In this document: positions 1 through 64,000 of the stretch, piece after piece
Numbering within the stretch: the stretch's first letter is position 1
Layout of the letters: every line of letters starts with the position of its first letter
DNA from: Chloroflexota bacterium
GTDB lineage: Bacteria > Chloroflexota > Dehalococcoidia > Lucifugimonadales > UBA3495
Direction of reading: 5' to 3'
Assembly: GCA_028873965.1 (NCBI GenBank)
Contig: JAPPMU010000041.1
Location: 51,374-115,373, forward strand
Length of the DNA stretch: 64,000 nt
Program-made: the position numbers and the translations under genes
The notes under the pieces: generated by a model
Told to the model about the DNA's origin: nothing
The model's database searches: none
The model's input: the letters and a program-made list of their open reading frames with translations, nothing else

Positions 1-696
1 ACCAGGTACTGGCGCTACAGCCAGGAGCGGATGCAAGAACTTGTCGACGCAGGTAGGGTAGTCCAGCGAAGGCTTGGAGCGGTTCCTGCCTACAAGAGAT
101 ACCTCGACGAGATGCCGGGCGTTCCGCTGCAAGATTCATGGGACGACATCGGCCCATTGCAGGCGCAGTCCAAAGAGCGCATCGGCTACCCCACGCAGAA
201 ACCCCTGGCCCTGCTGGAGCGCATCATCAAGGCGTCGTCCAACGAGGACGACGTGGTGCTGGACCCCTTCTGCGGCTGCGCCACCGCCTGCGTCGCCGCC
301 GAGAACCTGGGCCGCCGCTGGATCGGCATCGACATCTCGCCCAAGGCGGTCGAGCTGGTCAACATGCGCCTCCAGCAGACCATGGGCGAGCTCTTCCACA
401 ACCGCCTGGTAACCGCCCGCACCGACGTCCCCCGGCGCACCGACATCGACGCGCCCATACCCTACCGTCAGAACAAGCACGTCCTCTTCGGCCAGCAGGA
501 AGGACGCTGCAACGGCTGCAAGTCCGCCTTCGAGTTCCGCCACCTGGAGATCGACCACGTCATCCCGCAGTCGGCCGGCGGCACGGATCACGTCGAAAAC
601 CTGCAACTGCTCTGCGCCCACTGCAACCGCGTCAAAGGCGACCGCCCGCAGGAATACCTCGTAGCCCGCCTGCGGGAGATGGGCATGGCGGCATAG
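1..696 (+). CDS. Site-specific DNA methyltransferase (N4/N6 type, C-terminal part) fused to an HNH endonuclease domain; 5'-truncated by window edge
   Basis: Frame is open from base 1. GYPTQKPLALLERII, DPFCGCATACVAAENLGRRWIGIDIS (SAM-binding motif I) and, C-terminally, CNGCKSAFEFRHLEIDHVIPQSAGGTDHVENLQLLCAHCN (HNH with two CxxC pairs). Confidence 0.85.
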   Translation, partial: TRYWRYSQERMQELVDAGRVVQRRLGAVPAYKRYLDEMPGVPLQDSWDDIGPLQAQSKERIGYPTQKPLALLERIIKASSNEDDVVLDPFCGCATACVAAENLGRRWIGIDISPKAVELVNMRLQQTMGELFHNRLVTARTDVPRRTDIDAPIPYRQNKHVLFGQQEGRCNGCKSAFEFRHLEIDHVIPQSAGGTDHVENLQLLCAHCNRVKGDRPQEYLVARLREMGMAA

Positions 697-731
697 GGAC
701 ACAACATACCCTTGGGGGTGCTTGAGCTGAT

Positions 732-1028
732 ATGGGCGAGCTAGCAAAAATCGCGATCCAAATCATATCTGACAGTTTGCCAGATAGTGATATTGCCAAA
801 CTGGTGGCACTGGTGATCTTCTGCACATTCCTGCTGATGCTGTTTGGGCGCATAAAGTTGGAATGGATTGCCTACGCATTGAGACATATTTATCGTTGGC
901 TACGGTGCAAAATCTTCAGAAAGCATAGATATCGCCTACAGGGAATCGGCAGCACCAATTTGGCAACAGGTAGCGTACGAGGTACATTCATCTGCGCAAT
1001 ATGTGGGCATCTTCGGATTGTGCGTTAA
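732..1028 (+). CDS. Small hypothetical protein with one predicted TM segment
   Basis: ORF with hydrophobic stretch LVALVIFCTFLLMLFG; lies between two HNH genes. Confidence 0.4.
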   Translation: MGELAKIAIQIISDSLPDSDIAKLVALVIFCTFLLMLFGRIKLEWIAYALRHIYRWLRCKIFRKHRYRLQGIGSTNLATGSVRGTFICAICGHLRIVR

Positions 1029-1144
1029 CACTGACGGTGGTACATCGTTCGTACCGGGGCACATGCAAATGGGTTATTGGACACAAAATCCGCCGCTGTG
1101 TTGGATTGCGCGATGCCCGCACGACATCAAGCAGGAGGCGTGAC

Positions 1145-1417
1145 ATGGCATTCAAAATTCGAGAAACGCAAGAAGACCCGACCCGCCTCCATGACAGGCG
1201 TACCCTTTTCAGACAGCAGAGAGGAAAGTGCGGCGGGTGCGGCTTCGCTTTTGAATTTCGCAACCTGCAAATCGATCACATCGTCCCCATGGTCGACGGC
1301 GGTACAGACCGCCTGGAAAACCTCCAGCTCCTTTGCGCCCACTGCAACCACGCCAAAGGGTCACGGTCGCAGGAAAATTTGTCGGATTACCTGCGCAAAA
1401 TCGGCGTTATCGCATAA
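1145..1417 (+). CDS. Stand-alone HNH endonuclease
   Basis: In-frame ATG at 1145 inside ORF 1001..1417; CGGCGFAFEFRNLQIDHIVPMVDGGTDRLENLQLLCAHCN. 43 of 70 residues identical (hand alignment) to the HNH domain of the upstream fusion. Confidence 0.85.
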   Translation: MAFKIRETQEDPTRLHDRRTLFRQQRGKCGGCGFAFEFRNLQIDHIVPMVDGGTDRLENLQLLCAHCNHAKGSRSQENLSDYLRKIGVIA

Positions 1418-1456
1418 GGATGTCTACGCGGTGACTTCCAACCGGAGGTTCAGGAT

Positions 1457-1684
1457 ATGAAGGTCAAATACTTTTCCGATACCGACACCCTGTACATCGA
1501 ACTCTATCAAGCCGAGGTTGACGAAACCCGCGATTTGGACGAGGACACGCTCTTGGACCTGGACGCCGCCGGCCGGCTGTGTGCCATAACTATTGAACAC
1601 GCCAGCGACCGCATGGACATACCGGCGTTTTCTTACGAGCAAATCCCGGCGCAATCTATCCGTCCAACCGGGCGGTCTATATGA
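1457..1684 (+). CDS. DUF2283 domain-containing protein
   Basis: MKVKYFSDTDTLYIELYQAEVDETRDLDEDTLLDLDAAGRLCAITIEHAS is the typical DUF2283 pattern. Confidence 0.75.
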   Translation: MKVKYFSDTDTLYIELYQAEVDETRDLDEDTLLDLDAAGRLCAITIEHASDRMDIPAFSYEQIPAQSIRPTGRSI

Positions 1685-1913
1685 GTGCGGCAACCCACAG
1701 CCCGCCATCCAATCCTGTCCAATCATAAAATCCCGCAAATCCTGCTTCTGACGATTCCTACGGAGCTGTGAAATGTCGTTCAGACCCCAACGTGACACGC
1801 CCTTGCCGGAAGGATTGGTCCACGGGATAACCTCGATAATGTTCGAAAGCGCATTGGTCCCAGCAGAGCCGCCGGAACCGGCTGATACTCCTCCTCATCA
1901 AGGAGACCCCAAT

Positions 1914-2114
1914 ATGAAAACCGTGGCGGAAATCCGGCAGGCCATTTTGGAACTGCCCGAGGCCGACTATGCTCAATTGAGCCGCTGGTTTCACGAGGTG
2001 GATGGGACACGCTGGGACGCGGAAATCGAGCAAGATTCCCACGACGGCAAGCTGGACCCCCTGGTTGATCAAGCCGCTCAAGCCAAAGCCGACGGCACGT
2101 TGCAAGAACTCTGA
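1914..2114 (+). CDS. Addiction-module-like antitoxin (orphan)
   Basis: ATG at 1914; TVAEIRQAILELPEADYAQLSRWFHEVDGTRWDAEIEQDSHDGKLDPLVDQAAQAKADGTLQEL. No RelE/ParE-like ORF follows. Confidence 0.55.
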   Translation: MKTVAEIRQAILELPEADYAQLSRWFHEVDGTRWDAEIEQDSHDGKLDPLVDQAAQAKADGTLQEL

Positions 2115-2144
2115 TCCCATCATCCTGTCCATCCCTGCAAAACT

Positions 2145-3407
2145 TCACGCCTCTCGCAACCGCCGCGAAAACAGGCACAGAAACACCGCCACTGAGCCGG
2201 CGATGCCCAGGTAAAGCGCGGTCAACGGCGCGCCGATCTGCGTAACCATCCACCCGTTCAACGCGCTGGCCGGGAAGTGCGCCTGGATCGCCAGCACGCG
2301 CATCCCGCCCATGCGCCCGCGGAACTCGGGATCCGAGTTGCCCATCAGCACCGTCATCACCAGCACCAGCGACACCGAGCGTCCGATGCCGGTAAGGACC
2401 TTTATTGCCAGGGCCACCACCAGCACGGCCCCGAAGGGCAGCAGCCCCGGCAGCGTCAGCACGGCTACGGCGAACAGGATCATCGACCCGTGCCAGCCGC
2501 CGTTCACCGCCCACACCAGCCACCATCCCTGCCGCCGCAGGTTGCCGATGCCGGCCACCACCAGCGCGCCGATCACCGCGCCCGCGCCCATGGCTCCGTT
2601 GAGCAGACCCAAAACCTCCGGCCCGCCCTGCAGCGTTTCCTTGGCAAAGATCGGCATCAGCGCCGTGGTGAAAGGAAAGCCGGTCACGTTGTACATCGCC
2701 GCGATCAGCAGGGCCATGAACAGTTCCTTACGCTGCCAGACGTGACGCAAGCCCTCGGCCACACCGATGATGATCTGGCGAGGCGTCGTGCTGCCCGCGG
2801 TCGCGTTGCGCGTTCGCACCGCCAGCGCCAACCCGCCGCCAATGAGATACATGACGCCGATGAATCCGAATAACCCCGCCGGAGTGAGCGGGGTGTAGAG
2901 GAAACCGCCGACTATCGGCCCCACGAACTGTGTGAGGTTTTGGCCGAAACCCAGCATGGCCACTGCATTGGTGAGCCGCTCGCGTGGCACCGTGTCGATC
3001 AGCAGGGCGTTGGTCACCGGAAGTTCAACGGTGCGAAACGCGCCGCCCCCAAGGATGATTACAAAGATCATCCAGACTTTGAGCGCGTCCAGCAGCAGGA
3101 GCGCCATCAACAGGAACGCCAGCGCCGCCGCGATGAAATGACCCGCCGCCATGAGCAGCCGGCGCGGCATCCGGTCCACCACCGCGCCGGCGAAGACGGA
3201 CAGGAACGCCAAGCCGAGGGCCGATCCGCCGGCCAGCCCTACGAGCAGGGCGTCGCCCGTCAACTCCAGCACCAGCCAGAGCACTGCGATGATCTCCATC
3301 TGCCGGCCGGCCATGGCGATGTTGGCGGACACCCAGACCAGCGAAAAGTCGCGCCGCCGGAACGAGCCGAAGGTCTCGCTGGCACGGGCGCCCAGGAATG
3401 TGGCCAA
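2145..3407 (-). CDS. MFS transporter
   Basis: 420 aa, about 12 hydrophobic segments, RRDFSLVWVSANIAMAGRQM start typical of MFS-3/enterobactin-exporter-like proteins. Confidence 0.8.
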   Translation of the reverse strand: MATFLGARASETFGSFRRRDFSLVWVSANIAMAGRQMEIIAVLWLVLELTGDALLVGLAGGSALGLAFLSVFAGAVVDRMPRRLLMAAGHFIAAALAFLLMALLLLDALKVWMIFVIILGGGAFRTVELPVTNALLIDTVPRERLTNAVAMLGFGQNLTQFVGPIVGGFLYTPLTPAGLFGFIGVMYLIGGGLALAVRTRNATAGSTTPRQIIIGVAEGLRHVWQRKELFMALLIAAMYNVTGFPFTTALMPIFAKETLQGGPEVLGLLNGAMGAGAVIGALVVAGIGNLRRQGWWLVWAVNGGWHGSMILFAVAVLTLPGLLPFGAVLVVALAIKVLTGIGRSVSLVLVMTVLMGNSDPEFRGRMGGMRVLAIQAHFPASALNGWMVTQIGAPLTALYLGIAGSVAVFLCLFSRRLREA

Positions 3408-3571
3408 GTTGCTAGCTCCCTCGCAAACCGGCGCCGATTATAGCACCGGGCCATCTGCCCTTCCGCATCAGCACCCACTCGCGACGACCACAGCTCGCTA
3501 TGAACCCGAACTTGCAACGTCCGCGTGGTAAAATTTCGCATCTGAAACGCAGCATCGCTGGAGGCAACGGA

Positions 3572-4630
3572 ATGGAAATCGGCGTCGGACTGGACCACAC
3601 TCTGGGAATGAATTGGGACGACCAGGCCAACTTGGCCCGCGAGGCGGCGGAGTTGGGCTACGAGAGCATCTGGACGCCCGAGAACATCGGCACCGATTCT
3701 TTCCAGGTGTGCGCTCGCCGTTGGCAGGCCAGTTGCGACGTCGTTGAGGGCGGCCTGACCACCGGGATCGGCGTCTCGCCGGTCATGTACCGCACCCCGG
3801 TAGGTTTCGCCATGTCCGGCGGCACCGTGAGCCAGCAGACCGGCGGCAAGTTCATCATGGGTATCGGCGCGGGCAGCGCCTACCGGCCCGCCAACCGCCG
3901 AGATCTCGGTTTCCCCCGGGTTTCCGCTCTGAACCTCATGCGCGATTATCTGACCACCGTGCGCGGCCTGGTCCGCGGCGAGCGTGTCTCCTACCAGGGC
4001 GAGCACATCAACTACAACAACATCCGTCTCGCCATCCGCCCGGCGCCGAACACGCCCATCTACCTGGGCACGCTGGGCCCCGAGATGCTGCGGCTGGCCG
4101 GAGAGATCGCCGACGGCGTGTGCCTGAACTGGTGCACCCCCGCGCAAATCGCCTGGAGCCGCGAGCGCATCGCCGAGGGCGCGGAGCGCGTCGGCCGTGA
4201 CCCATCGGAGTGCAAGGTCGTCGAGTACATTCGTATCTGCGTCGACGAGGACGAGGACGTCGCCCGCCGCGCCTTCGCCAAGAACTGCCTGGGCTACCCG
4301 CTCGGCGCGGCAGTTCCCACGGAGCGGGAGCGCCAGTTCGGTTACCGCGCCCACTTCGAGCGCATGGGCTACACCGAAGAACTGGCCGGCGCCGACGCCA
4401 TCCGCTCGCGCGGCGGCGACATGGACGAGGTCGCCGACGCCTACCCCTCGGATGCCCTGCTGGCCGTCGGCTATTACGGCAAGCCCGACGGTGCCGCCGC
4501 GGCTTTCGCTAAGCTGGCCGAGGGCCTGGACGTCGCCCTGGTTCGCGTCATCTCCGCCCGCCCCGAAATTGCCTCCACCCAAGCCGTCATGCACGCCTGC
4601 GCGCCGGAACGGGTGCGGGCTGCTTTGTGA
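3572..4630 (+). CDS. LLM class F420/FMN-dependent oxidoreductase
   Basis: MEIGVGLDHTLGMNWDDQANLAREAAELGYESIWTPENIG...GGKFIMGIGAGSA; in-frame ATG at 3572. Confidence 0.85.
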   Translation: MEIGVGLDHTLGMNWDDQANLAREAAELGYESIWTPENIGTDSFQVCARRWQASCDVVEGGLTTGIGVSPVMYRTPVGFAMSGGTVSQQTGGKFIMGIGAGSAYRPANRRDLGFPRVSALNLMRDYLTTVRGLVRGERVSYQGEHINYNNIRLAIRPAPNTPIYLGTLGPEMLRLAGEIADGVCLNWCTPAQIAWSRERIAEGAERVGRDPSECKVVEYIRICVDEDEDVARRAFAKNCLGYPLGAAVPTERERQFGYRAHFERMGYTEELAGADAIRSRGGDMDEVADAYPSDALLAVGYYGKPDGAAAAFAKLAEGLDVALVRVISARPEIASTQAVMHACAPERVRAAL

Positions 4631-5013
4631 AGCGCCTCGCAATCAACCTGCTGAAAACCATTGTCGCAGCGGCCATCTACGCCGCGATATTTTGGTATAG
4701 TTTCAGCATATCTGACAATCCGGACCGGCGCACAACGGCGATGATCGGGCTGATCAGCCTCGGTATTGCCTACGGCGTGTGGACAGCGCTGTTCAAGGTC
4801 GCCGGCGAATTGGCAGGGGGCATCATGGTACTGGCAGAATTTCTGAACCGACATCTCCTGGAGCCACAGAAACAGCGATTGCTGGAACAAGGACGCCGGG
4901 AGGGGCGCAAAGAGGGACGCGCCGAGATCCTGGCCAGGATGGAGGAACTGGGTATGGATCCCAGTGCGCTCCTCGCTGATCAAGAAGCGGAGAACGAAGG
5001 CAACGACAGTTGA
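4627..5013 (+). CDS. Small membrane protein with C-terminal REGRKEGRAE motif
   Basis: Overlaps the preceding stop and the following ORF; two hydrophobic segments then QGRREGRKEGRAEILARMEELG. Confidence 0.6.
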   Translation: MKRLAINLLKTIVAAAIYAAIFWYSFSISDNPDRRTTAMIGLISLGIAYGVWTALFKVAGELAGGIMVLAEFLNRHLLEPQKQRLLEQGRREGRKEGRAEILARMEELGMDPSALLADQEAENEGNDS

Positions 5014-5024
5014 AAGAGGCCACC

Positions 5025-6110
5025 ATGCACGTAGGCGCCGCCACCATTTTCCAGAACCCGGGCAAGTTCTCCTCCGATTACGATGTGTATCGTGAGGAGC
5101 TGCGGCTCGCCGATCTGGCCGAGCCATTGGGCTTCCAGTCCATCTGGGGCGTGGAGCACCACTTCACCGACTACACCATGTGCCCCGACGTGCTCCAGTT
5201 CCTGACTTACATGGCTGGCCGGACCACAGGCATGCAGCTGGGCAGCATGGTCTGCGTCCTGCCCTGGCACGACCCCATGCGCGTCGCCGAACAGGTCTCC
5301 ATGCTGGACAACCTCAGCGATGGCCGATTCATCCTGGGCGTGGGCCGTGGCCTGGCCAAGGTCGAGTACGACGGCTTCCGCGTGGACATGAACGAGTCCC
5401 GCACGCGGTTCATCGAATCGGCCGAGTGCCTGCTGGCCGGCCTAGAAAGCGGGTTCTGCGAGTTCGACGGCGAGTACATCAAGCAACCCCGCCGTGAGAT
5501 CCGGCCCAACCCGTTCCGCAGCTTCAAGGATCGCACCTACGCCGCCGCCATCTCACCAGAGAGCAGCCGCATCATGGCCCAACTGGGCGTGGGCATGCTG
5601 GTCATCCCGCAAAAGCCCTGGGACGAGGTCGAGCGCGACCTCACCAACTACCGCAACGCCTGGTACGAGAGCCACGGAACCAATTCCACAGGGCCCCCGC
5701 CGCCCGTCGTCGCCTGCTGGACCTTCTGCCACGAAGACGCCGATTACGCCCGCGACATGGCCCGCCGCTACATCGGCGGCTACTGGCACACGGTCATGGA
5801 CCACTACCAGTTCAAGGCCGACCACCACAAAGACATCAAGGGTTACGAGTACTACGGCAAGGTCGCCGAGAAGATGTTCGACTATGGCGACGATGAGGTC
5901 GTGGATTTCTTCGTCAACTTGCAGGTCTGGGGCACGCCCGAACAGTGCTACGATAAGATCCTGCAGATCCGCGACCGCACCGGGCACGACACCTACGTGG
6001 GCGCTTTCAGCTACGCCGCCATGCCCTACGATGTCGCCGAAGCGAGCATGCGCCTCTTCGCTGCGGAGGTGACGCCGGAGCTGAAGGCTCTGACGCTGGG
6101 AGCGGCTTAA
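5025..6110 (+). CDS. LLM class flavin-dependent oxidoreductase
   Basis: MHVGAATIFQNPGKFSSDYDVYREELRLADLAEPLGFQSIWGVEHHF...DGRFILGVGRG; ATG at 5025. Confidence 0.85.
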   Translation: MHVGAATIFQNPGKFSSDYDVYREELRLADLAEPLGFQSIWGVEHHFTDYTMCPDVLQFLTYMAGRTTGMQLGSMVCVLPWHDPMRVAEQVSMLDNLSDGRFILGVGRGLAKVEYDGFRVDMNESRTRFIESAECLLAGLESGFCEFDGEYIKQPRREIRPNPFRSFKDRTYAAAISPESSRIMAQLGVGMLVIPQKPWDEVERDLTNYRNAWYESHGTNSTGPPPPVVACWTFCHEDADYARDMARRYIGGYWHTVMDHYQFKADHHKDIKGYEYYGKVAEKMFDYGDDEVVDFFVNLQVWGTPEQCYDKILQIRDRTGHDTYVGAFSYAAMPYDVAEASMRLFAAEVTPELKALTLGAA

Positions 6111-6174
6111 TTCACATCGATGAACAGGATAAACGGGATTGGCTTTCGGCCCGTCATTCCCGGCTCATCCCGTT

Positions 6175-6194
6175 ATTCCCGCTTTCGCGGGAAT
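6175..6194. repeat. REP-like palindrome ATTCCCGCTTTCGCGGGAAT
   Basis: Perfect 20-bp palindrome; same family as several others in the window. Confidence 0.8.
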
Positions 6195-6223
6195 CCAGCG
6201 CCTGGCACGATAGCGAGGAAGGC

Positions 6224-6505
6224 ATGACTGACGCCTCACGGGTTATCTGGGCGTACACCGAAGGCCATCTGCGCCAATGGATGGAGGGGCTGTACCGTTA
6301 CTATAGCAACAGAGGCCGTCATGGCTACCACTATCGGTTTCCCGACCCGGCATCCCCGACACCGGAGCAGGCGGACGAGCTGTATCGCCGCATCAAGCAC
6401 ATACTGAACATCCACGTGGACTTTCCGGATCAGGGGATTGAAGAGTACGCTTGGCAATCACTCGAGACGATGGGCCTCATCAGTGAACGACCGGGCGGCA
6501 AGTAG
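6224..6505 (+). CDS. Hypothetical protein
   Basis: 93-aa ORF, plausible composition; no recognised domain. Confidence 0.4.
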   Translation: MTDASRVIWAYTEGHLRQWMEGLYRYYSNRGRHGYHYRFPDPASPTPEQADELYRRIKHILNIHVDFPDQGIEEYAWQSLETMGLISERPGGK

Positions 6506-6518
6506 AGACGATTACAAG

Positions 6519-6625
6519 ATGCTCCAACTGCCCACCGGCTGCAAGACGGACGCAAGGCCGTCTAGCTCACCCACCGCAAGGAACTGACCGAGCAGATCCG
6601 TGGGATGCTCACCCGCCCCCAATAT
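6519..6625 (+). pseudogene. Decayed fragment of an SF2 helicase
   Basis: Translation pieces LQLPTGCKT (Walker A remnant) and AV*LTHRKELTEQIRGML match LPTGGGKT...KAVWLTHREELANQTEERL of the helicase at 18707-17028. Confidence 0.6.
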
Positions 6626-6804
6626 CCACCGATTGGGCCAACGTCTAACGCGACGTGCTATACGTCGGCCGGATCAATCAGCAATTCACGCAGTGGCCTG
6701 ATAGATTTCCGTTGCTTGCAGGAACAGCGATAATCCCGATACGGTGACATTGGGATCATCCTGCTTATCCTGTCCATCCATGCCAATACCGGAGGCCACC
6801 GCTC

Positions 6805-8439
6805 ATGTCCGACTGGTTTCCCAAGCAAACGATTGGAGACTTGCTCAACCAGGCCGCCGGCCGTTTCGGCGGGCGCGAGGCCCTCATGTACGAGGGCCGA
6901 CGGTGGACCTTCGACGAGTTTCGCGGCGAAGTTGATCGCGTGGCTCGCGCCCTGATCAACCTCGGCGTCCAGCCCGGCGACAAGGTTTCGATATGGATGC
7001 CCAACCGCGCGGAATGGCTCTTCCTGTTCGGCGCCGTGGCCAAGATTGGAGCCGTGCTGGTGCCCATCAACACCCGGTTCCGCACCACCGACATGGAGTA
7101 CCTGGTCAACCATTCCGACTCAACCGCCCTGATCCTCATGGACCGTTCCGGCCCGGTGGACTTCCTGGACATGCTGCGCGAGGTCGCCCCGGAGGTCGAT
7201 TCCGGCGACGCCTCGGACCTGCGCCCGGCCGTCTTCCCTGCCCTCCGCAACGTCATCGTGTTGGGCGAAACCCACCCTGCCGGCGCCATCGACTGGGATG
7301 CCATGCTGGCCGGCGCCGACGAAGTGCCCGCCTCCGAGCTCACCCACCGCGAATCCGCCGTTAGCCCCGACGACACGTTCCTGCTCATGTACACGTCCGG
7401 AACCACCGGGTTCCCCAAGGGCGTGATGCACTGCCACAACCCCATCCGCACCATCACCGACGCCGCCAACCGCATGGCCATGTCCTCCCGCGACGTCATC
7501 CTCATGTACCTCCCCCTGTTCCACTGCTTCGGGCTCTACGAGGGGCCGCTGATGTCGTGGATCACCGGTGCCCGCATCGTGCTCACCACCATGTTCGATG
7601 CCGGCGAGGTGCTGGATCTCCTGGAATCCGAGCGGGCCACGGTGATGAACGGGTTCGACACCCACTTCTTCGACCTGACCCACCACCCGGACGTCGACCG
7701 GATCGACCGGGGCAGCCTCCGCACCATGCTGCTCGCCGTCGGAATGGCCTCTAGCGAACCCACCGCGCGCCTCACCCAGCAGAAGCTCGGCCCGTCGCTC
7801 TCGGCCTGGGGAATGACCGAGGTCGGCGTGGGCGCCACCCGAACTTTCCTGGACGCTCCCGAGGACGACCGTTGTGTTGAAAGCGGCCACCCGCTGCCCG
7901 GCTACGAGTTCAAGGTCATCGACCCCGAAAGCGGCGACACTCTGCCCCCGTCGACTGTCGGCGAGCTGCTGGTGCGCGGCTACGCTCTCATGCAGGGCTA
8001 CTACAAGCGCCCCGAGGCCACCGCCGAAGCCATCGACGACCAGGGTTGGTTCCACACCGGCGACGTGGCTACCATGCGCGACGACGGCAGCATCCGCTTC
8101 ATGGGCCGCTACAAGGACATGCTCAAGGTCGGGGGCGAAAACGTCGATCCCACCGAGGTCGAAGCCTTCCTGTTGGAGCACCCGGCGGTCAACAAGGTGC
8201 AGGTCATCGGCGTCCCCGACGCCCGCCTGACTGAGGTCGCCTGCGCCTGCGTGGTCGTCGAGCCGGGCCAAGCCATCACCGACGCCGACCTGGACGGTTT
8301 CTGTCGCGGGAAGATGGCCAGCTTCAAGATACCGCGCCATCTGGTCATCATGGACGACTATCCGATGACCTCCAGCGGCAAGGTCCAAAAATACCTGCTC
8401 CGCCAGATGGCATCAGAGCAACTTGGCCTGTCCGCCTAA
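6805..8439 (+). CDS. AMP-dependent acyl-CoA synthetase/ligase
   Basis: LLMYTSGTTGFPKGVMH, SAWGMTEVGVGATRT, GWFHTGDVATMRDDGSIRFMGRYKDMLKVGGENVDPTEVE, SSGKVQKYLLR. Confidence 0.93.
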   Translation: MSDWFPKQTIGDLLNQAAGRFGGREALMYEGRRWTFDEFRGEVDRVARALINLGVQPGDKVSIWMPNRAEWLFLFGAVAKIGAVLVPINTRFRTTDMEYLVNHSDSTALILMDRSGPVDFLDMLREVAPEVDSGDASDLRPAVFPALRNVIVLGETHPAGAIDWDAMLAGADEVPASELTHRESAVSPDDTFLLMYTSGTTGFPKGVMHCHNPIRTITDAANRMAMSSRDVILMYLPLFHCFGLYEGPLMSWITGARIVLTTMFDAGEVLDLLESERATVMNGFDTHFFDLTHHPDVDRIDRGSLRTMLLAVGMASSEPTARLTQQKLGPSLSAWGMTEVGVGATRTFLDAPEDDRCVESGHPLPGYEFKVIDPESGDTLPPSTVGELLVRGYALMQGYYKRPEATAEAIDDQGWFHTGDVATMRDDGSIRFMGRYKDMLKVGGENVDPTEVEAFLLEHPAVNKVQVIGVPDARLTEVACACVVVEPGQAITDADLDGFCRGKMASFKIPRHLVIMDDYPMTSSGKVQKYLLRQMASEQLGLSA

Positions 8440-8520
8440 CAACCGCATGAACTCCCTCGCGCACCCTATGAACAGCCCGGCCATCCCCTCGCCTGACGTG
8501 GTGTCCACCACGGGCGATTC

Positions 8521-8630
8521 CGTCATTCCCGCGTGTCATCCCGTCATTCCCGCGTGTCATCCCGTCATTCCTGCGTGTCATCCCGTCATTCCTGCGTGTC
8601 ATCCCGTCATTCCTGCGAAAGCAGGAATCC
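8521..8630. repeat. 21-bp tandem repeat (four units plus a REP-like terminus)
   Basis: cgtcattcc(c/t)gcgtgtcatcc repeats at 8521, 8542, 8563, 8584; the fifth unit becomes cgtcattcctgcgaaagcaggaatcc. Confidence 0.92.
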
Positions 8631-8664
8631 AGGTACTCCGATCGAACAGCGTGGTACTCGGCCG

Positions 8665-9423
8665 ATGACTCCTTACATCGGCATCACCGGCTTCTGCTCG
8701 CGCAGCGAGGTCGACGCGGTCCTCGCGGCCCTTCCGGCCAATCCCAACCGCCAGTTGATGTGCGGCGCCCTGCTCAGCAATGCCCTGCTGTCCGGCGAGC
8801 CCAGCGACGCCCCAAACCGCTGCCCGGCGCCGGATGCCATAGCCGGCATTTTCTCCGACGACCCCCGCTGTCTGAACCTCGTCCACTACCGCCCGCCCCC
8901 GGGCGCGAACCTGGCGGACGCTCTGGCCCGTGCCACCGAGGTCGGAGGCCCGCATTGCCACGGGGTCCAGATCAACGCCACCCGCGGCGCTCCGTGGCCT
9001 GACCTTGACGCCCTCGCGGCTTACCGCGAGTGCTGCCGTCCCTCCCGCATCGTGTTCCAGGCCGGACGCGAGGCGATGGAATCGGTCAACCACCGGCCCG
9101 ACGAACTGGCCCGGCGCTGCGCCACCTATTCCGGCCTGGTAACCGACGTGCTGGTTGACGCCTCCGAAGGTCTCGGGCTGTCGCTCGATGCCGCCCGCTC
9201 CGCCGACTACCTGGAAGCCCTTCGCGCCGCCGCCCCGGAGCTGGGACTGGTGGTCGCCGGCGGCCTCCACTCCGGCAACATCTCCGAACTCCTGTCGCCC
9301 CTGCTGCCCGAATGGTCCGGCGTCAGCATCGACGCCGAGGGCCGCCTCCGCGACGCCGACGACCACCTCAACACCTCCGCCGCCATCGCCTATCTGCAGG
9401 CGGCGTCGCAGTTGCTCGATTGA
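8665..9423 (+). CDS. Divergent TIM-barrel protein, phosphoribosylanthranilate isomerase (TrpF)-like
   Basis: ATG at 8665; TDVLVDASEGLGLSLD...LGLVVAGGLHSGNISELL...WSGVSIDAEGRLRDADDHLN resembles the C-terminal TrpF phosphate-binding half. Confidence 0.45.
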   Translation: MTPYIGITGFCSRSEVDAVLAALPANPNRQLMCGALLSNALLSGEPSDAPNRCPAPDAIAGIFSDDPRCLNLVHYRPPPGANLADALARATEVGGPHCHGVQINATRGAPWPDLDALAAYRECCRPSRIVFQAGREAMESVNHRPDELARRCATYSGLVTDVLVDASEGLGLSLDAARSADYLEALRAAAPELGLVVAGGLHSGNISELLSPLLPEWSGVSIDAEGRLRDADDHLNTSAAIAYLQAASQLLD

Positions 9424-9435
9424 CCCGGAGTCGCC

Positions 9436-10119
9436 GTGGCCACGCTGACAGTGAAGCGTATCGTCTGCCTCGCCAATTCCCGTAAAATGGCGGGCCGCTG
9501 CGTTGCCGGCAAGGAAATTTCGGAGGACGGCCACCCGGGCAACTGGATCCGTCCGGTCAGCAACCGCGAAATCGAATCTATCTCGGAACGGGAAAGATGC
9601 TACGCCGACGGCAACGACCCGGAACTGCTGGACATAATCGAAGTGCCTCTCCTCAGCGCCAAACCCAAGGACTACCAACAGGAAAATTGGCTGCTGGACC
9701 CCTCCCGCCAATGGCGCAAGGTGGGCCGATTGTCCTGGGATGACCTTCCGAGTTTGGCTGACCCGGAAACCCCTTTGTGGACCAACGGATTCACCTCCCG
9801 CGGCGGTAAAAACGACCAGGTGCCGGTAGACGTCGCCGCCGGACACGACACCTCACTGCGGCTGATAAGAGTGGAAGATCTGACCGTCATAGTCTCGGAG
9901 CCGTCCCGCCCCAGCGCCAATTTCTCCATCCTCCGGGGTCGTTTCACCCACTGCAACGAAACCTACTGCTTTCGCATCACCGACCCGGTCAGCGAGAACG
10001 GATCGATCAACCTCCCCTACGCGGAATACCCGGTGGGCGAGCGCTACCTCACAGTCAGTCTCGGTGAGCCCTTCGAAGGCCACGCGTACAAGCTCATCGC
10101 CGCCATCATCAGGCCCTGA
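9436..10119 (+). CDS. Dual OB-fold (DuOB-like) domain protein
   Basis: GTG start; VKRIVCLANSRKMAGRCVAGKEISEDGHPGNWIRPVSNRE matches my recollection of the dual-OB family found beside DUF488. Confidence 0.6.
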   Translation: MATLTVKRIVCLANSRKMAGRCVAGKEISEDGHPGNWIRPVSNREIESISERERCYADGNDPELLDIIEVPLLSAKPKDYQQENWLLDPSRQWRKVGRLSWDDLPSLADPETPLWTNGFTSRGGKNDQVPVDVAAGHDTSLRLIRVEDLTVIVSEPSRPSANFSILRGRFTHCNETYCFRITDPVSENGSINLPYAEYPVGERYLTVSLGEPFEGHAYKLIAAIIRP

Positions 10120-10133
10120 CGGAGGACCTCCGT

Positions 10134-10769
10134 TTGAACCAGACTAAGCCAATGGTGCTCACCGTCGGACACTCCAACCACCCGCCGGAGGCATTCATCA
10201 ATTTGCTGGTCCGACACGGCGTCGACGAGATCATAGACGTCCGGTCCGCACCATACAGCCGCTACGCGTCCCAGTTCAATCATGAGGGTATCCAGCGGAT
10301 GCTCGACGATATTGGCATCGGTTACGCGTACCTAGGCGGCGAGCTGGGCGGCCGCCCCGCTGATCGTTCGTGCTACGACGCGGATGGCCGCGTTCGATAT
10401 GATCGGGTCGCAGCAATCGATTCATTCGACGACGCATTGCGCCGAGTTACCCGGGTGGCGGATGAAAACCGCGTCGCTCTCCTGTGCACCGAAAAGGAAC
10501 CGCTGGAATGCCACCGCACCTTGCTGGTGGCGCGAGCCTTGGCTGAACGTGGCGTCGATGTCGCCCACATTCAGGGCGATGGTTCCCTGGAGGACCACGA
10601 TGACGCCATGAGCCGTCTGCTCGACCTGCACAAGCTGCCCCCGCACGGCGACATGTTCCGCACCCGAGCCGATGTCATCGCCGAAGCCCTTGACCGGCAA
10701 GCCCGCAAATTCGCCTATGTTGAGACCAACCTGCCTCCTGTGATTGACGGATGGGAGTCCGCTCCGTGA
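10134..10769 (+). CDS. DUF488 family protein (copy 1)
   Basis: VLTVGHSNHPPEAFINLLVRHGVDEIIDVRSAPYSR...ALLCTEKEPLECHRTLLVARAL. Confidence 0.88.
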   Translation: MNQTKPMVLTVGHSNHPPEAFINLLVRHGVDEIIDVRSAPYSRYASQFNHEGIQRMLDDIGIGYAYLGGELGGRPADRSCYDADGRVRYDRVAAIDSFDDALRRVTRVADENRVALLCTEKEPLECHRTLLVARALAERGVDVAHIQGDGSLEDHDDAMSRLLDLHKLPPHGDMFRTRADVIAEALDRQARKFAYVETNLPPVIDGWESAP

Positions 10770-11203
10770 AGCTCTACACCATCGGTTTCACCCGCAAATC
10801 CGCGGCCGAATTCTTCGGCTTGCTCCGCGAGTCTGGTGCCAAACGGGTTGTCGACGTGCGTCTGCGCAACACCTCTGGGTTGGCCGGGTTCTCGAAAAAG
10901 AGCGACCTGCCGTGGTTCCTGCGCGAACTCTGCGGCATGGACTACGTGCACCTGCCCCGCCTGTCTCCCACCGACGCGCTGCTGGACGGCTACCGGAAAC
11001 GCGACATAACGTGGGATGAATACGTGCCGCAATTCCACTCCATAATCGAACGCCGGCTCATCCGGGCCGCCATCCCGCAGGATATAATCGCCGACAGTTG
11101 CCTGCTGTGCAGCGAGGACCGGCCCGAAAGGTGCCACCGCCGGCTCATCGCCGAGCACTTGCAGCAGCATTGGGGCAATGTAGAAATAATCCATCTGGTC
11201 TGA
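10766..11203 (+). CDS. DUF488 family protein (copy 2)
   Basis: GTGA overlap with copy 1 (GTG at 10766; ORF track start 10751); VKLYTIGFTRKSAAEFFGLL...VVDVRLRN...CLLCSEDRPERCHRRLIAEHL. Confidence 0.88.
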   Translation: MKLYTIGFTRKSAAEFFGLLRESGAKRVVDVRLRNTSGLAGFSKKSDLPWFLRELCGMDYVHLPRLSPTDALLDGYRKRDITWDEYVPQFHSIIERRLIRAAIPQDIIADSCLLCSEDRPERCHRRLIAEHLQQHWGNVEIIHLV

Positions 11204-11268
11204 ATGAAATTATCCTGTTTATCCTGTCCATCCCTGTAAGGACTCGTCTTTCGCCGGAGGGAACCGCA

Positions 11269-12219
11269 ATGTCGCAGGTCAACACCGTCCTCGGTCCCAT
11301 CGACTCCTCCGAGATGGGTTTCACCCTCAGCCACGAGCACATCACCCTGGGCGCGGCCGGCGCCGCCGCCACCTACCCCGGCTTCCAGGACCGCCAGGCC
11401 ATCGCCGACGCGGCCACCGCGGCCCTTGCCGAAGCCTACCAGGGCGGGGTTCGCACCATCATCGACGTCACCACCTTCGACCTCGGCCGCGACGTGGCCA
11501 TGATGCAGGAGGTCAGCCGCCGTTCCGGTGTCCACGCCATACCCTGCACCGGGAATCACCTGGCCGTGCCCCGTATCTTCTGGGGCGCGCCCGTCGACCG
11601 CGTCGCCGCCCTGTTCATCAAGGAGATTGAGGAGGGCATCGAGGACAGCGGCGTCAGGGCCGGCATCATCAAGGTGGCCAGCGACCGGGGCGGGATCACC
11701 GAAAACGAGGAGATCGTCCTGCGCGCCGCCGCCCGCGCCTGCAACGCCACCGGCACCCGCATCAGCACCCACACCTGGTCCCCCGACCGCGTCGGCGAGG
11801 AGCAGGTTCGCATTCTCAAGGAGGAGGGCGTGGACCTCAACCGGGTCTACATCGGCCACAGCAACGACGACACCGACGTCGGCTACCTTATCGGCCTTCT
11901 GGAAGAGGGCGTATGGCTCGGTCTCGACCGTTATCCCGGCGGCCGCACACCGGAAACTCCCAGGTGGGAGACGCGCACCGAGGTCGTGAAGCAACTCATC
12001 GACGCCGGCTGGGCCCATCGACTGATGCTGTCCCACGACCATTCCACCCCCGTGGTCCAGCCCTCCGAGGAACTCCGCCGCGAGCGCGAAGAATTCAACC
12101 CGGACGGTTACCTCTTTATCACCCGCAACGTCCTGCCCCGCCTCATCGAGTTAGGCGCCACCGACGCCGACGTGCAGGCCATGATGATCGATAACCCCCG
12201 CCGTTTCTTTGAAGACTGA
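11269..12219 (+). CDS. Phosphotriesterase-related metal-dependent hydrolase
   Basis: ATG at 11269; VLGPIDSSEMGFTLSHEHITLG, TCTGNH, ISTHTW, LNRVYIGHSNDDTD, MLSHDHS. Confidence 0.88.
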   Translation: MSQVNTVLGPIDSSEMGFTLSHEHITLGAAGAAATYPGFQDRQAIADAATAALAEAYQGGVRTIIDVTTFDLGRDVAMMQEVSRRSGVHAIPCTGNHLAVPRIFWGAPVDRVAALFIKEIEEGIEDSGVRAGIIKVASDRGGITENEEIVLRAAARACNATGTRISTHTWSPDRVGEEQVRILKEEGVDLNRVYIGHSNDDTDVGYLIGLLEEGVWLGLDRYPGGRTPETPRWETRTEVVKQLIDAGWAHRLMLSHDHSTPVVQPSEELRREREEFNPDGYLFITRNVLPRLIELGATDADVQAMMIDNPRRFFED

Positions 12220-12245
12220 CCCCCACGCCATTTGCGAGGCCGGCC

Positions 12246-13127
12246 ATGAACATCGGTTTTTCCCTCTCCAACAACCAGGGTCTCACCAACGTCCAGGACG
12301 TGGTGAGCGTGGCGGCCCGCGCCGAGGAGCTCGGGTTCGACTCGGTCTGGGCCAGTGACCACGTGTTCAACGTCAGCTACGTGTACGAGCGTCTGGGCAA
12401 CCGTCCGTATTACGACCCGCTGACCATCCTGACCTTCGCCGCCGCCCAGACCCAACGGGTCATCCTGGGCACCAGCGTGCTGGTCCTGCCCTACCACAAT
12501 CCCATGCGGTTGGCGAAGCAGGCGGCCACCCTGGATCAATTGTCCGGCGGCCGCGTCGCCCTGGGCGTCGGCGTGGGCGTGATCGACACCGAGATCGAAG
12601 CCATGGGTGTGCCGTTCGCAGAGCGCGGGCCCTACACCGACGAATCCATTGCGATTATGAAGACCCTGTGGTGCGATGACGAGCCGCGCCACGAAGGCCG
12701 GTTCTTCCAGTTCGCGGACATGGCCTTCTCGCCGCGCCCGGTTCGCCCCGAAGGCATTCCGCTGATCATCGGCGGTACATCCCGCGCCGCCATCCGTCGC
12801 GCGGCCCGCCACGGCGACGGATGGCATCCCACGGCCATGCCGCCGGAGGATCTCGCCCAGGGCATCCGTTACCTGCACGAGCGGGCCGAACGCGCTGATC
12901 GCGATCCGGCATCCATCCCCGTGTCAGTCAGCGTCCCGCTTCAGGGAGGCCGGCCTGGGCGTTTCGCCCTCGGCACGGAGCCCGCCGAGATGCGCGCCAA
13001 CGCCCAGGCTTTCGCCGACATCGGTGTCTCTCGCATCGTGGTATCACCCTACTCCGGCGACCCCGCCGTGGTGTTCCCCGCCATGGAAACCGTGGCCGCC
13101 GAGGTCATGCCGGCGGTAGCCGAGTAA
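12246..13127 (+). CDS. LLM class F420-dependent oxidoreductase
   Basis: AARAEELGFDSVWASDHVF...LGTSVLVLPYHNPMRLAKQAATLDQLSGGRVALGVGVG. Confidence 0.9.
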   Translation: MNIGFSLSNNQGLTNVQDVVSVAARAEELGFDSVWASDHVFNVSYVYERLGNRPYYDPLTILTFAAAQTQRVILGTSVLVLPYHNPMRLAKQAATLDQLSGGRVALGVGVGVIDTEIEAMGVPFAERGPYTDESIAIMKTLWCDDEPRHEGRFFQFADMAFSPRPVRPEGIPLIIGGTSRAAIRRAARHGDGWHPTAMPPEDLAQGIRYLHERAERADRDPASIPVSVSVPLQGGRPGRFALGTEPAEMRANAQAFADIGVSRIVVSPYSGDPAVVFPAMETVAAEVMPAVAE

Positions 13128-13143
13128 AGCGTCTGAAAAAACT

Positions 13144-13180
13144 CCCTCTCCCCTGGTGGGAGAGGGCTGGGGTGAGGGGG
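13144..13180. repeat. Dispersed-type repeat CCCTCTCCC...GGGAGAGGGCTGGGGTGAGGGGG
   Basis: Perfect 9-bp inverted repeat followed by ctggggtgaggggg; sequence pattern common in many genomes. Confidence 0.75.
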
Positions 13181-13209
13181 CGTTCCCCTTCGCCATTGGA
13201 GTTTCCCTC

Positions 13210-15150
13210 GTGACCACCGCCAACCCAACCATCGCTCCGTACGGTTCCTGGCGCTCGCCCATCACCGCCGACGCCATCGTCGCCGAGTCCATCGGCATCA
13301 GCAGCGTGTCCATCGACGGCGACGCCATCCTCTGGACGGAATCCCGCCCGTCCGAGGGCGGACGTTACGTCATCGTCCGCATGGGTCCCGACGGGTCGGT
13401 CTCCGACGTCAACCCCGCGCCGTTCAACGCGCGCACCCGCGTCCACGAATACGGCGGCGCCGCCTGGATTGCTGACGCCGGCACGGTCTGGTTTTCCAAC
13501 TTCGACGACCAGCGCATGTATCGCATCGACCCGGGAGGCGCGCCGGAACTCATCACACCGGACGCCCCGCTGCGCTACGCCGACGCCGTGCTGGATCACG
13601 CCCGCAACCGGCTCATCTGCGTGCGGGAAGATCATTCCGACCCCGACAACGTCATCAACGCCATCGCGGCCGTTCCCGCCGACGGCTCCGGAGAGCAGAC
13701 CGTCCTGTTCGCCGGCTGGGATTTCGTTTCGTCACCTCGGTTGAGCCCTGACGGCTCCACCCTGGCTTGGATGTCCTGGAACCATCCCAACATGCCCTGG
13801 GACGGGACGCATCTGTGGACCGCCCCCGTGCTCGACGACGGTGCTTTGGGCGAGGCCACGCTGGTCGCCGGCGGTGAGACAATCTCGGTGTGCCAACCCG
13901 AATGGTCTCCCGACGGCGTCCTGCATTTCGTGGCCGATCAATCGGGCTGGTGGAACCTGTACCGCCTCGGCGGCAACGGCCCGGAGCCCATCTTCCCCGA
14001 CGACGCAGAATACGGCCGTCCCCAGTGGACTTTCGGCGCCCGCGCTTATGGTTTCGCCGGGAACGGCAATATCGTTTGCGCCGTCAACCGTCGCGGGTCC
14101 TGGTCTCTCAACGTTGTGAACCCGAACACGCGGGTGAGCTTCCCGGTTAACGTTCCGGCCGGTGAGATGGGCCGGGGCGATCTGGCCGTTTCCGGCATAA
14201 CCGCCGCCGTGATCGCTGGCGACTCCCGCCGTCCCATGTCCCTGATGCGGGTCAACCTCCGGACCGGCGATTGGGATACGGTGCGTCAGTCGGCAGCCGT
14301 CGACGTCCCAGCCAACTACATCTCACCTGCCCAGACCATCGAGTTCCCGTCCACTGACGGCCGGCCGGCATACGCCTTGTACTACGCTCCTCGCAATCCC
14401 GAGCACGCCGCGCCCGAAGGGACGCTACCGCCGCTGTTGACTCTGAGCCACGGCGGACCGACCGGAGCCGCTTCGGGGGCATTGGATCTGTCCATCCAGT
14501 ATTGGACCACCCGCGGGTTCGCCGTTGTCAACGTCGATTACGGCGGCAGCGTCGGATACGGTCGGGCCTACCGTCAGTTGCTTAACGGCAACTGGGGCAT
14601 CGTGGACGTGGACGATTGCGCCAACGCCGCCCTGCACCTCGTGCACCAGCATCTCGCCGACGGGGATCGGCTGGCAATCCGGGGCGGCAGCGCCGGCGGC
14701 TACACGACCCTCGCGGCGCTGACTTTCCGCAACGTGTTCGCCGCCGGCGCCAGCTACTACGGCGTCTCGGACCTCACCGCCCTGGCTGAGGATACCCATA
14801 AGTTCGAGTCGCGTTACCTGGACCGGTTGGTCGCGCCCTATCCCCAGGGCGCGGAAACCTATCGTAGCCGCTCACCCATCGCCTATACCGAAGGATTGTC
14901 CTGCCCGATCATACTTTTCCAGGGTCTGGAGGACCGCATCGTCCCACCCAACCAGGCCGAGATGATGTACGAAGCGGTGCGCTCCAAGGGTATCCCCTGC
15001 GCCTATCTCCCCTTCGAGGGCGAGCAGCACGGCTTCCGCCGCGCCGAGAACATCAAGCGCGCCCTCGAGGCCGAGCTGTACTTCTACTCCCGGGTCTTCG
15101 GGTTCGACCTGCCCGACCCGGTGGAACCGCCTCGGGTCGAAAACCTGTAG
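13210..15150 (+). CDS. S9 family (prolyl oligopeptidase-type) peptidase
   Basis: Likely GTG start at 13210; N-terminal propeller, then LSHGGPTGA, IRGGSAGGYTTLAAL (Ser), FQGLEDRIVPPNQAE (Asp), GEQHGFR (His). Confidence 0.9.
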   Translation: MTTANPTIAPYGSWRSPITADAIVAESIGISSVSIDGDAILWTESRPSEGGRYVIVRMGPDGSVSDVNPAPFNARTRVHEYGGAAWIADAGTVWFSNFDDQRMYRIDPGGAPELITPDAPLRYADAVLDHARNRLICVREDHSDPDNVINAIAAVPADGSGEQTVLFAGWDFVSSPRLSPDGSTLAWMSWNHPNMPWDGTHLWTAPVLDDGALGEATLVAGGETISVCQPEWSPDGVLHFVADQSGWWNLYRLGGNGPEPIFPDDAEYGRPQWTFGARAYGFAGNGNIVCAVNRRGSWSLNVVNPNTRVSFPVNVPAGEMGRGDLAVSGITAAVIAGDSRRPMSLMRVNLRTGDWDTVRQSAAVDVPANYISPAQTIEFPSTDGRPAYALYYAPRNPEHAAPEGTLPPLLTLSHGGPTGAASGALDLSIQYWTTRGFAVVNVDYGGSVGYGRAYRQLLNGNWGIVDVDDCANAALHLVHQHLADGDRLAIRGGSAGGYTTLAALTFRNVFAAGASYYGVSDLTALAEDTHKFESRYLDRLVAPYPQGAETYRSRSPIAYTEGLSCPIILFQGLEDRIVPPNQAEMMYEAVRSKGIPCAYLPFEGEQHGFRRAENIKRALEAELYFYSRVFGFDLPDPVEPPRVENL

Positions 15151-15158
15151 CCCCAGGG

Positions 15159-16343
15159 TCAGTAAGCCGCCCGCAACACTTCCATAATCGGCCCGGCGTC
15201 CACGATCGTTTTGGGGTTCGTGCTCAGGCTGCGGTCCTGCAGCGTCGCCGTGGCAATGTACTCCAGGCCGTCTTCCGGCACGCCCACTTCCCGCAGGGTA
15301 CGGGGCAGCTCCAGCTCACGGCACAACTCGTCAACCGCGTCGGCCGCGGCCAGTCCGGCCTCCTCGTCGGTCATGGTGGAACTGGCCACGCCGATGGCCT
15401 CGGCGATGAGGCGTTGCCGGTCGGCGCAGGCGTCCAGGTTGTAGCGCATGCTGTGCGGCAGAAGTATGGCGTTAGCCTCGCCGTGCGGCACGTCGTACAG
15501 CCCGCCCACGTGGTGGCAGGTTGCGGTGTTCAGCCCCAGACCGCCGAATGACCCCAGCGAAGCCATGGCGCACGCGGTCTTGGTGGCCAGTAGCGTGTCG
15601 ATATCCCTGTCCTTGCAACGGGGCAGGTTCTCAAACAGCAGCCGTATGGCGTGCAGAGCCATCCCGTCGCCGATGGGGTTGTGCCCGGTGGAATACACGG
15701 TTTCGATGGCGATCCGCAGCTGACCGATGGCTGTCGACACCAGGATCCGTAGGGGGGTGGTCGCCAACGCCTGTCCGTCGATGACCACCGTGCGATGGGT
15801 CACGCCGTCCCCGGCGATACTGAGCTTGCGACCCTGCCTGAGGTCAGTGACGCCACCGCCGCCACGGCTGAACTCGGCGCAACCCATGGTGGTGGGCACG
15901 CTGACGATGGGCACCTTGGGCGACGGCGTGGGCGGCACGGTGATCTTGTCGGGCGGCTCAAAGATGATGGCGTAGTCCCGAATATCGCCGCCCTCGCCGA
16001 GCAGTACGGCAATGGCCTTGGTCGTGTCGTGTGTGCTGCCACCGCCCACACTGATGAAGATGTCCGGCTGCGTTTCCTGGGCCATCGCCGCCCCGGCCTC
16101 CACGGTCTCCACCGGAGAATGCGGCGCAACTCCCGAGTACGTCCCAACGTATCGTGAGCCCAGCGCCTCTTGAACGCGCGGCACCACGTCGCACGCGCTG
16201 AGAATGGTGGGTCCGCAGGTGATCATCGCGCGGCTGGCGCCCAGGCCATCCACAACCGCCGGCAGGTCGTCTATAGCGGTCTCTCGACAGATGACGTCCT
16301 GGTGCAGCGGATCGTATCGGTACTTCAACGTGCTCGTGGACAT
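15159..16343 (-). CDS. Iron-containing alcohol dehydrogenase / maleylacetate reductase-like
   Basis: ISVGGGSTHDTTKAIAVLL, VSVPTTMGCAEFS, NTATCHHVGGLYDVPHGEANAILLPHSM. Confidence 0.88.
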   Translation of the reverse strand: MSTSTLKYRYDPLHQDVICRETAIDDLPAVVDGLGASRAMITCGPTILSACDVVPRVQEALGSRYVGTYSGVAPHSPVETVEAGAAMAQETQPDIFISVGGGSTHDTTKAIAVLLGEGGDIRDYAIIFEPPDKITVPPTPSPKVPIVSVPTTMGCAEFSRGGGGVTDLRQGRKLSIAGDGVTHRTVVIDGQALATTPLRILVSTAIGQLRIAIETVYSTGHNPIGDGMALHAIRLLFENLPRCKDRDIDTLLATKTACAMASLGSFGGLGLNTATCHHVGGLYDVPHGEANAILLPHSMRYNLDACADRQRLIAEAIGVASSTMTDEEAGLAAADAVDELCRELELPRTLREVGVPEDGLEYIATATLQDRSLSTNPKTIVDAGPIMEVLRAAY

Positions 16344-16395
16344 AATTGGATCTCCAGTGTGCAGGGCGGCTAAGGTGGATTGTCGTCAGAAAAAT

Positions 16396-16824
16396 CTAAA
16401 TCACCGCCAGGTGGCTTTCATTCGCTCCATGAACGGCGTCCAGAGGAATGCGTCTGTCCAGAGTTACTAGCCGGGCGTCGTGGGCCACGGCCAAGGCCAG
16501 CAGATAAACGTCCGCTATCTGGCGATGCCCGTGGATCCTCCGGACATCTACCCGCGTTTCGTCAAGCAGGCTGATGTCGTCGGGGATGAACCGGTGGAAT
16601 TCTACGGACGTGGCAGATCGCAGCTGTTCCGCAGCAGCGGACGGGCTTATCGGGCGAGGATATCGCGGCTGGGACAATACGCGAACACAACCGTTCTGCG
16701 TCAGTGGACAGGATGCCCACCCCTCTTCTGCATTGGCCGCGAACCAAACCGATACCACATGATGAGCATCGTGGTTTCGGTCAAATAACGAAACCAGAAA
16801 GCTTACGTCGTACAGAGACCTCAT
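16396..16824 (-). CDS. PIN domain toxin (VapC-like)
   Basis: MRSLYDVSFLVSLFDRNHDAHHVVSVWF...HGHRQIADVYLLALAVAHDARLVTLDRRI. Confidence 0.82.
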   Translation of the reverse strand: MRSLYDVSFLVSLFDRNHDAHHVVSVWFAANAEEGWASCPLTQNGCVRVLSQPRYPRPISPSAAAEQLRSATSVEFHRFIPDDISLLDETRVDVRRIHGHRQIADVYLLALAVAHDARLVTLDRRIPLDAVHGANESHLAVI

Positions 16825-16827
16825 TTT

Positions 16828-17031
16828 TCAGATGCCCAATTCGTCGCGCCATTCGTTCACCATCTCAGTGGTGACCACGTAGTCACTGATAGGTAGGGGC
16901 CGAATACCGTATTTCTCCAGGTCCACTGCTTCGACCAGACTGACCTCCACCTCTACGGCTTGGCCTTCCGGCAGGCCGAGAGGTTCGTTAAATTCGATGG
17001 TACGTCCTTTGACTGTGCCTCTTCGTTTCAT
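16828..17031 (-). CDS. Antitoxin, DUF104/AF2212-like
   Basis: GTVKGRTIEFNEPLGLPEGQAVEVEVSLVEA; directly upstream of the PIN gene. Confidence 0.72.
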   Translation of the reverse strand: MKRRGTVKGRTIEFNEPLGLPEGQAVEVEVSLVEAVDLEKYGIRPLPISDYVVTTEMVNEWRDELGI

Positions 17032-18707
17032 CGCGCGTTCTCTCCGAGTTCCTCGTACATCTTGGTCCGCTCTCTGCGCATGAAATCCAGTGCTGCTTGC
17101 GTGAGCGAACCACCGCCTTCACAGATATTTTCTGCTTCCGAAAAGTCTGCTTCGGCCAAGTCTATGTTTCCCATTTCGGCATGAACAGTGGCCCGATACG
17201 TATGCCAAGCAGCCAGTTGACCCGGGCGATTCTCCGTTTTGGCGACGTGAATGGCGAAGAAATAATCCGCCAGTGCTGCTTCCAGATTTCCTTCTTCGTG
17301 GAACTCTTCTGCGCGTTTTGCGTAAGACAAGCTATCTTGATTGCGATTAAATCGGCCAATGCCTAACTTGCCATGTATGTCATCATGACAGCGATCGCAC
17401 ACCGCTTCATGCTCTACCGGACAGTCAACGGTCCAGCGGCTCCACGGGCGGAACTTGCCGCAGCGTGGGCACGGTTTTCCCAAATCTGCGCCGCACTCCG
17501 GACAGTTATGGTGGGCGGGATGTGTCATGTAGTTGCACTCGTGGCAATGATGCACCGGCGGTTCCCCGGCCGCGGGGTTACCACGGGCAGAAAGTGACCA
17601 GTCGCGACACTTTTCGGGCAGGCCATGTTCTTCGGCGTTGCCGGCCAAGTCGAGTATAAGGCAGTAGTTACTGCCATCATCCTTGCGGCGCAGTCCCCGG
17701 CCTACCATTTGCAGGTACAGGGCCAGGCTTTTTGTAGGGCGGGTTATCATCACGCAGGAGGCATCGGGCAGATCAAAGCCCTCGGTAATCACAGCATGGT
17801 TGACCACCACCGTAAGACAGCCGCTCTTGAAATCATCGATTGCTTGCTGCCGCTTATCCTGAGGCGTGTCGGACAATATCGCTGCGGCGGAAATCCCTCT
17901 GTTGGTGAACTCCCGTACCAAGTTATCAGCGTGCGTTTTTGAGACGGCATAAACGACAGTTTGACGGCCCGCCGCCATTCTTCGCCAGTGGATCACCGCC
18001 AAAGTGGTCATTATGAAATTGCCACCATCGCCGTCGTCATCGTTGGCTTTTGCTATGCCGCCTTCCGTAAAATCGCCCATTCCGCCGACTTCGCCGCCGC
18101 TAATCCTGTCTTGAAGGGGGGTCCATACTTGCGAGTGAGCCAAATATTCTTCGGCCTGCAATTCCGCTGTCTGCGGTCCGGCGATCAGCGCGTGAAACAG
18201 GTGGTCGAAACCCTCTCCCTGAGACAGCCGCCATGGCGTAGCCGTTAGACCCCAGACACGACCCGGCCACTGCACTATCGCCCGTTCCCAGCCGCGTGCC
18301 GGGGCATGATGCACTTCGTCGACTACCAACAAATCTTCTGGACCATAGTTCTCCCAAATTTGGAGTTATCCATTATTGCGCCGGCTTACGGTTTGGGCTT
18401 TGAGGATGACGACGCCATTGACGTTACGAGGCGCTGGACGGCCGGTACTCCATCCGTCGGTGCCAGCCATCGCCGGTATTGTCCAGTTTAGCGACAGTCG
18501 TTCTTCGGTCTGATTGGCCAGCTCTTCTCGGTGCGTCAGCCAAACCGCCTTGCGCCCGCCAACGAGGAATTCTTTCAAGAACGCACCGGCAATCTCCGTT
18601 TTGCCGCCGCCGGTGGGCAACTGAGTCATTACCCTCGCTCCATCCAGGGCGAGGGCTTCTTGGGATCTTTCCAGCAGGTCTTGCTGGTAGGGGCGCAGCG
18701 CAATCAT
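17028..18707 (-). pseudogene. SF2 DEAD/DEAH helicase with zinc ribbons and TPR-like C-terminus, interrupted by one in-frame TAA (minus strand, 18368-18366)
   Basis: MIALRPYQQDLLERSQEALALDGARVMTQLPTGGGKTE...VSRRNNG[*]LQIWENYGPEDLLVVDEVHHAPARGW...GLTATPWRLS...QMVGRGLRRKDDG; both ORF-track pieces are in the same frame. Confidence 0.85.
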
Positions 18708-18729
18708 GGATTTACCATTGCAACGGTGT

Positions 18730-19248
18730 TTACTGATTCAGCCCCCGCTGCATCCCCCGCAGATAGCCGGCCTGTCCGCCGTGCTGGTTCACCTCCCAGA
18801 TGAGCAGGCGGAACATATCGGCAACCGCCATGCTCTCTCCGCGACGATTGGTCATCTGGGTACTCACCAGCGATTCGTCGTCGTGTACCTCAAGGAACTC
18901 CAGCAGGTTGTTTCGAGCGGCGTCGGCATACTCCATGAGCAGCGCCTTGCCGGGGCACTGCCAGCCGGTCAGGTCTTCGACCGTGTAGCCGAATCCGACG
19001 TTCATGGGTTCCGGCTCAAACCCCAATCGCACCGCCCACTCCCGCTCGTAGAGCTGCTGTTCCTGTCTGGCCAGCGATTGCACCCACATGTCCAGGGCCC
19101 GGCCGTAATGCCACACGATGAAACCGATGGAGTGGCACTGCTCGTTCGGCGTGAACTCGATCTCCTCCTGGGTCAGCCCGTCCACGTACCGGACCAGCCA
19201 CTCCCAGTTGGCGTCGAACGACTCCTTGATGAACTCTTTGAGCGCCAT
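18730..19248 (-). CDS. DinB-family protein
   Basis: DANWEWLVRYVDGLTQEEIEFTPNEQCHSIGFIVWHYGRALDMWVQSL...HGGQAGYLRGMQ. Confidence 0.75.
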   Translation of the reverse strand: MALKEFIKESFDANWEWLVRYVDGLTQEEIEFTPNEQCHSIGFIVWHYGRALDMWVQSLARQEQQLYEREWAVRLGFEPEPMNVGFGYTVEDLTGWQCPGKALLMEYADAARNNLLEFLEVHDDESLVSTQMTNRRGESMAVADMFRLLIWEVNQHGGQAGYLRGMQRGLNQ

Positions 19249-19266
19249 GATTCCCTCCGCCTGCTT

Positions 19267-20241
19267 TCAGGTGGTCCACACCGGTTGCCGCTTTTCCAGG
19301 AACGCCGAGATGCCCTCCCTGGCGTCGTCGGCCAGGAGGTTGTCCACCATGACCTTGCTGGCAAACTGGTACGCCGAGGGCCGGTCCATCTCGATCTGCT
19401 GGTAGAACGCAGCCTTCCCGAGAGCCAGTGTGTGCGCACTGGCCGAGGCGATCTGGCGAGCCAACTCGTCCACCTGCTCCTCCAACTCGTCGACCGGAGC
19501 GATTCGACTGATCAGACCAAACTCCAGGGCTTCTCGGGCTGAAATCGGTTTGCCGGTGAGCAGCATTTCCATCGCCTTTTTCGGCATCACCGACCGCGCC
19601 ACCGCGACGCCCGGCGTGGTGCAGAACAGACCGATCTGCACGCCCGGCGTGGCGAAAGCAGCGGTGTCCGCCGCCACCGCTATGTCGCAGGTCGCAACCA
19701 ACTGGCAACCCGCGGCCGTGGCCAAGCCCTGCACCTGCGCAATCACCGGCTTGGGCAGCAGGCGAATGGCCTCCATAACCCGCGTGCAGGCCTCGAATAC
19801 CGCCGTGTAATCCTCGGCTTCGCCGTTCACCAGTTCGTTCAGGTCGTGGCCCGAACTGAACACCGGCCCCTCGGAGCGGATGACCACGACGCGGGCGTCG
19901 GGATCGCCAGCGATTTCGGCGAGGCGACGCTCCAAAGCGAGCAGTGTTAAGAAAGATAGAGCATTGCGCCGGTTCGGGTTGTTGAGAGTGAGGACGGCTA
20001 TACCGTCATCAGTCAACTGGTGCATTACTGGGGGCGGCGGAATTTCGTCCGGAGTCTCCAGGCGAATCTGCCCCCGCTCAACATAGATCACGTCGATAGT
20101 GTCACCGTCGGGAGCAAAGAATTCTGCCAGAAAAGAAGTGTCTGGCTCGAAGACGTGAACGACTGCGCCAGCATCGCCGGCTTTCAGCCCATGTTCAGGC
20201 AAATCAACGGTGAGTCTAATAGGGTCATGTTCGTTGATCAT
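19267..20241 (-). CDS. Fusion of DUF4926-like domain (N-term) and enoyl-CoA hydratase/isomerase (C-term)
   Basis: ATG at 20241; MINEHDPIRLTVDLPEHGLKAGDAGAVVHVFEPDTSFLAEFFAPDGDTIDVIYVERGQIRLE continues in frame into DDGIAVLTLNNPNRRNALSFLTLLALERRLAEI...AAGCQLVATCDIAVAAD. Confidence 0.8.
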   Translation of the reverse strand: MINEHDPIRLTVDLPEHGLKAGDAGAVVHVFEPDTSFLAEFFAPDGDTIDVIYVERGQIRLETPDEIPPPPVMHQLTDDGIAVLTLNNPNRRNALSFLTLLALERRLAEIAGDPDARVVVIRSEGPVFSSGHDLNELVNGEAEDYTAVFEACTRVMEAIRLLPKPVIAQVQGLATAAGCQLVATCDIAVAADTAAFATPGVQIGLFCTTPGVAVARSVMPKKAMEMLLTGKPISAREALEFGLISRIAPVDELEEQVDELARQIASASAHTLALGKAAFYQQIEMDRPSAYQFASKVMVDNLLADDAREGISAFLEKRQPVWTT

Positions 20242-20581
20242 ATGTATCTCCCGATGGGTAAGCCGTAACCAGGGCCGGCCTCGCTGAGTTGTGTCGGATA
20301 ATCCTAACGGTACGGACGTAAGGGTTGCGCCCGTCCGGAGTTTCCAGAATGCCGTCAACAGCGAATGTCGGCCCGTGCGGGGTGTCACGAACATTGACAA
20401 CTTCATGCCTTGACCCGTGAACTCGCAGCGCCTCCGCAAACTGTTGCCATTGCTCAGGAACGAACCCGAACTTTAGGAAAAACTCGGCTTTGTCCCGGCC
20501 TCGTGGGTTGTCAATCGAAAGCAAATATCCCAAGATTTTCGCCGGCGGGACGTAAGCGTTTTCTGCGTTGGGCAGTTTCAT
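20225..20581 (-). CDS. DUF6883-like protein
   Basis: MKLPNAENAYVPPAKILGYLLSIDNPRGRDKAEFFLKFGFVPEQWQQFAEALRVHG...YVRTVRIIR; ATG at 20581, two bases after the upstream stop. Confidence 0.75.
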   Translation of the reverse strand: MKLPNAENAYVPPAKILGYLLSIDNPRGRDKAEFFLKFGFVPEQWQQFAEALRVHGSRHEVVNVRDTPHGPTFAVDGILETPDGRNPYVRTVRIIRHNSARPALVTAYPSGDTYDQRT

Positions 20582-20583
20582 GC

Positions 20584-21756
20584 CTACCCGCGCGGCAGGC
20601 CCAGCCCCCGGCTCGCGATGATGTTGCGCTGCACCTCGCTGGTTCCGGCCGCGATGGTGTGCGAGAACGCGCGGAGCCAATGCTCCTGCATGTCGGCTTC
20701 CATCGGGGTCCACTTCTCGTCGCGCAGCCCGCCGTACATCCCCATGATCTCCAGGCATGACGCGGTGGTCCGCTGCACCGTCTCACTGCCGAAGACCTTG
20801 GACATCGAGGCTTCCTTGTTGGGCACTAGCCCCTCGCCCTGCATCCACGCCACGTTGTACGCGATCAGCCGTGCAACCTCGCACTCGATGTACCGGTCAG
20901 CCAGCGCGTTACGCACCCACGGTTCCTGGCTGAGCGGCTTACCATTGCGACGGATGCCGTCGGCCCACTGCCGAGTGTCGTCCAGGTGCCGGCGGGCAGC
21001 GGCGGAATAGTCGATGCCGGAGCGCTCAAAGTCCAGCAACGTCACGGCCACGTACCATCCGCGGTTCTCTTCACCGACGATGTTGCGGGCCGGTACCCGG
21101 ACGTTGTCAAAAATCACCTGGTTAAATTCGTGCCGGCCGCCCATGTTGATGATGGGCCGCACTTCGATCCCGGGCGTTTTCATGTCCACCAGGAAGAAGC
21201 TGATGCCCCGGTGTTTCGGCGCATCGGTATCGGTCCGCGTCAGCAACATGATCCAGTCGCCGCGGTGGCCCATTGAAGTCCAGATCTTGCTGCCGTTGAT
21301 TACAAATTCGTCGCCGTCGCGGATGGCGCGGGTGCTCAGCGAGGCCAGGTCGGACCCCGACTCCGGCTCGCTGTACCCCTGGCACCATTGCACCTCGCCC
21401 TTGGCCACCGGCGGCAGGTGCTCGGATTTCTGCTCGTCGGTCCCGTGGATCATCAACGTCGCGCCCATCATCCGGACGCCAAAATTGTCCCGCCCGGGGG
21501 CTCGATGGTAGGTCATCTCCTCGTTGAAGATGGCCGTGCGCACCGGCGAAGCCTTCTGCCCGCCGTACTCCTCGGGCCAGTGCATGGTGAGCCAGCCGCG
21601 GTCAGCGAGTTTCCGGCGCACCTCCAGCGTGCGCTCCCAGTTTTCCTCACCGGAGCCCCGTTCTCCCAGCTCCCATTCGGGAACATACTCGTCATCGATG
21701 AATTGCCGCAAATCGCTTCGGAAAGTGTCGTCTGCGGTGCTGAGTTGGAACTCCAT
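20584..21756 (-). CDS. Acyl-CoA dehydrogenase
   Basis: WCQGYSEPESGSDLASLSTRA, INGSKIWTS, QVIFDNVRVPARNIVGEENRGW, GTSEVQRNIIASRGLGLPR. Confidence 0.93.
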   Translation of the reverse strand: MEFQLSTADDTFRSDLRQFIDDEYVPEWELGERGSGEENWERTLEVRRKLADRGWLTMHWPEEYGGQKASPVRTAIFNEEMTYHRAPGRDNFGVRMMGATLMIHGTDEQKSEHLPPVAKGEVQWCQGYSEPESGSDLASLSTRAIRDGDEFVINGSKIWTSMGHRGDWIMLLTRTDTDAPKHRGISFFLVDMKTPGIEVRPIINMGGRHEFNQVIFDNVRVPARNIVGEENRGWYVAVTLLDFERSGIDYSAAARRHLDDTRQWADGIRRNGKPLSQEPWVRNALADRYIECEVARLIAYNVAWMQGEGLVPNKEASMSKVFGSETVQRTTASCLEIMGMYGGLRDEKWTPMEADMQEHWLRAFSHTIAAGTSEVQRNIIASRGLGLPRG

Positions 21757-21819
21757 GGTGGTACTCTCCTGATGGCGCGGGGGAGAACGGAACGTTGGTG
21801 AGGTTGAAACGCTTAACTT

Positions 21820-22359
21820 CTAATTTCGCTGGATAACGCCGCAGGCCACGCGGGCGCCGGCGCCAGGGTCTGCGCCGTAAGAATCCGGCTTTTCGTGGAC
21901 GATGATGGCAGAACCGTCAGCGTCAAACAGGGTGTGGCCGACGCCGCCGTCCAGGGTAATGGTGTCGGTGAAATAATCCGCACGCACGCGGCCGTCGGTT
22001 CCCGCGTATATGTTGGGCATATCGCCGGGATGTACTCCGCTAGGGTGGTTGAGGCCGTGACCGATGTTCTCGGGGTTGAAGTGATCGCCGGCGGCGGAAA
22101 AGTCTGGCGTACATGATCCTACGGCATGGATGTGAAAGCCGTGCCCTCCGGGTTCCAGTCCGGTAACGTCTGCCGCCACCAGAACGCCGTGAGGGGATTG
22201 CGTCAGCGTAACGGTTCCCATGGTCGAGCCGTCCCGCCCGAGCAGGTCGGCGACGGCCTTCGCGCCAACTCCCTGCGGCCGGTGCGCTTCCGATTGGCAG
22301 GCCAAGGTTGCCGTCATGGCGACGGCAATAACCATGACAACGATGAGAACTCTCGGCAT
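21820..22359 (-). CDS. sodC: Cu/Zn superoxide dismutase, predicted lipoprotein
   Basis: LAC lipobox-like N-terminus; GGHGFHIHAVGSC, GDHFNPENIGHGLNHPSGVHPGDMPNI, SAIIVHEKPDSYG, GARVACGVI. Confidence 0.9.
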   Translation of the reverse strand: MPRVLIVVMVIAVAMTATLACQSEAHRPQGVGAKAVADLLGRDGSTMGTVTLTQSPHGVLVAADVTGLEPGGHGFHIHAVGSCTPDFSAAGDHFNPENIGHGLNHPSGVHPGDMPNIYAGTDGRVRADYFTDTITLDGGVGHTLFDADGSAIIVHEKPDSYGADPGAGARVACGVIQRN

Positions 22360-22421
22360 TATATCGCTTCAATTATGGATTTTCGCAAAGCGGATGCAGC
22401 CATCTTATCACGGGGGGGTGA

Positions 22422-23273
22422 TTACATTTGGCTGTATCCGCTGCCCGGCCCGCGCGTGTCGTCGACACCCCAGCCGCGTCCTTCGGAAATCCAGCCGAAT
22501 TCCAGCAGGATCTGCTGACTGTAACAAACGCGGCCGGTCACCTTGTCCGCCGGCTCCGACGCCAGCAGCAGTGTGGCTTTGGCCAGCAGTTCCGGCGGCT
22601 CCCCGCGAGGGTCGTCCATCCCTTCCACCAGGTGGTGGAACACGGTTCCCGGAGTGGGCACTACCAGCGATGGCGCCACCGCAGACACTGAGATACCATA
22701 CTCGTACACTTCCTGGGCCAACCCCTGGGAAAACCGCTCCAGCGCTGCCTTTTCCGCCCCATAGCAGGTGCCGTTGTTGGGAAGCGTCGTGTACGGGCCG
22801 CGACCCGGACCCACCGCCGAACCGGACGAGATGTTCACGATGCTTCCCGACCGGCGCTCGATCATATCTCCCAGAACCAGTTGACTGAGAATGAAAGGCG
22901 CGTGGAAGTTCACCGCCCACGACCGCATCCAACGGTTGATGGGGAAGTCCTTAATGGGCAGGTAGTAGGTAAGCGCCGCGTTGTTCACCAGCACGTCCAC
23001 CGGCCCGTAGATGCTGCGGGTCTCCTCCACCAGCCGCTCGCAATCCTCCGGCAGCGAGATATTTGCTGCCACCGCCGTGGCTTCACCGCCGGCTTCTTTG
23101 ATGTCGGCGATGGTCTTGGAGAGCGAGCCTTCCAATGGATGATCGCCTTCGTTGACCGTGCGCGCGGCGCAAACCACTCGCGCCCCTTCGGCGGCAAAGA
23201 GCTTGCTGATCTCCGCGCCGATGCCACGGCTCGCTCCGGTGACGATGGCTGTTTTTCCTTCGAGTCTGGGCAT
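22422..23273 (-). CDS. SDR family oxidoreductase
   Basis: GKTAIVTGASRGIGAEISKLFAAEGARVV...VLVNNAAL...GSIVNISSGSA...YGAEKAALERFSQGLA. Confidence 0.9.
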   Translation of the reverse strand: MPRLEGKTAIVTGASRGIGAEISKLFAAEGARVVCAARTVNEGDHPLEGSLSKTIADIKEAGGEATAVAANISLPEDCERLVEETRSIYGPVDVLVNNAALTYYLPIKDFPINRWMRSWAVNFHAPFILSQLVLGDMIERRSGSIVNISSGSAVGPGRGPYTTLPNNGTCYGAEKAALERFSQGLAQEVYEYGISVSAVAPSLVVPTPGTVFHHLVEGMDDPRGEPPELLAKATLLLASEPADKVTGRVCYSQQILLEFGWISEGRGWGVDDTRGPGSGYSQM

Positions 23274-23300
23274 TTCCTACTCTTCCTTCTGCGTTTTCAG

Positions 23301-23762
23301 CTAACCTGAGTTATTTTCACGGGCGCCGTTGCGCGAGGGCGGAGGCTCCGTGAAAGCGCTGCCCTCGCGTTCCGCTGCCTCCCGGCGTTCGTTCCAGGCT
23401 TCCCAGGCTCGGTTGGCCTCCGCGCGACCCTCCTCACGACCTTCCTCGCGACCCTCCTGACGCACCAGGTCACGGTACAACTTGGCAAGTACCATGGGTA
23501 AGCCCTCCACCAATCCGAATGCCAATGGGAACGCGACGCCGACGGTTACCGCTGCGGCGACGATGGCGATTATAGCAATTTCGGGCCATTCCAGAGGTGC
23601 GTTCTCCGCCGTCACCACCCGCGCATAGCTGAGCAGTCCGGCCAGCGCTGCCCACAGAGTGTAGAACGTCGCCAGGAACCAGCCGTTGCGACGGATCAAG
23701 ACGTCAAACGCGTTGGCTCTGACGCCCCGATTTCTATTGTCGGGAGAACCTCCGCTAGACAT
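23301..23762 (-). CDS. Small membrane protein with C-terminal EGREEGREEGRAE...FTEPPP motif
   Basis: Two hydrophobic segments, then RQEGREEGREEGRAEANRAWEAWNERREAAEREGSAFTEPPP. Confidence 0.6.
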   Translation of the reverse strand: MSSGGSPDNRNRGVRANAFDVLIRRNGWFLATFYTLWAALAGLLSYARVVTAENAPLEWPEIAIIAIVAAAVTVGVAFPLAFGLVEGLPMVLAKLYRDLVRQEGREEGREEGRAEANRAWEAWNERREAAEREGSAFTEPPPSRNGARENNSG

Positions 23763-24588
23763 CCAGCAGGTCAGCCAGCAGGCTTTCGTTCATCGTAAAG
23801 CTCTCCGCTTCCGACGGGAACGCGCCGCTCCTTACGTCCTCCGCATACTTTTCAAAAGCCCGCGCCATGTCCGATCCCAGCTCGGCATACTGCCTGGCGT
23901 GCTTGGGCACGAAATCGAGGAACAGGCCCAACATGTCGTGAAATACCTGCACCTGCCCATCGCAGTGCGGACCCGCGCCGATCCCAATGGTGGGAATGGT
24001 CAGCCGTTCGGTGATCGCTCTGGCCAGTGGCGCCGGCACACACTCGAGCACGACCGAGTACGCCCCGGCCTCCTGCAGCGCCAGAGCGTCGTCCAAGACC
24101 CGCCGCGCCGCCGCCTTGGTGCGCCCTTGCACCCGGTAACCGCCCAATGCGTTGACCGACTGCGGGGTCAACCCGATGTGGCCCATAACCGGAACGCCGG
24201 CATCCACGATGCGCCGAACCGTTCCCGCTATGGAGACCCCGCCTTCCATTTTCACGGTGTGCGCCCCGGCTTCTTGCATCAGCCGGCCGGCATTGCGCAA
24301 CGCTTCCCCGGCATCGACCTGGTAGGACATGAACGGTAGGTCCACCACCACCAAAGCCTGCGACGCCCCCCGGCTCACCATGCGCCCGTGCCGCACCATG
24401 TCGTCCATAGTCACCGGCACGGTGGAATCGTAACCCAGCACAACCATGCCCAGGCTGTCGCCCACCAGGATGATCGGGATGCCTGCGGCGTCGGCGATGC
24501 GGGCCGCCGTGTAATCGTAAGCCGTGACCATGGGGATTTTCTCCCCGGTCCGCTTCATCTCGGCCAGTTGTCGGATCGTGATCGCCAT
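23755..24588 (-). CDS. panB: 3-methyl-2-oxobutanoate hydroxymethyltransferase
   Basis: KIPMVTAYDYTAARIADAAGIPIILVGDSLGMVVLGYDSTVPVTMDDMVRHGRMVSRG, KMEGG, VMGHIGLTPQSVNALGGYRVQGR. Confidence 0.95.
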   Translation of the reverse strand: MAITIRQLAEMKRTGEKIPMVTAYDYTAARIADAAGIPIILVGDSLGMVVLGYDSTVPVTMDDMVRHGRMVSRGASQALVVVDLPFMSYQVDAGEALRNAGRLMQEAGAHTVKMEGGVSIAGTVRRIVDAGVPVMGHIGLTPQSVNALGGYRVQGRTKAAARRVLDDALALQEAGAYSVVLECVPAPLARAITERLTIPTIGIGAGPHCDGQVQVFHDMLGLFLDFVPKHARQYAELGSDMARAFEKYAEDVRSGAFPSEAESFTMNESLLADLLDV

Positions 24589-24603
24589 CGTGCCGCGATT
24601 TTA

Positions 24604-25488
24604 TCAGTCAGACGCGCCGATTGTCCGCCTCAATTGCTCCAACTGCGATTCCGGTATTCCCTTGGCCCGGGCCAGAGGAAGCGACGACTCAGTCAACTGG
24701 CGATACAGCGGGAGCAGATGGGCTGCGTGCTGCGACAGCGATTCCAGGTGTGCGGACACTGTTTCAGCGTCGCCGCGTACCACCGGCCCGGTAACGGCGT
24801 TGGTCGGACCCAGACGCTCGATGGCCTCAATGGTGGCGTGCGCCAAGGGCACCGCCGCCCTGACGCCATCCTCCTCAGTGAACCCCATGTTTGTCCACAA
24901 CTCGACGGCGGCGTCCAAAAGGGTGGACAAGTACCCGCAACTCAATACCGCGCTGGCATGGTACAAAGGACGCATCCCATCGGGGATTTCGATGCCATGC
25001 CCGCCCAGAGATTCGGCCAAGTTCGGTAGAAACTCAGCGAGCCAGCCAGTGCCCGAAATCGCGAAGGTCACTCCCTTCAGCCGTTCGGCTGCTTGCTCCG
25101 GACCCTCAATGGCTGCAAACGTTTGAAACGGGTGCATGGCTCCTACGGCTGCTCCGGCGTTTGCCGCAGAATCGAGGAGTTCGATCGACGCCGCGCCGCA
25201 GCAGTGTGCCACGCCTTGACCCGGCCTCCACCTCACCGTCCGAGACACCTCGGCTATCACTGAGTCCGGCGTCGTGATGAACACCAGATCGCAGGCCTCC
25301 GCCACCTGCTCCGCAGTTGCCAGTGCCGCGCATCCGTCAATCAGGCTCGCCGCCCGCTCCGCGCTCGATTGCGTGCGACTGGCGATTGCCGCGACCCGCC
25401 AGCCGGCTGCGCTCAGCGCCAACGCCAGCCCGCTGCCCAGCACGCCCGCGCCCACAAAACCAATGGCGATGCCCTCAGGCTTGACCAT
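24604..25488 (-). CDS. Rossmann-like / DUF2520 domain oxidoreductase
   Basis: IGFVGAGVLGSGLALALSAAGWRVAAIASR...DLVFITTPDSVI...VAHCCGAASIELLD...VGAMHPFQTFA; DUF2520-type C-terminus. Confidence 0.8.
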   Translation of the reverse strand: MVKPEGIAIGFVGAGVLGSGLALALSAAGWRVAAIASRTQSSAERAASLIDGCAALATAEQVAEACDLVFITTPDSVIAEVSRTVRWRPGQGVAHCCGAASIELLDSAANAGAAVGAMHPFQTFAAIEGPEQAAERLKGVTFAISGTGWLAEFLPNLAESLGGHGIEIPDGMRPLYHASAVLSCGYLSTLLDAAVELWTNMGFTEEDGVRAAVPLAHATIEAIERLGPTNAVTGPVVRGDAETVSAHLESLSQHAAHLLPLYRQLTESSLPLARAKGIPESQLEQLRRTIGASD

Positions 25489-26470
25489 CCCTCAACTCCG
25501 AAACTGCGGGTATGCCTGCCAAACCCTGCGCCGACCGAATGCCATCCAGTACCGCCAGCGCTGTAACGTGCGTGGCCGCCGCGACGACGGCCATCAGATT
25601 GGCATCGGCGGAACTCTCACCCGTGGCCACGCAGAACATCGTGTCGCCGTCGCTGGGCGTGTGGCAAGGGCGAATCGTCAACGCCATCCCGTCGTGGCAG
25701 GCGGACGCCACGAAATTAGCCTGCATCTTGTCCAGCTTCGCGTCCGTCGCCACGACACCGATGGTGGTGTTCGCCAAAGGAGATGAACCCATGGACGGCT
25801 CTTCGGTCAACATAAACTGCACCGGATCCGCCATCGTTCCGCCCTTGCCGCGAGGTCCGGCAACCAGGCTACCGTCGCGATGATCGAATATACCGCCCCA
25901 CGCGTTGACCGCCACCGTCGCGCCTACAGACACTCCATCCGGCAGTACGCAGCACGCGGACCCGATACCTCCCTTCATCGCGCCATCCATCCCGTGAGCC
26001 TTGGCAACCGTCGCTCCGGTTCCGGCCCCAACGGATCCCACCACCATCCTGGCGTCGTCAGACGCGCCGCAAGCCGCATAGCCCGCCGCTCCGTCAGGAC
26101 GCACGTCCGACCGGCCCACACCCAGGTCGTACAGTATCGCCGCCGGGACGATGGGCACGGGACCATGCGGCGCGGCAAAGCCGATGCCCCGCTCTTCCAG
26201 CCATTGCTGCACTCCGGAAGCCGCAGCCAAACCGAAAGCACTGCCTCCGCTGAGCAATACGGCATGAACCTGATTGACCCGTCGGATCGGATCCAGCAAA
26301 TCGGTCTCCCGCGTTCCCGGCGACCCGCCGCGCACCGCCACGCCGCCCACGGCGCCTTCCGTCGTGAGGATCACCGTACACCCGGTCGCTGCCTCTGTGT
26401 TCGTCCAGTGCCCCACCGACACACCCGGCACGTCAACGATGGAGCCGAAATGTTCCCCGCGTGCGATCAC
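25475..26470 (-). CDS. P1 family peptidase (DmpA/endo-type L-aminopeptidase-like)
   Basis: VPGVSVGHWTNTEAATGCTVIL, VLLSGGSAFGLAAASGVQQWLEERG, GSVGAGTGATVAK, ANTTIGVVATDAKLDK. Confidence 0.9.
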   Translation of the reverse strand: MIARGEHFGSIVDVPGVSVGHWTNTEAATGCTVILTTEGAVGGVAVRGGSPGTRETDLLDPIRRVNQVHAVLLSGGSAFGLAAASGVQQWLEERGIGFAAPHGPVPIVPAAILYDLGVGRSDVRPDGAAGYAACGASDDARMVVGSVGAGTGATVAKAHGMDGAMKGGIGSACCVLPDGVSVGATVAVNAWGGIFDHRDGSLVAGPRGKGGTMADPVQFMLTEEPSMGSSPLANTTIGVVATDAKLDKMQANFVASACHDGMALTIRPCHTPSDGDTMFCVATGESSADANLMAVVAAATHVTALAVLDGIRSAQGLAGIPAVSELRDGQA

Positions 26471-27729
26471 TGGTCAGAGCCTGTCCCCACCGACGAAAGC
26501 AGTTCCTCGGCCCGCTCCAGCAGATGGTCCCGTCTCTCCGCGCTGAATCCGCGGCTCTCCAGGTACAGTCGCAGCGCCGTCAACGGTTGGAGGTCGGACG
26601 GTTCCACCGAGATGCGCCGGCGCTCGGCGTCGGTAACCTCTCGGGAAATGCTCGCCACGTAGTGCGCCGCCGACAAAGACGGACGTAAATCAGAGTCCCT
26701 CAGCTTCGCGGACTGTTCGGAGGACAACTTGACCCGCAAGCGCACGATAGACCCGGCCACCTTATGCCGGGCAATCGCGCGGGTAACGAACGCGGCCGGA
26801 TTTTGCTCAACCTCCGGCACCGCAGCGTCCACGGTGACAAACGGGCGCGCCGCGATTTTCTGGAACTGGAAATCGGTGACCCTTTGACCCTGGGCAGCCT
26901 TGGGATCGACGTCCACCACGCAGAATCCCTTCTCGTCCGATTCCTCCGAAAAGTCCACCCGCTGCACGCTGCCCGAATACGCCACGGCTGGCCCGTCCTC
27001 GCCGGCCGGCCGCAGCACCTGGTGCTTGTGTATGTGCCCCAGCGCCACGTATTCCAGTTCCGGACGCTGCACCGCGCTCACGTTGAGCACGTGGTCGTTG
27101 CCCAGCATCATCGAACGCTCCGATCCCACCGTGGCCCCGTTCACCGTGACGTGCCCGGCCAATATCGCCGGTACGTCCGGGTCGATACCCTGCGCGCGAC
27201 CGGCTATGGCCAGCGTCATCCGGCGTTCGGTTTCCGCCCGGATCTCCTCGATGCTGAGCCCCCGCGACTCCTCGCGGGCCAGCATTGCTCCCCGAGAAGG
27301 CCATGGCACCGCCAAGACTTGCAACGGCCCGGCTCTGGTCGGAACCGCGTAAGTTTGCAGGCTGGCCCCTACGTGCACGTTGGGCACCTGCAACGTGGAA
27401 AATATTTCCACCGCGTGGGCTCGCCCGGTCGCCGCCGGCAGGTCGTGATTACCGGGCAGCAAAAACGTCGCAATTCCGCCGCCCGAGAGCTTGAGCAACC
27501 GGCGGGCGAACTCCCGCTGGTGGGTCTGCGTTGGATCCCGCCCTTTGTACGCGTCGCCGGCCAATACCACAACGTCAACCCCATCGGCCAGAGCGAATTC
27601 CACCAACTCGTCCAGCGCATCCAGGAAATCCCCCAGCCGCGTGGATAGCCCAGTGTTCGGGTCGGTGCGGCCGTAGTTCTCCACGCCGATGTGCAGATCC
27701 GAGAAATGCAGGATTCTCATCGCTAGCAT
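26467..27729 (-). CDS. sbcD: Metallophosphoesterase, SbcD/Mre11-type DNA exonuclease subunit
   Basis: MRILHFSDLHIGVENYGR, VVVLAGDAYKGRDPTQTHQREFARRL, LLPGNHD, AGHVTVNGA, YVALGHIHKHQVL. Confidence 0.85.
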   Translation of the reverse strand: MLAMRILHFSDLHIGVENYGRTDPNTGLSTRLGDFLDALDELVEFALADGVDVVVLAGDAYKGRDPTQTHQREFARRLLKLSGGGIATFLLPGNHDLPAATGRAHAVEIFSTLQVPNVHVGASLQTYAVPTRAGPLQVLAVPWPSRGAMLAREESRGLSIEEIRAETERRMTLAIAGRAQGIDPDVPAILAGHVTVNGATVGSERSMMLGNDHVLNVSAVQRPELEYVALGHIHKHQVLRPAGEDGPAVAYSGSVQRVDFSEESDEKGFCVVDVDPKAAQGQRVTDFQFQKIAARPFVTVDAAVPEVEQNPAAFVTRAIARHKVAGSIVRLRVKLSSEQSAKLRDSDLRPSLSAAHYVASISREVTDAERRRISVEPSDLQPLTALRLYLESRGFSAERRDHLLERAEELLSSVGTGSDQ

Positions 27730-27789
27730 CCAAGCCGGCCGAGATTGCTTGACTCGGGTCGCGGCGGCAGCCGCCGCGTGATCTCCGAG

Positions 27790-28563
27790 TTACGCCCGGA
27801 TCTCCTCCAGAAATCGCCCGGCGCTCTGCCGCACGAAGTCCTGGATATTCACCGACATCAGCCGCACCCCGCGCTCGGCGAACTCACGGAACCGGCCCAC
27901 GTTGTCCACCGTCATTCCCGCGCCGGCGACGCCGATGACCTTGCCCTCCGCCAGCGTCCCGTCGATCACCTGCGAAATCGCCGCGTCCACTTCCGCTTGC
28001 GGCGGCATCCCCATGGCTTGCGTCAAGTCGCTGCTGCCCACCAGGATCGCGTCGACCCCATCCACGGCGGCGATCTCACGCACGTTGCCCACCGCCTCCG
28101 GCGTTTCGACCATGCAGATGACCAGGGTTTCCCGGTTCGCTGCCTCGTAGTATTCGGCCGGCGGCAGCCCGCTTCCCAACCGGTTGGTGCGCCCGCCCGT
28201 GGAGCTGCTCCGGTCGCCCATGGGATAGTAATGCGACGCCCGCGCCACCGCTTCGGCTTCCTCCCGGTTGTTGATGTGCGGGACGATCAAGCCTTGCGCG
28301 CCTCGATCCAGGAAACGCAATAGCGTGGAGGGTTCAGCATTGGGAACCCGCACCACCGGCGTGATGTCGTGCAGTTCGGCGGCGCGGATCATGTTCTCCG
28401 ACTCCGAGTCGTTGGATGACCCATGCTCGCAGTCGATCCACGCCCAATCGAAGCCCAGCACTCCGTACATCTCGACCACAATCGGAGCGTAGAAATTTAC
28501 GCTGCCCCCAACCGCGATTTCGCCTGCGAGCAGTTTGGCTTTGGCTCGGTTCGTCCTGACCAT
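27790..28563 (-). CDS. HpcH/HpaI aldolase family protein
   Basis: ATG at 28563; GFDWAWIDCEHGSSN, VPNAEPSTLLRFLDRGAQGLIVPHINN, AILVGSSDLTQAMG. Confidence 0.9.
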   Translation of the reverse strand: MVRTNRAKAKLLAGEIAVGGSVNFYAPIVVEMYGVLGFDWAWIDCEHGSSNDSESENMIRAAELHDITPVVRVPNAEPSTLLRFLDRGAQGLIVPHINNREEAEAVARASHYYPMGDRSSSTGGRTNRLGSGLPPAEYYEAANRETLVICMVETPEAVGNVREIAAVDGVDAILVGSSDLTQAMGMPPQAEVDAAISQVIDGTLAEGKVIGVAGAGMTVDNVGRFREFAERGVRLMSVNIQDFVRQSAGRFLEEIRA

Positions 28564-28632
28564 ATCGTTCTCCGTTGTCTGGTGGGATCGGGCGTTGTCC
28601 CGCTCGCGGGGGATTGCGGTGCGAGGGTGGAG

Positions 28633-29079
28633 AATGCCGGCCGGCCTGTAAGCCGGGTTCTGTATCCGCCCCCGTCGCGTGGGCAGGGACAGGACGGTGA
28701 CCATCTATCTAGCCCCGATGCAGTATAACCCGCATCGCCCCGTGAGACGGGGCAGCGTTGCCGCTGGGGTCAAGCGGCCAACCCGGGGACGGGCCGGACA
28801 CCCATGGTCCCTCTATTTGGCCTTGCTCCAGGTGGGGTTTGGCCGCCGGTGCGTCACCACACGCGGCCGGACGCTCTTACCGTCCGATTTCACCCTTGCC
28901 GGCGCGCCGAAGACGTGCCGGCGGTATGTTTCTGTGCCACTTTCCGTCCCCGACTCGGTTTCCCGCGCCGGAGCCTGGGCGTTACCCAGCACCCCGTCCG
29001 GTGGAGCCCGGACTTTCCTCCCCGAGACAATAGCCATTTCTGACCATCGCTCGCGGCGGCCACCCGGCCGGTCCGGCTT
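28633..29079 (-). ncRNA. rnpB: RNase P RNA (bacterial class A-like)
   Basis: Minus strand reads gaggaaagtccgggctcc (complement at about 29005-29025) near the 5' end and acagaacccggcttacaggccggc at the 3' end; gccgg/ccggc P1 complementarity. Boundaries approximate. Confidence 0.9.
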
Positions 29080-29164
29080 TCTCCTGATGCGAGGCTAGCA
29101 CGGGCATTTAGGGGGGTCAAGCAACCACATTCCCAGCCAGGGCCTGTGCCAACTCCTTTCTCAT

Positions 29165-29237
29165 CCGCTCATGGTGAGCCTGTCGAACCATCCGCCGATT
29201 GCAAAGGGCAGCCTTCGACAAGCTCAGGATGAGCGGA
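29165..29237. repeat. Inverted repeat of the TTCGACAAGCTCAGGATGAGCGG type
   Basis: ccgctcatggtgagcctgtcgaa ... ttcgacaagctcaggatgagcgg; 23-bp arms with three mismatches. Confidence 0.8.
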
Positions 29238-29379
29238 AAAGGTTTGAGGGGTGACTTTGTACAGGCCGTGATTCCCAGATCATCCCGATGCGTCGTTGCG
29301 GTCCCTCACCTGATGCTTTGGCGGCAATCTCGTTCCCGGATGGTTCGTCGTACGATGAGTGCCGCGCAAAACAACCTGG

Positions 29380-29530
29380 AATTTCGGCCCAGGGCTGGCA
29401 GAGACGGTGAAAATCCCCGGACCGGGCAGAACTAGCGAATTCTGGTGACGCAAAACGTTCCGTCTCCTGGAAAGGGGGTCCTTATCACCTGAAACCGGGC
29501 CTCTGTAGCCTTACTGCGGAGGCCCATTTA
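29380..29530 (+). ncRNA. Candidate structured RNA of unidentified class ending in a terminator-like hairpin
   Basis: GAGACGG (29401-29407) pairs with CCGTCTC (29460-29466); inner hairpin CAGAA...TTCTG; GGGCCTCTG...CGGAGGCCC (29497-29525) followed by atttatt. Confidence 0.4.
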
Positions 29531-29606
29531 TTAGGCTATCATGGGGTAGGGTTGCCGTAATACCCTGTTGTAATCGCAATTTCTCAGTAGCGCGGAGATC
29601 AGGTCC

Positions 29607-29996
29607 ATGACGACTATCACAATCCGCGAACAAGCGCGGACAATCTTCGACGATGCCAGAGCGATGCACCACCAGTCCCTGGAGCGGCTTGATGCTGGAG
29701 ACCTCCGCGACGCTGCAGAAAAAGCCTGGTGTGCGACTAAGCGCGCTACCGACGCGCTGATACTGGCGAGAACTGGCGAAAAAATTGAAACGTCGTCCGG
29801 CACCACGCAGGAATTGGTCAGACTTGTTAGAACCGACCGGGATTTACGGCCACTGCGCGGCAAGTACTTCGACCGGCAATCGGCTTTGCATGAAGCCTGT
29901 TTTTACTTGGGAGCATGCGATCCCGAGGATGACGAAAAACTCATCCGAGAAACCGCTCAGTATCTAAACGATGCTGAAAGGTTGGCGTTTTTGTAA
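29607..29996 (+). CDS. Small alpha-helical protein, HEPN/PaREP1-like
   Basis: ARAMHHQSLERLDAGDLRDAAEKAWCATKRATDALILARTGEK...LHEACFYLG pattern. Confidence 0.5.
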   Translation: MTTITIREQARTIFDDARAMHHQSLERLDAGDLRDAAEKAWCATKRATDALILARTGEKIETSSGTTQELVRLVRTDRDLRPLRGKYFDRQSALHEACFYLGACDPEDDEKLIRETAQYLNDAERLAFL

Positions 29997-30132
29997 TGGC
30001 GCCCACCGCGCTCGGCTCATCGGTACGGGATCTTGGGGAGGTTTGTGCGGAAATGCAAGCGTTTTGCACGTGACTAGTATAATGGCGCACCACACCCCTT
30101 CCCGTTTCCAACCCAGCCTTGAGGTAGTAACC

Positions 30133-31245
30133 ATGGCCACGGAACCCGTCAACATTTTCGAGTACGAACAGATCGCCAAAGAGCGCATTGAGCAGGGACA
30201 CTACGACTTCATCGCCGGCGGAGCCACCGACGAAATCACCATCCGCCGCACCCGCGCCGTGTTCGATTCCATAATGTTGCGCCCCCGCATGATGGTGGAC
30301 GTCGAAGACCGGTCCCTGTCCACCACGGTGCTGGGTCAGGATATTGCTCTCCCGGTCATGCTCGATCCCGCCGGCAACCACAGCGCCGCTCATCCGGAGG
30401 CGGAGATCGCCACGGTCGAAGCAGCCGGCGAGATGGGCACCGTCATGGTGCTCAGCTCCCACGCCTCCCGCACCCTGGAGGACGTCGCCGCGTCGGCATC
30501 CGGACCGTTGTGGTTCCAGCAGTACTTCTTCAAGGACCGCGGCCTGACCCTGGAAATGGCCGCCCGGGCGGAGGAGGCTGGCTACTCCGCCATCTGCATG
30601 ACCCTGGACGCCAAGATCAAGCCCAAGCGCGAGCGCAACATCCGCAACGACTACGTCGGCGCCGAGTCGCCCAACTACGCCCAATTGGACCTGGGCACCC
30701 ACACCTGGAAGTTCGCCGCAGACGCCCCGGCCGGTCCCAGCGACATCCGGGACGTGGCCTCCACCTGGGACGACCTCGAATGGTTCGCGTCCAACATCCG
30801 GCTCCCGGTTGTCGTCAAGGGCATCATGGCCGGCGAGGATGGCCGCCTGTCCGCCGAAAACGGTGCGAAAGCCGTGATCGTCTCCAACCACGGCGGCCGC
30901 TATTTGGACACTACCCCAGCCACCATCGAAGTGCTGCCCGAGGTGGTCAACGCCGTTGACGGCAACGCCGAGGTTTACCTGGACGGCGGCATCCGTCGCG
31001 GCACCGACATCTTCAAGGCCGTCGCCCTGGGCGCCCGGGCAGTGTTGATCGGCCGTCCGTTGTTCTGGGGGCTGGCCGTTGACGGCTCACCGGGCGTCGC
31101 CGCCGTCCTCGAATTGCTCCGCGACGAGCTGGACGCCACCATGGGCATGTGCGGCTGTCCCACTGTCGAAAGCATCAGCTCGGCAACCATCGATACGGTC
31201 TCGCCCCTGCTGGCCGCATTCCCGTCTCCGGCAGATTTCAGGTAG
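30133..31245 (+). CDS. FMN-dependent alpha-hydroxy acid oxidase
   Basis: ATG at 30133; YDFIAGGATDEITIRRTRAVFDSIMLRPRMMVDVEDRSLSTTVLGQDIALPVM, PVVVKGIMAGEDG, VIVSNHGGRYLD, DGGIRRGTDIFKAVALGARAVLIGRP. Confidence 0.92.
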   Translation: MATEPVNIFEYEQIAKERIEQGHYDFIAGGATDEITIRRTRAVFDSIMLRPRMMVDVEDRSLSTTVLGQDIALPVMLDPAGNHSAAHPEAEIATVEAAGEMGTVMVLSSHASRTLEDVAASASGPLWFQQYFFKDRGLTLEMAARAEEAGYSAICMTLDAKIKPKRERNIRNDYVGAESPNYAQLDLGTHTWKFAADAPAGPSDIRDVASTWDDLEWFASNIRLPVVVKGIMAGEDGRLSAENGAKAVIVSNHGGRYLDTTPATIEVLPEVVNAVDGNAEVYLDGGIRRGTDIFKAVALGARAVLIGRPLFWGLAVDGSPGVAAVLELLRDELDATMGMCGCPTVESISSATIDTVSPLLAAFPSPADFR

Positions 31246-31272
31246 CAGCGCCCCGTTTGAGAGGAAATTGAA

Positions 31273-32979
31273 ATGCACAACCATGCCCCGGTGGAGAGCG
31301 TCGCGGAGGCTTACCTGGAACTGCTGTCCTCCCGCGGGATAGACTACTTCTTCGGCAACGGCGGCACGGATTTCGCGCCGATAATCGAGGCCTACGCCAA
31401 GCGGCAGGTGCAAGAACTGCCCGTGCCTCGTCCCATCCCGGTGCCCCACGAGGTCACCGCGGTGAGCATGGCTCACGGTTACACCATGATCACCGGGCGT
31501 CCCCAGGTGGTGATGGTACACACCGTTCCCGGCACCGCCAACGCCATCGGGGGCATCGTCAACGCCGCCCGCTCCAACGTGCCCATGCTCTTCAGCGCCG
31601 GCCGCACGCCCATCACCGAAGGTGACGCCCGAGGCTCTCGCGACGGCAGCATCCACTGGGCACAGGAGTCCTTCGACCAGGCGGCCATGGTGCGCGAGTG
31701 GGTCAAGTGGGACTACGAGCTGCGACACGGCGCCGACCTAGAAAATCTGGTGGACCGGGCTTTCGCCATCGCCGAGAGCCCGCCCGCTGGGCCGGTGTAC
31801 CTGACCCTGCCCCGGGAGGTGCTGGCCGAGGAGATCGAGGGCCTGTCATATCGCGATGCTTCCCGGCAACAGAAGTCCGGCGACCGGCTGCCTACTCCGG
31901 AAGCCATCGGGCAGGCCGCCCGCGCGCTGGCCGGAGCGCGCAATCCCATCCTGGTCACTCGCGGCGGCGGCAAGGATCCCCGGGCGGTCGCGCCGCTGGT
32001 GGAGCTGGCCGAATCGCTGGGCATGGCGGTGTTCGAGTCTGGCGCGCTGTACGCCAACTTCCCCAAAGACCACCCCCTGTACGCCGGCTCGGACGTCGGG
32101 CCAGCCCTGGCCGACGCGGACGCGGTGGTGGTGCTGGAAGCCGACGTGCCGTGGACGCCCAAGCGACATCAGCCAACTGACAACAGCGTGGTAATTGGCA
32201 TCGGCGATGATCCGCTCTTTTCGACCTATCCGGTGCGCGGGTTCCAGGTGGACCTGAACCTCGCCGGCACGCCCCGATTGGTCCTCCAGGCATTGCTGGA
32301 TGCGGTGCGCGAGATCGGCGTGGACGCGGGCGCAGCGGAGAAACGTACTACTGAGTGGGCGAGTCGCAACGACGCGATGCGCGCCGGTTGGCTGCGGCAG
32401 GCCAATGCCGCCAGCGATCAGACACCCATCAGCAAATCGTGGTTCACCAAGTGCCTGTCCGACGTGCTCGACGACGACACCATCGTATTGAACGAACTGG
32501 GCATCAACGCGGTGCAAATCGACATCAGGAAGCCGGGAAGCTTTTTCGGCGTGCCGGTGTCCGGCGGTCTCGGTTGGGGGATTGGCGCGGCGCTCGGCGC
32601 CAAACTGGCCGACCCGGACCAAACCGTGATCTGTTGCGTCGGCGACGGGTCGTACATCTTCGGTTCCGGCACTGCCGGGCACATCGTGTCCGATGCCCAG
32701 GGTCTGCCCATCCTGACCATCGTATGGAACAACGGCATCTGGAATGCCGTGCAGAGCGCGACCCGAGGCACCTACGCGGACGGCTACGCGGTGCAGACCA
32801 ACAACTTCGCAGTCACGACGCTCTCCCAGTCCTTTCAGTACGAGCTGATCTGCCAGGCGGCCGGCGGCTACGGAGAGCGGGTCGAGGATCCCGCGGAGGT
32901 GCCGGCGGCGCTGGAACGCGCCCTGAACGCCGTCCGCCACGAGAAGCGCCAGGCCCTGCTCAACATAATCGGGCAGTAG
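31273..32979 (+). CDS. Thiamine pyrophosphate-requiring enzyme (acetolactate synthase-like)
   Basis: Three TPP-enzyme domains; VPHEVTAVSMAHGYTMITGRPQVVMVHTVPGTANAIGGI; CCVGDGSYIFGSGTAGHI...PILTIVWNNGIWN. Confidence 0.9.
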   Translation: MHNHAPVESVAEAYLELLSSRGIDYFFGNGGTDFAPIIEAYAKRQVQELPVPRPIPVPHEVTAVSMAHGYTMITGRPQVVMVHTVPGTANAIGGIVNAARSNVPMLFSAGRTPITEGDARGSRDGSIHWAQESFDQAAMVREWVKWDYELRHGADLENLVDRAFAIAESPPAGPVYLTLPREVLAEEIEGLSYRDASRQQKSGDRLPTPEAIGQAARALAGARNPILVTRGGGKDPRAVAPLVELAESLGMAVFESGALYANFPKDHPLYAGSDVGPALADADAVVVLEADVPWTPKRHQPTDNSVVIGIGDDPLFSTYPVRGFQVDLNLAGTPRLVLQALLDAVREIGVDAGAAEKRTTEWASRNDAMRAGWLRQANAASDQTPISKSWFTKCLSDVLDDDTIVLNELGINAVQIDIRKPGSFFGVPVSGGLGWGIGAALGAKLADPDQTVICCVGDGSYIFGSGTAGHIVSDAQGLPILTIVWNNGIWNAVQSATRGTYADGYAVQTNNFAVTTLSQSFQYELICQAAGGYGERVEDPAEVPAALERALNAVRHEKRQALLNIIGQ

Positions 32980-33002
32980 GCGGAGCCGCTCGCGCCTTCC
33001 CC

Positions 33003-33139
33003 CTCACGCGTACCCAGTTTCACACGAACTGTCATTGCGAGCGAAGCGCGGCAATCTCGTTACTGGAGGAGCCATTCTTCGTGTGACGAGATCGCCGCGT
33101 CGCTCAGCTCCTCACGGTGACAAACTGGGTACGCGTGAG
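33003..33139. repeat. MITE-like element, copy 1
   Basis: ctcacgcgtacccagttt ... aaactgggtacgcgtgag: 18-bp perfect terminal inverted repeats; internal cattgcgagcgaagcgcggcaatctcgt ... acgagatcgccgcgtcgct. Confidence 0.9.
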
Positions 33140-33150
33140 CGCCTGCCCCG

Positions 33151-33284
33151 CACGCGTACCCAGTTTCACAAACCCGCCATTGCGAGCGAAGCGCGGCAAT
33201 CTCGTTGCTGGAGCAGCCGTTCTTCGTGTGACGAGATCGCCGCGTCGCTCCGCTCCTCGCGATGACAAACTGGGTACGCGTGAG
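33151..33284. repeat. MITE-like element, copy 2
   Basis: cacgcgtacccagtttcaca ... tgacaaactgggtacgcgtgag with the same internal sequence as copy 1. Confidence 0.9.
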
Positions 33285-33321
33285 CACCTGTAACTGTTCA
33301 GGGTCCGCGGAGAAACACGTC

Positions 33322-33341
33322 GTTCCTGCGAAAGCAGGAAC
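33322..33341. repeat. REP-like palindrome GTTCCTGCGAAAGCAGGAAC
   Basis: Perfect palindrome apart from central bases. Confidence 0.8.
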
Positions 33342-33469
33342 CCAGAACATCCACGCGCCGGCAATCGCGAGCATAGAAGGATTTCCTGGATACCGGCTTC
33401 CGCCGGTAAGACGGCTTTGGCGTTAGGCGGCCACCTCAAACGTGAGCAGTTACGAGCGCCTGCCCCACG

Positions 33470-33498
33470 TTGACGCCGTCGCGGATGCTGGGTATCAT
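33470..33498 (+). promoter_or_regulatory. Sigma-70-like promoter for the ABC transporter operon
   Basis: TTGACG (33470-33475), 17-nt spacer, TATCAT (33493-33498). Confidence 0.6.
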
Positions 33499-33693
33499 TC
33501 GTCGCCGTATGTGCAGCGCGGGCTCCGGATTCACTTGAACGCCTTGCCGACCACTCCGGGTTGAGTGGTGGGCGGGTGCGTCATGCGCCGGGTGAGCAAC
33601 TAGCCTCCTATTTCGCTGCGTTCGCGTTTCCCGTCTTCCCCAGAATATCAGGGCGTCTGACGACGTCTCCTCACGAATGATGGTGAAACGCAC

Positions 33694-34587
33694 ATGTTAC
33701 ATAAACCGCTCGCGCGCGCGGTCGCGATCGTTGTTCTGATCTCGGTCCTTCTGGCGCTTGTCGCCTGCGCCGAAGAAGAACTGCCCGTCCTCTACCTCGG
33801 CGGCATCCCCGACCAGGACGTGGCCGTCCTGGAAGCCCGCTTCAACCTTCTCGCCGAGCACGTCAGCGAGGAAACCGGCGTCCCCGTCCGTTACCTTCCA
33901 TCCCAGTCCTACGCCGCTCTGGTCACCGGATGGGACAACAACGACGTACAGCTGGCCTGGTACGGTGGCCTGACCGGTGTCCAGGCACGGCTCGCCGTCC
34001 CCGGCTCTGATGCCGTGGCCCAGCGCAGCACCGATGAGAACTTCACGTCGGTGTTCGTCGCCGCACCCGACTCCGGCATATCCTCGCTGGCCGGCCTGAA
34101 AGGACGCACCTTCACCTTCGGCAGCGAAAGTTCAACCTCGGGCAACCTGATGCCTCGTTACTTCCTCGGCCAGGAGGGCATCGTACCCGAGACCGACTTC
34201 AAGAGCGTGGCCTACAGCGGCTCCCACGACGCCACCTGGAAACAGGTCGAAGCCGGAGCGGTCGAGGCCGGCGCCCTCAACGCCAACGTATGGAAGACCC
34301 GCATGGAGCAGGGCGACGTTGACGCCTCCCGGGTCACCGCCTTCTACACCTCCCCCGGCTACGTCGACTACCACTGGGTCGTCCGGCCGGGCCTGGACGA
34401 GATCTACGGCGACGGGTTCACGCAGCGCGTGGTCGATGCCCTCCTCAAGCTGAACGCCGCCAACGGCGGCCGCGATCAGGAAATCATGAACGCCTTCCAG
34501 GCTGACCGGTTCATTTCCACCACCAATGAAAATTACCTCCCCATCGAAAATATCGCCCGCGACCTCGGCCTCATCTCCGAACAGTAG
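33694..34587 (+). CDS. Phosphonate/selenate-type ABC transporter substrate-binding lipoprotein
   Basis: LVAC lipobox; YLGGIPDQDVAVLEARFNLLAEHVSEETGVPVRYLPSQSYAALVTGWDNNDVQLAWYGGLTGVQARLAVPG pattern of the PhnD-like putative-selenate group. Confidence 0.8.
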   Translation: MLHKPLARAVAIVVLISVLLALVACAEEELPVLYLGGIPDQDVAVLEARFNLLAEHVSEETGVPVRYLPSQSYAALVTGWDNNDVQLAWYGGLTGVQARLAVPGSDAVAQRSTDENFTSVFVAAPDSGISSLAGLKGRTFTFGSESSTSGNLMPRYFLGQEGIVPETDFKSVAYSGSHDATWKQVEAGAVEAGALNANVWKTRMEQGDVDASRVTAFYTSPGYVDYHWVVRPGLDEIYGDGFTQRVVDALLKLNAANGGRDQEIMNAFQADRFISTTNENYLPIENIARDLGLISEQ

Positions 34588-35338
34588 CCATCCGGCAATT
34601 CTGATCGACGGTGCGGGCAAGACCTACGGCGACGTCGAGGCCGTCCGCCCGATCTCGCTGACCATCCAGCCGGGCGAGACCGTAGCGCTGCTGGGACCCA
34701 GCGGTAGCGGCAAGACCACCCTGCTGTCCATGATTGCCGGCGAGCTGGAGCCGTCGGAAGGATCCATCCGTCTGCGCGGCAGAAACTTGGCCGACCTTCA
34801 TCCCGGCCGGGAGCTCTCCCGCGAGGTGGGCATGATCCACCAGCAGTACGACCTCGTCCCCAACCTCTCGTCGTTGCAAAACGTGCTCGCCGGACGATTG
34901 GGAGACTGGGGCCTGTTCAAATCGGTAATTTCCCTGGTGTGGCCCCAGGACCGGCAGGTGGGCATGACCGCCCTGGACCGAGTGGGGGTCGGAGACCGCG
35001 CCCGGGTTCGGGCCGGCTTTCTCTCCGGCGGCGAGCAGCAACGGGTGGCCGTGGCCCGTCTCCTGGTGCAGGATCCCGCCATCATCGTCGCCGACGAACC
35101 GGTTTCGTCCCTGGACCCGGCCCGGGCCGAAGAGGTGATGGGCATCCTGAGCGAGTCCGCCCGCCAGGCTGGAAAAACCCTGGTGGCCACCGTCCATTCC
35201 ACCGATGTGGCGCGAACCTACTTCGGGCGCCTGATCGGTCTGCGCAACGGCGAACCGGAATTCGACCTGCCTTCCCACCTGGTCACCGACGACCAGTTCA
35301 ATGCCCTCTACGCGCTGGAGGGCCTGCGGGATGAATGA
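34526..35338 (+). CDS. ABC transporter ATP-binding protein (PhnC-like)
   Basis: LLGPSGSGKTTLL (Walker A), LSGGEQQRVAVARLLVQDPAIIVADEPVSSLD (signature/Walker B). Confidence 0.92.
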   Translation: MKITSPSKISPATSASSPNSSHPAILIDGAGKTYGDVEAVRPISLTIQPGETVALLGPSGSGKTTLLSMIAGELEPSEGSIRLRGRNLADLHPGRELSREVGMIHQQYDLVPNLSSLQNVLAGRLGDWGLFKSVISLVWPQDRQVGMTALDRVGVGDRARVRAGFLSGGEQQRVAVARLLVQDPAIIVADEPVSSLDPARAEEVMGILSESARQAGKTLVATVHSTDVARTYFGRLIGLRNGEPEFDLPSHLVTDDQFNALYALEGLRDE

Positions 35339-36140
35339 CCGCGCGCACCAGGGATCCCTGGGAGGGCGTGGCGCGCTGACCGCAATCTTGCTGATCGCTT
35401 TCGCGGTCAGCCTGGTGGGCATCGGATGGGGCGACGGCGTGCTCAACGCCGGCGGTCTCCGCGCCGTCGGGCAGATCCTGGTGGCCGCCATCCAACCGCA
35501 GTTGGACCTGAACGTCCTGTCCATCGGCGCCCGCTCCACCTGGACCACGCTGGCTTACGCCTGGGCCGGCATGACTGTCGCCCTGGCTATAGGTATCCCG
35601 TTGGGTATCCTGGGCTCCGGAACCGTGGTTCGGTCCCCCTGGGCTCGACGGTGGAACATCTCATCGGCGCGCTTTGCTTTGGCGGTGTTCCGCGCTATCC
35701 ACGAGCTGGTATGGGCCTGGCTATTCGTCGCGGCGCTCGGCCTGTCTCCTATGGCCGGAGTGCTCGCCCTGGGGCTGCCCTACGGCGGCATTCTCGGTCG
35801 GATCTACGCCGAGCTGCTGCAGGACGTACCCGATGCTCCCCTACGCGCCCTGCGGAGCGCCGGAGCCTCTGAGTGGCGCGTCTTCTGGTTCGGTCGGCTC
35901 CCCATGGCCCTGCCGGACATGCTCAGCTACACCTTCTACCGCCTGGAATGCGGGATACGGTCGGCGGCCATCCTGAGCTTCGTGGGTCTCGGCGGCCTCG
36001 GTCACAACATCCAGATTTCCCTGCAGGACATCGATTACAGCCGCATGTGGACCTTCGTCTATTTCCTCATCGCGCTGGTACTCGTCGTTGACCTTTGGAG
36101 CTCGCTGGTTCGGCGCCGAGTCGCCATCGAGCAGGGTTAG
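35331..36140 (+). CDS. ABC transporter permease (PhnE-like)
   Basis: ATG at 35331 overlaps the preceding stop; hydrophobic, ALRSAGASEWRVFWFGRLPMALPDMLSYTFYRLE EAA-loop. Confidence 0.88.
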   Translation: MNDRAHQGSLGGRGALTAILLIAFAVSLVGIGWGDGVLNAGGLRAVGQILVAAIQPQLDLNVLSIGARSTWTTLAYAWAGMTVALAIGIPLGILGSGTVVRSPWARRWNISSARFALAVFRAIHELVWAWLFVAALGLSPMAGVLALGLPYGGILGRIYAELLQDVPDAPLRALRSAGASEWRVFWFGRLPMALPDMLSYTFYRLECGIRSAAILSFVGLGGLGHNIQISLQDIDYSRMWTFVYFLIALVLVVDLWSSLVRRRVAIEQG

Positions 36141-36143
36141 CAG

Positions 36144-37043
36144 ATGGCAGCCCCATACGGACGCGGCGAACCGGTCTCCCGCGGCGGAGCCACGGCGCCA
36201 ATCGCTCCGACCCGCCGCATCGGGTTCCTCGCCGCCTCCGCCGCCATCGCCATTGTGATGGGGGTGGCCGCGTGGGTGACCATCATCGGCAACGACCACT
36301 TCCCTAGCCGGGGCCTGCTCTCCCTCGAAACAGTGACCCGGGCGGCGGACTTTGCCGGCGGGTTGATCGGCACGAAATCTGCATCCACTCCCGCTTTCTA
36401 CCAGCCGGCCGAATGGGCCGAGAAAGCGCGTTTGGCCGGCGAAACCCTGGCCATGAGCGTGGCCGCCGCCGGCCTGGCCGCCCTGGGAGCCCTGGCGCTG
36501 TTCATGTTCGGCGCGCGCAACGTGATGATGGGCAGCCTCGCGCCCTACCGGTCGCCCTTCTGGACGGCGCCTTTCTTCCTGATCCGCGCGGTGTTCACCG
36601 TGAGCCGCGCCGTGCCGGAACTGGTCTGGGCCATGATCCTGGTGTTCGTCTTCACCCAGGGAACCCTGCCCGGCGTAATCGCCCTCGCCATCCACAACGG
36701 CGGCATCCTGGGCAAGCTGGGCTCCGAAATCGTAGAGGGACTCGACACGCGCCCGATGCGAGCACTGCGGTCCACCGGCGCCGGCCGGATGCAGGTGCTG
36801 CTCTACGGCGTGCTCCCCGAGGCCCTGCCCAAGTTCATCACGTACCTGTTCTATCGTTGGGAGGTGATCATCCGCACCACCATCGTGGTCGGATTCGTCG
36901 CCGCCGGCGGCCTCGGCACCGAGTTCCGCCTGGCCATGAGCCACTTCAAATTCACCGAAGTGTCGCTCATACTGTTCTGGTACCTGGTCCTCGTCCTGTT
37001 CGTGGACCTCGTCTCCGCACAGATGAGGCGGCTCGCCAACTGA
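36144..37043 (+). CDS. ABC transporter permease (PhnE-like), second subunit
   Basis: ALRSTGAGRMQVLLYGVLPEALPKFITYLFYRWEVIIRTTIVVGFVAAGGLG. Confidence 0.88.
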   Translation: MAAPYGRGEPVSRGGATAPIAPTRRIGFLAASAAIAIVMGVAAWVTIIGNDHFPSRGLLSLETVTRAADFAGGLIGTKSASTPAFYQPAEWAEKARLAGETLAMSVAAAGLAALGALALFMFGARNVMMGSLAPYRSPFWTAPFFLIRAVFTVSRAVPELVWAMILVFVFTQGTLPGVIALAIHNGGILGKLGSEIVEGLDTRPMRALRSTGAGRMQVLLYGVLPEALPKFITYLFYRWEVIIRTTIVVGFVAAGGLGTEFRLAMSHFKFTEVSLILFWYLVLVLFVDLVSAQMRRLAN

Positions 37044-37102
37044 GTGCGGCTCGATACCGGCCGCATGCGCTACGGTCGAACCCTACAAGCAGGTCTGATT
37101 GG

Positions 37103-38725
37103 TCAGTTGCCCCGATTGTAAGTGTCCGGCGGGGTAACCCCGTGAAAGATCGAATATTCTGAGATAACTTCCCGCGCACCGCCCAAATCGCCCCACACGA
37201 CCACCGTGTATACCCCACTTCCATGCTGGTTCAGTATCCGGCCAATGTCGGCTTTCACCGCGAACGTCTCTCCCGTGGCCGTCCATGATGAGGCGGTGAT
37301 CCATGGCAAAGTTAGCGACTGAGCCTGCCGGGATTGACTGGCGTCGTACGCATCCTGCCAAGCCCTGTGGGCTTCAGCAGGCGAACGCGGAGCTGGCGAG
37401 TCGATCGCAACATCATACGGACTGGGACAAGGTTTATGGGTTTTAGAGAACGTATCTGTAGTCCACCGATAGCCGCCAGTCAACGGCCATCGCAAACTCG
37501 CTACCGGGCGTCCGTTGTCGTAACAATAGGTACGAGCGACCTGTGCTCTGGCCAATTCGTGCGGCGGCGGGTCATAGTAAATCTGCACGCCTAAATCTTT
37601 CTCTTGACTGAACCGCACTCCATGCTTTGTAGTGCCGGAGAATGACACGACGTCGTTTGAGATGGACGGGACCCGGTCGTACTCAACATAGTCGCCCTCG
37701 AAATGCTGGTACATCGCGGTGTTGTACCGATCCCAGGCAATGCCGATGTTCACCCGCTTGTGAGCGGGATCCAGCATGTTCCGGCGGTGCCCGGGACTTC
37801 TCATCCAGCCGTCCATCGTCTCTCGAATTTCTTGCTTAATGGGGCCATTGGCGCGGTAGCCGTCGGACGCTGTGATGCAGTAATCCAATCCGCTGCCGTT
37901 TTCGCCGTTGGACTGGTAACCACCGGCCAGGCTGTAACGCATATACGGCTTCAGGCCGTCAATACCCCAATGGGAAGAAAAGCAGTTGTCCAACGCGGAT
38001 TCGGCGTGCAGCTGGGCAGCGACGTTCTCGCCGAGGGTTATTGCGCCAACGCCGGCTTTGTTGCGCTCGGCGTTGATCAGGGACAGCATATAGCGCTTTT
38101 CCTCGGTGTACCGGAGATTCGGTTTTTGTGTAACGGCCGGGACGCTAACGGTTGCGACCGGCGTCGGTATCCTGACAGGGAGCAGTGGCGCCAGCGTGGG
38201 CAAGGCTGCAACTGATTTCGTGGGCGTCGGCGTATTGGTCGGTTGCGTAACCATCGCCAAGTGTGGGAACACCCCACCGCAGTTCTCGTCCACCAGAGCC
38301 CGGACGCTGGCTACCGAATGGAGGCCCCGGTCAATGGCCGAATTCGTGGCAGCGAAGCGGCGCCGCTTCTCCTCCCCGGAGTATTGGCCATTGCATCCGG
38401 CGAAAGCATCAACGACTATCTCCCGCTCTGTCGTCCCGGCCGGAGTTAACGTTGGTTCAGGCGTTAGTTTGGCAGCTGTCGGCGTGAGGGGCGCCGGTGG
38501 CATTGGGGTGGGCGGGGGAGTGGGAGACAGCGCCGCCGCCGGGCGCGGCGTGTCGGTGGGGAGTGGAGCGGATGTTGGCGATGGAGACGGCGCGGGCGTG
38601 GCCGTCACTTCCCCGACACGCACGTTCACCTGCACCGGATTACGGCCCAGATACAGCATGAAGCCATATACGATGCCGCCGCCGATGACAGCGAAAACCA
38701 AAGCAATGGCCAGCACCCGCGCCAT
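37103..38725 (-). CDS. Membrane-anchored CAP (SCP/PR-1) domain protein with Pro/Thr-rich linkers
   Basis: N-terminal TM; TPAPSPSPTSAPLPTDTPRPAAALSPTPPPTPMPP; LSLINAERNKAGVGAITLGENVAAQLHAESALDNCFSSHWG...MDGWMRSPGHRRNMLDPAHKRVNIGIAWD. Confidence 0.85.
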   Translation of the reverse strand: MARVLAIALVFAVIGGGIVYGFMLYLGRNPVQVNVRVGEVTATPAPSPSPTSAPLPTDTPRPAAALSPTPPPTPMPPAPLTPTAAKLTPEPTLTPAGTTEREIVVDAFAGCNGQYSGEEKRRRFAATNSAIDRGLHSVASVRALVDENCGGVFPHLAMVTQPTNTPTPTKSVAALPTLAPLLPVRIPTPVATVSVPAVTQKPNLRYTEEKRYMLSLINAERNKAGVGAITLGENVAAQLHAESALDNCFSSHWGIDGLKPYMRYSLAGGYQSNGENGSGLDYCITASDGYRANGPIKQEIRETMDGWMRSPGHRRNMLDPAHKRVNIGIAWDRYNTAMYQHFEGDYVEYDRVPSISNDVVSFSGTTKHGVRFSQEKDLGVQIYYDPPPHELARAQVARTYCYDNGRPVASLRWPLTGGYRWTTDTFSKTHKPCPSPYDVAIDSPAPRSPAEAHRAWQDAYDASQSRQAQSLTLPWITASSWTATGETFAVKADIGRILNQHGSGVYTVVVWGDLGGAREVISEYSIFHGVTPPDTYNRGN

Positions 38726-38731
38726 GTTCAG

Positions 38732-39205
38732 CTATTCGCTTTCGTCCGGAGGCGGCTCGTCGAAGGTCTTTCCTTCGGCCTCGGCATTGGTCTTGCGATT
38801 CAGCCAGTCGCGCCATTGCGCGTTGGATTCGATACGCCCTTCAATATGCCCTTCAGTGTGGCCCAACTCGCGCTGGGCATTGAGCAAAGGCCGGATTACC
38901 TTCTCTATGATTGCCATCAGGCCATGCCCTCCTTTGTGGATCAGTAGGATGATGGCAAGCGTTTCTGACGGGTTTGGCAGCAGGTCGAGTGGTTCCATCT
39001 GCCGATCAGTGCCGTTACCGCCTTTGCGGTTTCCGCGTTTATCATACCGCCCTGTGCCATCATGTTGCCAATGATGACCACTGCCAGGACTATTTCCAGG
39101 GTGGTCAGGGCTGGGCGCTATCAGACGGAATAGCGTCCACGGAAAGCCTTGCCTTGGCTCTCTGGGCTGACCGAGCAACTCGCTGAGACGTTGGGCAAAG
39201 GTCAT
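38732..39205 (-). CDS. Hypothetical protein with C-terminal EGHIEGRIESN...FDEPPP motif
   Basis: LGHTEGHIEGRIESNAQWRDWLNRKTNAEAEGKTFDEPPPDESE parallels the 23301..23762 product. Confidence 0.5.
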   Translation of the reverse strand: MTFAQRLSELLGQPREPRQGFPWTLFRLIAPSPDHPGNSPGSGHHWQHDGTGRYDKRGNRKGGNGTDRQMEPLDLLPNPSETLAIILLIHKGGHGLMAIIEKVIRPLLNAQRELGHTEGHIEGRIESNAQWRDWLNRKTNAEAEGKTFDEPPPDESE

Positions 39206-39465
39206 TCTCGACCGTCGCTGGGCGGCGACTCTTCCATATCGGAACTGTCTTCATCATGACGAGTGGTCACCGCCCAGTGGCAAAAACCGAGGAGCAGCGT
39301 TCCGTGAACAACCTGGACCGCGGTGAGTAGGTTGAAACCAATCAGATCGTGTCCCGCCATGTATGCGGAGAGGCCGAGCCAGAGCACGACCGCCAGTACC
39401 ATCTTGAACCCTTTGATTCCCGGCGGCATTCTCATCAGCGCGCTCCGGCTCCCCTCAGTCGTCAA
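39202..39465 (-). CDS. Small membrane protein
   Basis: Two hydrophobic segments (MVLAVVLWLGLSAYMAG, AVQVVHGTLLLGFCHWAV); 4-nt overlap with the downstream ORF. Confidence 0.45.
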   Translation of the reverse strand: MTTEGSRSALMRMPPGIKGFKMVLAVVLWLGLSAYMAGHDLIGFNLLTAVQVVHGTLLLGFCHWAVTTRHDEDSSDMEESPPSDGRE

Positions 39466-39483
39466 TCCCGCCGTTCGCTTACC

Positions 39484-40437
39484 CTACTCCGCGTCGGGAT
39501 GAGTCGTGATGAACCGCGCCGCCCGCTCCGGGTCCACCTGCGGCGCCCGCACCTCGACCCCTGCCTGCTCCTCCTGCAAGCGCACCGTGCTGCTGCTGTC
39601 GGCCTGGCCCCAGCCGCGGTTCATGGCCTGCAGCGAGATCTGCTGCGCCAATGTGGACATGGGCATGGGCACGTCGTACTCCCGCGCCAACTCCGTCGCC
39701 AGCGAGATGTCCTTGTGCGCCAGGTTCAACGCGAAACTCGCCGGCTCAAACTCCCCGCGAAACATCGTCCGCACCAACCCCTCGTGGAGGAAGGACATCC
39801 GGCCCAACGCCCCGCGCCTCACGCACTCCCACAGCGGTTCGGGATCCACGCCCGCCTTGACGCCCAGCGTCAGCCCTTCCGCGATGGCCTGCCGCACGCT
39901 GTGGCCAATCATGTTGTGCACCAGCTTTGCCACACTGCCAGCGCCGATCTCCCCCGCGTAGAACACCTTGTCCCCAAAGGCGTCCAGTATCGGCTTCACC
40001 CGATCAAACACCTCCCGGTCTCCACCCACCATCACCGCCAGGTTTCCCGACGCCGCCCCCGTCTTCCCCCCGCTCACCGGCGCGTCCAGCACGTGACAAC
40101 CCTTGGCCCGAAACTGCGGCTCGATCTCCCGAATCAGCGTCGGCCGGCTCGACGACAGGTCGATGTACACGCTCCCCGGACGGATCCCTTCCAGCACTCC
40201 CGAAGCGCCCGTCGAAACCGCCTCCACCTCGTAGGGACCCGGCAGCGACGTGAACGTCACGTCGCTGGCCTCCGCGACCTCCGCCGGCGTGTTGGCGAGA
40301 CGCGCGCCGCCTTCCAGCAGGGGCAATGCCGCCTCTTCGCGCAAATCGTAAACGATCATCGGGTAGCCGGCCCGCTGGATGTTGGCGGACATCCCGCCGC
40401 CCATGTTCCCCAAGCCAATGAATCCTACTGTTTCCAT
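39484..40437 (-). CDS. NAD(P)-dependent beta-hydroxyacid dehydrogenase (3-hydroxyisobutyrate dehydrogenase-like)
   Basis: VGFIGLGNMGGGMSANIQRAGYPMIVYD, VLDAPVSGGKTGAASGNLAVMVGG, GEIGAGSVAKLVHNM, LAHKDISLA. Confidence 0.92.
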   Translation of the reverse strand: METVGFIGLGNMGGGMSANIQRAGYPMIVYDLREEAALPLLEGGARLANTPAEVAEASDVTFTSLPGPYEVEAVSTGASGVLEGIRPGSVYIDLSSSRPTLIREIEPQFRAKGCHVLDAPVSGGKTGAASGNLAVMVGGDREVFDRVKPILDAFGDKVFYAGEIGAGSVAKLVHNMIGHSVRQAIAEGLTLGVKAGVDPEPLWECVRRGALGRMSFLHEGLVRTMFRGEFEPASFALNLAHKDISLATELAREYDVPMPMSTLAQQISLQAMNRGWGQADSSSTVRLQEEQAGVEVRAPQVDPERAARFITTHPDAE

Positions 40438-40531
40438 AACGCATCACCTGCTCGCAAATTTGGGTTCGCAGCCGCAGTATATCGCACGCCAAACGGCCCG
40501 ATCTGAACCGAGTGCTATAATGAAATTGCAT

Positions 40532-40605
40532 TGCCCCGTGGTGTAGCGGTAGCACGTCAGCCTTTGGAGCTGTAAGCCCTGGTTCGAACCCAGGCGGGGC
40601 AGCCA
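40532..40605 (+). tRNA. tRNA-Gln (anticodon TTG), CCA encoded
   Basis: Acceptor TGCCCCG/CGGGGCA, anticodon loop CTTTGGA, T arm CTGGTTCGAACCCAG, GCCA end. Confidence 0.93.
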
Positions 40606-40628
40606 AACACGCTGCGTTTCAAAACTTG

Positions 40629-40656
40629 GGCGACCTGGTGGCCGCCCTCATTTATT
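40629..40656 (+). terminator. Hairpin downstream of tRNA-Gln
   Basis: GGGCGaCCtggtGGcCGCCC followed by tcatttatt. Confidence 0.6.
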
Positions 40657-42090
40657 GGTTCGTCGTTCCAGGAAAATGGGCATCCCACCCTTGGGCCGGA
40701 GCGAAATCAGCGGAAGCATTTCGGCCTTGTGCTTGGGGTCGTGGCGCACCTTCCATTGCTGTCCCAGGGTCGCCAGGATCATCTTGGCTTCCATCATCGC
40801 GAACCCCTCGCCGATGCACTGGCGCGGCCCCCCGCCGAAGGGGTAATACGCGTAACGCGGCAGCCCATCCCGGAACTCGTCCGTCCACCGCTCCGGACGG
40901 AACTCCAGGGGGCCGTCGAACCAGCGGGCGTCCCGCTGGATCACCAGCTGCGGCGCCGCCAGCAGGGCCCCCGGCGGAATGTCGTAGCCGCCCAGCTCGA
41001 AGGGCTGGAACGCCATTCGCGACCAGAACCAGATCGGTGGGTACAGCCGCAGCGATTCCGCGAGCACCTTGTCCGTATAGGTCAGGTTCGCCAGATCCGA
41101 CAATTCCGGCGACCGGTCGCCGAGAACCTCATCCAGTTCCTCGTGGAATCGCCGTTGCGCGTCGGGATTGGTGGCCAGCAGGTACCATGTCCACGTGAGG
41201 CACACCGCGGTGGTCTCGTGGCCCGCCGCAAACATCGTGATGGTCTGGTCGCGCACCTGCTGGTCGGTCAGCGGCTGTCCCACGCCTTCCTCGTCCTCCA
41301 GCCGGGCGTCCAGCAACAGGGAGAGCAGATCGTCCTCGCCCGTGGATCTCTCCCGCCGCTCGGAGATCGCGCCGAAAATGATGCGATCCAGTTCCGCCCG
41401 CGCCCTCCGGAAGCGCACCGTGTACGGCACCGGCAAGCGATGCATGAGCCTCCGCAACTTGGGCGGCTGGTTCACCCGTCTCACCAGGTAGTTGTTGATT
41501 AGCTCGAACGCCTCGCCGATCCGCCGCACGTCATCGGGAAGTTCCAGCCCGAACAGCGTTTTGACCACCACCCGCAGCGTGAGCGCCCCCATCTCCCGGG
41601 CCATGTCCACCCTTTGCCCGTCGGACCACGACGCCCGGTGGTGTGCGGCGAAGTCCCGCATCAGCTCGCCATAGCCTTCCACCCGCCCCCGGTGGAACTG
41701 CGGCTGCATCAACCGCCGTTGCTGCAGGTGCTCCACCGGCCCGGCAGTCACCAAACCGTCGCCCATCGCGTACTTGAGCACGTCGGTGTTCGGCCCCCGC
41801 CCCACCAGCCGGTGGTTGGTGACCACCACGTCCCGTATCAGGTCGGGGTGGTTCACCATGAGCAGCAGGGCCGGTTTGACCGACAGCGTGACCAGGTCAC
41901 CATACCGCGCCGATTCCAGCATGAACCGGATCGGATCGCGGATGTACCGCAGCGTCTGTCCGATTACGGGCAGCTCCGGCGGCCCGGGTGGCAACTCGCT
42001 GCGGTCGACCACCGGCCGCGGCGGATATGTCACGGTGGACGTAGTCATGGATAGAACTCTGGTTTGGCCCCGCACCAACCTTTGCATCAT
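40648..42090 (-). CDS. Cytochrome P450
   Basis: FAAGHETTAVCLTWTWYLLATNP (I helix), ESLRLYPP (ExxR), PFGGGPRQCIGEGFAMMEAKM (heme Cys loop). Confidence 0.95.
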   Translation of the reverse strand: MMQRLVRGQTRVLSMTTSTVTYPPRPVVDRSELPPGPPELPVIGQTLRYIRDPIRFMLESARYGDLVTLSVKPALLLMVNHPDLIRDVVVTNHRLVGRGPNTDVLKYAMGDGLVTAGPVEHLQQRRLMQPQFHRGRVEGYGELMRDFAAHHRASWSDGQRVDMAREMGALTLRVVVKTLFGLELPDDVRRIGEAFELINNYLVRRVNQPPKLRRLMHRLPVPYTVRFRRARAELDRIIFGAISERRERSTGEDDLLSLLLDARLEDEEGVGQPLTDQQVRDQTITMFAAGHETTAVCLTWTWYLLATNPDAQRRFHEELDEVLGDRSPELSDLANLTYTDKVLAESLRLYPPIWFWSRMAFQPFELGGYDIPPGALLAAPQLVIQRDARWFDGPLEFRPERWTDEFRDGLPRYAYYPFGGGPRQCIGEGFAMMEAKMILATLGQQWKVRHDPKHKAEMLPLISLRPKGGMPIFLERRTNK

Positions 42091-42099
42091 CTAATCGTC

Positions 42100-42169
42100 A
42101 TTCCTGCGCAAGCAGGAATCCAGAGTCCGCTGTGAATAGCGACTTCCGGGTTCCCGCGAAAGCGGGAAC
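42100..42169. repeat. Two REP-like palindromes (42100-42119 and 42150-42169)
   Basis: ATTCCTGCGCAAGCAGGAAT and GTTCCCGCGAAAGCGGGAAC. Confidence 0.8.
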
Positions 42170-42205
42170 AACGCGTGGTCTCCCAAAAGGCCCATAGAGG
42201 ATCGG

Positions 42206-42544
42206 CTAACCGTCCAGGGGAATCGTGGCGGTAAGCCGTGGCTGGTCCCCCACCGCCCGCGTGGTGTGTCCCTGGCCGGTCAGATCCTCCGCCAGCGTCA
42301 CGTGGCCCGCGCCGAACCGGTGCACCGTCCCGTCACCCAGGCCAATCTCAACCTCGCCCTCCAGCGTGATTACAAACTGGCGGCGTGGCGCGCAGTGCCA
42401 GTCGCTGAAATATCCCGGCTCAACTCGCCGGAACACGATCCCCTGCGCGGCCTGCATCGCCGCGTACTCCGGATGCGACTCCAGTTCGATGTGCTCGATG
42501 TGCGACTGTCCGTCCTCTCCCGTGTAAAGCCTCATTATCGGCAT
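42206..42544 (-). CDS. Cupin domain protein
   Basis: SDWHCAPRRQFVITLEGEVEIGLGDGTVHRFGAGHVTLAEDLTGQGHTTRAVG. Confidence 0.75.
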   Translation of the reverse strand: MPIMRLYTGEDGQSHIEHIELESHPEYAAMQAAQGIVFRRVEPGYFSDWHCAPRRQFVITLEGEVEIGLGDGTVHRFGAGHVTLAEDLTGQGHTTRAVGDQPRLTATIPLDG

Positions 42545-42842
42545 GGTATTCCCCCTTGTGTGTTGTCATCCTGTATCGTTCCCAGTGCAATTCTATCAAA
42601 ATCCGCCTGCCTATCACTTCCTGACGTCAGAAAACCGGAGCCGCATCTCCGGGCTTGCGTCGGCGGCAGACCACTCGCGCCGCGCTGCTGGATGGTCAAC
42701 CCTGCCGCTTCACGGAATCACGCCCTCGGTAGGTGGGATCGGCGCTGGCGGGGGCCTCCCACCTGGCCCGGTTCGGCAGTCTCGGTTGACCGATGTTTAC
42801 CGCCTTGTTAGAATGCCCGGCAGTCTATTTATTCGGGCGGTC

Positions 42843-43460
42843 ATGCTTACAATCGGTCTAACGGGCGGCATTGGAAGTGGCAAAAGCGTAGTTGCCGAGC
42901 TGTTGCGGGCGCAAGGCGCGTCGATTATCGACGCCGATCGGCTGGGCCACGAGGCTTACGCTCCGAACTCCGAAGCCTGGCAGCAGGTCGTTGCCGCCTT
43001 TGGAGAGGACATTCTAACCACGGAAGGCGAAATCGATCGGCGCAAACTTGGATCCATAGTATTCGCTGACCCGGCACAACTCGAGCGGCTCAACGGCATC
43101 ATGCATCCCCTGATGGCTCGAATGGTCGAGGACCGCAAGGCAGGCCTCGCCGCCGATGGCGTTGAGGTTGCGGTGGTGGAGGCCGCGGTGCTCTTCGAGG
43201 CGGGTTGGGATAAGCTGGTCGACGAAGTCTGGTCCACTCACACGCCAGCCGACGTGGTTGTCGAACGACTGCGCCAGCGCAACGGAATGACCGAAGAGGA
43301 AGCCAGAAAGCGAATCAACTCGCAGATGCCGGCGGAAGAACGCAACGGGCGTTCCGACGTGGTGGTCGAAAACGCGGCCGATTTGGCCGATTTGGAAAGC
43401 GAAGTGGCTGCTCTGTGGCAGGCTCGAGTCAAAGGAAAGGTAAATCAAGGCAATGGTTGA
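42843..43460 (+). CDS. coaE: Dephospho-CoA kinase
   Basis: ATG at 42843; [39 protein letters not shown]...[19 protein letters not shown]...[24 protein letters not shown]. Confidence 0.93.
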
Positions 43461-44364
43461 AGCAAACATCGAAATGCTGGAAGACGAACCCAGTTTCAAG
43501 GAATTCGCCATCGAAGAGTTCCTGGTCCGCAGCGAACCGTACTACCGCGCTGTCGGCGACGAACTCGAGCTGTTCGAGGCCGCTTACGAGCAACACATCC
43601 CGGTCCTGCTGAAAGGCCCCACCGGGTGCGGCAAGACGCGCTTCGTCGAGTACATGGCGTGGAAACTCGGCCGGCCCATCACCACGATCCGCAGCGAGGG
43701 CGCGCAGGAAATGCGCGAAGGTGAGGTTCGCGTCCCGCTGGTAACCATTGCCTGCCACGAGGACCTCACTGCCAGCGACCTCGTGGGACGCTACCTCCTT
43801 GACGCCAACGGCACCCGCTGGATCGACGGCCCCATGACCCGCGCGGTCAAGGCCGGCGCCATCCTGTACCTGGACGAAGTGGTGGAAGCCCGCAAGGACA
43901 CCACCGTTCTGATCCACCCTCTCACCGACCACCGGCGCATCCTGCCCGTCGAGAAGACCGGCAATATCATCGAGGCCGATGATCGCTTCCTGCTCTGCAT
44001 CTCCTACAACCCTCACTACCAGAGCGCCCTGAAGGACCTGAAGCACAGCACCCGGCAGCGGTTCATCTCCATCGAGTTCGACTATCCGCCGGTTGACGTG
44101 GAAGCCGAGATTGTCGCCAAGGAAAGCGGCTGCGACGAAGTCCAGGCCCATGCCCTCGCGCGCCTGGGCGAAAAGATCCGCAACCTCCGCGAGCACGGCC
44201 TGGCCGAAGGCGCCAGCACTCGCCTCCTGATCTACGCCGGCCGGCTGATGCAGCAGGGCATTCCCGCCCGTCGCGCCTGCCAGGTGGCCATCGTGTGGAC
44301 CCTGAGCGATGAAACCGAGCTCCAACGCAGCATCGAAGAGGTGGTGTACTCCATCTTCGAGTAG
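43453..44364 (+). CDS. MoxR-family AAA+ ATPase (CbbQ/NorQ-like)
   Basis: [36 protein letters not shown]...[34 protein letters not shown]...[32 protein letters not shown]. Confidence 0.92.
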
Positions 44365-44378
44365 CTGATGGAACCGCA

Positions 44379-44972
44379 ATGGGTGCACTCACCCTCGATC
44401 TAGTCCGCAACGCGCTGGCCAATCGCCAGCGGATTACTGCCGCCGCAGAAGGCCTGATGCCGGCGGCAGTAATGCTATTGCTGTACCCCAAGGACGGAGA
44501 TTTCTGCGTCCTGCTCAACAAGCGCTCCATGACCGTCGAGCACCACAAAGGGGAAATGTCGTTCCCCGGCGGAGCCCGCGACCCCGAAGACGCGGATTTC
44601 GAGGACACCGCCCGGCGCGAGACTGAAGAAGAAATGGGCATCGCCCGAGACGACATCACAATCTTGGGACGCCTGGACGACAACGTCACCCGTTCCAACT
44701 TCATTGTGAAGGTCTTTGTCGGGACCATACCCTATCCCTACCGGTTCAATCCCAGTTCGCACGAAATCGCAGAGGTCGTCGAAATTCCCATCAACGTCCT
44801 TCGCGATCCCGCCACGCTGCGCTGGGATTCCCGGATCGAAAATGGCGAGAGGATTTCCGTGCGATCCTATGGCTACCAGCAACACCTCGTGTATGGAGCC
44901 ACCGCCAAAATCCTCGATCAGTTCCTCGACATCATTGACGCCCAGTTGACGATCAACGCCGAGTTGACATAA
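44379..44972 (+). CDS. Nudix hydrolase, CoA pyrophosphatase (NudL)-like
   Basis: LLNKRSMTVEHHKGEMSFPGGARDPEDADFEDTARRETEEEMGI (CoAse-type LLxxRSx5HxGxxxFPGG plus Nudix box). Confidence 0.85.
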   Translation: MGALTLDLVRNALANRQRITAAAEGLMPAAVMLLLYPKDGDFCVLLNKRSMTVEHHKGEMSFPGGARDPEDADFEDTARRETEEEMGIARDDITILGRLDDNVTRSNFIVKVFVGTIPYPYRFNPSSHEIAEVVEIPINVLRDPATLRWDSRIENGERISVRSYGYQQHLVYGATAKILDQFLDIIDAQLTINAELT

Positions 44973-44986
44973 GGAGGACACGAGCC

Positions 44987-47900
44987 TTGACTAATTCCGC
45001 TACAGGCGACCTGCTGGACGAATTGGCCAAACTGCCGCCGGCAGTTGCCGAAGCCTATCAGGCCGTCGTCGACGCCATGGCCGAGTCCTTCAGCGATGAG
45101 GAAACGGCTCTTTGGGCCCGCGAGGGTGTCGCCATCGGCACCCAGACCGTACGTTCCTGGGAGTCCGCGGTCGAGTACTACCGCGTCAGCCCCGAGGTGG
45201 CCCGATCCCTCGCCTTTGCCTCATTCATGCAGTGGGCGCGCTGCGGGACCTATCTGTCCCAGGACTCGCCGACCCTGGCGGTCGCCTTCTTCAAGGCCAG
45301 CCCATCTATCGTCACCAACCTGCGACCCCAGTACATCCCGCGCTGGGCCGGCCTCGGCCGCTCACTCTACAAGGGCACCTGGAAGTCCAGCACGCTGGCG
45401 GCTCGCTTCTTCGAGGTTAGCCCCGACCTGGTGCGCAACCTGCCCTTCTGGGACGTGGAAGTGTTCGCGTCGCTGATCGAGGCGCTGTCCTACAAGTCCT
45501 ACGACGTTGCGGCCGAGTGCCTCGTCCTGGGGCGAGACGTCCTGCCGGCCATGGGACGCGAGCGCGAGGCTTTCCTGTCCATGTCCCGCGCCCTGACCGA
45601 CAGCAGTTGGCGCGAGGTCAAGGCTTGCCTGGAAATGGCTCCCCGCGCTCTCCAGCACGTCGAAGAGGGGCAGACCGGCCGGTTCCTGCGCCTCGGCGAA
45701 AAGCTCGCCAAGATGGGCCTCCGCGACACCTCCCGGTTCCTCTACGACGGCGCCCAGGCCCTGTCCCACGTTTCCGCCGGCTCCCAGGGCCACATCCTTG
45801 ACCTGTGCGACGGCCTGCTGGCCAGCACTCCCGACGCGGTGCCGCCTTTCCTCAAGAGCCTCGACCCGGTGCTCAACCGGATCACCCTGCAACAGCTTGA
45901 CCAGTGGTACCAGCACGGCGTTGAGCTACTGAATGATAACCCCGAAAGCGGTATCGCGTTTTTCAAGATCGAATCCAATACCTCCGAATCCATGCTGGAA
46001 ACCCTCTCTTCCAGCCTGGACCTGGAGCGGGTCAAGGGCATCATGCGCCTCTACACCCGCGCGCTGTCGGGCGAAAATATCGAGGTGCTCAGCACTGCGG
46101 AACTCGTCCGCAAGCAGATCGGTTGGGTCGATCAGGACACCGCTTCCACCGACGGAACCAAGGTCTACCTGCCCCCCGTGATCGACAATTACAACGACAA
46201 GTCGCAGAACTTCGCTTGGTTCAAGGTCGTCGCCACCCACCAGGTTTCGCACCTGGAATTCGGCAGTTTCCAGTTCGAATTTCCCCGCCCGGCCAACGTG
46301 TTCGACGATCGCCGGATCCGGATGGAAGAGGCGATCCAGGCGCGCATCGAGGCCATCCGCACCGCCACGGCCGAGCATTTCCAGCTGCTAGACTCCGACA
46401 CCGCCCCGTCCATAGAGGTCGGCGAGGGGCCCGGCGGGACCATGCGTGTGTACACCGACATCGGTCGCTTCCTGGCCCTCTTCGAAGACCGACGCATGGC
46501 CTTCGACCTGTTCAGCGTGCTCGAGGACTGCCGGCTCGACTATCGCATCAAGACCGAGTACCCCGGCATCCGCCGTCCGGCGCTTGACGTGCAGGGCGAC
46601 GCCCTCACCCAGCGTCCTCGCATCGAGGAACTTCCTTTGCAGGAAGCCCTGATCGAACTGCTGGTTCACATGAGCCTGGACCGCTTCGAGGGCCTGCCGG
46701 TGCCGCAAGACTACCGGGAAGAGGCTTTCATGCTGGCCCGGATCATGCACCGCCTGCGCACCGTCCGCGCTTCGATAGAGGACACTGCCGAAGCGGCGCT
46801 GCGGGCCTATGAGATCATCTCCCGCCTCCAGAACCAGCAGGAGCCTGAGGACGAGTTCCAGCCCGAAGACCTGGACGACCCCGGCGAGTTCTCCGAGGAA
46901 GAGTACCAGGCATTGCTCGACAAGCTTCAGGCGCAGATGAGCGAGCAACAGGGCGAGCAGGGTGAGGGAGACCCCTACGAATCCCCCGAACCCGTTGAGT
47001 ATCGGGGCGACTTCAAACCCGAGATGGTCCAGCTGCTTACCAAGTTGCAGATGGACCAGAGCGAGATGGGCGACGCCGAGCCCATGACCCAGGAGGAACT
47101 CGAACAGTTGCTCCAGGACAGCGCCGAGCTCGAACTCGACGCCCAGGAAGGCGACGTGGACCAGAGCATGGCCATGTTCGCCCAGAACATCATGAAGGAA
47201 GCCGGCGTGCCCCCGCCGTCCAACGACCCGGGGCGTGGCTACGGTCCCATCCTCCACGATGACGACGCCGGCGGCGAGCTGGAAGCGCTGGAACCCAAGA
47301 CCTTCGTCTACGACGAATGGGACTTTCGCGCCAACGACTACAAGCCCCGCTGGTGCATCGTCAAGGAGAAGGTCCTTGACGAAGGCGACCCGAATTTCTA
47401 CAACGATTCCCTGCGCAACTACGCCTCGCTGCTGGCGCACATCAAGCGCCAGTTCGAGCTCATCATGCCGGAGACCTGGCGCAAGACCTACCGCCTGATC
47501 GACGGCGAGGACATCGACCTGAACTCGGCTCTGGAAGCTTGGGCCGACCTTCGCATGAACGTGCCTCCGGACGAGAAGATCTACTGGCGCCGTAACCGCG
47601 TTGAGCGCGACGTCGCCGTGGTCTTCCTGCTGGACATGTCAGCCTCCACCGCCGAGGCCATCGACGAGGGCCGTCACTCCGTGGACGACCGGGACGCGCC
47701 GGACGACCCGGTGGAGTACATGGTCTGGCTCCGCCGCCGCCGCGAGGGCCTGGTGCGCCGCCACTACAAGCGCATCATCGACCTCGAGCGCGAGAGCTGT
47801 GCCCTCCTGATCAACGCCCTGGAGTCCATCGGCGACACCTACGGCATCTATGGCTTCTCCGGCTATGGCCGCGAAAACGTGGAATTCTACGTGATCAAGG

Positions 47901-48295
47901 ACATCGAGGAGCAGTTCAACGACAAGATCAAGCGGCGCATCGACAAGGTGACCCCACTGCACGCCACCCGTATGGGCTCAGCCATCCGCCACGCCATCAC
48001 CAAGCTGGAGAACCAGGACGCGGCGACCAAGATCATGTTCCTGATCAGCGACGGTCGGCCCCAGGACCGCGGTTACAGCCGCGAGGGCGTGGAGAAGGAA
48101 TACGCCGTGCACGACACCCACCAAGCCCTGTTGGAGGCCAAGCGCAAGGAGATCAACCCCTTCTGCCTCACCGTCGACAAGGCCGGGCACGACTACCTCA
48201 AGACCATGTGCGGAGACCTCAACTACGAGGTCCTGGACGACATCTGGGCCCTGCCGGAACGGCTGCCCATGCTCTACCGGTCCCTGACCATGTAA
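44987..48295 (+). CDS. Large VWA-domain protein (CbbO/NorD-like C-terminus, helical repeat N-terminus)
   Basis: 1102 aa; C-terminal VAVVFLLDMSASTAEAIDE (MIDAS DxSxS), KIMFLISDGRPQDRGY; N-terminal repeats such as ARFFEVSPDLV; central acidic region. Confidence 0.88.
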   Translation: MTNSATGDLLDELAKLPPAVAEAYQAVVDAMAESFSDEETALWAREGVAIGTQTVRSWESAVEYYRVSPEVARSLAFASFMQWARCGTYLSQDSPTLAVAFFKASPSIVTNLRPQYIPRWAGLGRSLYKGTWKSSTLAARFFEVSPDLVRNLPFWDVEVFASLIEALSYKSYDVAAECLVLGRDVLPAMGREREAFLSMSRALTDSSWREVKACLEMAPRALQHVEEGQTGRFLRLGEKLAKMGLRDTSRFLYDGAQALSHVSAGSQGHILDLCDGLLASTPDAVPPFLKSLDPVLNRITLQQLDQWYQHGVELLNDNPESGIAFFKIESNTSESMLETLSSSLDLERVKGIMRLYTRALSGENIEVLSTAELVRKQIGWVDQDTASTDGTKVYLPPVIDNYNDKSQNFAWFKVVATHQVSHLEFGSFQFEFPRPANVFDDRRIRMEEAIQARIEAIRTATAEHFQLLDSDTAPSIEVGEGPGGTMRVYTDIGRFLALFEDRRMAFDLFSVLEDCRLDYRIKTEYPGIRRPALDVQGDALTQRPRIEELPLQEALIELLVHMSLDRFEGLPVPQDYREEAFMLARIMHRLRTVRASIEDTAEAALRAYEIISRLQNQQEPEDEFQPEDLDDPGEFSEEEYQALLDKLQAQMSEQQGEQGEGDPYESPEPVEYRGDFKPEMVQLLTKLQMDQSEMGDAEPMTQEELEQLLQDSAELELDAQEGDVDQSMAMFAQNIMKEAGVPPPSNDPGRGYGPILHDDDAGGELEALEPKTFVYDEWDFRANDYKPRWCIVKEKVLDEGDPNFYNDSLRNYASLLAHIKRQFELIMPETWRKTYRLIDGEDIDLNSALEAWADLRMNVPPDEKIYWRRNRVERDVAVVFLLDMSASTAEAIDEGRHSVDDRDAPDDPVEYMVWLRRRREGLVRRHYKRIIDLERESCALLINALESIGDTYGIYGFSGYGRENVEFYVIKDIEEQFNDKIKRRIDKVTPLHATRMGSAIRHAITKLENQDAATKIMFLISDGRPQDRGYSREGVEKEYAVHDTHQALLEAKRKEINPFCLTVDKAGHDYLKTMCGDLNYEVLDDIWALPERLPMLYRSLTM

Positions 48296-48321
48296 GTCCG
48301 GTTCCGGCAGCACAAAAAAAT

Positions 48322-48355
48322 CAGGGGCGAATGGTCATTCGCCCCTGTGCTTTTG
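48322..48355. terminator. Intrinsic terminator after the VWA gene
   Basis: CAGGGGCGAATggtcATTCGCCCCTG (11-bp perfect stem) followed by tgcttttgtt; A-run on the other side. Confidence 0.85.
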
Positions 48356-48613
48356 TTGTACGGTCGATCTCGGCTAATCTCGGCGCCGTCGTCGCACCCC
48401 AATCCGCAGCGGATTGCGCCGCCGGTCTTCAATCATCTCGTCCACCACCGCAACGCCAGCCTTATCTTCCAATCGTTCCAGCCGCTCGCGCACGTCAGTC
48501 AGCGTGTCGATTTCCCGCGCCGTCAGTTTCTTCCTGCGTTCATCAATTGCCCAGAACACCAATTTGACGCCTCCTCCAGCCAAGGCGTGTCGTCAAATAG
48601 CAACATACCCGTC

Positions 48614-48703
48614 GTTCCTGCGAAAGCAGGAACCCAGAAAAGCCTCTGCGACGGGAACGTTGGCCTTATTTTGCGCTCTCTGGATTCCGGCTTTCGCCGG
48701 AAT
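48614..48703. repeat. Paired REP-like palindromes in opposite orientation
   Basis: GTTCCTGCGAAAGCAGGAAC (48614-48633) and ATTCCGGCTTTCGCCGGAAT (48684-48703). Confidence 0.8.
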
Positions 48704-48724
48704 GACGGTATTTGACGACAGGTC

Positions 48725-49960
48725 CTACGGCGCGACTTCCGTAATCAGTTTACGTAACTCCGTCAGCGCCGTGTTGCACGACCGGCGCTTGATCACCAGC
48801 CGCCGCGGCGGCGTGCGCAGCGGAAACTCCCGCACGTCGTCCCCATGCGCGATGGCGATGTGAATTGTTCCGGGGCGGTGTCCTTCCAGCTCCTGCGGAC
48901 CAAGCACGCCGGTCATCCCGATGCCGAAGTCGGCAGCCGTCGCGGATTGAGCGACCTGGGCCATGGCGTTCGCGGTCTGCTGGCTCACCACCCCGTGGGT
49001 CTCCAGGATGCCGGAATCCACGCCCGACGCGACCATCGCATCCATGGTGTAAGCCACGTTGCCGCCCCTATACCATTGGTTACTGTCCGGCGCTTCGGTG
49101 ATGGTGTTGGCCAGGAAACCGCCACTGACCGATTCCATGGTCGCCAGCGTCATGCCCCGCGAGACCAGCGCCGCCCCAACGGATAGCTCCGGCGTTTCGT
49201 CGTCGTAACCCCAGACGTAGGGCGCCAGGCGGTCGTGGATGGCGTCCTCAATCGGCGCAATCATCTCCCGTGCGGCCGCCTCGTCGGCGGCCCGCGCGAT
49301 TATCCGCAGGTGGATCCCGTCCGCCTTGGAATAGATGCCGAGGTACGGGTTCTCCAGGCCGAAATACTCGTCCATTATCTCGTCCACCGACGCTTCACCC
49401 AATCCTAGAGTCTTGATGTTGCGCGTGATGGTGACCTCGGTATCTATGATCTCCTTCAGCCTGGCGTCGATCTCACCCTGCCACATGGCGCGGTTTTCGC
49501 CGGGCGGTCCCGGCATACAGATGATGTGCTTGCCGTCCCGTTGCGCCCACCATCCGGGCGCCGTGCCGTTCCGGTTCGTGATGAACTCCGCCGACGGTAT
49601 CAGGTGGGCCTGTTTCACGTTGTGGGTCGGCATATCCTGGCCGCGGTTGCGGAACCACTGCCGCAGGTTTTCCAGTTCCTGCTCCTGAACCACGGGCGTC
49701 TCGCCCAACGCCGCCGCCACCGCTTCTCGGGTCAAATCATCCTGGGTGGGACCCAGGCCGCCAGTGGTGAAGATGATGTCGGAGCGTTGCCACCCCTGCA
49801 CGAACGCCTCGGTGAGCTTGGGCAGGTCGTCGCCGACGATGCTGACCCACTGGAGTTGGATGCCCAATGCGGGCAGTCGGCCCGCGATCCAGCTGGCGTT
49901 GGTATCCGTCAACTCGCCCATCAGCAGTTCCGTGCCGACGGAGATAATCTCTGCCTTCAA
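48725..49960 (-). CDS. cinA: CinA family protein (competence/damage-inducible protein A, nicotinamide-nucleotide amidase-like C-terminus)
   Basis: Likely TTG start at 49960 behind GGAGG; LKAEIISVGTELLMGELTDTNASWIAGRLPALGIQLQWVSIVGDD, FTTGGLGPTQDDLTREAVA, TLATMESVSGGFLANTITEAPDSNQWYRGG. Confidence 0.92.
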   Translation of the reverse strand: MKAEIISVGTELLMGELTDTNASWIAGRLPALGIQLQWVSIVGDDLPKLTEAFVQGWQRSDIIFTTGGLGPTQDDLTREAVAAALGETPVVQEQELENLRQWFRNRGQDMPTHNVKQAHLIPSAEFITNRNGTAPGWWAQRDGKHIICMPGPPGENRAMWQGEIDARLKEIIDTEVTITRNIKTLGLGEASVDEIMDEYFGLENPYLGIYSKADGIHLRIIARAADEAAAREMIAPIEDAIHDRLAPYVWGYDDETPELSVGAALVSRGMTLATMESVSGGFLANTITEAPDSNQWYRGGNVAYTMDAMVASGVDSGILETHGVVSQQTANAMAQVAQSATAADFGIGMTGVLGPQELEGHRPGTIHIAIAHGDDVREFPLRTPPRRLVIKRRSCNTALTELRKLITEVAP

Positions 49961-49982
49961 AATAGCCTCCTCAGCGGCCCGG

Positions 49983-51095
49983 CTATGGGCAGTTGTATGG
50001 TCTTTCGGTTGGGGGATCTTCAACCAGGCAGAAGGTTCGTTCGGCGCGGACGCGGTTGATCACGTACACGATGGGATCACCCGGCAACCCGGCGTAATGA
50101 ACCAGCACTTGCGTGTTGCCGGCGTCGTCCAGGATGGGCCGGTTGTCCAGGTCCACCTCGGTGTGCCCGCCGCCGATGTAGAATTCGTGCATCTTTTCGT
50201 GCGTCTTGATCCGAACCCGGGTCATTGGCGGTTGCAGTCCGTATTGTGGGTCACTCGCGCCATCTTCCTCGACGTGCCAGCCTCCCGGCGTGTCCGGTCC
50301 GCCCGGTTTGCTCGGTTGACCAAACCATTGCAGCTGAGAGAACCACCACTCCGGTTCCACAACCGCTTGCCGGTCGTCTCCGATGGTAACGTGCCAGGTG
50401 CGCGCGCCCGCTTCCGGTGCGTAGGTTGCCGTGACGCCCTCGTGAGTAATCTCCAGTTCCTGGATGTCCCGGAACTCTTCCTCGTAAAAATACCCCAATT
50501 CCAGCGGCGGCGGGATCACCGGCGGGCTGACCGCCAGGCAGTTCACCACTCGCCTCCACACCTCGGGCACCGTGAGCAGTTGGCTGTCGCCCACCAGCCG
50601 CATGTAGCTGTAACCTTCGTCCGGCGTCAGGTTGCCCAGCCAGAATTCGTACGCCAGCCCGGTTTCCTCGGTTATCGTGATGACCGTTTCGGGCGGGTCG
50701 AGACCGTACTGCGCCGGATTGTCGATGGTCTCGCCCAGCACGCGGTTGACCTTGGGGCCGCTCAGCAGGAGGGGGGTGCCGGCCCATCGGGCCTGATATA
50801 CCTCCTCCCGCTCGTCGCCGTCCACGATGAACCACTTGCCCCGACCCAGGTCTTTGTCGTAGGCCACGGATTGTTCTTCACCCGTGAGCGCAATGGTCTC
50901 GTCGGAACACTCGATGGACCCGCCGGCCGCGCTTCGGTTAGTCACCTCAACCCGAACGATCGCGTCGTCGTCGATCCGCCACGCCCACGGCTCTTCTTCT
51001 CGTGGGGCATCCTGTTCCCAGGGTTTGAACCAGAGCGCCAGCGCTCCAAACAGCGCCAGCACGAACACCAGCAGGATGGTCAACCGGATATTCAT
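49983..51095 (-). CDS. DUF4340-like protein
   Basis: N-terminal TM then ...GKWFIVDGDEREEVYQARWAGTPLLLSGPKVNRVLGETIDNPAQYGLDPPETVITIT; gene context beside a GldG-like protein. Confidence 0.75.
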   Translation of the reverse strand: MNIRLTILLVFVLALFGALALWFKPWEQDAPREEEPWAWRIDDDAIVRVEVTNRSAAGGSIECSDETIALTGEEQSVAYDKDLGRGKWFIVDGDEREEVYQARWAGTPLLLSGPKVNRVLGETIDNPAQYGLDPPETVITITEETGLAYEFWLGNLTPDEGYSYMRLVGDSQLLTVPEVWRRVVNCLAVSPPVIPPPLELGYFYEEEFRDIQELEITHEGVTATYAPEAGARTWHVTIGDDRQAVVEPEWWFSQLQWFGQPSKPGGPDTPGGWHVEEDGASDPQYGLQPPMTRVRIKTHEKMHEFYIGGGHTEVDLDNRPILDDAGNTQVLVHYAGLPGDPIVYVINRVRAERTFCLVEDPPTERPYNCP

Positions 51096-51171
51096 CTCAA
51101 CTGTGTTCCGTTATGCCGGCGAGAGAACGTACCCCGTACTTGATACGGGGCCGGAATCCAGACGGTTCGCA

Positions 51172-53025
51172 CTAGCGGCGAACCCACCAGACCATGACCG
51201 CCATGATGCCCATCAATCCGGGCAAGAGCAGCCAGGTCGAGAACTGTACAAACTTCTTCTCGTTTACGTCCAGATTCCACTCCCGGTACACGAACTCCCG
51301 GTCACGGATGGACACCAGCGAATAATCCCCCATCAGGTAGTTCGCCGAATTCAGGAACAGCGCCGCTCCTGAACCACGATTGACGTTTTCGTTGGACACG
51401 AAATCGGAGTCGCCGAATACGATAACGTTGGCTATCTGGTTGGTCGTCCCTTGTTCCCCGGGTACGGAAATCGGCAAGTAAATCGCGGGTGCAAATGGCC
51501 CCGGCGGATCGCCTTCGACCGGTTCTATCCGCTCAATGTCGTCGATGAGACTCGACGCCGGGGTCGTCAACGCCAGAGGTATTGGCCTTATTGCACCCGA
51601 TGGGTCCGGGAGAGGCACCAGAGCTGCGGCGCCTGGCATAAGCGTCTCGCCAAGCCGTACCCCTCTGGGTTGGACGATAGACGTCATGGCTTGCAAAGCG
51701 CTCCTGACCTCTTCGAATTCCGGTGTGCCCTGCAACCCTTGAAGGATTCTGCCGATCTCGTTTCTGTCGGGCAACGTGTAGTTATTGATGCGCAAGGTCC
51801 TCGGCGCGTTTGGCTGAGATCCGGCTTCATCACGGATGTATCCCGAGGAAACGATGATCCCCCACGAAGCCAAAAATCCCCGGAAAGACTCGTGGGTGTC
51901 CGGCTCCGCCAATATCATCAGCCTGCTTCGTTCGCGCCGCAGTTCGCCATCCGGGTTCCTGCCCGCCACGAATAGACTCAAAGCCTCAGCGTGGCTTTCA
52001 GGCAGCGCCCCTCGCGGCCCCGCTATGACTAGCAAAGCGGCATCATCGGGCACTGACACGTCGCCGATTTCCGGGTCCCAGTGCCAGGTCGCGACCTCGT
52101 AATTGTCCACTTCCAGCCCTTCGCGAATCTTGGCGTAGCCGTCTTCAGCAGCCCGTGTGATGTCGCGCTCTCCGTGCCCGCTCAGGAAATAGACCTTCTT
52201 CTGCTGCGTTTCGGTTGCCACCAGCAGCGCGGTGTACAAATCCTGCTCCAGCCGGCTGTAAACCCCATCAGTAGGCTGGACCAGATCAATGATGTCCGTG
52301 CCCACTGCTGACACCGCCAGCGTCTCGTATGCCGTGATCCCCTGGCTCCGCGCCAGGTCGGCCTCCTTCTGCGGATCAATGAATTGGTAGGTGAAATTGC
52401 CGCTGCGCCGTGCGAACTCGCCCAGGGTGGTCTCCACCTTGCCCTGCCTGGTTAGCATCTCAATGCTGAGTATCTCGTCCGGATAATAGGCGGTGACGCT
52501 GATCGGGCGGTCCAGCCCGTCCAGCAGGTCGCGCGTCCGTTGCGCCAGCGAAAACTGGTTGGTCGCCGTGGTGTCGGACCTCACGTGGTTTTCGAATGCC
52601 ACGTAGTTGACCAGCGCGACCAGCCCAAAAAATGCGGCGGTCATGATCACCGTGTTAACGCCATACCGCCCCGTCCGGCTGAAAAACGCGGCCAGCACCT
52701 GGCTGAAATACGACAGCCCTACCAACAGTACCAGCACCGCCCCGATGCCGATGACGATCCCGCCGTACAGTTTCAGGGAGCCGATGAACGCCAGGAGCAC
52801 CGCACCCACAATCAGGCCAATCACGCCGGCAATGAGTATCGGCGCGTAGAAAATCGCGATCAGATCGAAGACCGGCTCTATGAAGGAAAACAGCGTGCGC
52901 GACTGTTCCTCCAACGCTTCCGGCTGGTCGCCGGGACTTCCGCCGTCTCCGGCATCCGTCTGGCGGGCCCGCCCCCTGCGCCGGCGCCAATCTCGGGGCC
53001 CGTCTCCGATGCGCTGTTGGCTCAT
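51172..53025 (-). CDS. GldG-like ABC transport auxiliary protein
   Basis: Multiple TM segments; RTRDLLDGLDRPISVTAYYPDEI; VYFLSGHGERDITRAAEDGYAKIREGLEVDNYEV; ALLVIAGPRGALPE. Confidence 0.85.
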   Translation of the reverse strand: MSQQRIGDGPRDWRRRRGRARQTDAGDGGSPGDQPEALEEQSRTLFSFIEPVFDLIAIFYAPILIAGVIGLIVGAVLLAFIGSLKLYGGIVIGIGAVLVLLVGLSYFSQVLAAFFSRTGRYGVNTVIMTAAFFGLVALVNYVAFENHVRSDTTATNQFSLAQRTRDLLDGLDRPISVTAYYPDEILSIEMLTRQGKVETTLGEFARRSGNFTYQFIDPQKEADLARSQGITAYETLAVSAVGTDIIDLVQPTDGVYSRLEQDLYTALLVATETQQKKVYFLSGHGERDITRAAEDGYAKIREGLEVDNYEVATWHWDPEIGDVSVPDDAALLVIAGPRGALPESHAEALSLFVAGRNPDGELRRERSRLMILAEPDTHESFRGFLASWGIIVSSGYIRDEAGSQPNAPRTLRINNYTLPDRNEIGRILQGLQGTPEFEEVRSALQAMTSIVQPRGVRLGETLMPGAAALVPLPDPSGAIRPIPLALTTPASSLIDDIERIEPVEGDPPGPFAPAIYLPISVPGEQGTTNQIANVIVFGDSDFVSNENVNRGSGAALFLNSANYLMGDYSLVSIRDREFVYREWNLDVNEKKFVQFSTWLLLPGLMGIMAVMVWWVRR

Positions 53026-53026
53026 G

Positions 53027-53740
53027 CTACCTCCAGCGCCGCGACTCCAGCGCGCGTATCGAGAGGAACAGGAACAGCGCGGTCACCGTCACAAAGTACA
53101 CGATGTGCGTCGAATCGATGATCCCCCGGTCGAAGTCGTTGAAATGACTGGTGAAACCCAGTTGGTTGAATATCGTCGCCCAAACCCCGGTGACCACGTC
53201 GCCGATGAATGAAGTGGCGTACAGGACCACCAGGATCCCGGTGCCCACCACCGCGGCGACGATCTGGTTGCTGGTCAGCGTGGAGGTAAGGATACCCACC
53301 GCAAGCGCGGCCGCGCCGTAGAGAATCAGGCCCAGGTAACCGGAGTAAATCGGCCCCGGGTCCGGCGTCGCAAACAGCAGCAGCAGGATTACATAATAGG
53401 AGGTCAGGGACAGCAGGAACAGCAGGAACACGAAGCTCGCCAGGTATTTGCCCAGTATCACTTCCCAGTCCCGCACCGGCGAGGTCAGGAGCAGTTCGAT
53501 CGTGCCCAGCTTCTGCTCTTCCGCCAGCAGACGCATCGTCAGCGCCGGCGCCAGGGGAATCAGCAGGAACGTCGCCCCCTGGAAGAAATTGCTTAGAGAA
53601 GCCTCGGGAAACGGGTTGCCCAGGTCACGAACGAAGAAAAACCCGCTCAGCGCCATGAAGATGAGCGCCACGATGTACGCCACGGGGCTGCTGAAGTAGA
53701 TCTGGATTTCCTTGAACGCCACCGCGCGGATGGTTCGCAT
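53027..53740 (-). CDS. ABC-2 type permease (GldF-like)
   Basis: KEIQIYFSSPVAYIVALIFMALSGFFF...APALTMRLLAEEQKLGTIELLLTSPVRDWEVILGKYLAS. Confidence 0.9.
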   Translation of the reverse strand: MRTIRAVAFKEIQIYFSSPVAYIVALIFMALSGFFFVRDLGNPFPEASLSNFFQGATFLLIPLAPALTMRLLAEEQKLGTIELLLTSPVRDWEVILGKYLASFVFLLFLLSLTSYYVILLLLFATPDPGPIYSGYLGLILYGAAALAVGILTSTLTSNQIVAAVVGTGILVVLYATSFIGDVVTGVWATIFNQLGFTSHFNDFDRGIIDSTHIVYFVTVTALFLFLSIRALESRRWR

Positions 53741-53755
53741 CGTTATCCGGTCCGG

Positions 53756-54769
53756 CTACTCTATGTCGTCTTCCGCTGTTGTCACCCGCAGGAATATTTC
53801 CTCCAGGCTCATGCTGGTCATCTGCATGCTCAGCAGGCTCCATCCGTTGCTCACTACCGTGCGCGAAATGTCGTCCCGCAGGTCCAACCCTTCCCGGAAC
53901 TTGACGCGGTAAGCGTTCACGCCCGGACGCGGGTGGTGGGTCACCTCGGTGGCGCCTTCGATGCCGCGCAATACCGGCAGCACTTCCGCCGGCGGCCCGC
54001 CGATCTCAACTTCCAGTTGCGCCACGCCGCGCAGATGCTGCGCCAGGTTGTTCGGCGTGTCGGCGGCCACGATGTGCCCCTCGTGGATGATCAAGACCCG
54101 CTCGCAGATCATGCTGACCTCCGGCAGGATGTGGCTGCTCAGGACCACCGTCTGCTCCCGGCCCAGGTCCTGGATCAGGCTCCGGGTCTCCACTACCTGG
54201 ATGGGATCGATCCCGATGGTGGGCTCGTCCAGTACCAGCACTTCCGGCTCGTGCAGGATAGCCTGCGCGATCCCGACCCGTTGCCGGAAACCCTTGGACA
54301 GCTTACCGATAAGGGTCTTGTGGTAATCCTCCAGGCGGCACACGTCAATCACGTCATCGATCCGCCGGCGAATGCTGCGGCCGTTCATGCCCCGCAGGGT
54401 GCCCATGTATTTCAGATAACTGGTCACCGTCATCTCGGTGTGCAGCGGAACCGATTCCGGCAGATAGCCGACGCGTTTGCGCACCTCCAGCGACTTCTCC
54501 ACCACGTCGTACCCGTCCAGGGTTACCGTGCCCCGCGTCGGCGGCATGAACCCCGTCAGAATGCGCATGGTGGTCGTCTTTCCTGCTCCGTTCGGACCCA
54601 GGAATCCCAGGATCTCTCCTCGCCGCACTGTGAAATTCACGTTCTCCACCGCCGGCATGGGGCCGTAGTAGTGCGTCAGGTCGCGGACCTCGATCATCGC
54701 GTCGACGTCCGCCGCCTCCGTTACCGGATCCAACTCCAGGTCAGCTTGATTTTCTGCATCTACTGCCAT
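53756..54769 (-). CDS. ABC transporter ATP-binding protein (GldA-like)
   Basis: ATG at 54769; GFLGPNGAGKTTTMRILTGFMPPTRGTVTLDGYDV, LSKGFRQRVGIAQAILHEPEVLVLDEPTIGIDP. Confidence 0.95.
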   Translation of the reverse strand: MAVDAENQADLELDPVTEAADVDAMIEVRDLTHYYGPMPAVENVNFTVRRGEILGFLGPNGAGKTTTMRILTGFMPPTRGTVTLDGYDVVEKSLEVRKRVGYLPESVPLHTEMTVTSYLKYMGTLRGMNGRSIRRRIDDVIDVCRLEDYHKTLIGKLSKGFRQRVGIAQAILHEPEVLVLDEPTIGIDPIQVVETRSLIQDLGREQTVVLSSHILPEVSMICERVLIIHEGHIVAADTPNNLAQHLRGVAQLEVEIGGPPAEVLPVLRGIEGATEVTHHPRPGVNAYRVKFREGLDLRDDISRTVVSNGWSLLSMQMTSMSLEEIFLRVTTAEDDIE

Positions 54770-54955
54770 GATCGATTCTGCTCGGGGGTTGGTGCTGGCG
54801 CGAAAATACCGGAATTGCGGTTGGCTGGCATACGCCGACGCCGGGTCAACGGATCTGCGACCTCGGCGCCGGTGAGAAACGGCTGCGGATTTCACCCTTT
54901 GAATTAGCGTGGCGGCTATGATATTCTATGCGCCGCAATTTCACAAGACGGCGCG

Positions 54956-54981
54956 GCCCCGTCCTTACGGGGCTTATTTTA
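54956..54981 (+). terminator. Terminator/attenuator-like hairpin in the speD leader
   Basis: GCCCCGTccttACGGGGC followed by ttatttta; about 30 nt before the speD ATG. Confidence 0.5.
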
Positions 54982-55003
54982 TCGGCGGGGGCTCGGCAGA
55001 AGG

Positions 55004-55435
55004 ATGCATCTGATCATTGACGGTTTCGGCGGCGACCACGCCATGATGTGGGACACCGACCGCCTGCGATCCTTCCTCCATGAATACCCGGCCGCCCTGG
55101 GGATGACCAGGATCACCGAACCGGAAGTCCTCGAATACCACGGCCCCAAACCCGCCGATAACGGCATCTCCGGCTTCGTGATCATCGCTGAGAGCCACAT
55201 CAGCGTTCACACCTTCCCGGAGCGCGACTACGTCAACATCGATGTTTTCTCCTGCAAATCCTTCGACCACGAGCAGGCCCTCGCCGATGCCCGCTCCCTG
55301 TTCGACCTGAGCAGCGTGAAAACGTGGTTGCTCGACCGCGGCCTGGAATGGCTCGACGCCGACCAGGGCGCCCGCGAAACCCAGCGCCAGCGCACGGTTC
55401 TCCAGACCGCCGCCTCCGGCTCTCCCGTTGCCTGA
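55004..55435 (+). CDS. speD: S-adenosylmethionine decarboxylase proenzyme (prokaryotic type)
   Basis: MHLIIDGFGGDHAMMWDTDRLRSFLHEYP...GISGFVIIAESHISVHTFPERDYVNIDVFSCKSFD. Confidence 0.93.
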   Translation: MHLIIDGFGGDHAMMWDTDRLRSFLHEYPAALGMTRITEPEVLEYHGPKPADNGISGFVIIAESHISVHTFPERDYVNIDVFSCKSFDHEQALADARSLFDLSSVKTWLLDRGLEWLDADQGARETQRQRTVLQTAASGSPVA

Positions 55436-56327
55436 TCCCGAAAGACCGCCCGTCCCCTGGACGCCTACTAACTTCCTGGCGCTCCCACCCGAGCAGTCCT
55501 CGCTGGATACGGCGGCTGCCGTCCTCATCCCCGTCCCCATAGATAGCACCACGTCTTTCCGCACCGGCGCCCGCCACGGCCCCGCTGCCATCATCACAGC
55601 CTCCGCCGCCCTGGAAGACTACGACATCGAACTCGGTGTGGACGTCGCCGATTTCGGTATCCACACGACGCCTCCCCTGGAGCCCCACGTCGGCGACCCC
55701 CATCACATGGTGGAACGGGTTGGGTCGGCAGTTTCCCACTACGCCGCCCAGGGGTCGGGGAAACTCACCGGCGTAATCGGCGGCGACCATTCCGCCAGCA
55801 TCGGCTCGGCCTTCGCCCAACTCGACCGCTATCCGAACCTTTCCGTTCTCTACATCGACGCCCACGCCGACCTGCGCGACGAATACCAGGGAACGCGCTG
55901 GGGTCACGGCTCCGGAGCCCGCCGCATCGCCGAGCGTTGTCCGATCTCGCTGATCGGAGTGCGCAACCTGGCACTCGAAGAAAGGCAGTACATCGATGCC
56001 CGCCGCATCCCGGTCTGCTACTGGCCACCGGGAAACGCAGGCGAACTGGATGACATAATCGCCGGATTACCCTCAGACGTTTACATCAGCGTCGACTTGG
56101 ATGTCCTGGATCCCGCCGAAATGCCGGCGGTGGGGACACCCGAGCCCGGCGGCATGCGTTGGCTGGAACTAACCGGAATCCTGCGGCGCGTCTGCCAGGA
56201 ACGCCATGTCGTCGGATTCGACGTGTGCGAACTCGCGCCGGACCAGGGCTTACCCGCCCACTCATACGTCGCAGCCAAGCTGGTCTACAAGTTGATTGCC
56301 TACGCGCTCGGCCCCCGCTGGGGCTGA
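55428..56327 (+). CDS. speB: Agmatinase / arginase-family ureohydrolase
   Basis: GVIGGDHSASIG, VLYIDAHADLRDEYQG, VYISVDLDVLDPAEMPAVGTPEPGGMRW, VVGFDVCELAPDQG. Confidence 0.92.
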   Translation: MPDPERPPVPWTPTNFLALPPEQSSLDTAAAVLIPVPIDSTTSFRTGARHGPAAIITASAALEDYDIELGVDVADFGIHTTPPLEPHVGDPHHMVERVGSAVSHYAAQGSGKLTGVIGGDHSASIGSAFAQLDRYPNLSVLYIDAHADLRDEYQGTRWGHGSGARRIAERCPISLIGVRNLALEERQYIDARRIPVCYWPPGNAGELDDIIAGLPSDVYISVDLDVLDPAEMPAVGTPEPGGMRWLELTGILRRVCQERHVVGFDVCELAPDQGLPAHSYVAAKLVYKLIAYALGPRWG

Positions 56328-56940
56328 TCCGACACCCACGTCGCGTGGTAAATTTGCCGTCGCTCGCAAGCCGGCCGTTCTTGCCGCCCAAATTGCTGAC
56401 AGTTCCCTTCAACGCGGTCAAGAACGCCCGTGCTATCATAACGTTGCAGGCGAGAAATCCTCATCCCGACCAGGTCTCGGGCGCAAACGGCCACCAAGAT
56501 CAGCATCCAAGTCGCTAACGGCGTCGAGGGAGACTGTCTCCGACCGGCTTATTCGGGGCAGTCGCCCGGCCACCGGGCCCGCCACAGCCCGCCGTGCCGT
56601 GGGCACGGACAATGAGAGCAAAAAACCAAAGCGCAAACCCCCGGCCGTGGGGCTGATAACCGCTTCGAGACCTGGTCACCGCAAAATCGCCTGTCAGATC
56701 AACCGACGAAACCGGAAAGGATGCCTATCGAAACATTTTCAGTGCTGCTTTGCGGGTCAACGGCTGTTCGCCTGTCCGTTGACCCGGTTCGCATGGCGTT
56801 AGTCCGCTGCCTGAACCAACCCGTAACCCCTGAGCCAGGATTGTTTGGCCGGCGTGCGTGGCGCGATTCGGAAGGCGGCTATCGGGAAGCTGTCGCCGGG
56901 TCTGGCTCGATCCCGGCGCTCCGGCGTGCCGTCAGTTTTC

Positions 56941-56970
56941 TTGACAATGCCGGCGGGCCAACCCTAGAAT
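56941..56970 (+). promoter_or_regulatory. Sigma-70-like promoter
   Basis: TTGACA (56941-56946), 18-nt spacer, TAGAAT (56965-56970), upstream of the 57040 gene. Confidence 0.55.
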
Positions 56971-57039
56971 TTCGGCATTCCGCGCGCTCGCGCGCCCCGG
57001 AACCTACCCACGCGCGCCTCCCGGCGCAAGGAGTTTCCC

Positions 57040-58233
57040 ATGCCAAACCAATGGCCCACTGTCCACTATAAAGAGGAGGGCATGCGTGAGGGCATGCAGA
57101 TCGAGGACGCCAACATCGCCGTCGATGACAAGGTCGAACTCCTCGATATGCTGTCCGACACCGGCCTCACCAGCATCGTCGTCGGCTCCTTCGTCAGTCC
57201 CCGGTGGACGCCCCAGATGGAGCGCATCGACGAGATCGTCACCAAGTTCACGCCCAAGCTCGGCGTCACCTATACCGCCCTCGCCCTGAACGCCCGGGGC
57301 GTCGAGCGCGCCCGCGCCTACTCTCCGCCCCTGACCATCGAGCGCGACGCTTATCCGCGCCTGTCCTGCCACCTGTGCGACGTGTTCGCCCGCCGCAACA
57401 CCAACCGCAGCCAGATGCAGGAGATGGAGCGCTGGCCCGCCATTATCGCGCAGGCTCAGGAAATGGGGATCACCCAGGCCGGCATCGGCTGCAACGCCTC
57501 CTGGGGTTCAAACTTCCTCGGCGAGTTCGAAGTCGACACCCTGATGACTCTGTTCGAATACCAGCACGGGCTGTGGGAAGAGGCCGGCATCGGCGTCCGC
57601 AGCTGCTCCATGGGCGACCCCATGAGCCACTGCACGCCGGCCAAGGTCGAGGAAAGCATCACCCGCGTCAAGGAGCGCTGGCCCGAGATCAACCACTTCC
57701 GGCTGCACCTCCACAACGGCCGCAACATGGCCATCGCCTCCGCCTACGCCGCCATGCGCATCCTCGGCCCCGAGGATACCCTTGAGCTGGACGGCACCAT
57801 CGGCGGTTTCGGCGGTTGCCCCTACTGTGGCAACGGGCGTGCCACCGGCATGGCCCCTACCGAAGACCTGCTTCACATGATGGAGGATATGGGTATCCCC
57901 ACCGGTGTGGACATCGACAAGCTCGTCGATTGTGTGTGGGCCGCCGAGCGCATCATCGGACGCGAGCTTTACGGTCATGTCTCCAAGGCCGGCCCGCGGC
58001 CTCGCACCAGCGCCGGCAACCTCTACGACATCAACATGCCTTTCGTGGAAACCCTTGAACAGGCCACCCACTTCAAGAAGGGCGAGCAGATGTATGAGGG
58101 CGGTCTCTACCCTTACCGTGAGCCCGTCACCAGCCCCTACCGCGACCGCATCGACCAGGGCCAACCCGCTTTCGGCACCGGTCCCGACGACTTCCCCTGG
58201 AACCAGGACTGGCTCCCCAAAGCCGGCAGCTAA
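57040..58233 (+). CDS. HMGL-like pyruvate carboxyltransferase (HMG-CoA lyase/citramalate-synthase superfamily)
   Basis: EEGMREGMQIEDANIAVDDKVELLDMLSDTGLTSIVVGSFVSP, HFRLHLHNGRNMAIASAYAAM, LELDGTIGGFGGCPYCGNGRATG. Confidence 0.85.
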   Translation: MPNQWPTVHYKEEGMREGMQIEDANIAVDDKVELLDMLSDTGLTSIVVGSFVSPRWTPQMERIDEIVTKFTPKLGVTYTALALNARGVERARAYSPPLTIERDAYPRLSCHLCDVFARRNTNRSQMQEMERWPAIIAQAQEMGITQAGIGCNASWGSNFLGEFEVDTLMTLFEYQHGLWEEAGIGVRSCSMGDPMSHCTPAKVEESITRVKERWPEINHFRLHLHNGRNMAIASAYAAMRILGPEDTLELDGTIGGFGGCPYCGNGRATGMAPTEDLLHMMEDMGIPTGVDIDKLVDCVWAAERIIGRELYGHVSKAGPRPRTSAGNLYDINMPFVETLEQATHFKKGEQMYEGGLYPYREPVTSPYRDRIDQGQPAFGTGPDDFPWNQDWLPKAGS

Positions 58234-58252
58234 ACCAAATCTGCCAGTCGGC

Positions 58253-58287
58253 AATGAGGGGCGGGTTCCGTGAACCCGCCCCTCATT
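58253..58287. terminator. Long perfect hairpin between convergent genes
   Basis: AATGAGGGGCGGGTTC-cgt-GAACCCGCCCCTCATT, 16-bp stem. Confidence 0.75.
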
Positions 58288-58313
58288 ATGCCCGTGACTA
58301 TGCGCGGTTGCGC

Positions 58314-59354
58314 CTATGCCGAAGTGCAAGCCACCGAAATCACGTTCTGCGCCATCTCTGGCAGCTGGTCGGACGACCACGAGGCTCCGCCGTCATGGGT
58401 TCCGAATACCTGGCCCCGACGGGTGCAGAAGTAAACCTGCGACGGATCCTGCCGGTTTACGGCCACGCCGAAGGTGGTGCTGCCGGGGCTGACGCCCGAG
58501 TCGAACCGCTCCCAGCTCTCGCCCAGGTTGGTGGTCCGCATCACGCCGCCCTGTTCGCTCCCGAAGTTCATGCCTACGCAGGCGTACAGTGTGTTGGCGT
58601 CGCTGGGATCGCGCACGATGCCGCGCGAATACTTGATGTCGGAGAACCTGTCGAACTCGCAGTCCTGCCAGGACGCTCCCCGGTCAGCACTCCGCCACAC
58701 GCCCGTGCGGTTGGAGATCAGCACCGACTGCGAATCTGCGCCCCCCACGGCCACGCCGTGCAGGTCCAGCAGGTCCACGTCGCCGGCGAACTCGCTGTTT
58801 CGGATCGTCCAGGTATGGCCTCCGTCCGTGCTGCTCGCTGCGCCGCCCACTTCCAGGGCCGCGTACATGTTGTCCGGATTGCTGGCTTCGATATCGATGC
58901 CCAGGATCCGCATGGCGAACGCCATTTGCACCTGCGCCGGATTCGACACCGTCGCTATGTGCCCCCAGTTCTCGCCGCCATCCTCGCTCTTGTAAACCTC
59001 GGCGCCCTCGGTGCCCAGGAACATGATATTGGAGTCATTGGGGTGGAACCGAATGGACCACACCACACGCCCCTCGGTCATGTTCATGCGCTGCCAGTGC
59101 TCGCCGCCGTCGGTGCTCCGGTAGACGCCTCGCTGCGTCCCACAGAAGATCGTGCGCGGGTCGTTGGGATGTATGGCTATGGCCCGCGCCTGCGTGGCCG
59201 GCGCCAATCCATCGGTGAGCAGATCCCAGTGTGCATCGCCCGCCGTCTTCCGGTACAGTCCGCTGGCTTCGGCGCCAACGTAAACGATTGTGTTGCCTGC
59301 CATGATGCTGCCTCCTGATCCTGTGTCGTCGGTCTGGTTAGCCGTTGCCGCCAT
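58314..59354 (-). CDS. BNR/Ycf48-type beta-propeller (sialidase-like) protein
   Basis: Repeated GVYRSTDGGEHWQRM, EVYKSEDGGENWGHI, GVWRSADRGASWQDC, GVMRTTNLGESWERF, FGTHDGGASWSSD. Confidence 0.88.
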   Translation of the reverse strand: MAATANQTDDTGSGGSIMAGNTIVYVGAEASGLYRKTAGDAHWDLLTDGLAPATQARAIAIHPNDPRTIFCGTQRGVYRSTDGGEHWQRMNMTEGRVVWSIRFHPNDSNIMFLGTEGAEVYKSEDGGENWGHIATVSNPAQVQMAFAMRILGIDIEASNPDNMYAALEVGGAASSTDGGHTWTIRNSEFAGDVDLLDLHGVAVGGADSQSVLISNRTGVWRSADRGASWQDCEFDRFSDIKYSRGIVRDPSDANTLYACVGMNFGSEQGGVMRTTNLGESWERFDSGVSPGSTTFGVAVNRQDPSQVYFCTRRGQVFGTHDGGASWSSDQLPEMAQNVISVACTSA

Positions 59355-59393
59355 TTCAGCAGACCGCCCCTAGGATGTCAAACCGGACCCGAC

Positions 59394-59529
59394 CTCACGC
59401 GCCCCACTTTTGACCAAAAAGTCATCGCGAGCGCAGCGTGGCAATCTCGTTGGCGCAACGAGGTGTCTTGCCGTAACGAGATCCCTATGTCGCTACGCTC
59501 CTCGCGATGACCAGTTGAGTACGCGTGAG
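59394..59529. repeat. MITE-like element, copy 3 (diverged)
   Basis: ctcacgcgccccactttt ... ccagttgagtacgcgtgag; core tcatcgcgagcgcagcgtggcaatctcgtt...acgagatccctatgtcgctacgctcctcgcgatga. Confidence 0.85.
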
Positions 59530-59588
59530 AGGCTTGATTCGGAGCAGCCCATTCAGCCCGCCGCTTGCCGCAGAACCAATCCCCGCGG

Positions 59589-60335
59589 TCACTCTCCCGT
59601 CCGGCGGTTCCCTGCCACCGCCAGCGTCAAGCACCAGACCGACACGGCGCCGGCATCCTTGAGCGCCGCCGCACAGACCTCTAGCGTGCTTCCGGTTGTG
59701 GCCACGTCGTCTACCAAAATGATCTGCGCGCCATCAACATCGTTGGGACGGGAGACGGCGACGCTGTCCGCCACGTTGGCCGCTCTGCTGACCGCGCTGG
59801 TCATCCCGGCCTGGGGATCGACCCTACGGGTTCGCGCCAGCAGTTCACCGTAATAAGGCACGTCGCAGCGCCCAGCCACCCTACGTGCCAACAGTTCCGC
59901 CTGGTTGTACCCCCGTTCGCGCCGGCGGCTCGCGTGCATGGGTACCGGAGCCATCAGGTCACCCGGAAGCGGATTTCCCTTCAGGTATTCGGCCAGCATG
60001 TCGCCCAACTGCGGCGCGGCAGCCTTGATGCCGCCATATTTCAAGGCCAGTATCGCTTGCCGGATGCTTCCTTCATATCGGTACGGAGCGCGCACGCCGT
60101 CGAACCGCCGACCCGATTGCGCGCAAGCCTGGCACAGCTCGAACTCGCTGTGCGCCGCGCAAACTCGGCAACACGGCGGAACCAACCACGGCAATTCCTG
60201 CGCACACCGGTCGCAAATGATCTTGCCTGAGCCACCGCACCCTGCGCATTCCAAAGGGTACAGCGCATCCAGCAGGGTCCGGCCGGCCTGCTCGGCCAAG
60301 CCTCGCACCGGCGCCAGGCGTCGCATCAGTGACAT
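59589..60335 (-). CDS. comF: ComF family phosphoribosyltransferase-like protein
   Basis: N-terminal Cys pairs CAGCGGSGKIICDRCAQELPW...CCRVCAAHSEFELCQACAQ; PRTase motif IILVDDVATTGSTLEVCAAALKDAGA. Confidence 0.92.
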   Translation of the reverse strand: MSLMRRLAPVRGLAEQAGRTLLDALYPLECAGCGGSGKIICDRCAQELPWLVPPCCRVCAAHSEFELCQACAQSGRRFDGVRAPYRYEGSIRQAILALKYGGIKAAAPQLGDMLAEYLKGNPLPGDLMAPVPMHASRRRERGYNQAELLARRVAGRCDVPYYGELLARTRRVDPQAGMTSAVSRAANVADSVAVSRPNDVDGAQIILVDDVATTGSTLEVCAAALKDAGAVSVWCLTLAVAGNRRTGE

Positions 60336-60345
60336 TACCGCCTAC

Positions 60346-60846
60346 TCACCGTCGTTGGTCTCGAATGCGTTGCCAACGCCTTAGGATCTGCTCGTCTCTG
60401 GGAAAGGCCAGCGGCGGCAGGTCGTCCAGCGCAAAAAAACCCACGTCCAACGACTCGGGTCCCGGGGCCAATACCCCTCCTACTTCCGTCGCCGCGTATG
60501 CCGCCACCACCACGGGGTTGCCCACGTCCGAGAACAGCCCAATCAGTTGTTCGATTTCGACCAGCAGGCCCGCCTCTTCTTCTACTTCCCGCACCGCCGC
60601 CGTTTCCACCGGCTCGCCTCGGTCGACATAACCACCCGGCATACTCCACAGACCGTAACCGGTCTGTACCGCCCGCCTCACCATCAACGTCCGTCCATCC
60701 CGCTCAATGACGCAGGCGGCCGCCAGTTTGGGATCGTAGTAGACCACCCGCCCACATCGCGGACACACGGGACGTTCTCGACCCTCGTGCTCCCTCAGAG
60801 CCAGGCGAGCCCCGCATCCGGCGCAGAATTTGTCCCCGTTGGTCAT
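60346..60846 (-). CDS. Zinc-ribbon Nudix hydrolase
   Basis: ATG at 60846; FCAGCGARL...CPRCGRVVYYDPK; GGYVDRGEPVETAAVREVEEEAGL. Confidence 0.9.
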   Translation of the reverse strand: MTNGDKFCAGCGARLALREHEGRERPVCPRCGRVVYYDPKLAAACVIERDGRTLMVRRAVQTGYGLWSMPGGYVDRGEPVETAAVREVEEEAGLLVEIEQLIGLFSDVGNPVVVAAYAATEVGGVLAPGPESLDVGFFALDDLPPLAFPRDEQILRRWQRIRDQRR

Positions 60847-60875
60847 TGCACTGGTTCGCCGGCGTGTTATCGCTG

Positions 60876-61817
60876 CTAAGTCGATTGCTCCAGCAACGCC
60901 TGCACGGCGTCGCGTTCCGGCATCGAATCCTGCGCACCAACCCGCGTCACCGACAAGGCTCCCGCCGCGCATCCCCATCGCACCGCCGACTCCAGCGGAT
61001 GGCCTTCGGACAGCGCCACCGCCAAAGCCCCGTTGAACGCATCGCCGGCCGCCACGGTGTCAACCGCCTGAACCGCAAACGCCGGTACCATCCCGCTGGC
61101 AAGACCGTCGGCCCAATACGCCCCCTGAGCGCCCAATTTGATCACCGCTGACCCGACGCCTCGTGCCAGCAACTCTTCGGCCGCGCTGGCTGCCGTGTCC
61201 ACGTCGGTAACGGGGTAACCGACCAGCGCCTCCGCCTCGGTCTCGTTAGGCGTGATGACCGACACGTGCCGGTAAAACTCCCCAGGCACCGGTCGCACCG
61301 GACCGGGATCGAGGATTACTCGAACTCCCTGTGAAGCCGCTAGCTCGGCCACCTTGATCGACAGGCCGATCGATACTTCCAGTTGCAACATAAGCGCGGA
61401 TGCCTGCGGGAGCAGCGCTGCGGCAGCATAATATTCGGCATCGCCGCACGTATCGTTGGCGCCCAGCACCTGCACGATCCGGTTCTGGCCACCTTCTCCC
61501 ACGCTGATAACGGCAATGCCCGAGTTGGTTTCAGGGGCGACCCCTACCGCTCCGGTTTCCACGCCCGCCGACCGCAACAAATCGATCAGCTGCGGACCGA
61601 ACATGTCGTCGCCGACCTTCCCGATCATCGCCGACTCGGTTTCCATTCTAGCCGCGGCCACCGCCTGGTTGGCGCCCTTCCCTCCCGGATACGTCACGAA
61701 CCGCTCGCCCACCACCGTCTCGCCATCCGCCGGCAGGCGCTCCGAAAAGGTAACCAGATCCATATTGATGCCGCCCAGGCACAGGATCAGCGGGCGGTCA
61801 CCACGGTCGCGTGTCAT
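60876..61817 (-). CDS. rbsK: Ribokinase / PfkB-family carbohydrate kinase
   Basis: GGKGANQAVAAARM, DDMFGPQLIDLLRSAGV, VITPNETEAEALVG, VDTVAAGDAFNGALAVAL. Confidence 0.9.
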   Translation of the reverse strand: MTRDRGDRPLILCLGGINMDLVTFSERLPADGETVVGERFVTYPGGKGANQAVAAARMETESAMIGKVGDDMFGPQLIDLLRSAGVETGAVGVAPETNSGIAVISVGEGGQNRIVQVLGANDTCGDAEYYAAAALLPQASALMLQLEVSIGLSIKVAELAASQGVRVILDPGPVRPVPGEFYRHVSVITPNETEAEALVGYPVTDVDTAASAAEELLARGVGSAVIKLGAQGAYWADGLASGMVPAFAVQAVDTVAAGDAFNGALAVALSEGHPLESAVRWGCAAGALSVTRVGAQDSMPERDAVQALLEQST

Positions 61818-61933
61818 CGAAACCTGACATAACGAAAATTCGGCCTCACGCTAACACCTGACATCCCTCGCGTCAACGCAAGATTACCCCCATGCTATAA
61901 TCCGCCAAACCTGAAAAAGCGAGGACCCGGACG

Positions 61934-63157
61934 ATGTCTCAGCCTCTGGAAAACATCAAGGTCGTCGACCTGACCCGTACCCTTGCCGGCCCGTTTTGCA
62001 CTCAGAATCTGGCCGACATGGGGGCCGACGTCATCAAGATCGAAGAGCCCAACGATGGCGACGAAACCCGCAAGTGGCCGCCCATCTGGAACGGCGAAAG
62101 CACCCAGTTCATGTCGTTCAACCGCAACAAGCGCAGCCTATCCGTCAACCTGAAGTCGGAAGAGGGTCTGGACATTGTCAAGAAGCTGGCCAAGGAAGCC
62201 GACGTGATGATCGAGAGCTTCCGCGCCGGCACCCTCGCCCGCATGGGCTTGGGTTACGAGGACATCAAGGCAATCAATCCCGACATCGTTTACTGCACCA
62301 TATCCGGCTACGGGCGCACCGGCCCCATGGCCAACAAACCCGGCTATGACCTGATCATCCAGGCTTACAGCGGCCTCATGCACCTCACCGGCGACCCGAA
62401 CGGCCCGCCGCAGCGCGTGGGCTTCTCGTTGGTGGACCTTTTCACCGGAATGCTGGCCTACGGCTCCATCGTCACCGCCCTTTACCACCGGGACAAGACC
62501 GGCGAGGGTCAGCTCATCGACACCGCCCTGCTGGACGGGCAGGTCGCCGCCATGAGCTACCACGCCACCGGCTTTATCGGAACCGGTATCGAACCCCATC
62601 GCCTGGGCTCGGGCCATCCCAGCCTCGTGCCCTATCAGAGTTTCCAGGCGTCCGACGGCTTTTTCATCCTTGGCGTGGCCAACCCTAACCTTTGGGAGCG
62701 GTTCTGTAACGCAATCGGGCATCCCGACCTGAAGGACGATCCCAAATTTGCCACGAACCCCGATCGGGTCGCGCACCGTGGCGAGATGGTTGACCTTTTG
62801 AACGGCATCTTCTCCTCCAACACGGTGGCGCACTGGGTAAAAGTGATCGATGAGGCGGGGGTTCCCGTGGGACCGATCAACAAGACATCTGACGTGGTGG
62901 CTGACGAACAGGTCAACGCCAGGGAAATGTTCCTGGAGATCAACCACCCGAACGTGCCGGACCTTCGCGTTCCCAACTCGCCGATAAAGCTGCGGGGGAC
63001 TCCGGCCCAACTGCGAATGGCTCCGCCGCTGCTGGGCGAGCACAATGAAGAAGTGCTGGCGGAACTGGGTTACGACTCGGAGGAGTTTGCCAAGCTGCTC
63101 GAATCGGGAGCCGTCGGAGAACCTGGCAAGGAGATCAGCGGGGTCGGCGCGCACTGA
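61934..63157 (+). CDS. CaiB/BaiF-type CoA transferase (family III)
   Basis: KVVDLTRTLAGPFCTQNLADMGADVIKIEEPNDGDETRKWPP, NRNKRSLSVNLKSEEG, YCTISGYGRTGPMANKPGYDLIIQAYSGLM. Confidence 0.95.
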   Translation: MSQPLENIKVVDLTRTLAGPFCTQNLADMGADVIKIEEPNDGDETRKWPPIWNGESTQFMSFNRNKRSLSVNLKSEEGLDIVKKLAKEADVMIESFRAGTLARMGLGYEDIKAINPDIVYCTISGYGRTGPMANKPGYDLIIQAYSGLMHLTGDPNGPPQRVGFSLVDLFTGMLAYGSIVTALYHRDKTGEGQLIDTALLDGQVAAMSYHATGFIGTGIEPHRLGSGHPSLVPYQSFQASDGFFILGVANPNLWERFCNAIGHPDLKDDPKFATNPDRVAHRGEMVDLLNGIFSSNTVAHWVKVIDEAGVPVGPINKTSDVVADEQVNAREMFLEINHPNVPDLRVPNSPIKLRGTPAQLRMAPPLLGEHNEEVLAELGYDSEEFAKLLESGAVGEPGKEISGVGAH

Positions 63158-63315
63158 TCCTGGGTGGTTCGCGCATTTCGATTGGTTCGCACAAGGCGCG
63201 TTATGTAGACAACAAGCACGAATTCCGCCGCTTTTTTACATAACGTGGCCATTAACGACCCGGCACGACATTGTGCCGGGTCCGTTGATTCACCGCCGTT
63301 CCCGCGAAGGCATCC

Positions 63316-63451
63316 CTCACGCGTACCCATTTCGCGCAACCTGTCATTGCGAGCGCAGCGTGGCAATCTCGGCGCTGAAGAGAGCGTCGCTCAGGCAACG
63401 AGATCGCCACGTCGCTGCGCTCCTCGCGATGACAAACTGGGTACTCGTGAG
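63316..63451. repeat. MITE-like element, copy 4
   Basis: ctcacgcgtacccatttcgcg ... tgacaaactgggtactcgtgag; core cattgcgagcgcagcgtggcaatctcg...acgagatcgccacgtcgctgcgctcctcgcgatga. Confidence 0.88.
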
Positions 63452-63511
63452 GGAGTATCCCGGTTGCCCTGTGGATGCACCAGGGCTATAATAATTGGGT
63501 AGGTCACGCTC

Positions 63512-63587
63512 GGGCGGTTAGCTCAGCGGTTAGAGCGCCTCGTTCACACCGAGGAGGTCGGAGGTTCAAATCCTCCATCGCCCACCA
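63512..63587 (+). tRNA. tRNA-Val (anticodon CAC), CCA encoded
   Basis: Acceptor GGGCGGT/ATCGCCC, loop TTCACAC, T arm GGAGGTTCAAATCCTCC. Confidence 0.93.
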
Positions 63588-63625
63588 TACCGGCCGCAGC
63601 GGGACTACAAAACGGAAACCACCTT

Positions 63626-63711
63626 GCCGAGGTGGCGAAACGGCAGACGCGCTGCGTTCAGGGCGCAGTGTCCTTTAGGACGTGTGGGTTCAAATCCCTC
63701 CCTCGGCACCA
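63626..63711 (+). tRNA. tRNA-Leu (anticodon CAG), CCA encoded
   Basis: Acceptor GCCGAGG/CCTCGGC, loop TTCAGGG, long variable arm, GGGTTCAAATCCCTC. Confidence 0.93.
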
Positions 63712-63723
63712 TATTTCCGACGC

Positions 63724-63799
63724 GCGCTTGTAGCTCAGTGGATAGAGCGCTGCCCTGCGGAGGCAGAGGTCGTGAGTTCGAATCTCGCCAAGCGCGCCA
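63724..63799 (+). tRNA. tRNA-Arg (anticodon GCG), CCA encoded
   Basis: Acceptor GCGCTTG/CAAGCGC, loop CTGCGGA, T arm GTGAGTTCGAATCTCGC. Confidence 0.92.
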
Positions 63800-63826
63800 T
63801 TTCTTTGCCTGCTTTCGGCTGCTCCC

Positions 63827-63903
63827 GGGCGGTTAGCTCAGATGGTTAGAGCGTCTGCTTTACACGCAGAAGGCCGGGGGTTCGAGTCCCTCACCGCCCA
63901 CCA
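63827..63903 (+). tRNA. tRNA-Val (anticodon TAC), CCA encoded
   Basis: Acceptor GGGCGGT/ACCGCCC, loop TTTACAC, T arm GGGGGTTCGAGTCCCTC. Confidence 0.93.
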
Positions 63904-64000
63904 CTCCCCATGCTATCCAACCATCGTGAAACGCTACCTGCCGTAGCAGGGCAATCGCGTCTTATCCGAGGAGGACTTTGAGCAGGTAGTTCTCATCCCA

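Follow-up and report, generated by a model that had tools for sequence, protein, structure and literature searches.

The window, the whole 64,000-nucleotide stretch of Chloroflexota DNA analysed here, carries a three-gene cassette that is real, widely conserved and horizontally mobile, in which a DuOB (dual OB) gene is followed by two DUF488 genes, DUF488a and DUF488b. We consider it moderately likely that this is a mobile three-gene nucleic-acid defence cassette of the PADLOC PDC-M45 type. DuOB matched model PDC-M45A (E=1.3e-82), DUF488a matched PDC-M45B (E=6.2e-73) and DUF488b matched PDC-M45C (E=1.3e-61), with the PDC-M45C protein adjacent to the PDC-M45B protein on the same strand at a 4-bp overlap. 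With all three models matched, the window adds one more example of a defence candidate that is catalogued but unvalidated. A preliminary description had observed the triple correctly yet offered it as an undescribed system, which it is not: it is already PADLOC candidate PDC-M45, and both DuOB and DUF488-N3a are already in Pfam. PADLOC candidates of the PDC class were derived by guilt-by-embedding, and most are unvalidated (PMC12988326). In the literature searched, we found neither PDC-M45 by name nor an antiphage or biochemical test of the DuOB-DUF488 family. The features at the locus are as follows.

8520..8617, no strand: 21-bp tandem repeat, 4.7 copies (Tandem Repeats Finder), upstream of the left flank gene, outside the system
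8607..8630, no strand: palindromic dispersed repeat TCATTCCTGCGAAAGCAGGAATCC (pattern scan), overlapping the tandem array, outside the system
8665..9423, + strand: left flank gene, first read as a TrpF-like barrel; conserved host gene with no family match, outside the system
9436..10119, + strand: DuOB protein, 227 aa, PDC-M45A; GTG start, GGAG at 9427-9430
10134..10769, + strand: DUF488a, 211 aa, PDC-M45B; TTG start, GGAGG at 10121-10125
10766..11203, + strand: DUF488b, 145 aa from GTG, PDC-M45C; the alternative ATG at 10751 would give 150 aa
11269..12219, + strand: right flank gene of the phosphotriesterase family (PF02126, E=5.8e-65), outside the system

The four plus-strand ORFs between 8665 and 11203 are present as first described, and the GTGA overlap of the last two is exact (4 bp; GTG 10766-10768, TGA 10767-10769). 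The TrpF-like gene is separated from DuOB by 12 bp, and DuOB from DUF488a by 14 bp. DUF488b has a second possible start, the in-frame ATG at 10751 upstream of GTG 10766; the GTG is most likely the one used, because the relatives L023 and L025 begin at the equivalent position. Against genus relatives, the approximate dN/dS was 0.06-0.18 where computable, with dS near saturation; together with the Pfam matches given below, this speaks against a chance pattern.

The DuOB protein matched Pfam PF22557 over its full length (profile 1-210) with E=2.6e-63 and 214 bits against a curated cut-off of 27. Its AlphaFold model (pLDDT 94.7) is mainly beta, and the best PDB matches were CST, HIN-200 (p202/IFI16), LEF-3, SSB and RPA, with E 8e-4 and TM about 0.3. 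Given these modest values, what the model supports is limited to a DNA-binding architecture of OB type. The presence of two OB-type beta barrels agrees at the fold level, at low TM, the PDB matches being tandem-OB proteins, and a viral fold library returned weak LEF-3/SSB matches only. The proposal that 9436-10119 encodes a dual-OB protein is thus borne out by both the Pfam match and the OB-type fold of the predicted structure. Searches by sequence found no solved relative of DuOB or DUF488a. The residues of DuOB that are invariant in the homologue alignment include W37, R39-S42, R44, Q81, E83, N84, W93, W115 and K219, suggesting a specific ligand, not loose binding. We regard it as highly likely that DuOB binds nucleic acid.

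Both DUF488 proteins matched Pfam PF04343 well above the cut-off of 22 bits (DUF488a, E=9.1e-21, 75 bits; DUF488b, E=5.2e-18, 66 bits), and DUF488b also matched DUF488-N3a (PF22751, E=6.9e-10). The shared motif and the upstream DVR segment that had been pointed out in these two ORFs are real. The motif reads C118-T-E-K-E-P-L-E-C126-H127-R128 in DUF488a and C120-S-E-D-R-P-E-R-C128-H129-R130 in DUF488b (150-aa numbering), and D-V-R occupies positions 35-37 in both. Invariant residues comprise C118, E120 and C126-H127-R128 of DUF488a in 45 homologues, and C117, C120, E122 and C128-H129-R130 of DUF488b (150-aa numbering) in 43. Because T10, G12, D35, R37, the Cys, the Glu and the Cys-His-Arg are kept without exception in the homologue alignments of both paralogues, both appear to be active enzymes. 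In the DUF488a model (pLDDT 91.6), C118 ends strand 114-118 and H127-R128 opens helix 127-138, a predicted layout that resembles the Cys...Arg loop of Cys-phosphatases. The best PDB match of this model was a plant phosphatase, which is weak (E=4.4e-3, TM about 0.3), and archaeal PTPs were also listed. DUF488a and DUF488b separate fully in a joint tree (support 1.0 for the b side), and in the preferred reading they are two ancient, non-redundant paralogues. The residue invariance and the tree therefore agree with the earlier view of two paralogous subunits that are both apparently catalytic.

The window's own genome holds one DuOB gene and only the two DUF488 genes of the triple, and no inactive DUF488-N3i partner was found in it. 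DuOB occurs in 14 of 60 relatives, this genome counted, and in 45 of 400 genomes of the phylum; in the DuOB-bearing relatives all three genes are present and in unchanged order, except in G005, where the locus is interrupted. Our wider set comprised 57 DuOB loci, 55 from 84,980 species genomes and 2 from IMG/VR. DuOB-DUF488a-DUF488b was found in the same order and on the same strand in 47/57, a count that takes in one interrupted locus (L099, on the contig of G005) plus two whose DUF488a is split. The remainder included four loci without DUF488b, one with DuOB alone (L094), and others that are contig-end cuts or fragments. Some of the loci are closely related, among them L102/L103, L067/L073 and those of the genus, which leaves fewer than 57 independent cases. 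The triple spans Chloroflexota, Latescibacterota, Nitrospirota, Acidobacteriota, Gemmatimonadota, Spirochaetia, Pseudomonadota and others, and the co-occurrence of DuOB with two DUF488 genes, which the preliminary description had made decisive for its proposal, is thus conserved across phyla. Among 14 well-known control genomes, DUF488 was present in 6 and DuOB in 0. DuOB hence predicts DUF488, not the reverse, as DUF488 is common without DuOB in the control genomes; the locus set, for which DuOB was the query, leaves DUF488 pairs without DuOB outside its view. The distance matrices for DuOB, DUF488a and DUF488b are correlated (r 0.59-0.61; 0.46-0.70 when the genus is left out), a level reached in 0/2000 permutations. 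Taken together, DuOB, DUF488a and DUF488b very probably act as one unit.

Two DuOB queries against INPHARED phages returned no phage-borne copies, and E. coli yielded only DUF4326-like fragments at 69-76% identity. The two IMG/VR matches are apparently near-identical, and one of them lies beside integrase and recombinase genes, suggesting that it is probably an integrated element. Two tandem DuOB genes were observed in L057:4705-6201 and L077:9237-10762, where DUF488a was matched in two pieces, and tandem DuOB matches also occurred in the phylum genomes G176, G280 and G365.

The preliminary description had counted the gene at 8665-9423 into the run as a TrpF-like barrel. We found no support for this fold: Pfam gave nothing meaningful even at E up to 10, NCBIfam gave no match, and a profile search of the PDB gave no TIM barrel. 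The usual order in the genus is AMP-ligase, TrpF-like gene, triple and phosphotriesterase, and the phosphotriesterase gene keeps its position in genus relatives as a syntenic border of the site. In G003 (L017), L018, L023 and L025 the triple is located elsewhere, without the TrpF-like gene beside it, and G003 has this gene at a place separate from the triple. A clean empty site was not found in the genus; instead, three relatives have partial deletions. The G001 site contains the TrpF-like gene, an XRE/HigA-like gene, DUF488b and the phosphotriesterase gene, with DuOB and DUF488a gone, whereas G006 has lost DuOB and kept both DUF488 genes, and G005 has a DuOB cut short or interrupted and lacks most of DUF488a. 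The TrpF-like gene as a fourth component was therefore rejected, as it shows synteny without the triple, is kept where the triple is broken and has no family match. By its synteny it is a host neighbour outside the system, and the four genes do not form one run: in distant genomes the triple has no such gene beside it. DuOB of G012 is directly preceded by a 3' fragment of the TrpF-like gene (L024:8499-8646), a full copy also being present, a pattern that looks like cassette exchange by recombination. On the far side of the flank gene, the 21-bp tandem array merges with the TCATTCCTGCGAAAGCAGGAATCC repeat over 8520-8630; the palindrome has 2 copies in the window, the second a pattern match at 42098, and was also seen in L026 and L029.

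The window copy is flanked by the AMP-ligase, the TrpF-like gene, the phosphotriesterase and a luciferase-like monooxygenase, so that with these metabolic neighbours the cassette lies here outside a defence island. In some relatives the settings are of a defence type. As many PADLOC protein models are permissive, only strong, adjacent neighbours were counted. In L059, L065 and L071 the triple sits, with gaps of 3-12 bp, inside an operon of Hma (HmaABC), a DUF499-centred BREX-related system (PMC8565338, PMC12839542), between HmaB (DNA methylase) and HmaC (HEPN-DUF499 ATPase); in L065 the presence of HmaA upstream was confirmed, and in L071 HmaA was matched at 82%. HmaB and HmaC fragments flank the triple on both sides in L082 and L095, while no HmaA, HmaB or HmaC was detected when neighbours of the window copy were tested. 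In 8 loci from several phyla (L067, L068, L072, L073, L075, L079, L080 and L089), the gene immediately before DuOB encodes a Schlafen AlbA_2-HATPase protein of about 420 aa. Type I restriction-modification (R-M) methylase and specificity genes precede the triple in L066, and a type I restriction gene follows it in L061. On plasmids, the triple adjoins CBASS with an HTH-ImmA/IrrE pair in one case, lies between Csx16/Cas1 and Csm6 (type III CRISPR genes) in another, and precedes an SNF2 protein in a further one. We conclude that a defence role for the cassette is likely. Of the nucleic-acid repair, defence or stress unit first envisaged, the conserved unit stands and relatives supply the defence-type settings; the window copy itself remains among metabolic genes.

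These metabolic surroundings, the purifying selection and the resemblance of DuOB to SSB/RPA/CST-type DNA-binding proteins would also suit a DNA-repair or housekeeping module, in which DuOB would locate damaged DNA ends for the DUF488 enzymes to clean up, to the benefit of the host. We consider this unlikely. The distribution is too patchy for housekeeping (14/60 relatives, 45/400 in the phylum), the cassette decays in close relatives, and it turns up repeatedly on plasmids, within Hma operons and next to genes of R-M, CBASS and CRISPR systems. The cassette's position close against the HmaB gene, seen in three to five loci, together with the invariant Cys pairs or triplets (C118 and C126 in DUF488a; C117, C120 and C128 in DUF488b), raises instead the idea of a DNA-modification or thiol-transfer accessory, whose rhodanese-like cysteines would put sulfur or another group on DNA, marking self and complementing the neighbouring methylases. 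However, most copies have no methylase nearby and the neighbour tallies shown contain no sulfur-donor or Dnd/Ssp partner, making this quite improbable.

Regulators accompany some copies. HTH and ImmA/IrrE genes lie upstream in L105 and L102/L103, and several genus relatives have an upstream gene of the HigA-like XRE type. The latter was seen at L044:6503-6808, L045:7010-7645, L047:9544-9813, L051:9675-9950 and L099:9661-9960, the gene in L045 being longer than the others and possibly encoding a truncated HTH-ImmA/IrrE protein. Such genes would fit a selfish or plasmid-stability module of toxin-antitoxin-like design, with an XRE/HigA-like or ImmA/IrrE regulator over a toxic enzyme pair, as would a 4.2-kb plasmid with hardly any other cargo. 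Yet most loci lack a regulator, the window included, where no XRE/HigA-like gene was found upstream; no small antitoxin is constant across loci, and G001 keeps DUF488b alone while G006 keeps DUF488a and DUF488b without DuOB. We therefore assign this explanation a very low probability.

Under the preferred reading as a defence cassette, DuOB would serve as the recognition subunit that binds DNA through its two OB-type domains and recruits DUF488a and DUF488b, most likely to ends, gaps or lesions of invading DNA, where the two enzymes would carry out phosphate or sugar chemistry. We infer that DuOB binds DNA, that the three proteins form a complex working jointly at DNA ends, and that the outcome is antiphage. 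That the DUF488 enzymes perform phosphate or sugar chemistry on DNA ends or nucleotides is a tentative assignment, which we hold to be a real possibility. Against a defence reading stand the position of the window copy among metabolic genes and the broken cassettes of G001, G005 and G006; the structural matches of the DuOB and DUF488a models are weak and point to no substrate.

Natural part swaps were also found. On plasmids of Acinetobacter and enterobacteria, DuOB is accompanied by a b-type DUF488 and by a DUF4326 gene that replaces DUF488a, and this variant is located near NotI R-M.

L107:5995-7658, L108:8334-10022 and L109:2370-4028: DuOB-DUF488b-DUF4326 on small Klebsiella/Acinetobacter plasmids

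The 4,167-bp Klebsiella plasmid L109 has no large ORF besides these three genes. A third DUF488 type on the plasmids was considered and rejected, as their protein is clearly b-type (E about 1e-62 versus about 1e-13 for the a model). Among the Schlafen-associated loci, 4/8 lack DUF488b. Judged from these gene sets, DuOB, which was also the search query, is the constant part and the cysteine enzymes are exchangeable. DuOB may accordingly be pictured as the recognition hub of a modular defence family with interchangeable enzymes, namely DUF488a plus DUF488b, DUF488b plus DUF4326, or DUF488a alone behind Schlafen/AlbA; each combination would perform a different undescribed reaction at invader DNA ends, with HTH-ImmA/IrrE or HigA-like regulators as optional additions. 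We regard this extension as doubtful, though conceivable.

In summary, the DuOB-DUF488 family is widespread, mobile and sited in defence operons, and a biochemical function for it was not found in the literature searched, nor were two or more of DUF488, DUF4326 and RapZ found in one publication. The partners, the invariant residues and the two natural variants, one in which DUF4326 replaces DUF488a and one lacking DUF488b, turn an anonymous database candidate into one that is ready for cloning and mutagenesis, and work on the cassette would probe for the first time the function of active DUF488 enzymes.

Among known systems, the tandem OB architecture of the HIN-200 sensors (IFI16, p202) and of CST/RPA, the top structural matches, is like that of the DuOB model; at TM about 0.3 and about 10% identity this is a fold analogy rather than evidence of homology. 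The DUF488 proteins share their domain and the Cys/CHR loop with the RapZ-C-DUF488-DUF4326 clade of the rhodanese-phosphatase superfamily, to which the plasmid relatives add DUF4326. Burroughs and Aravind (2023) reportedly defined this clade and are said to have predicted DNA-end processing in conflict systems for it. Hma is the host operon of the cassette in L059, L065 and L071; the cassette is an insert there, not a component, and most copies lie apart from Hma. With PDC-M45, each protein is a strong match to its component model and no difference was seen at the family level. Our survey goes beyond that catalogue entry with the plasmid DuOB-DUF488b-DUF4326 variant and the Schlafen-associated loci without DUF488b.
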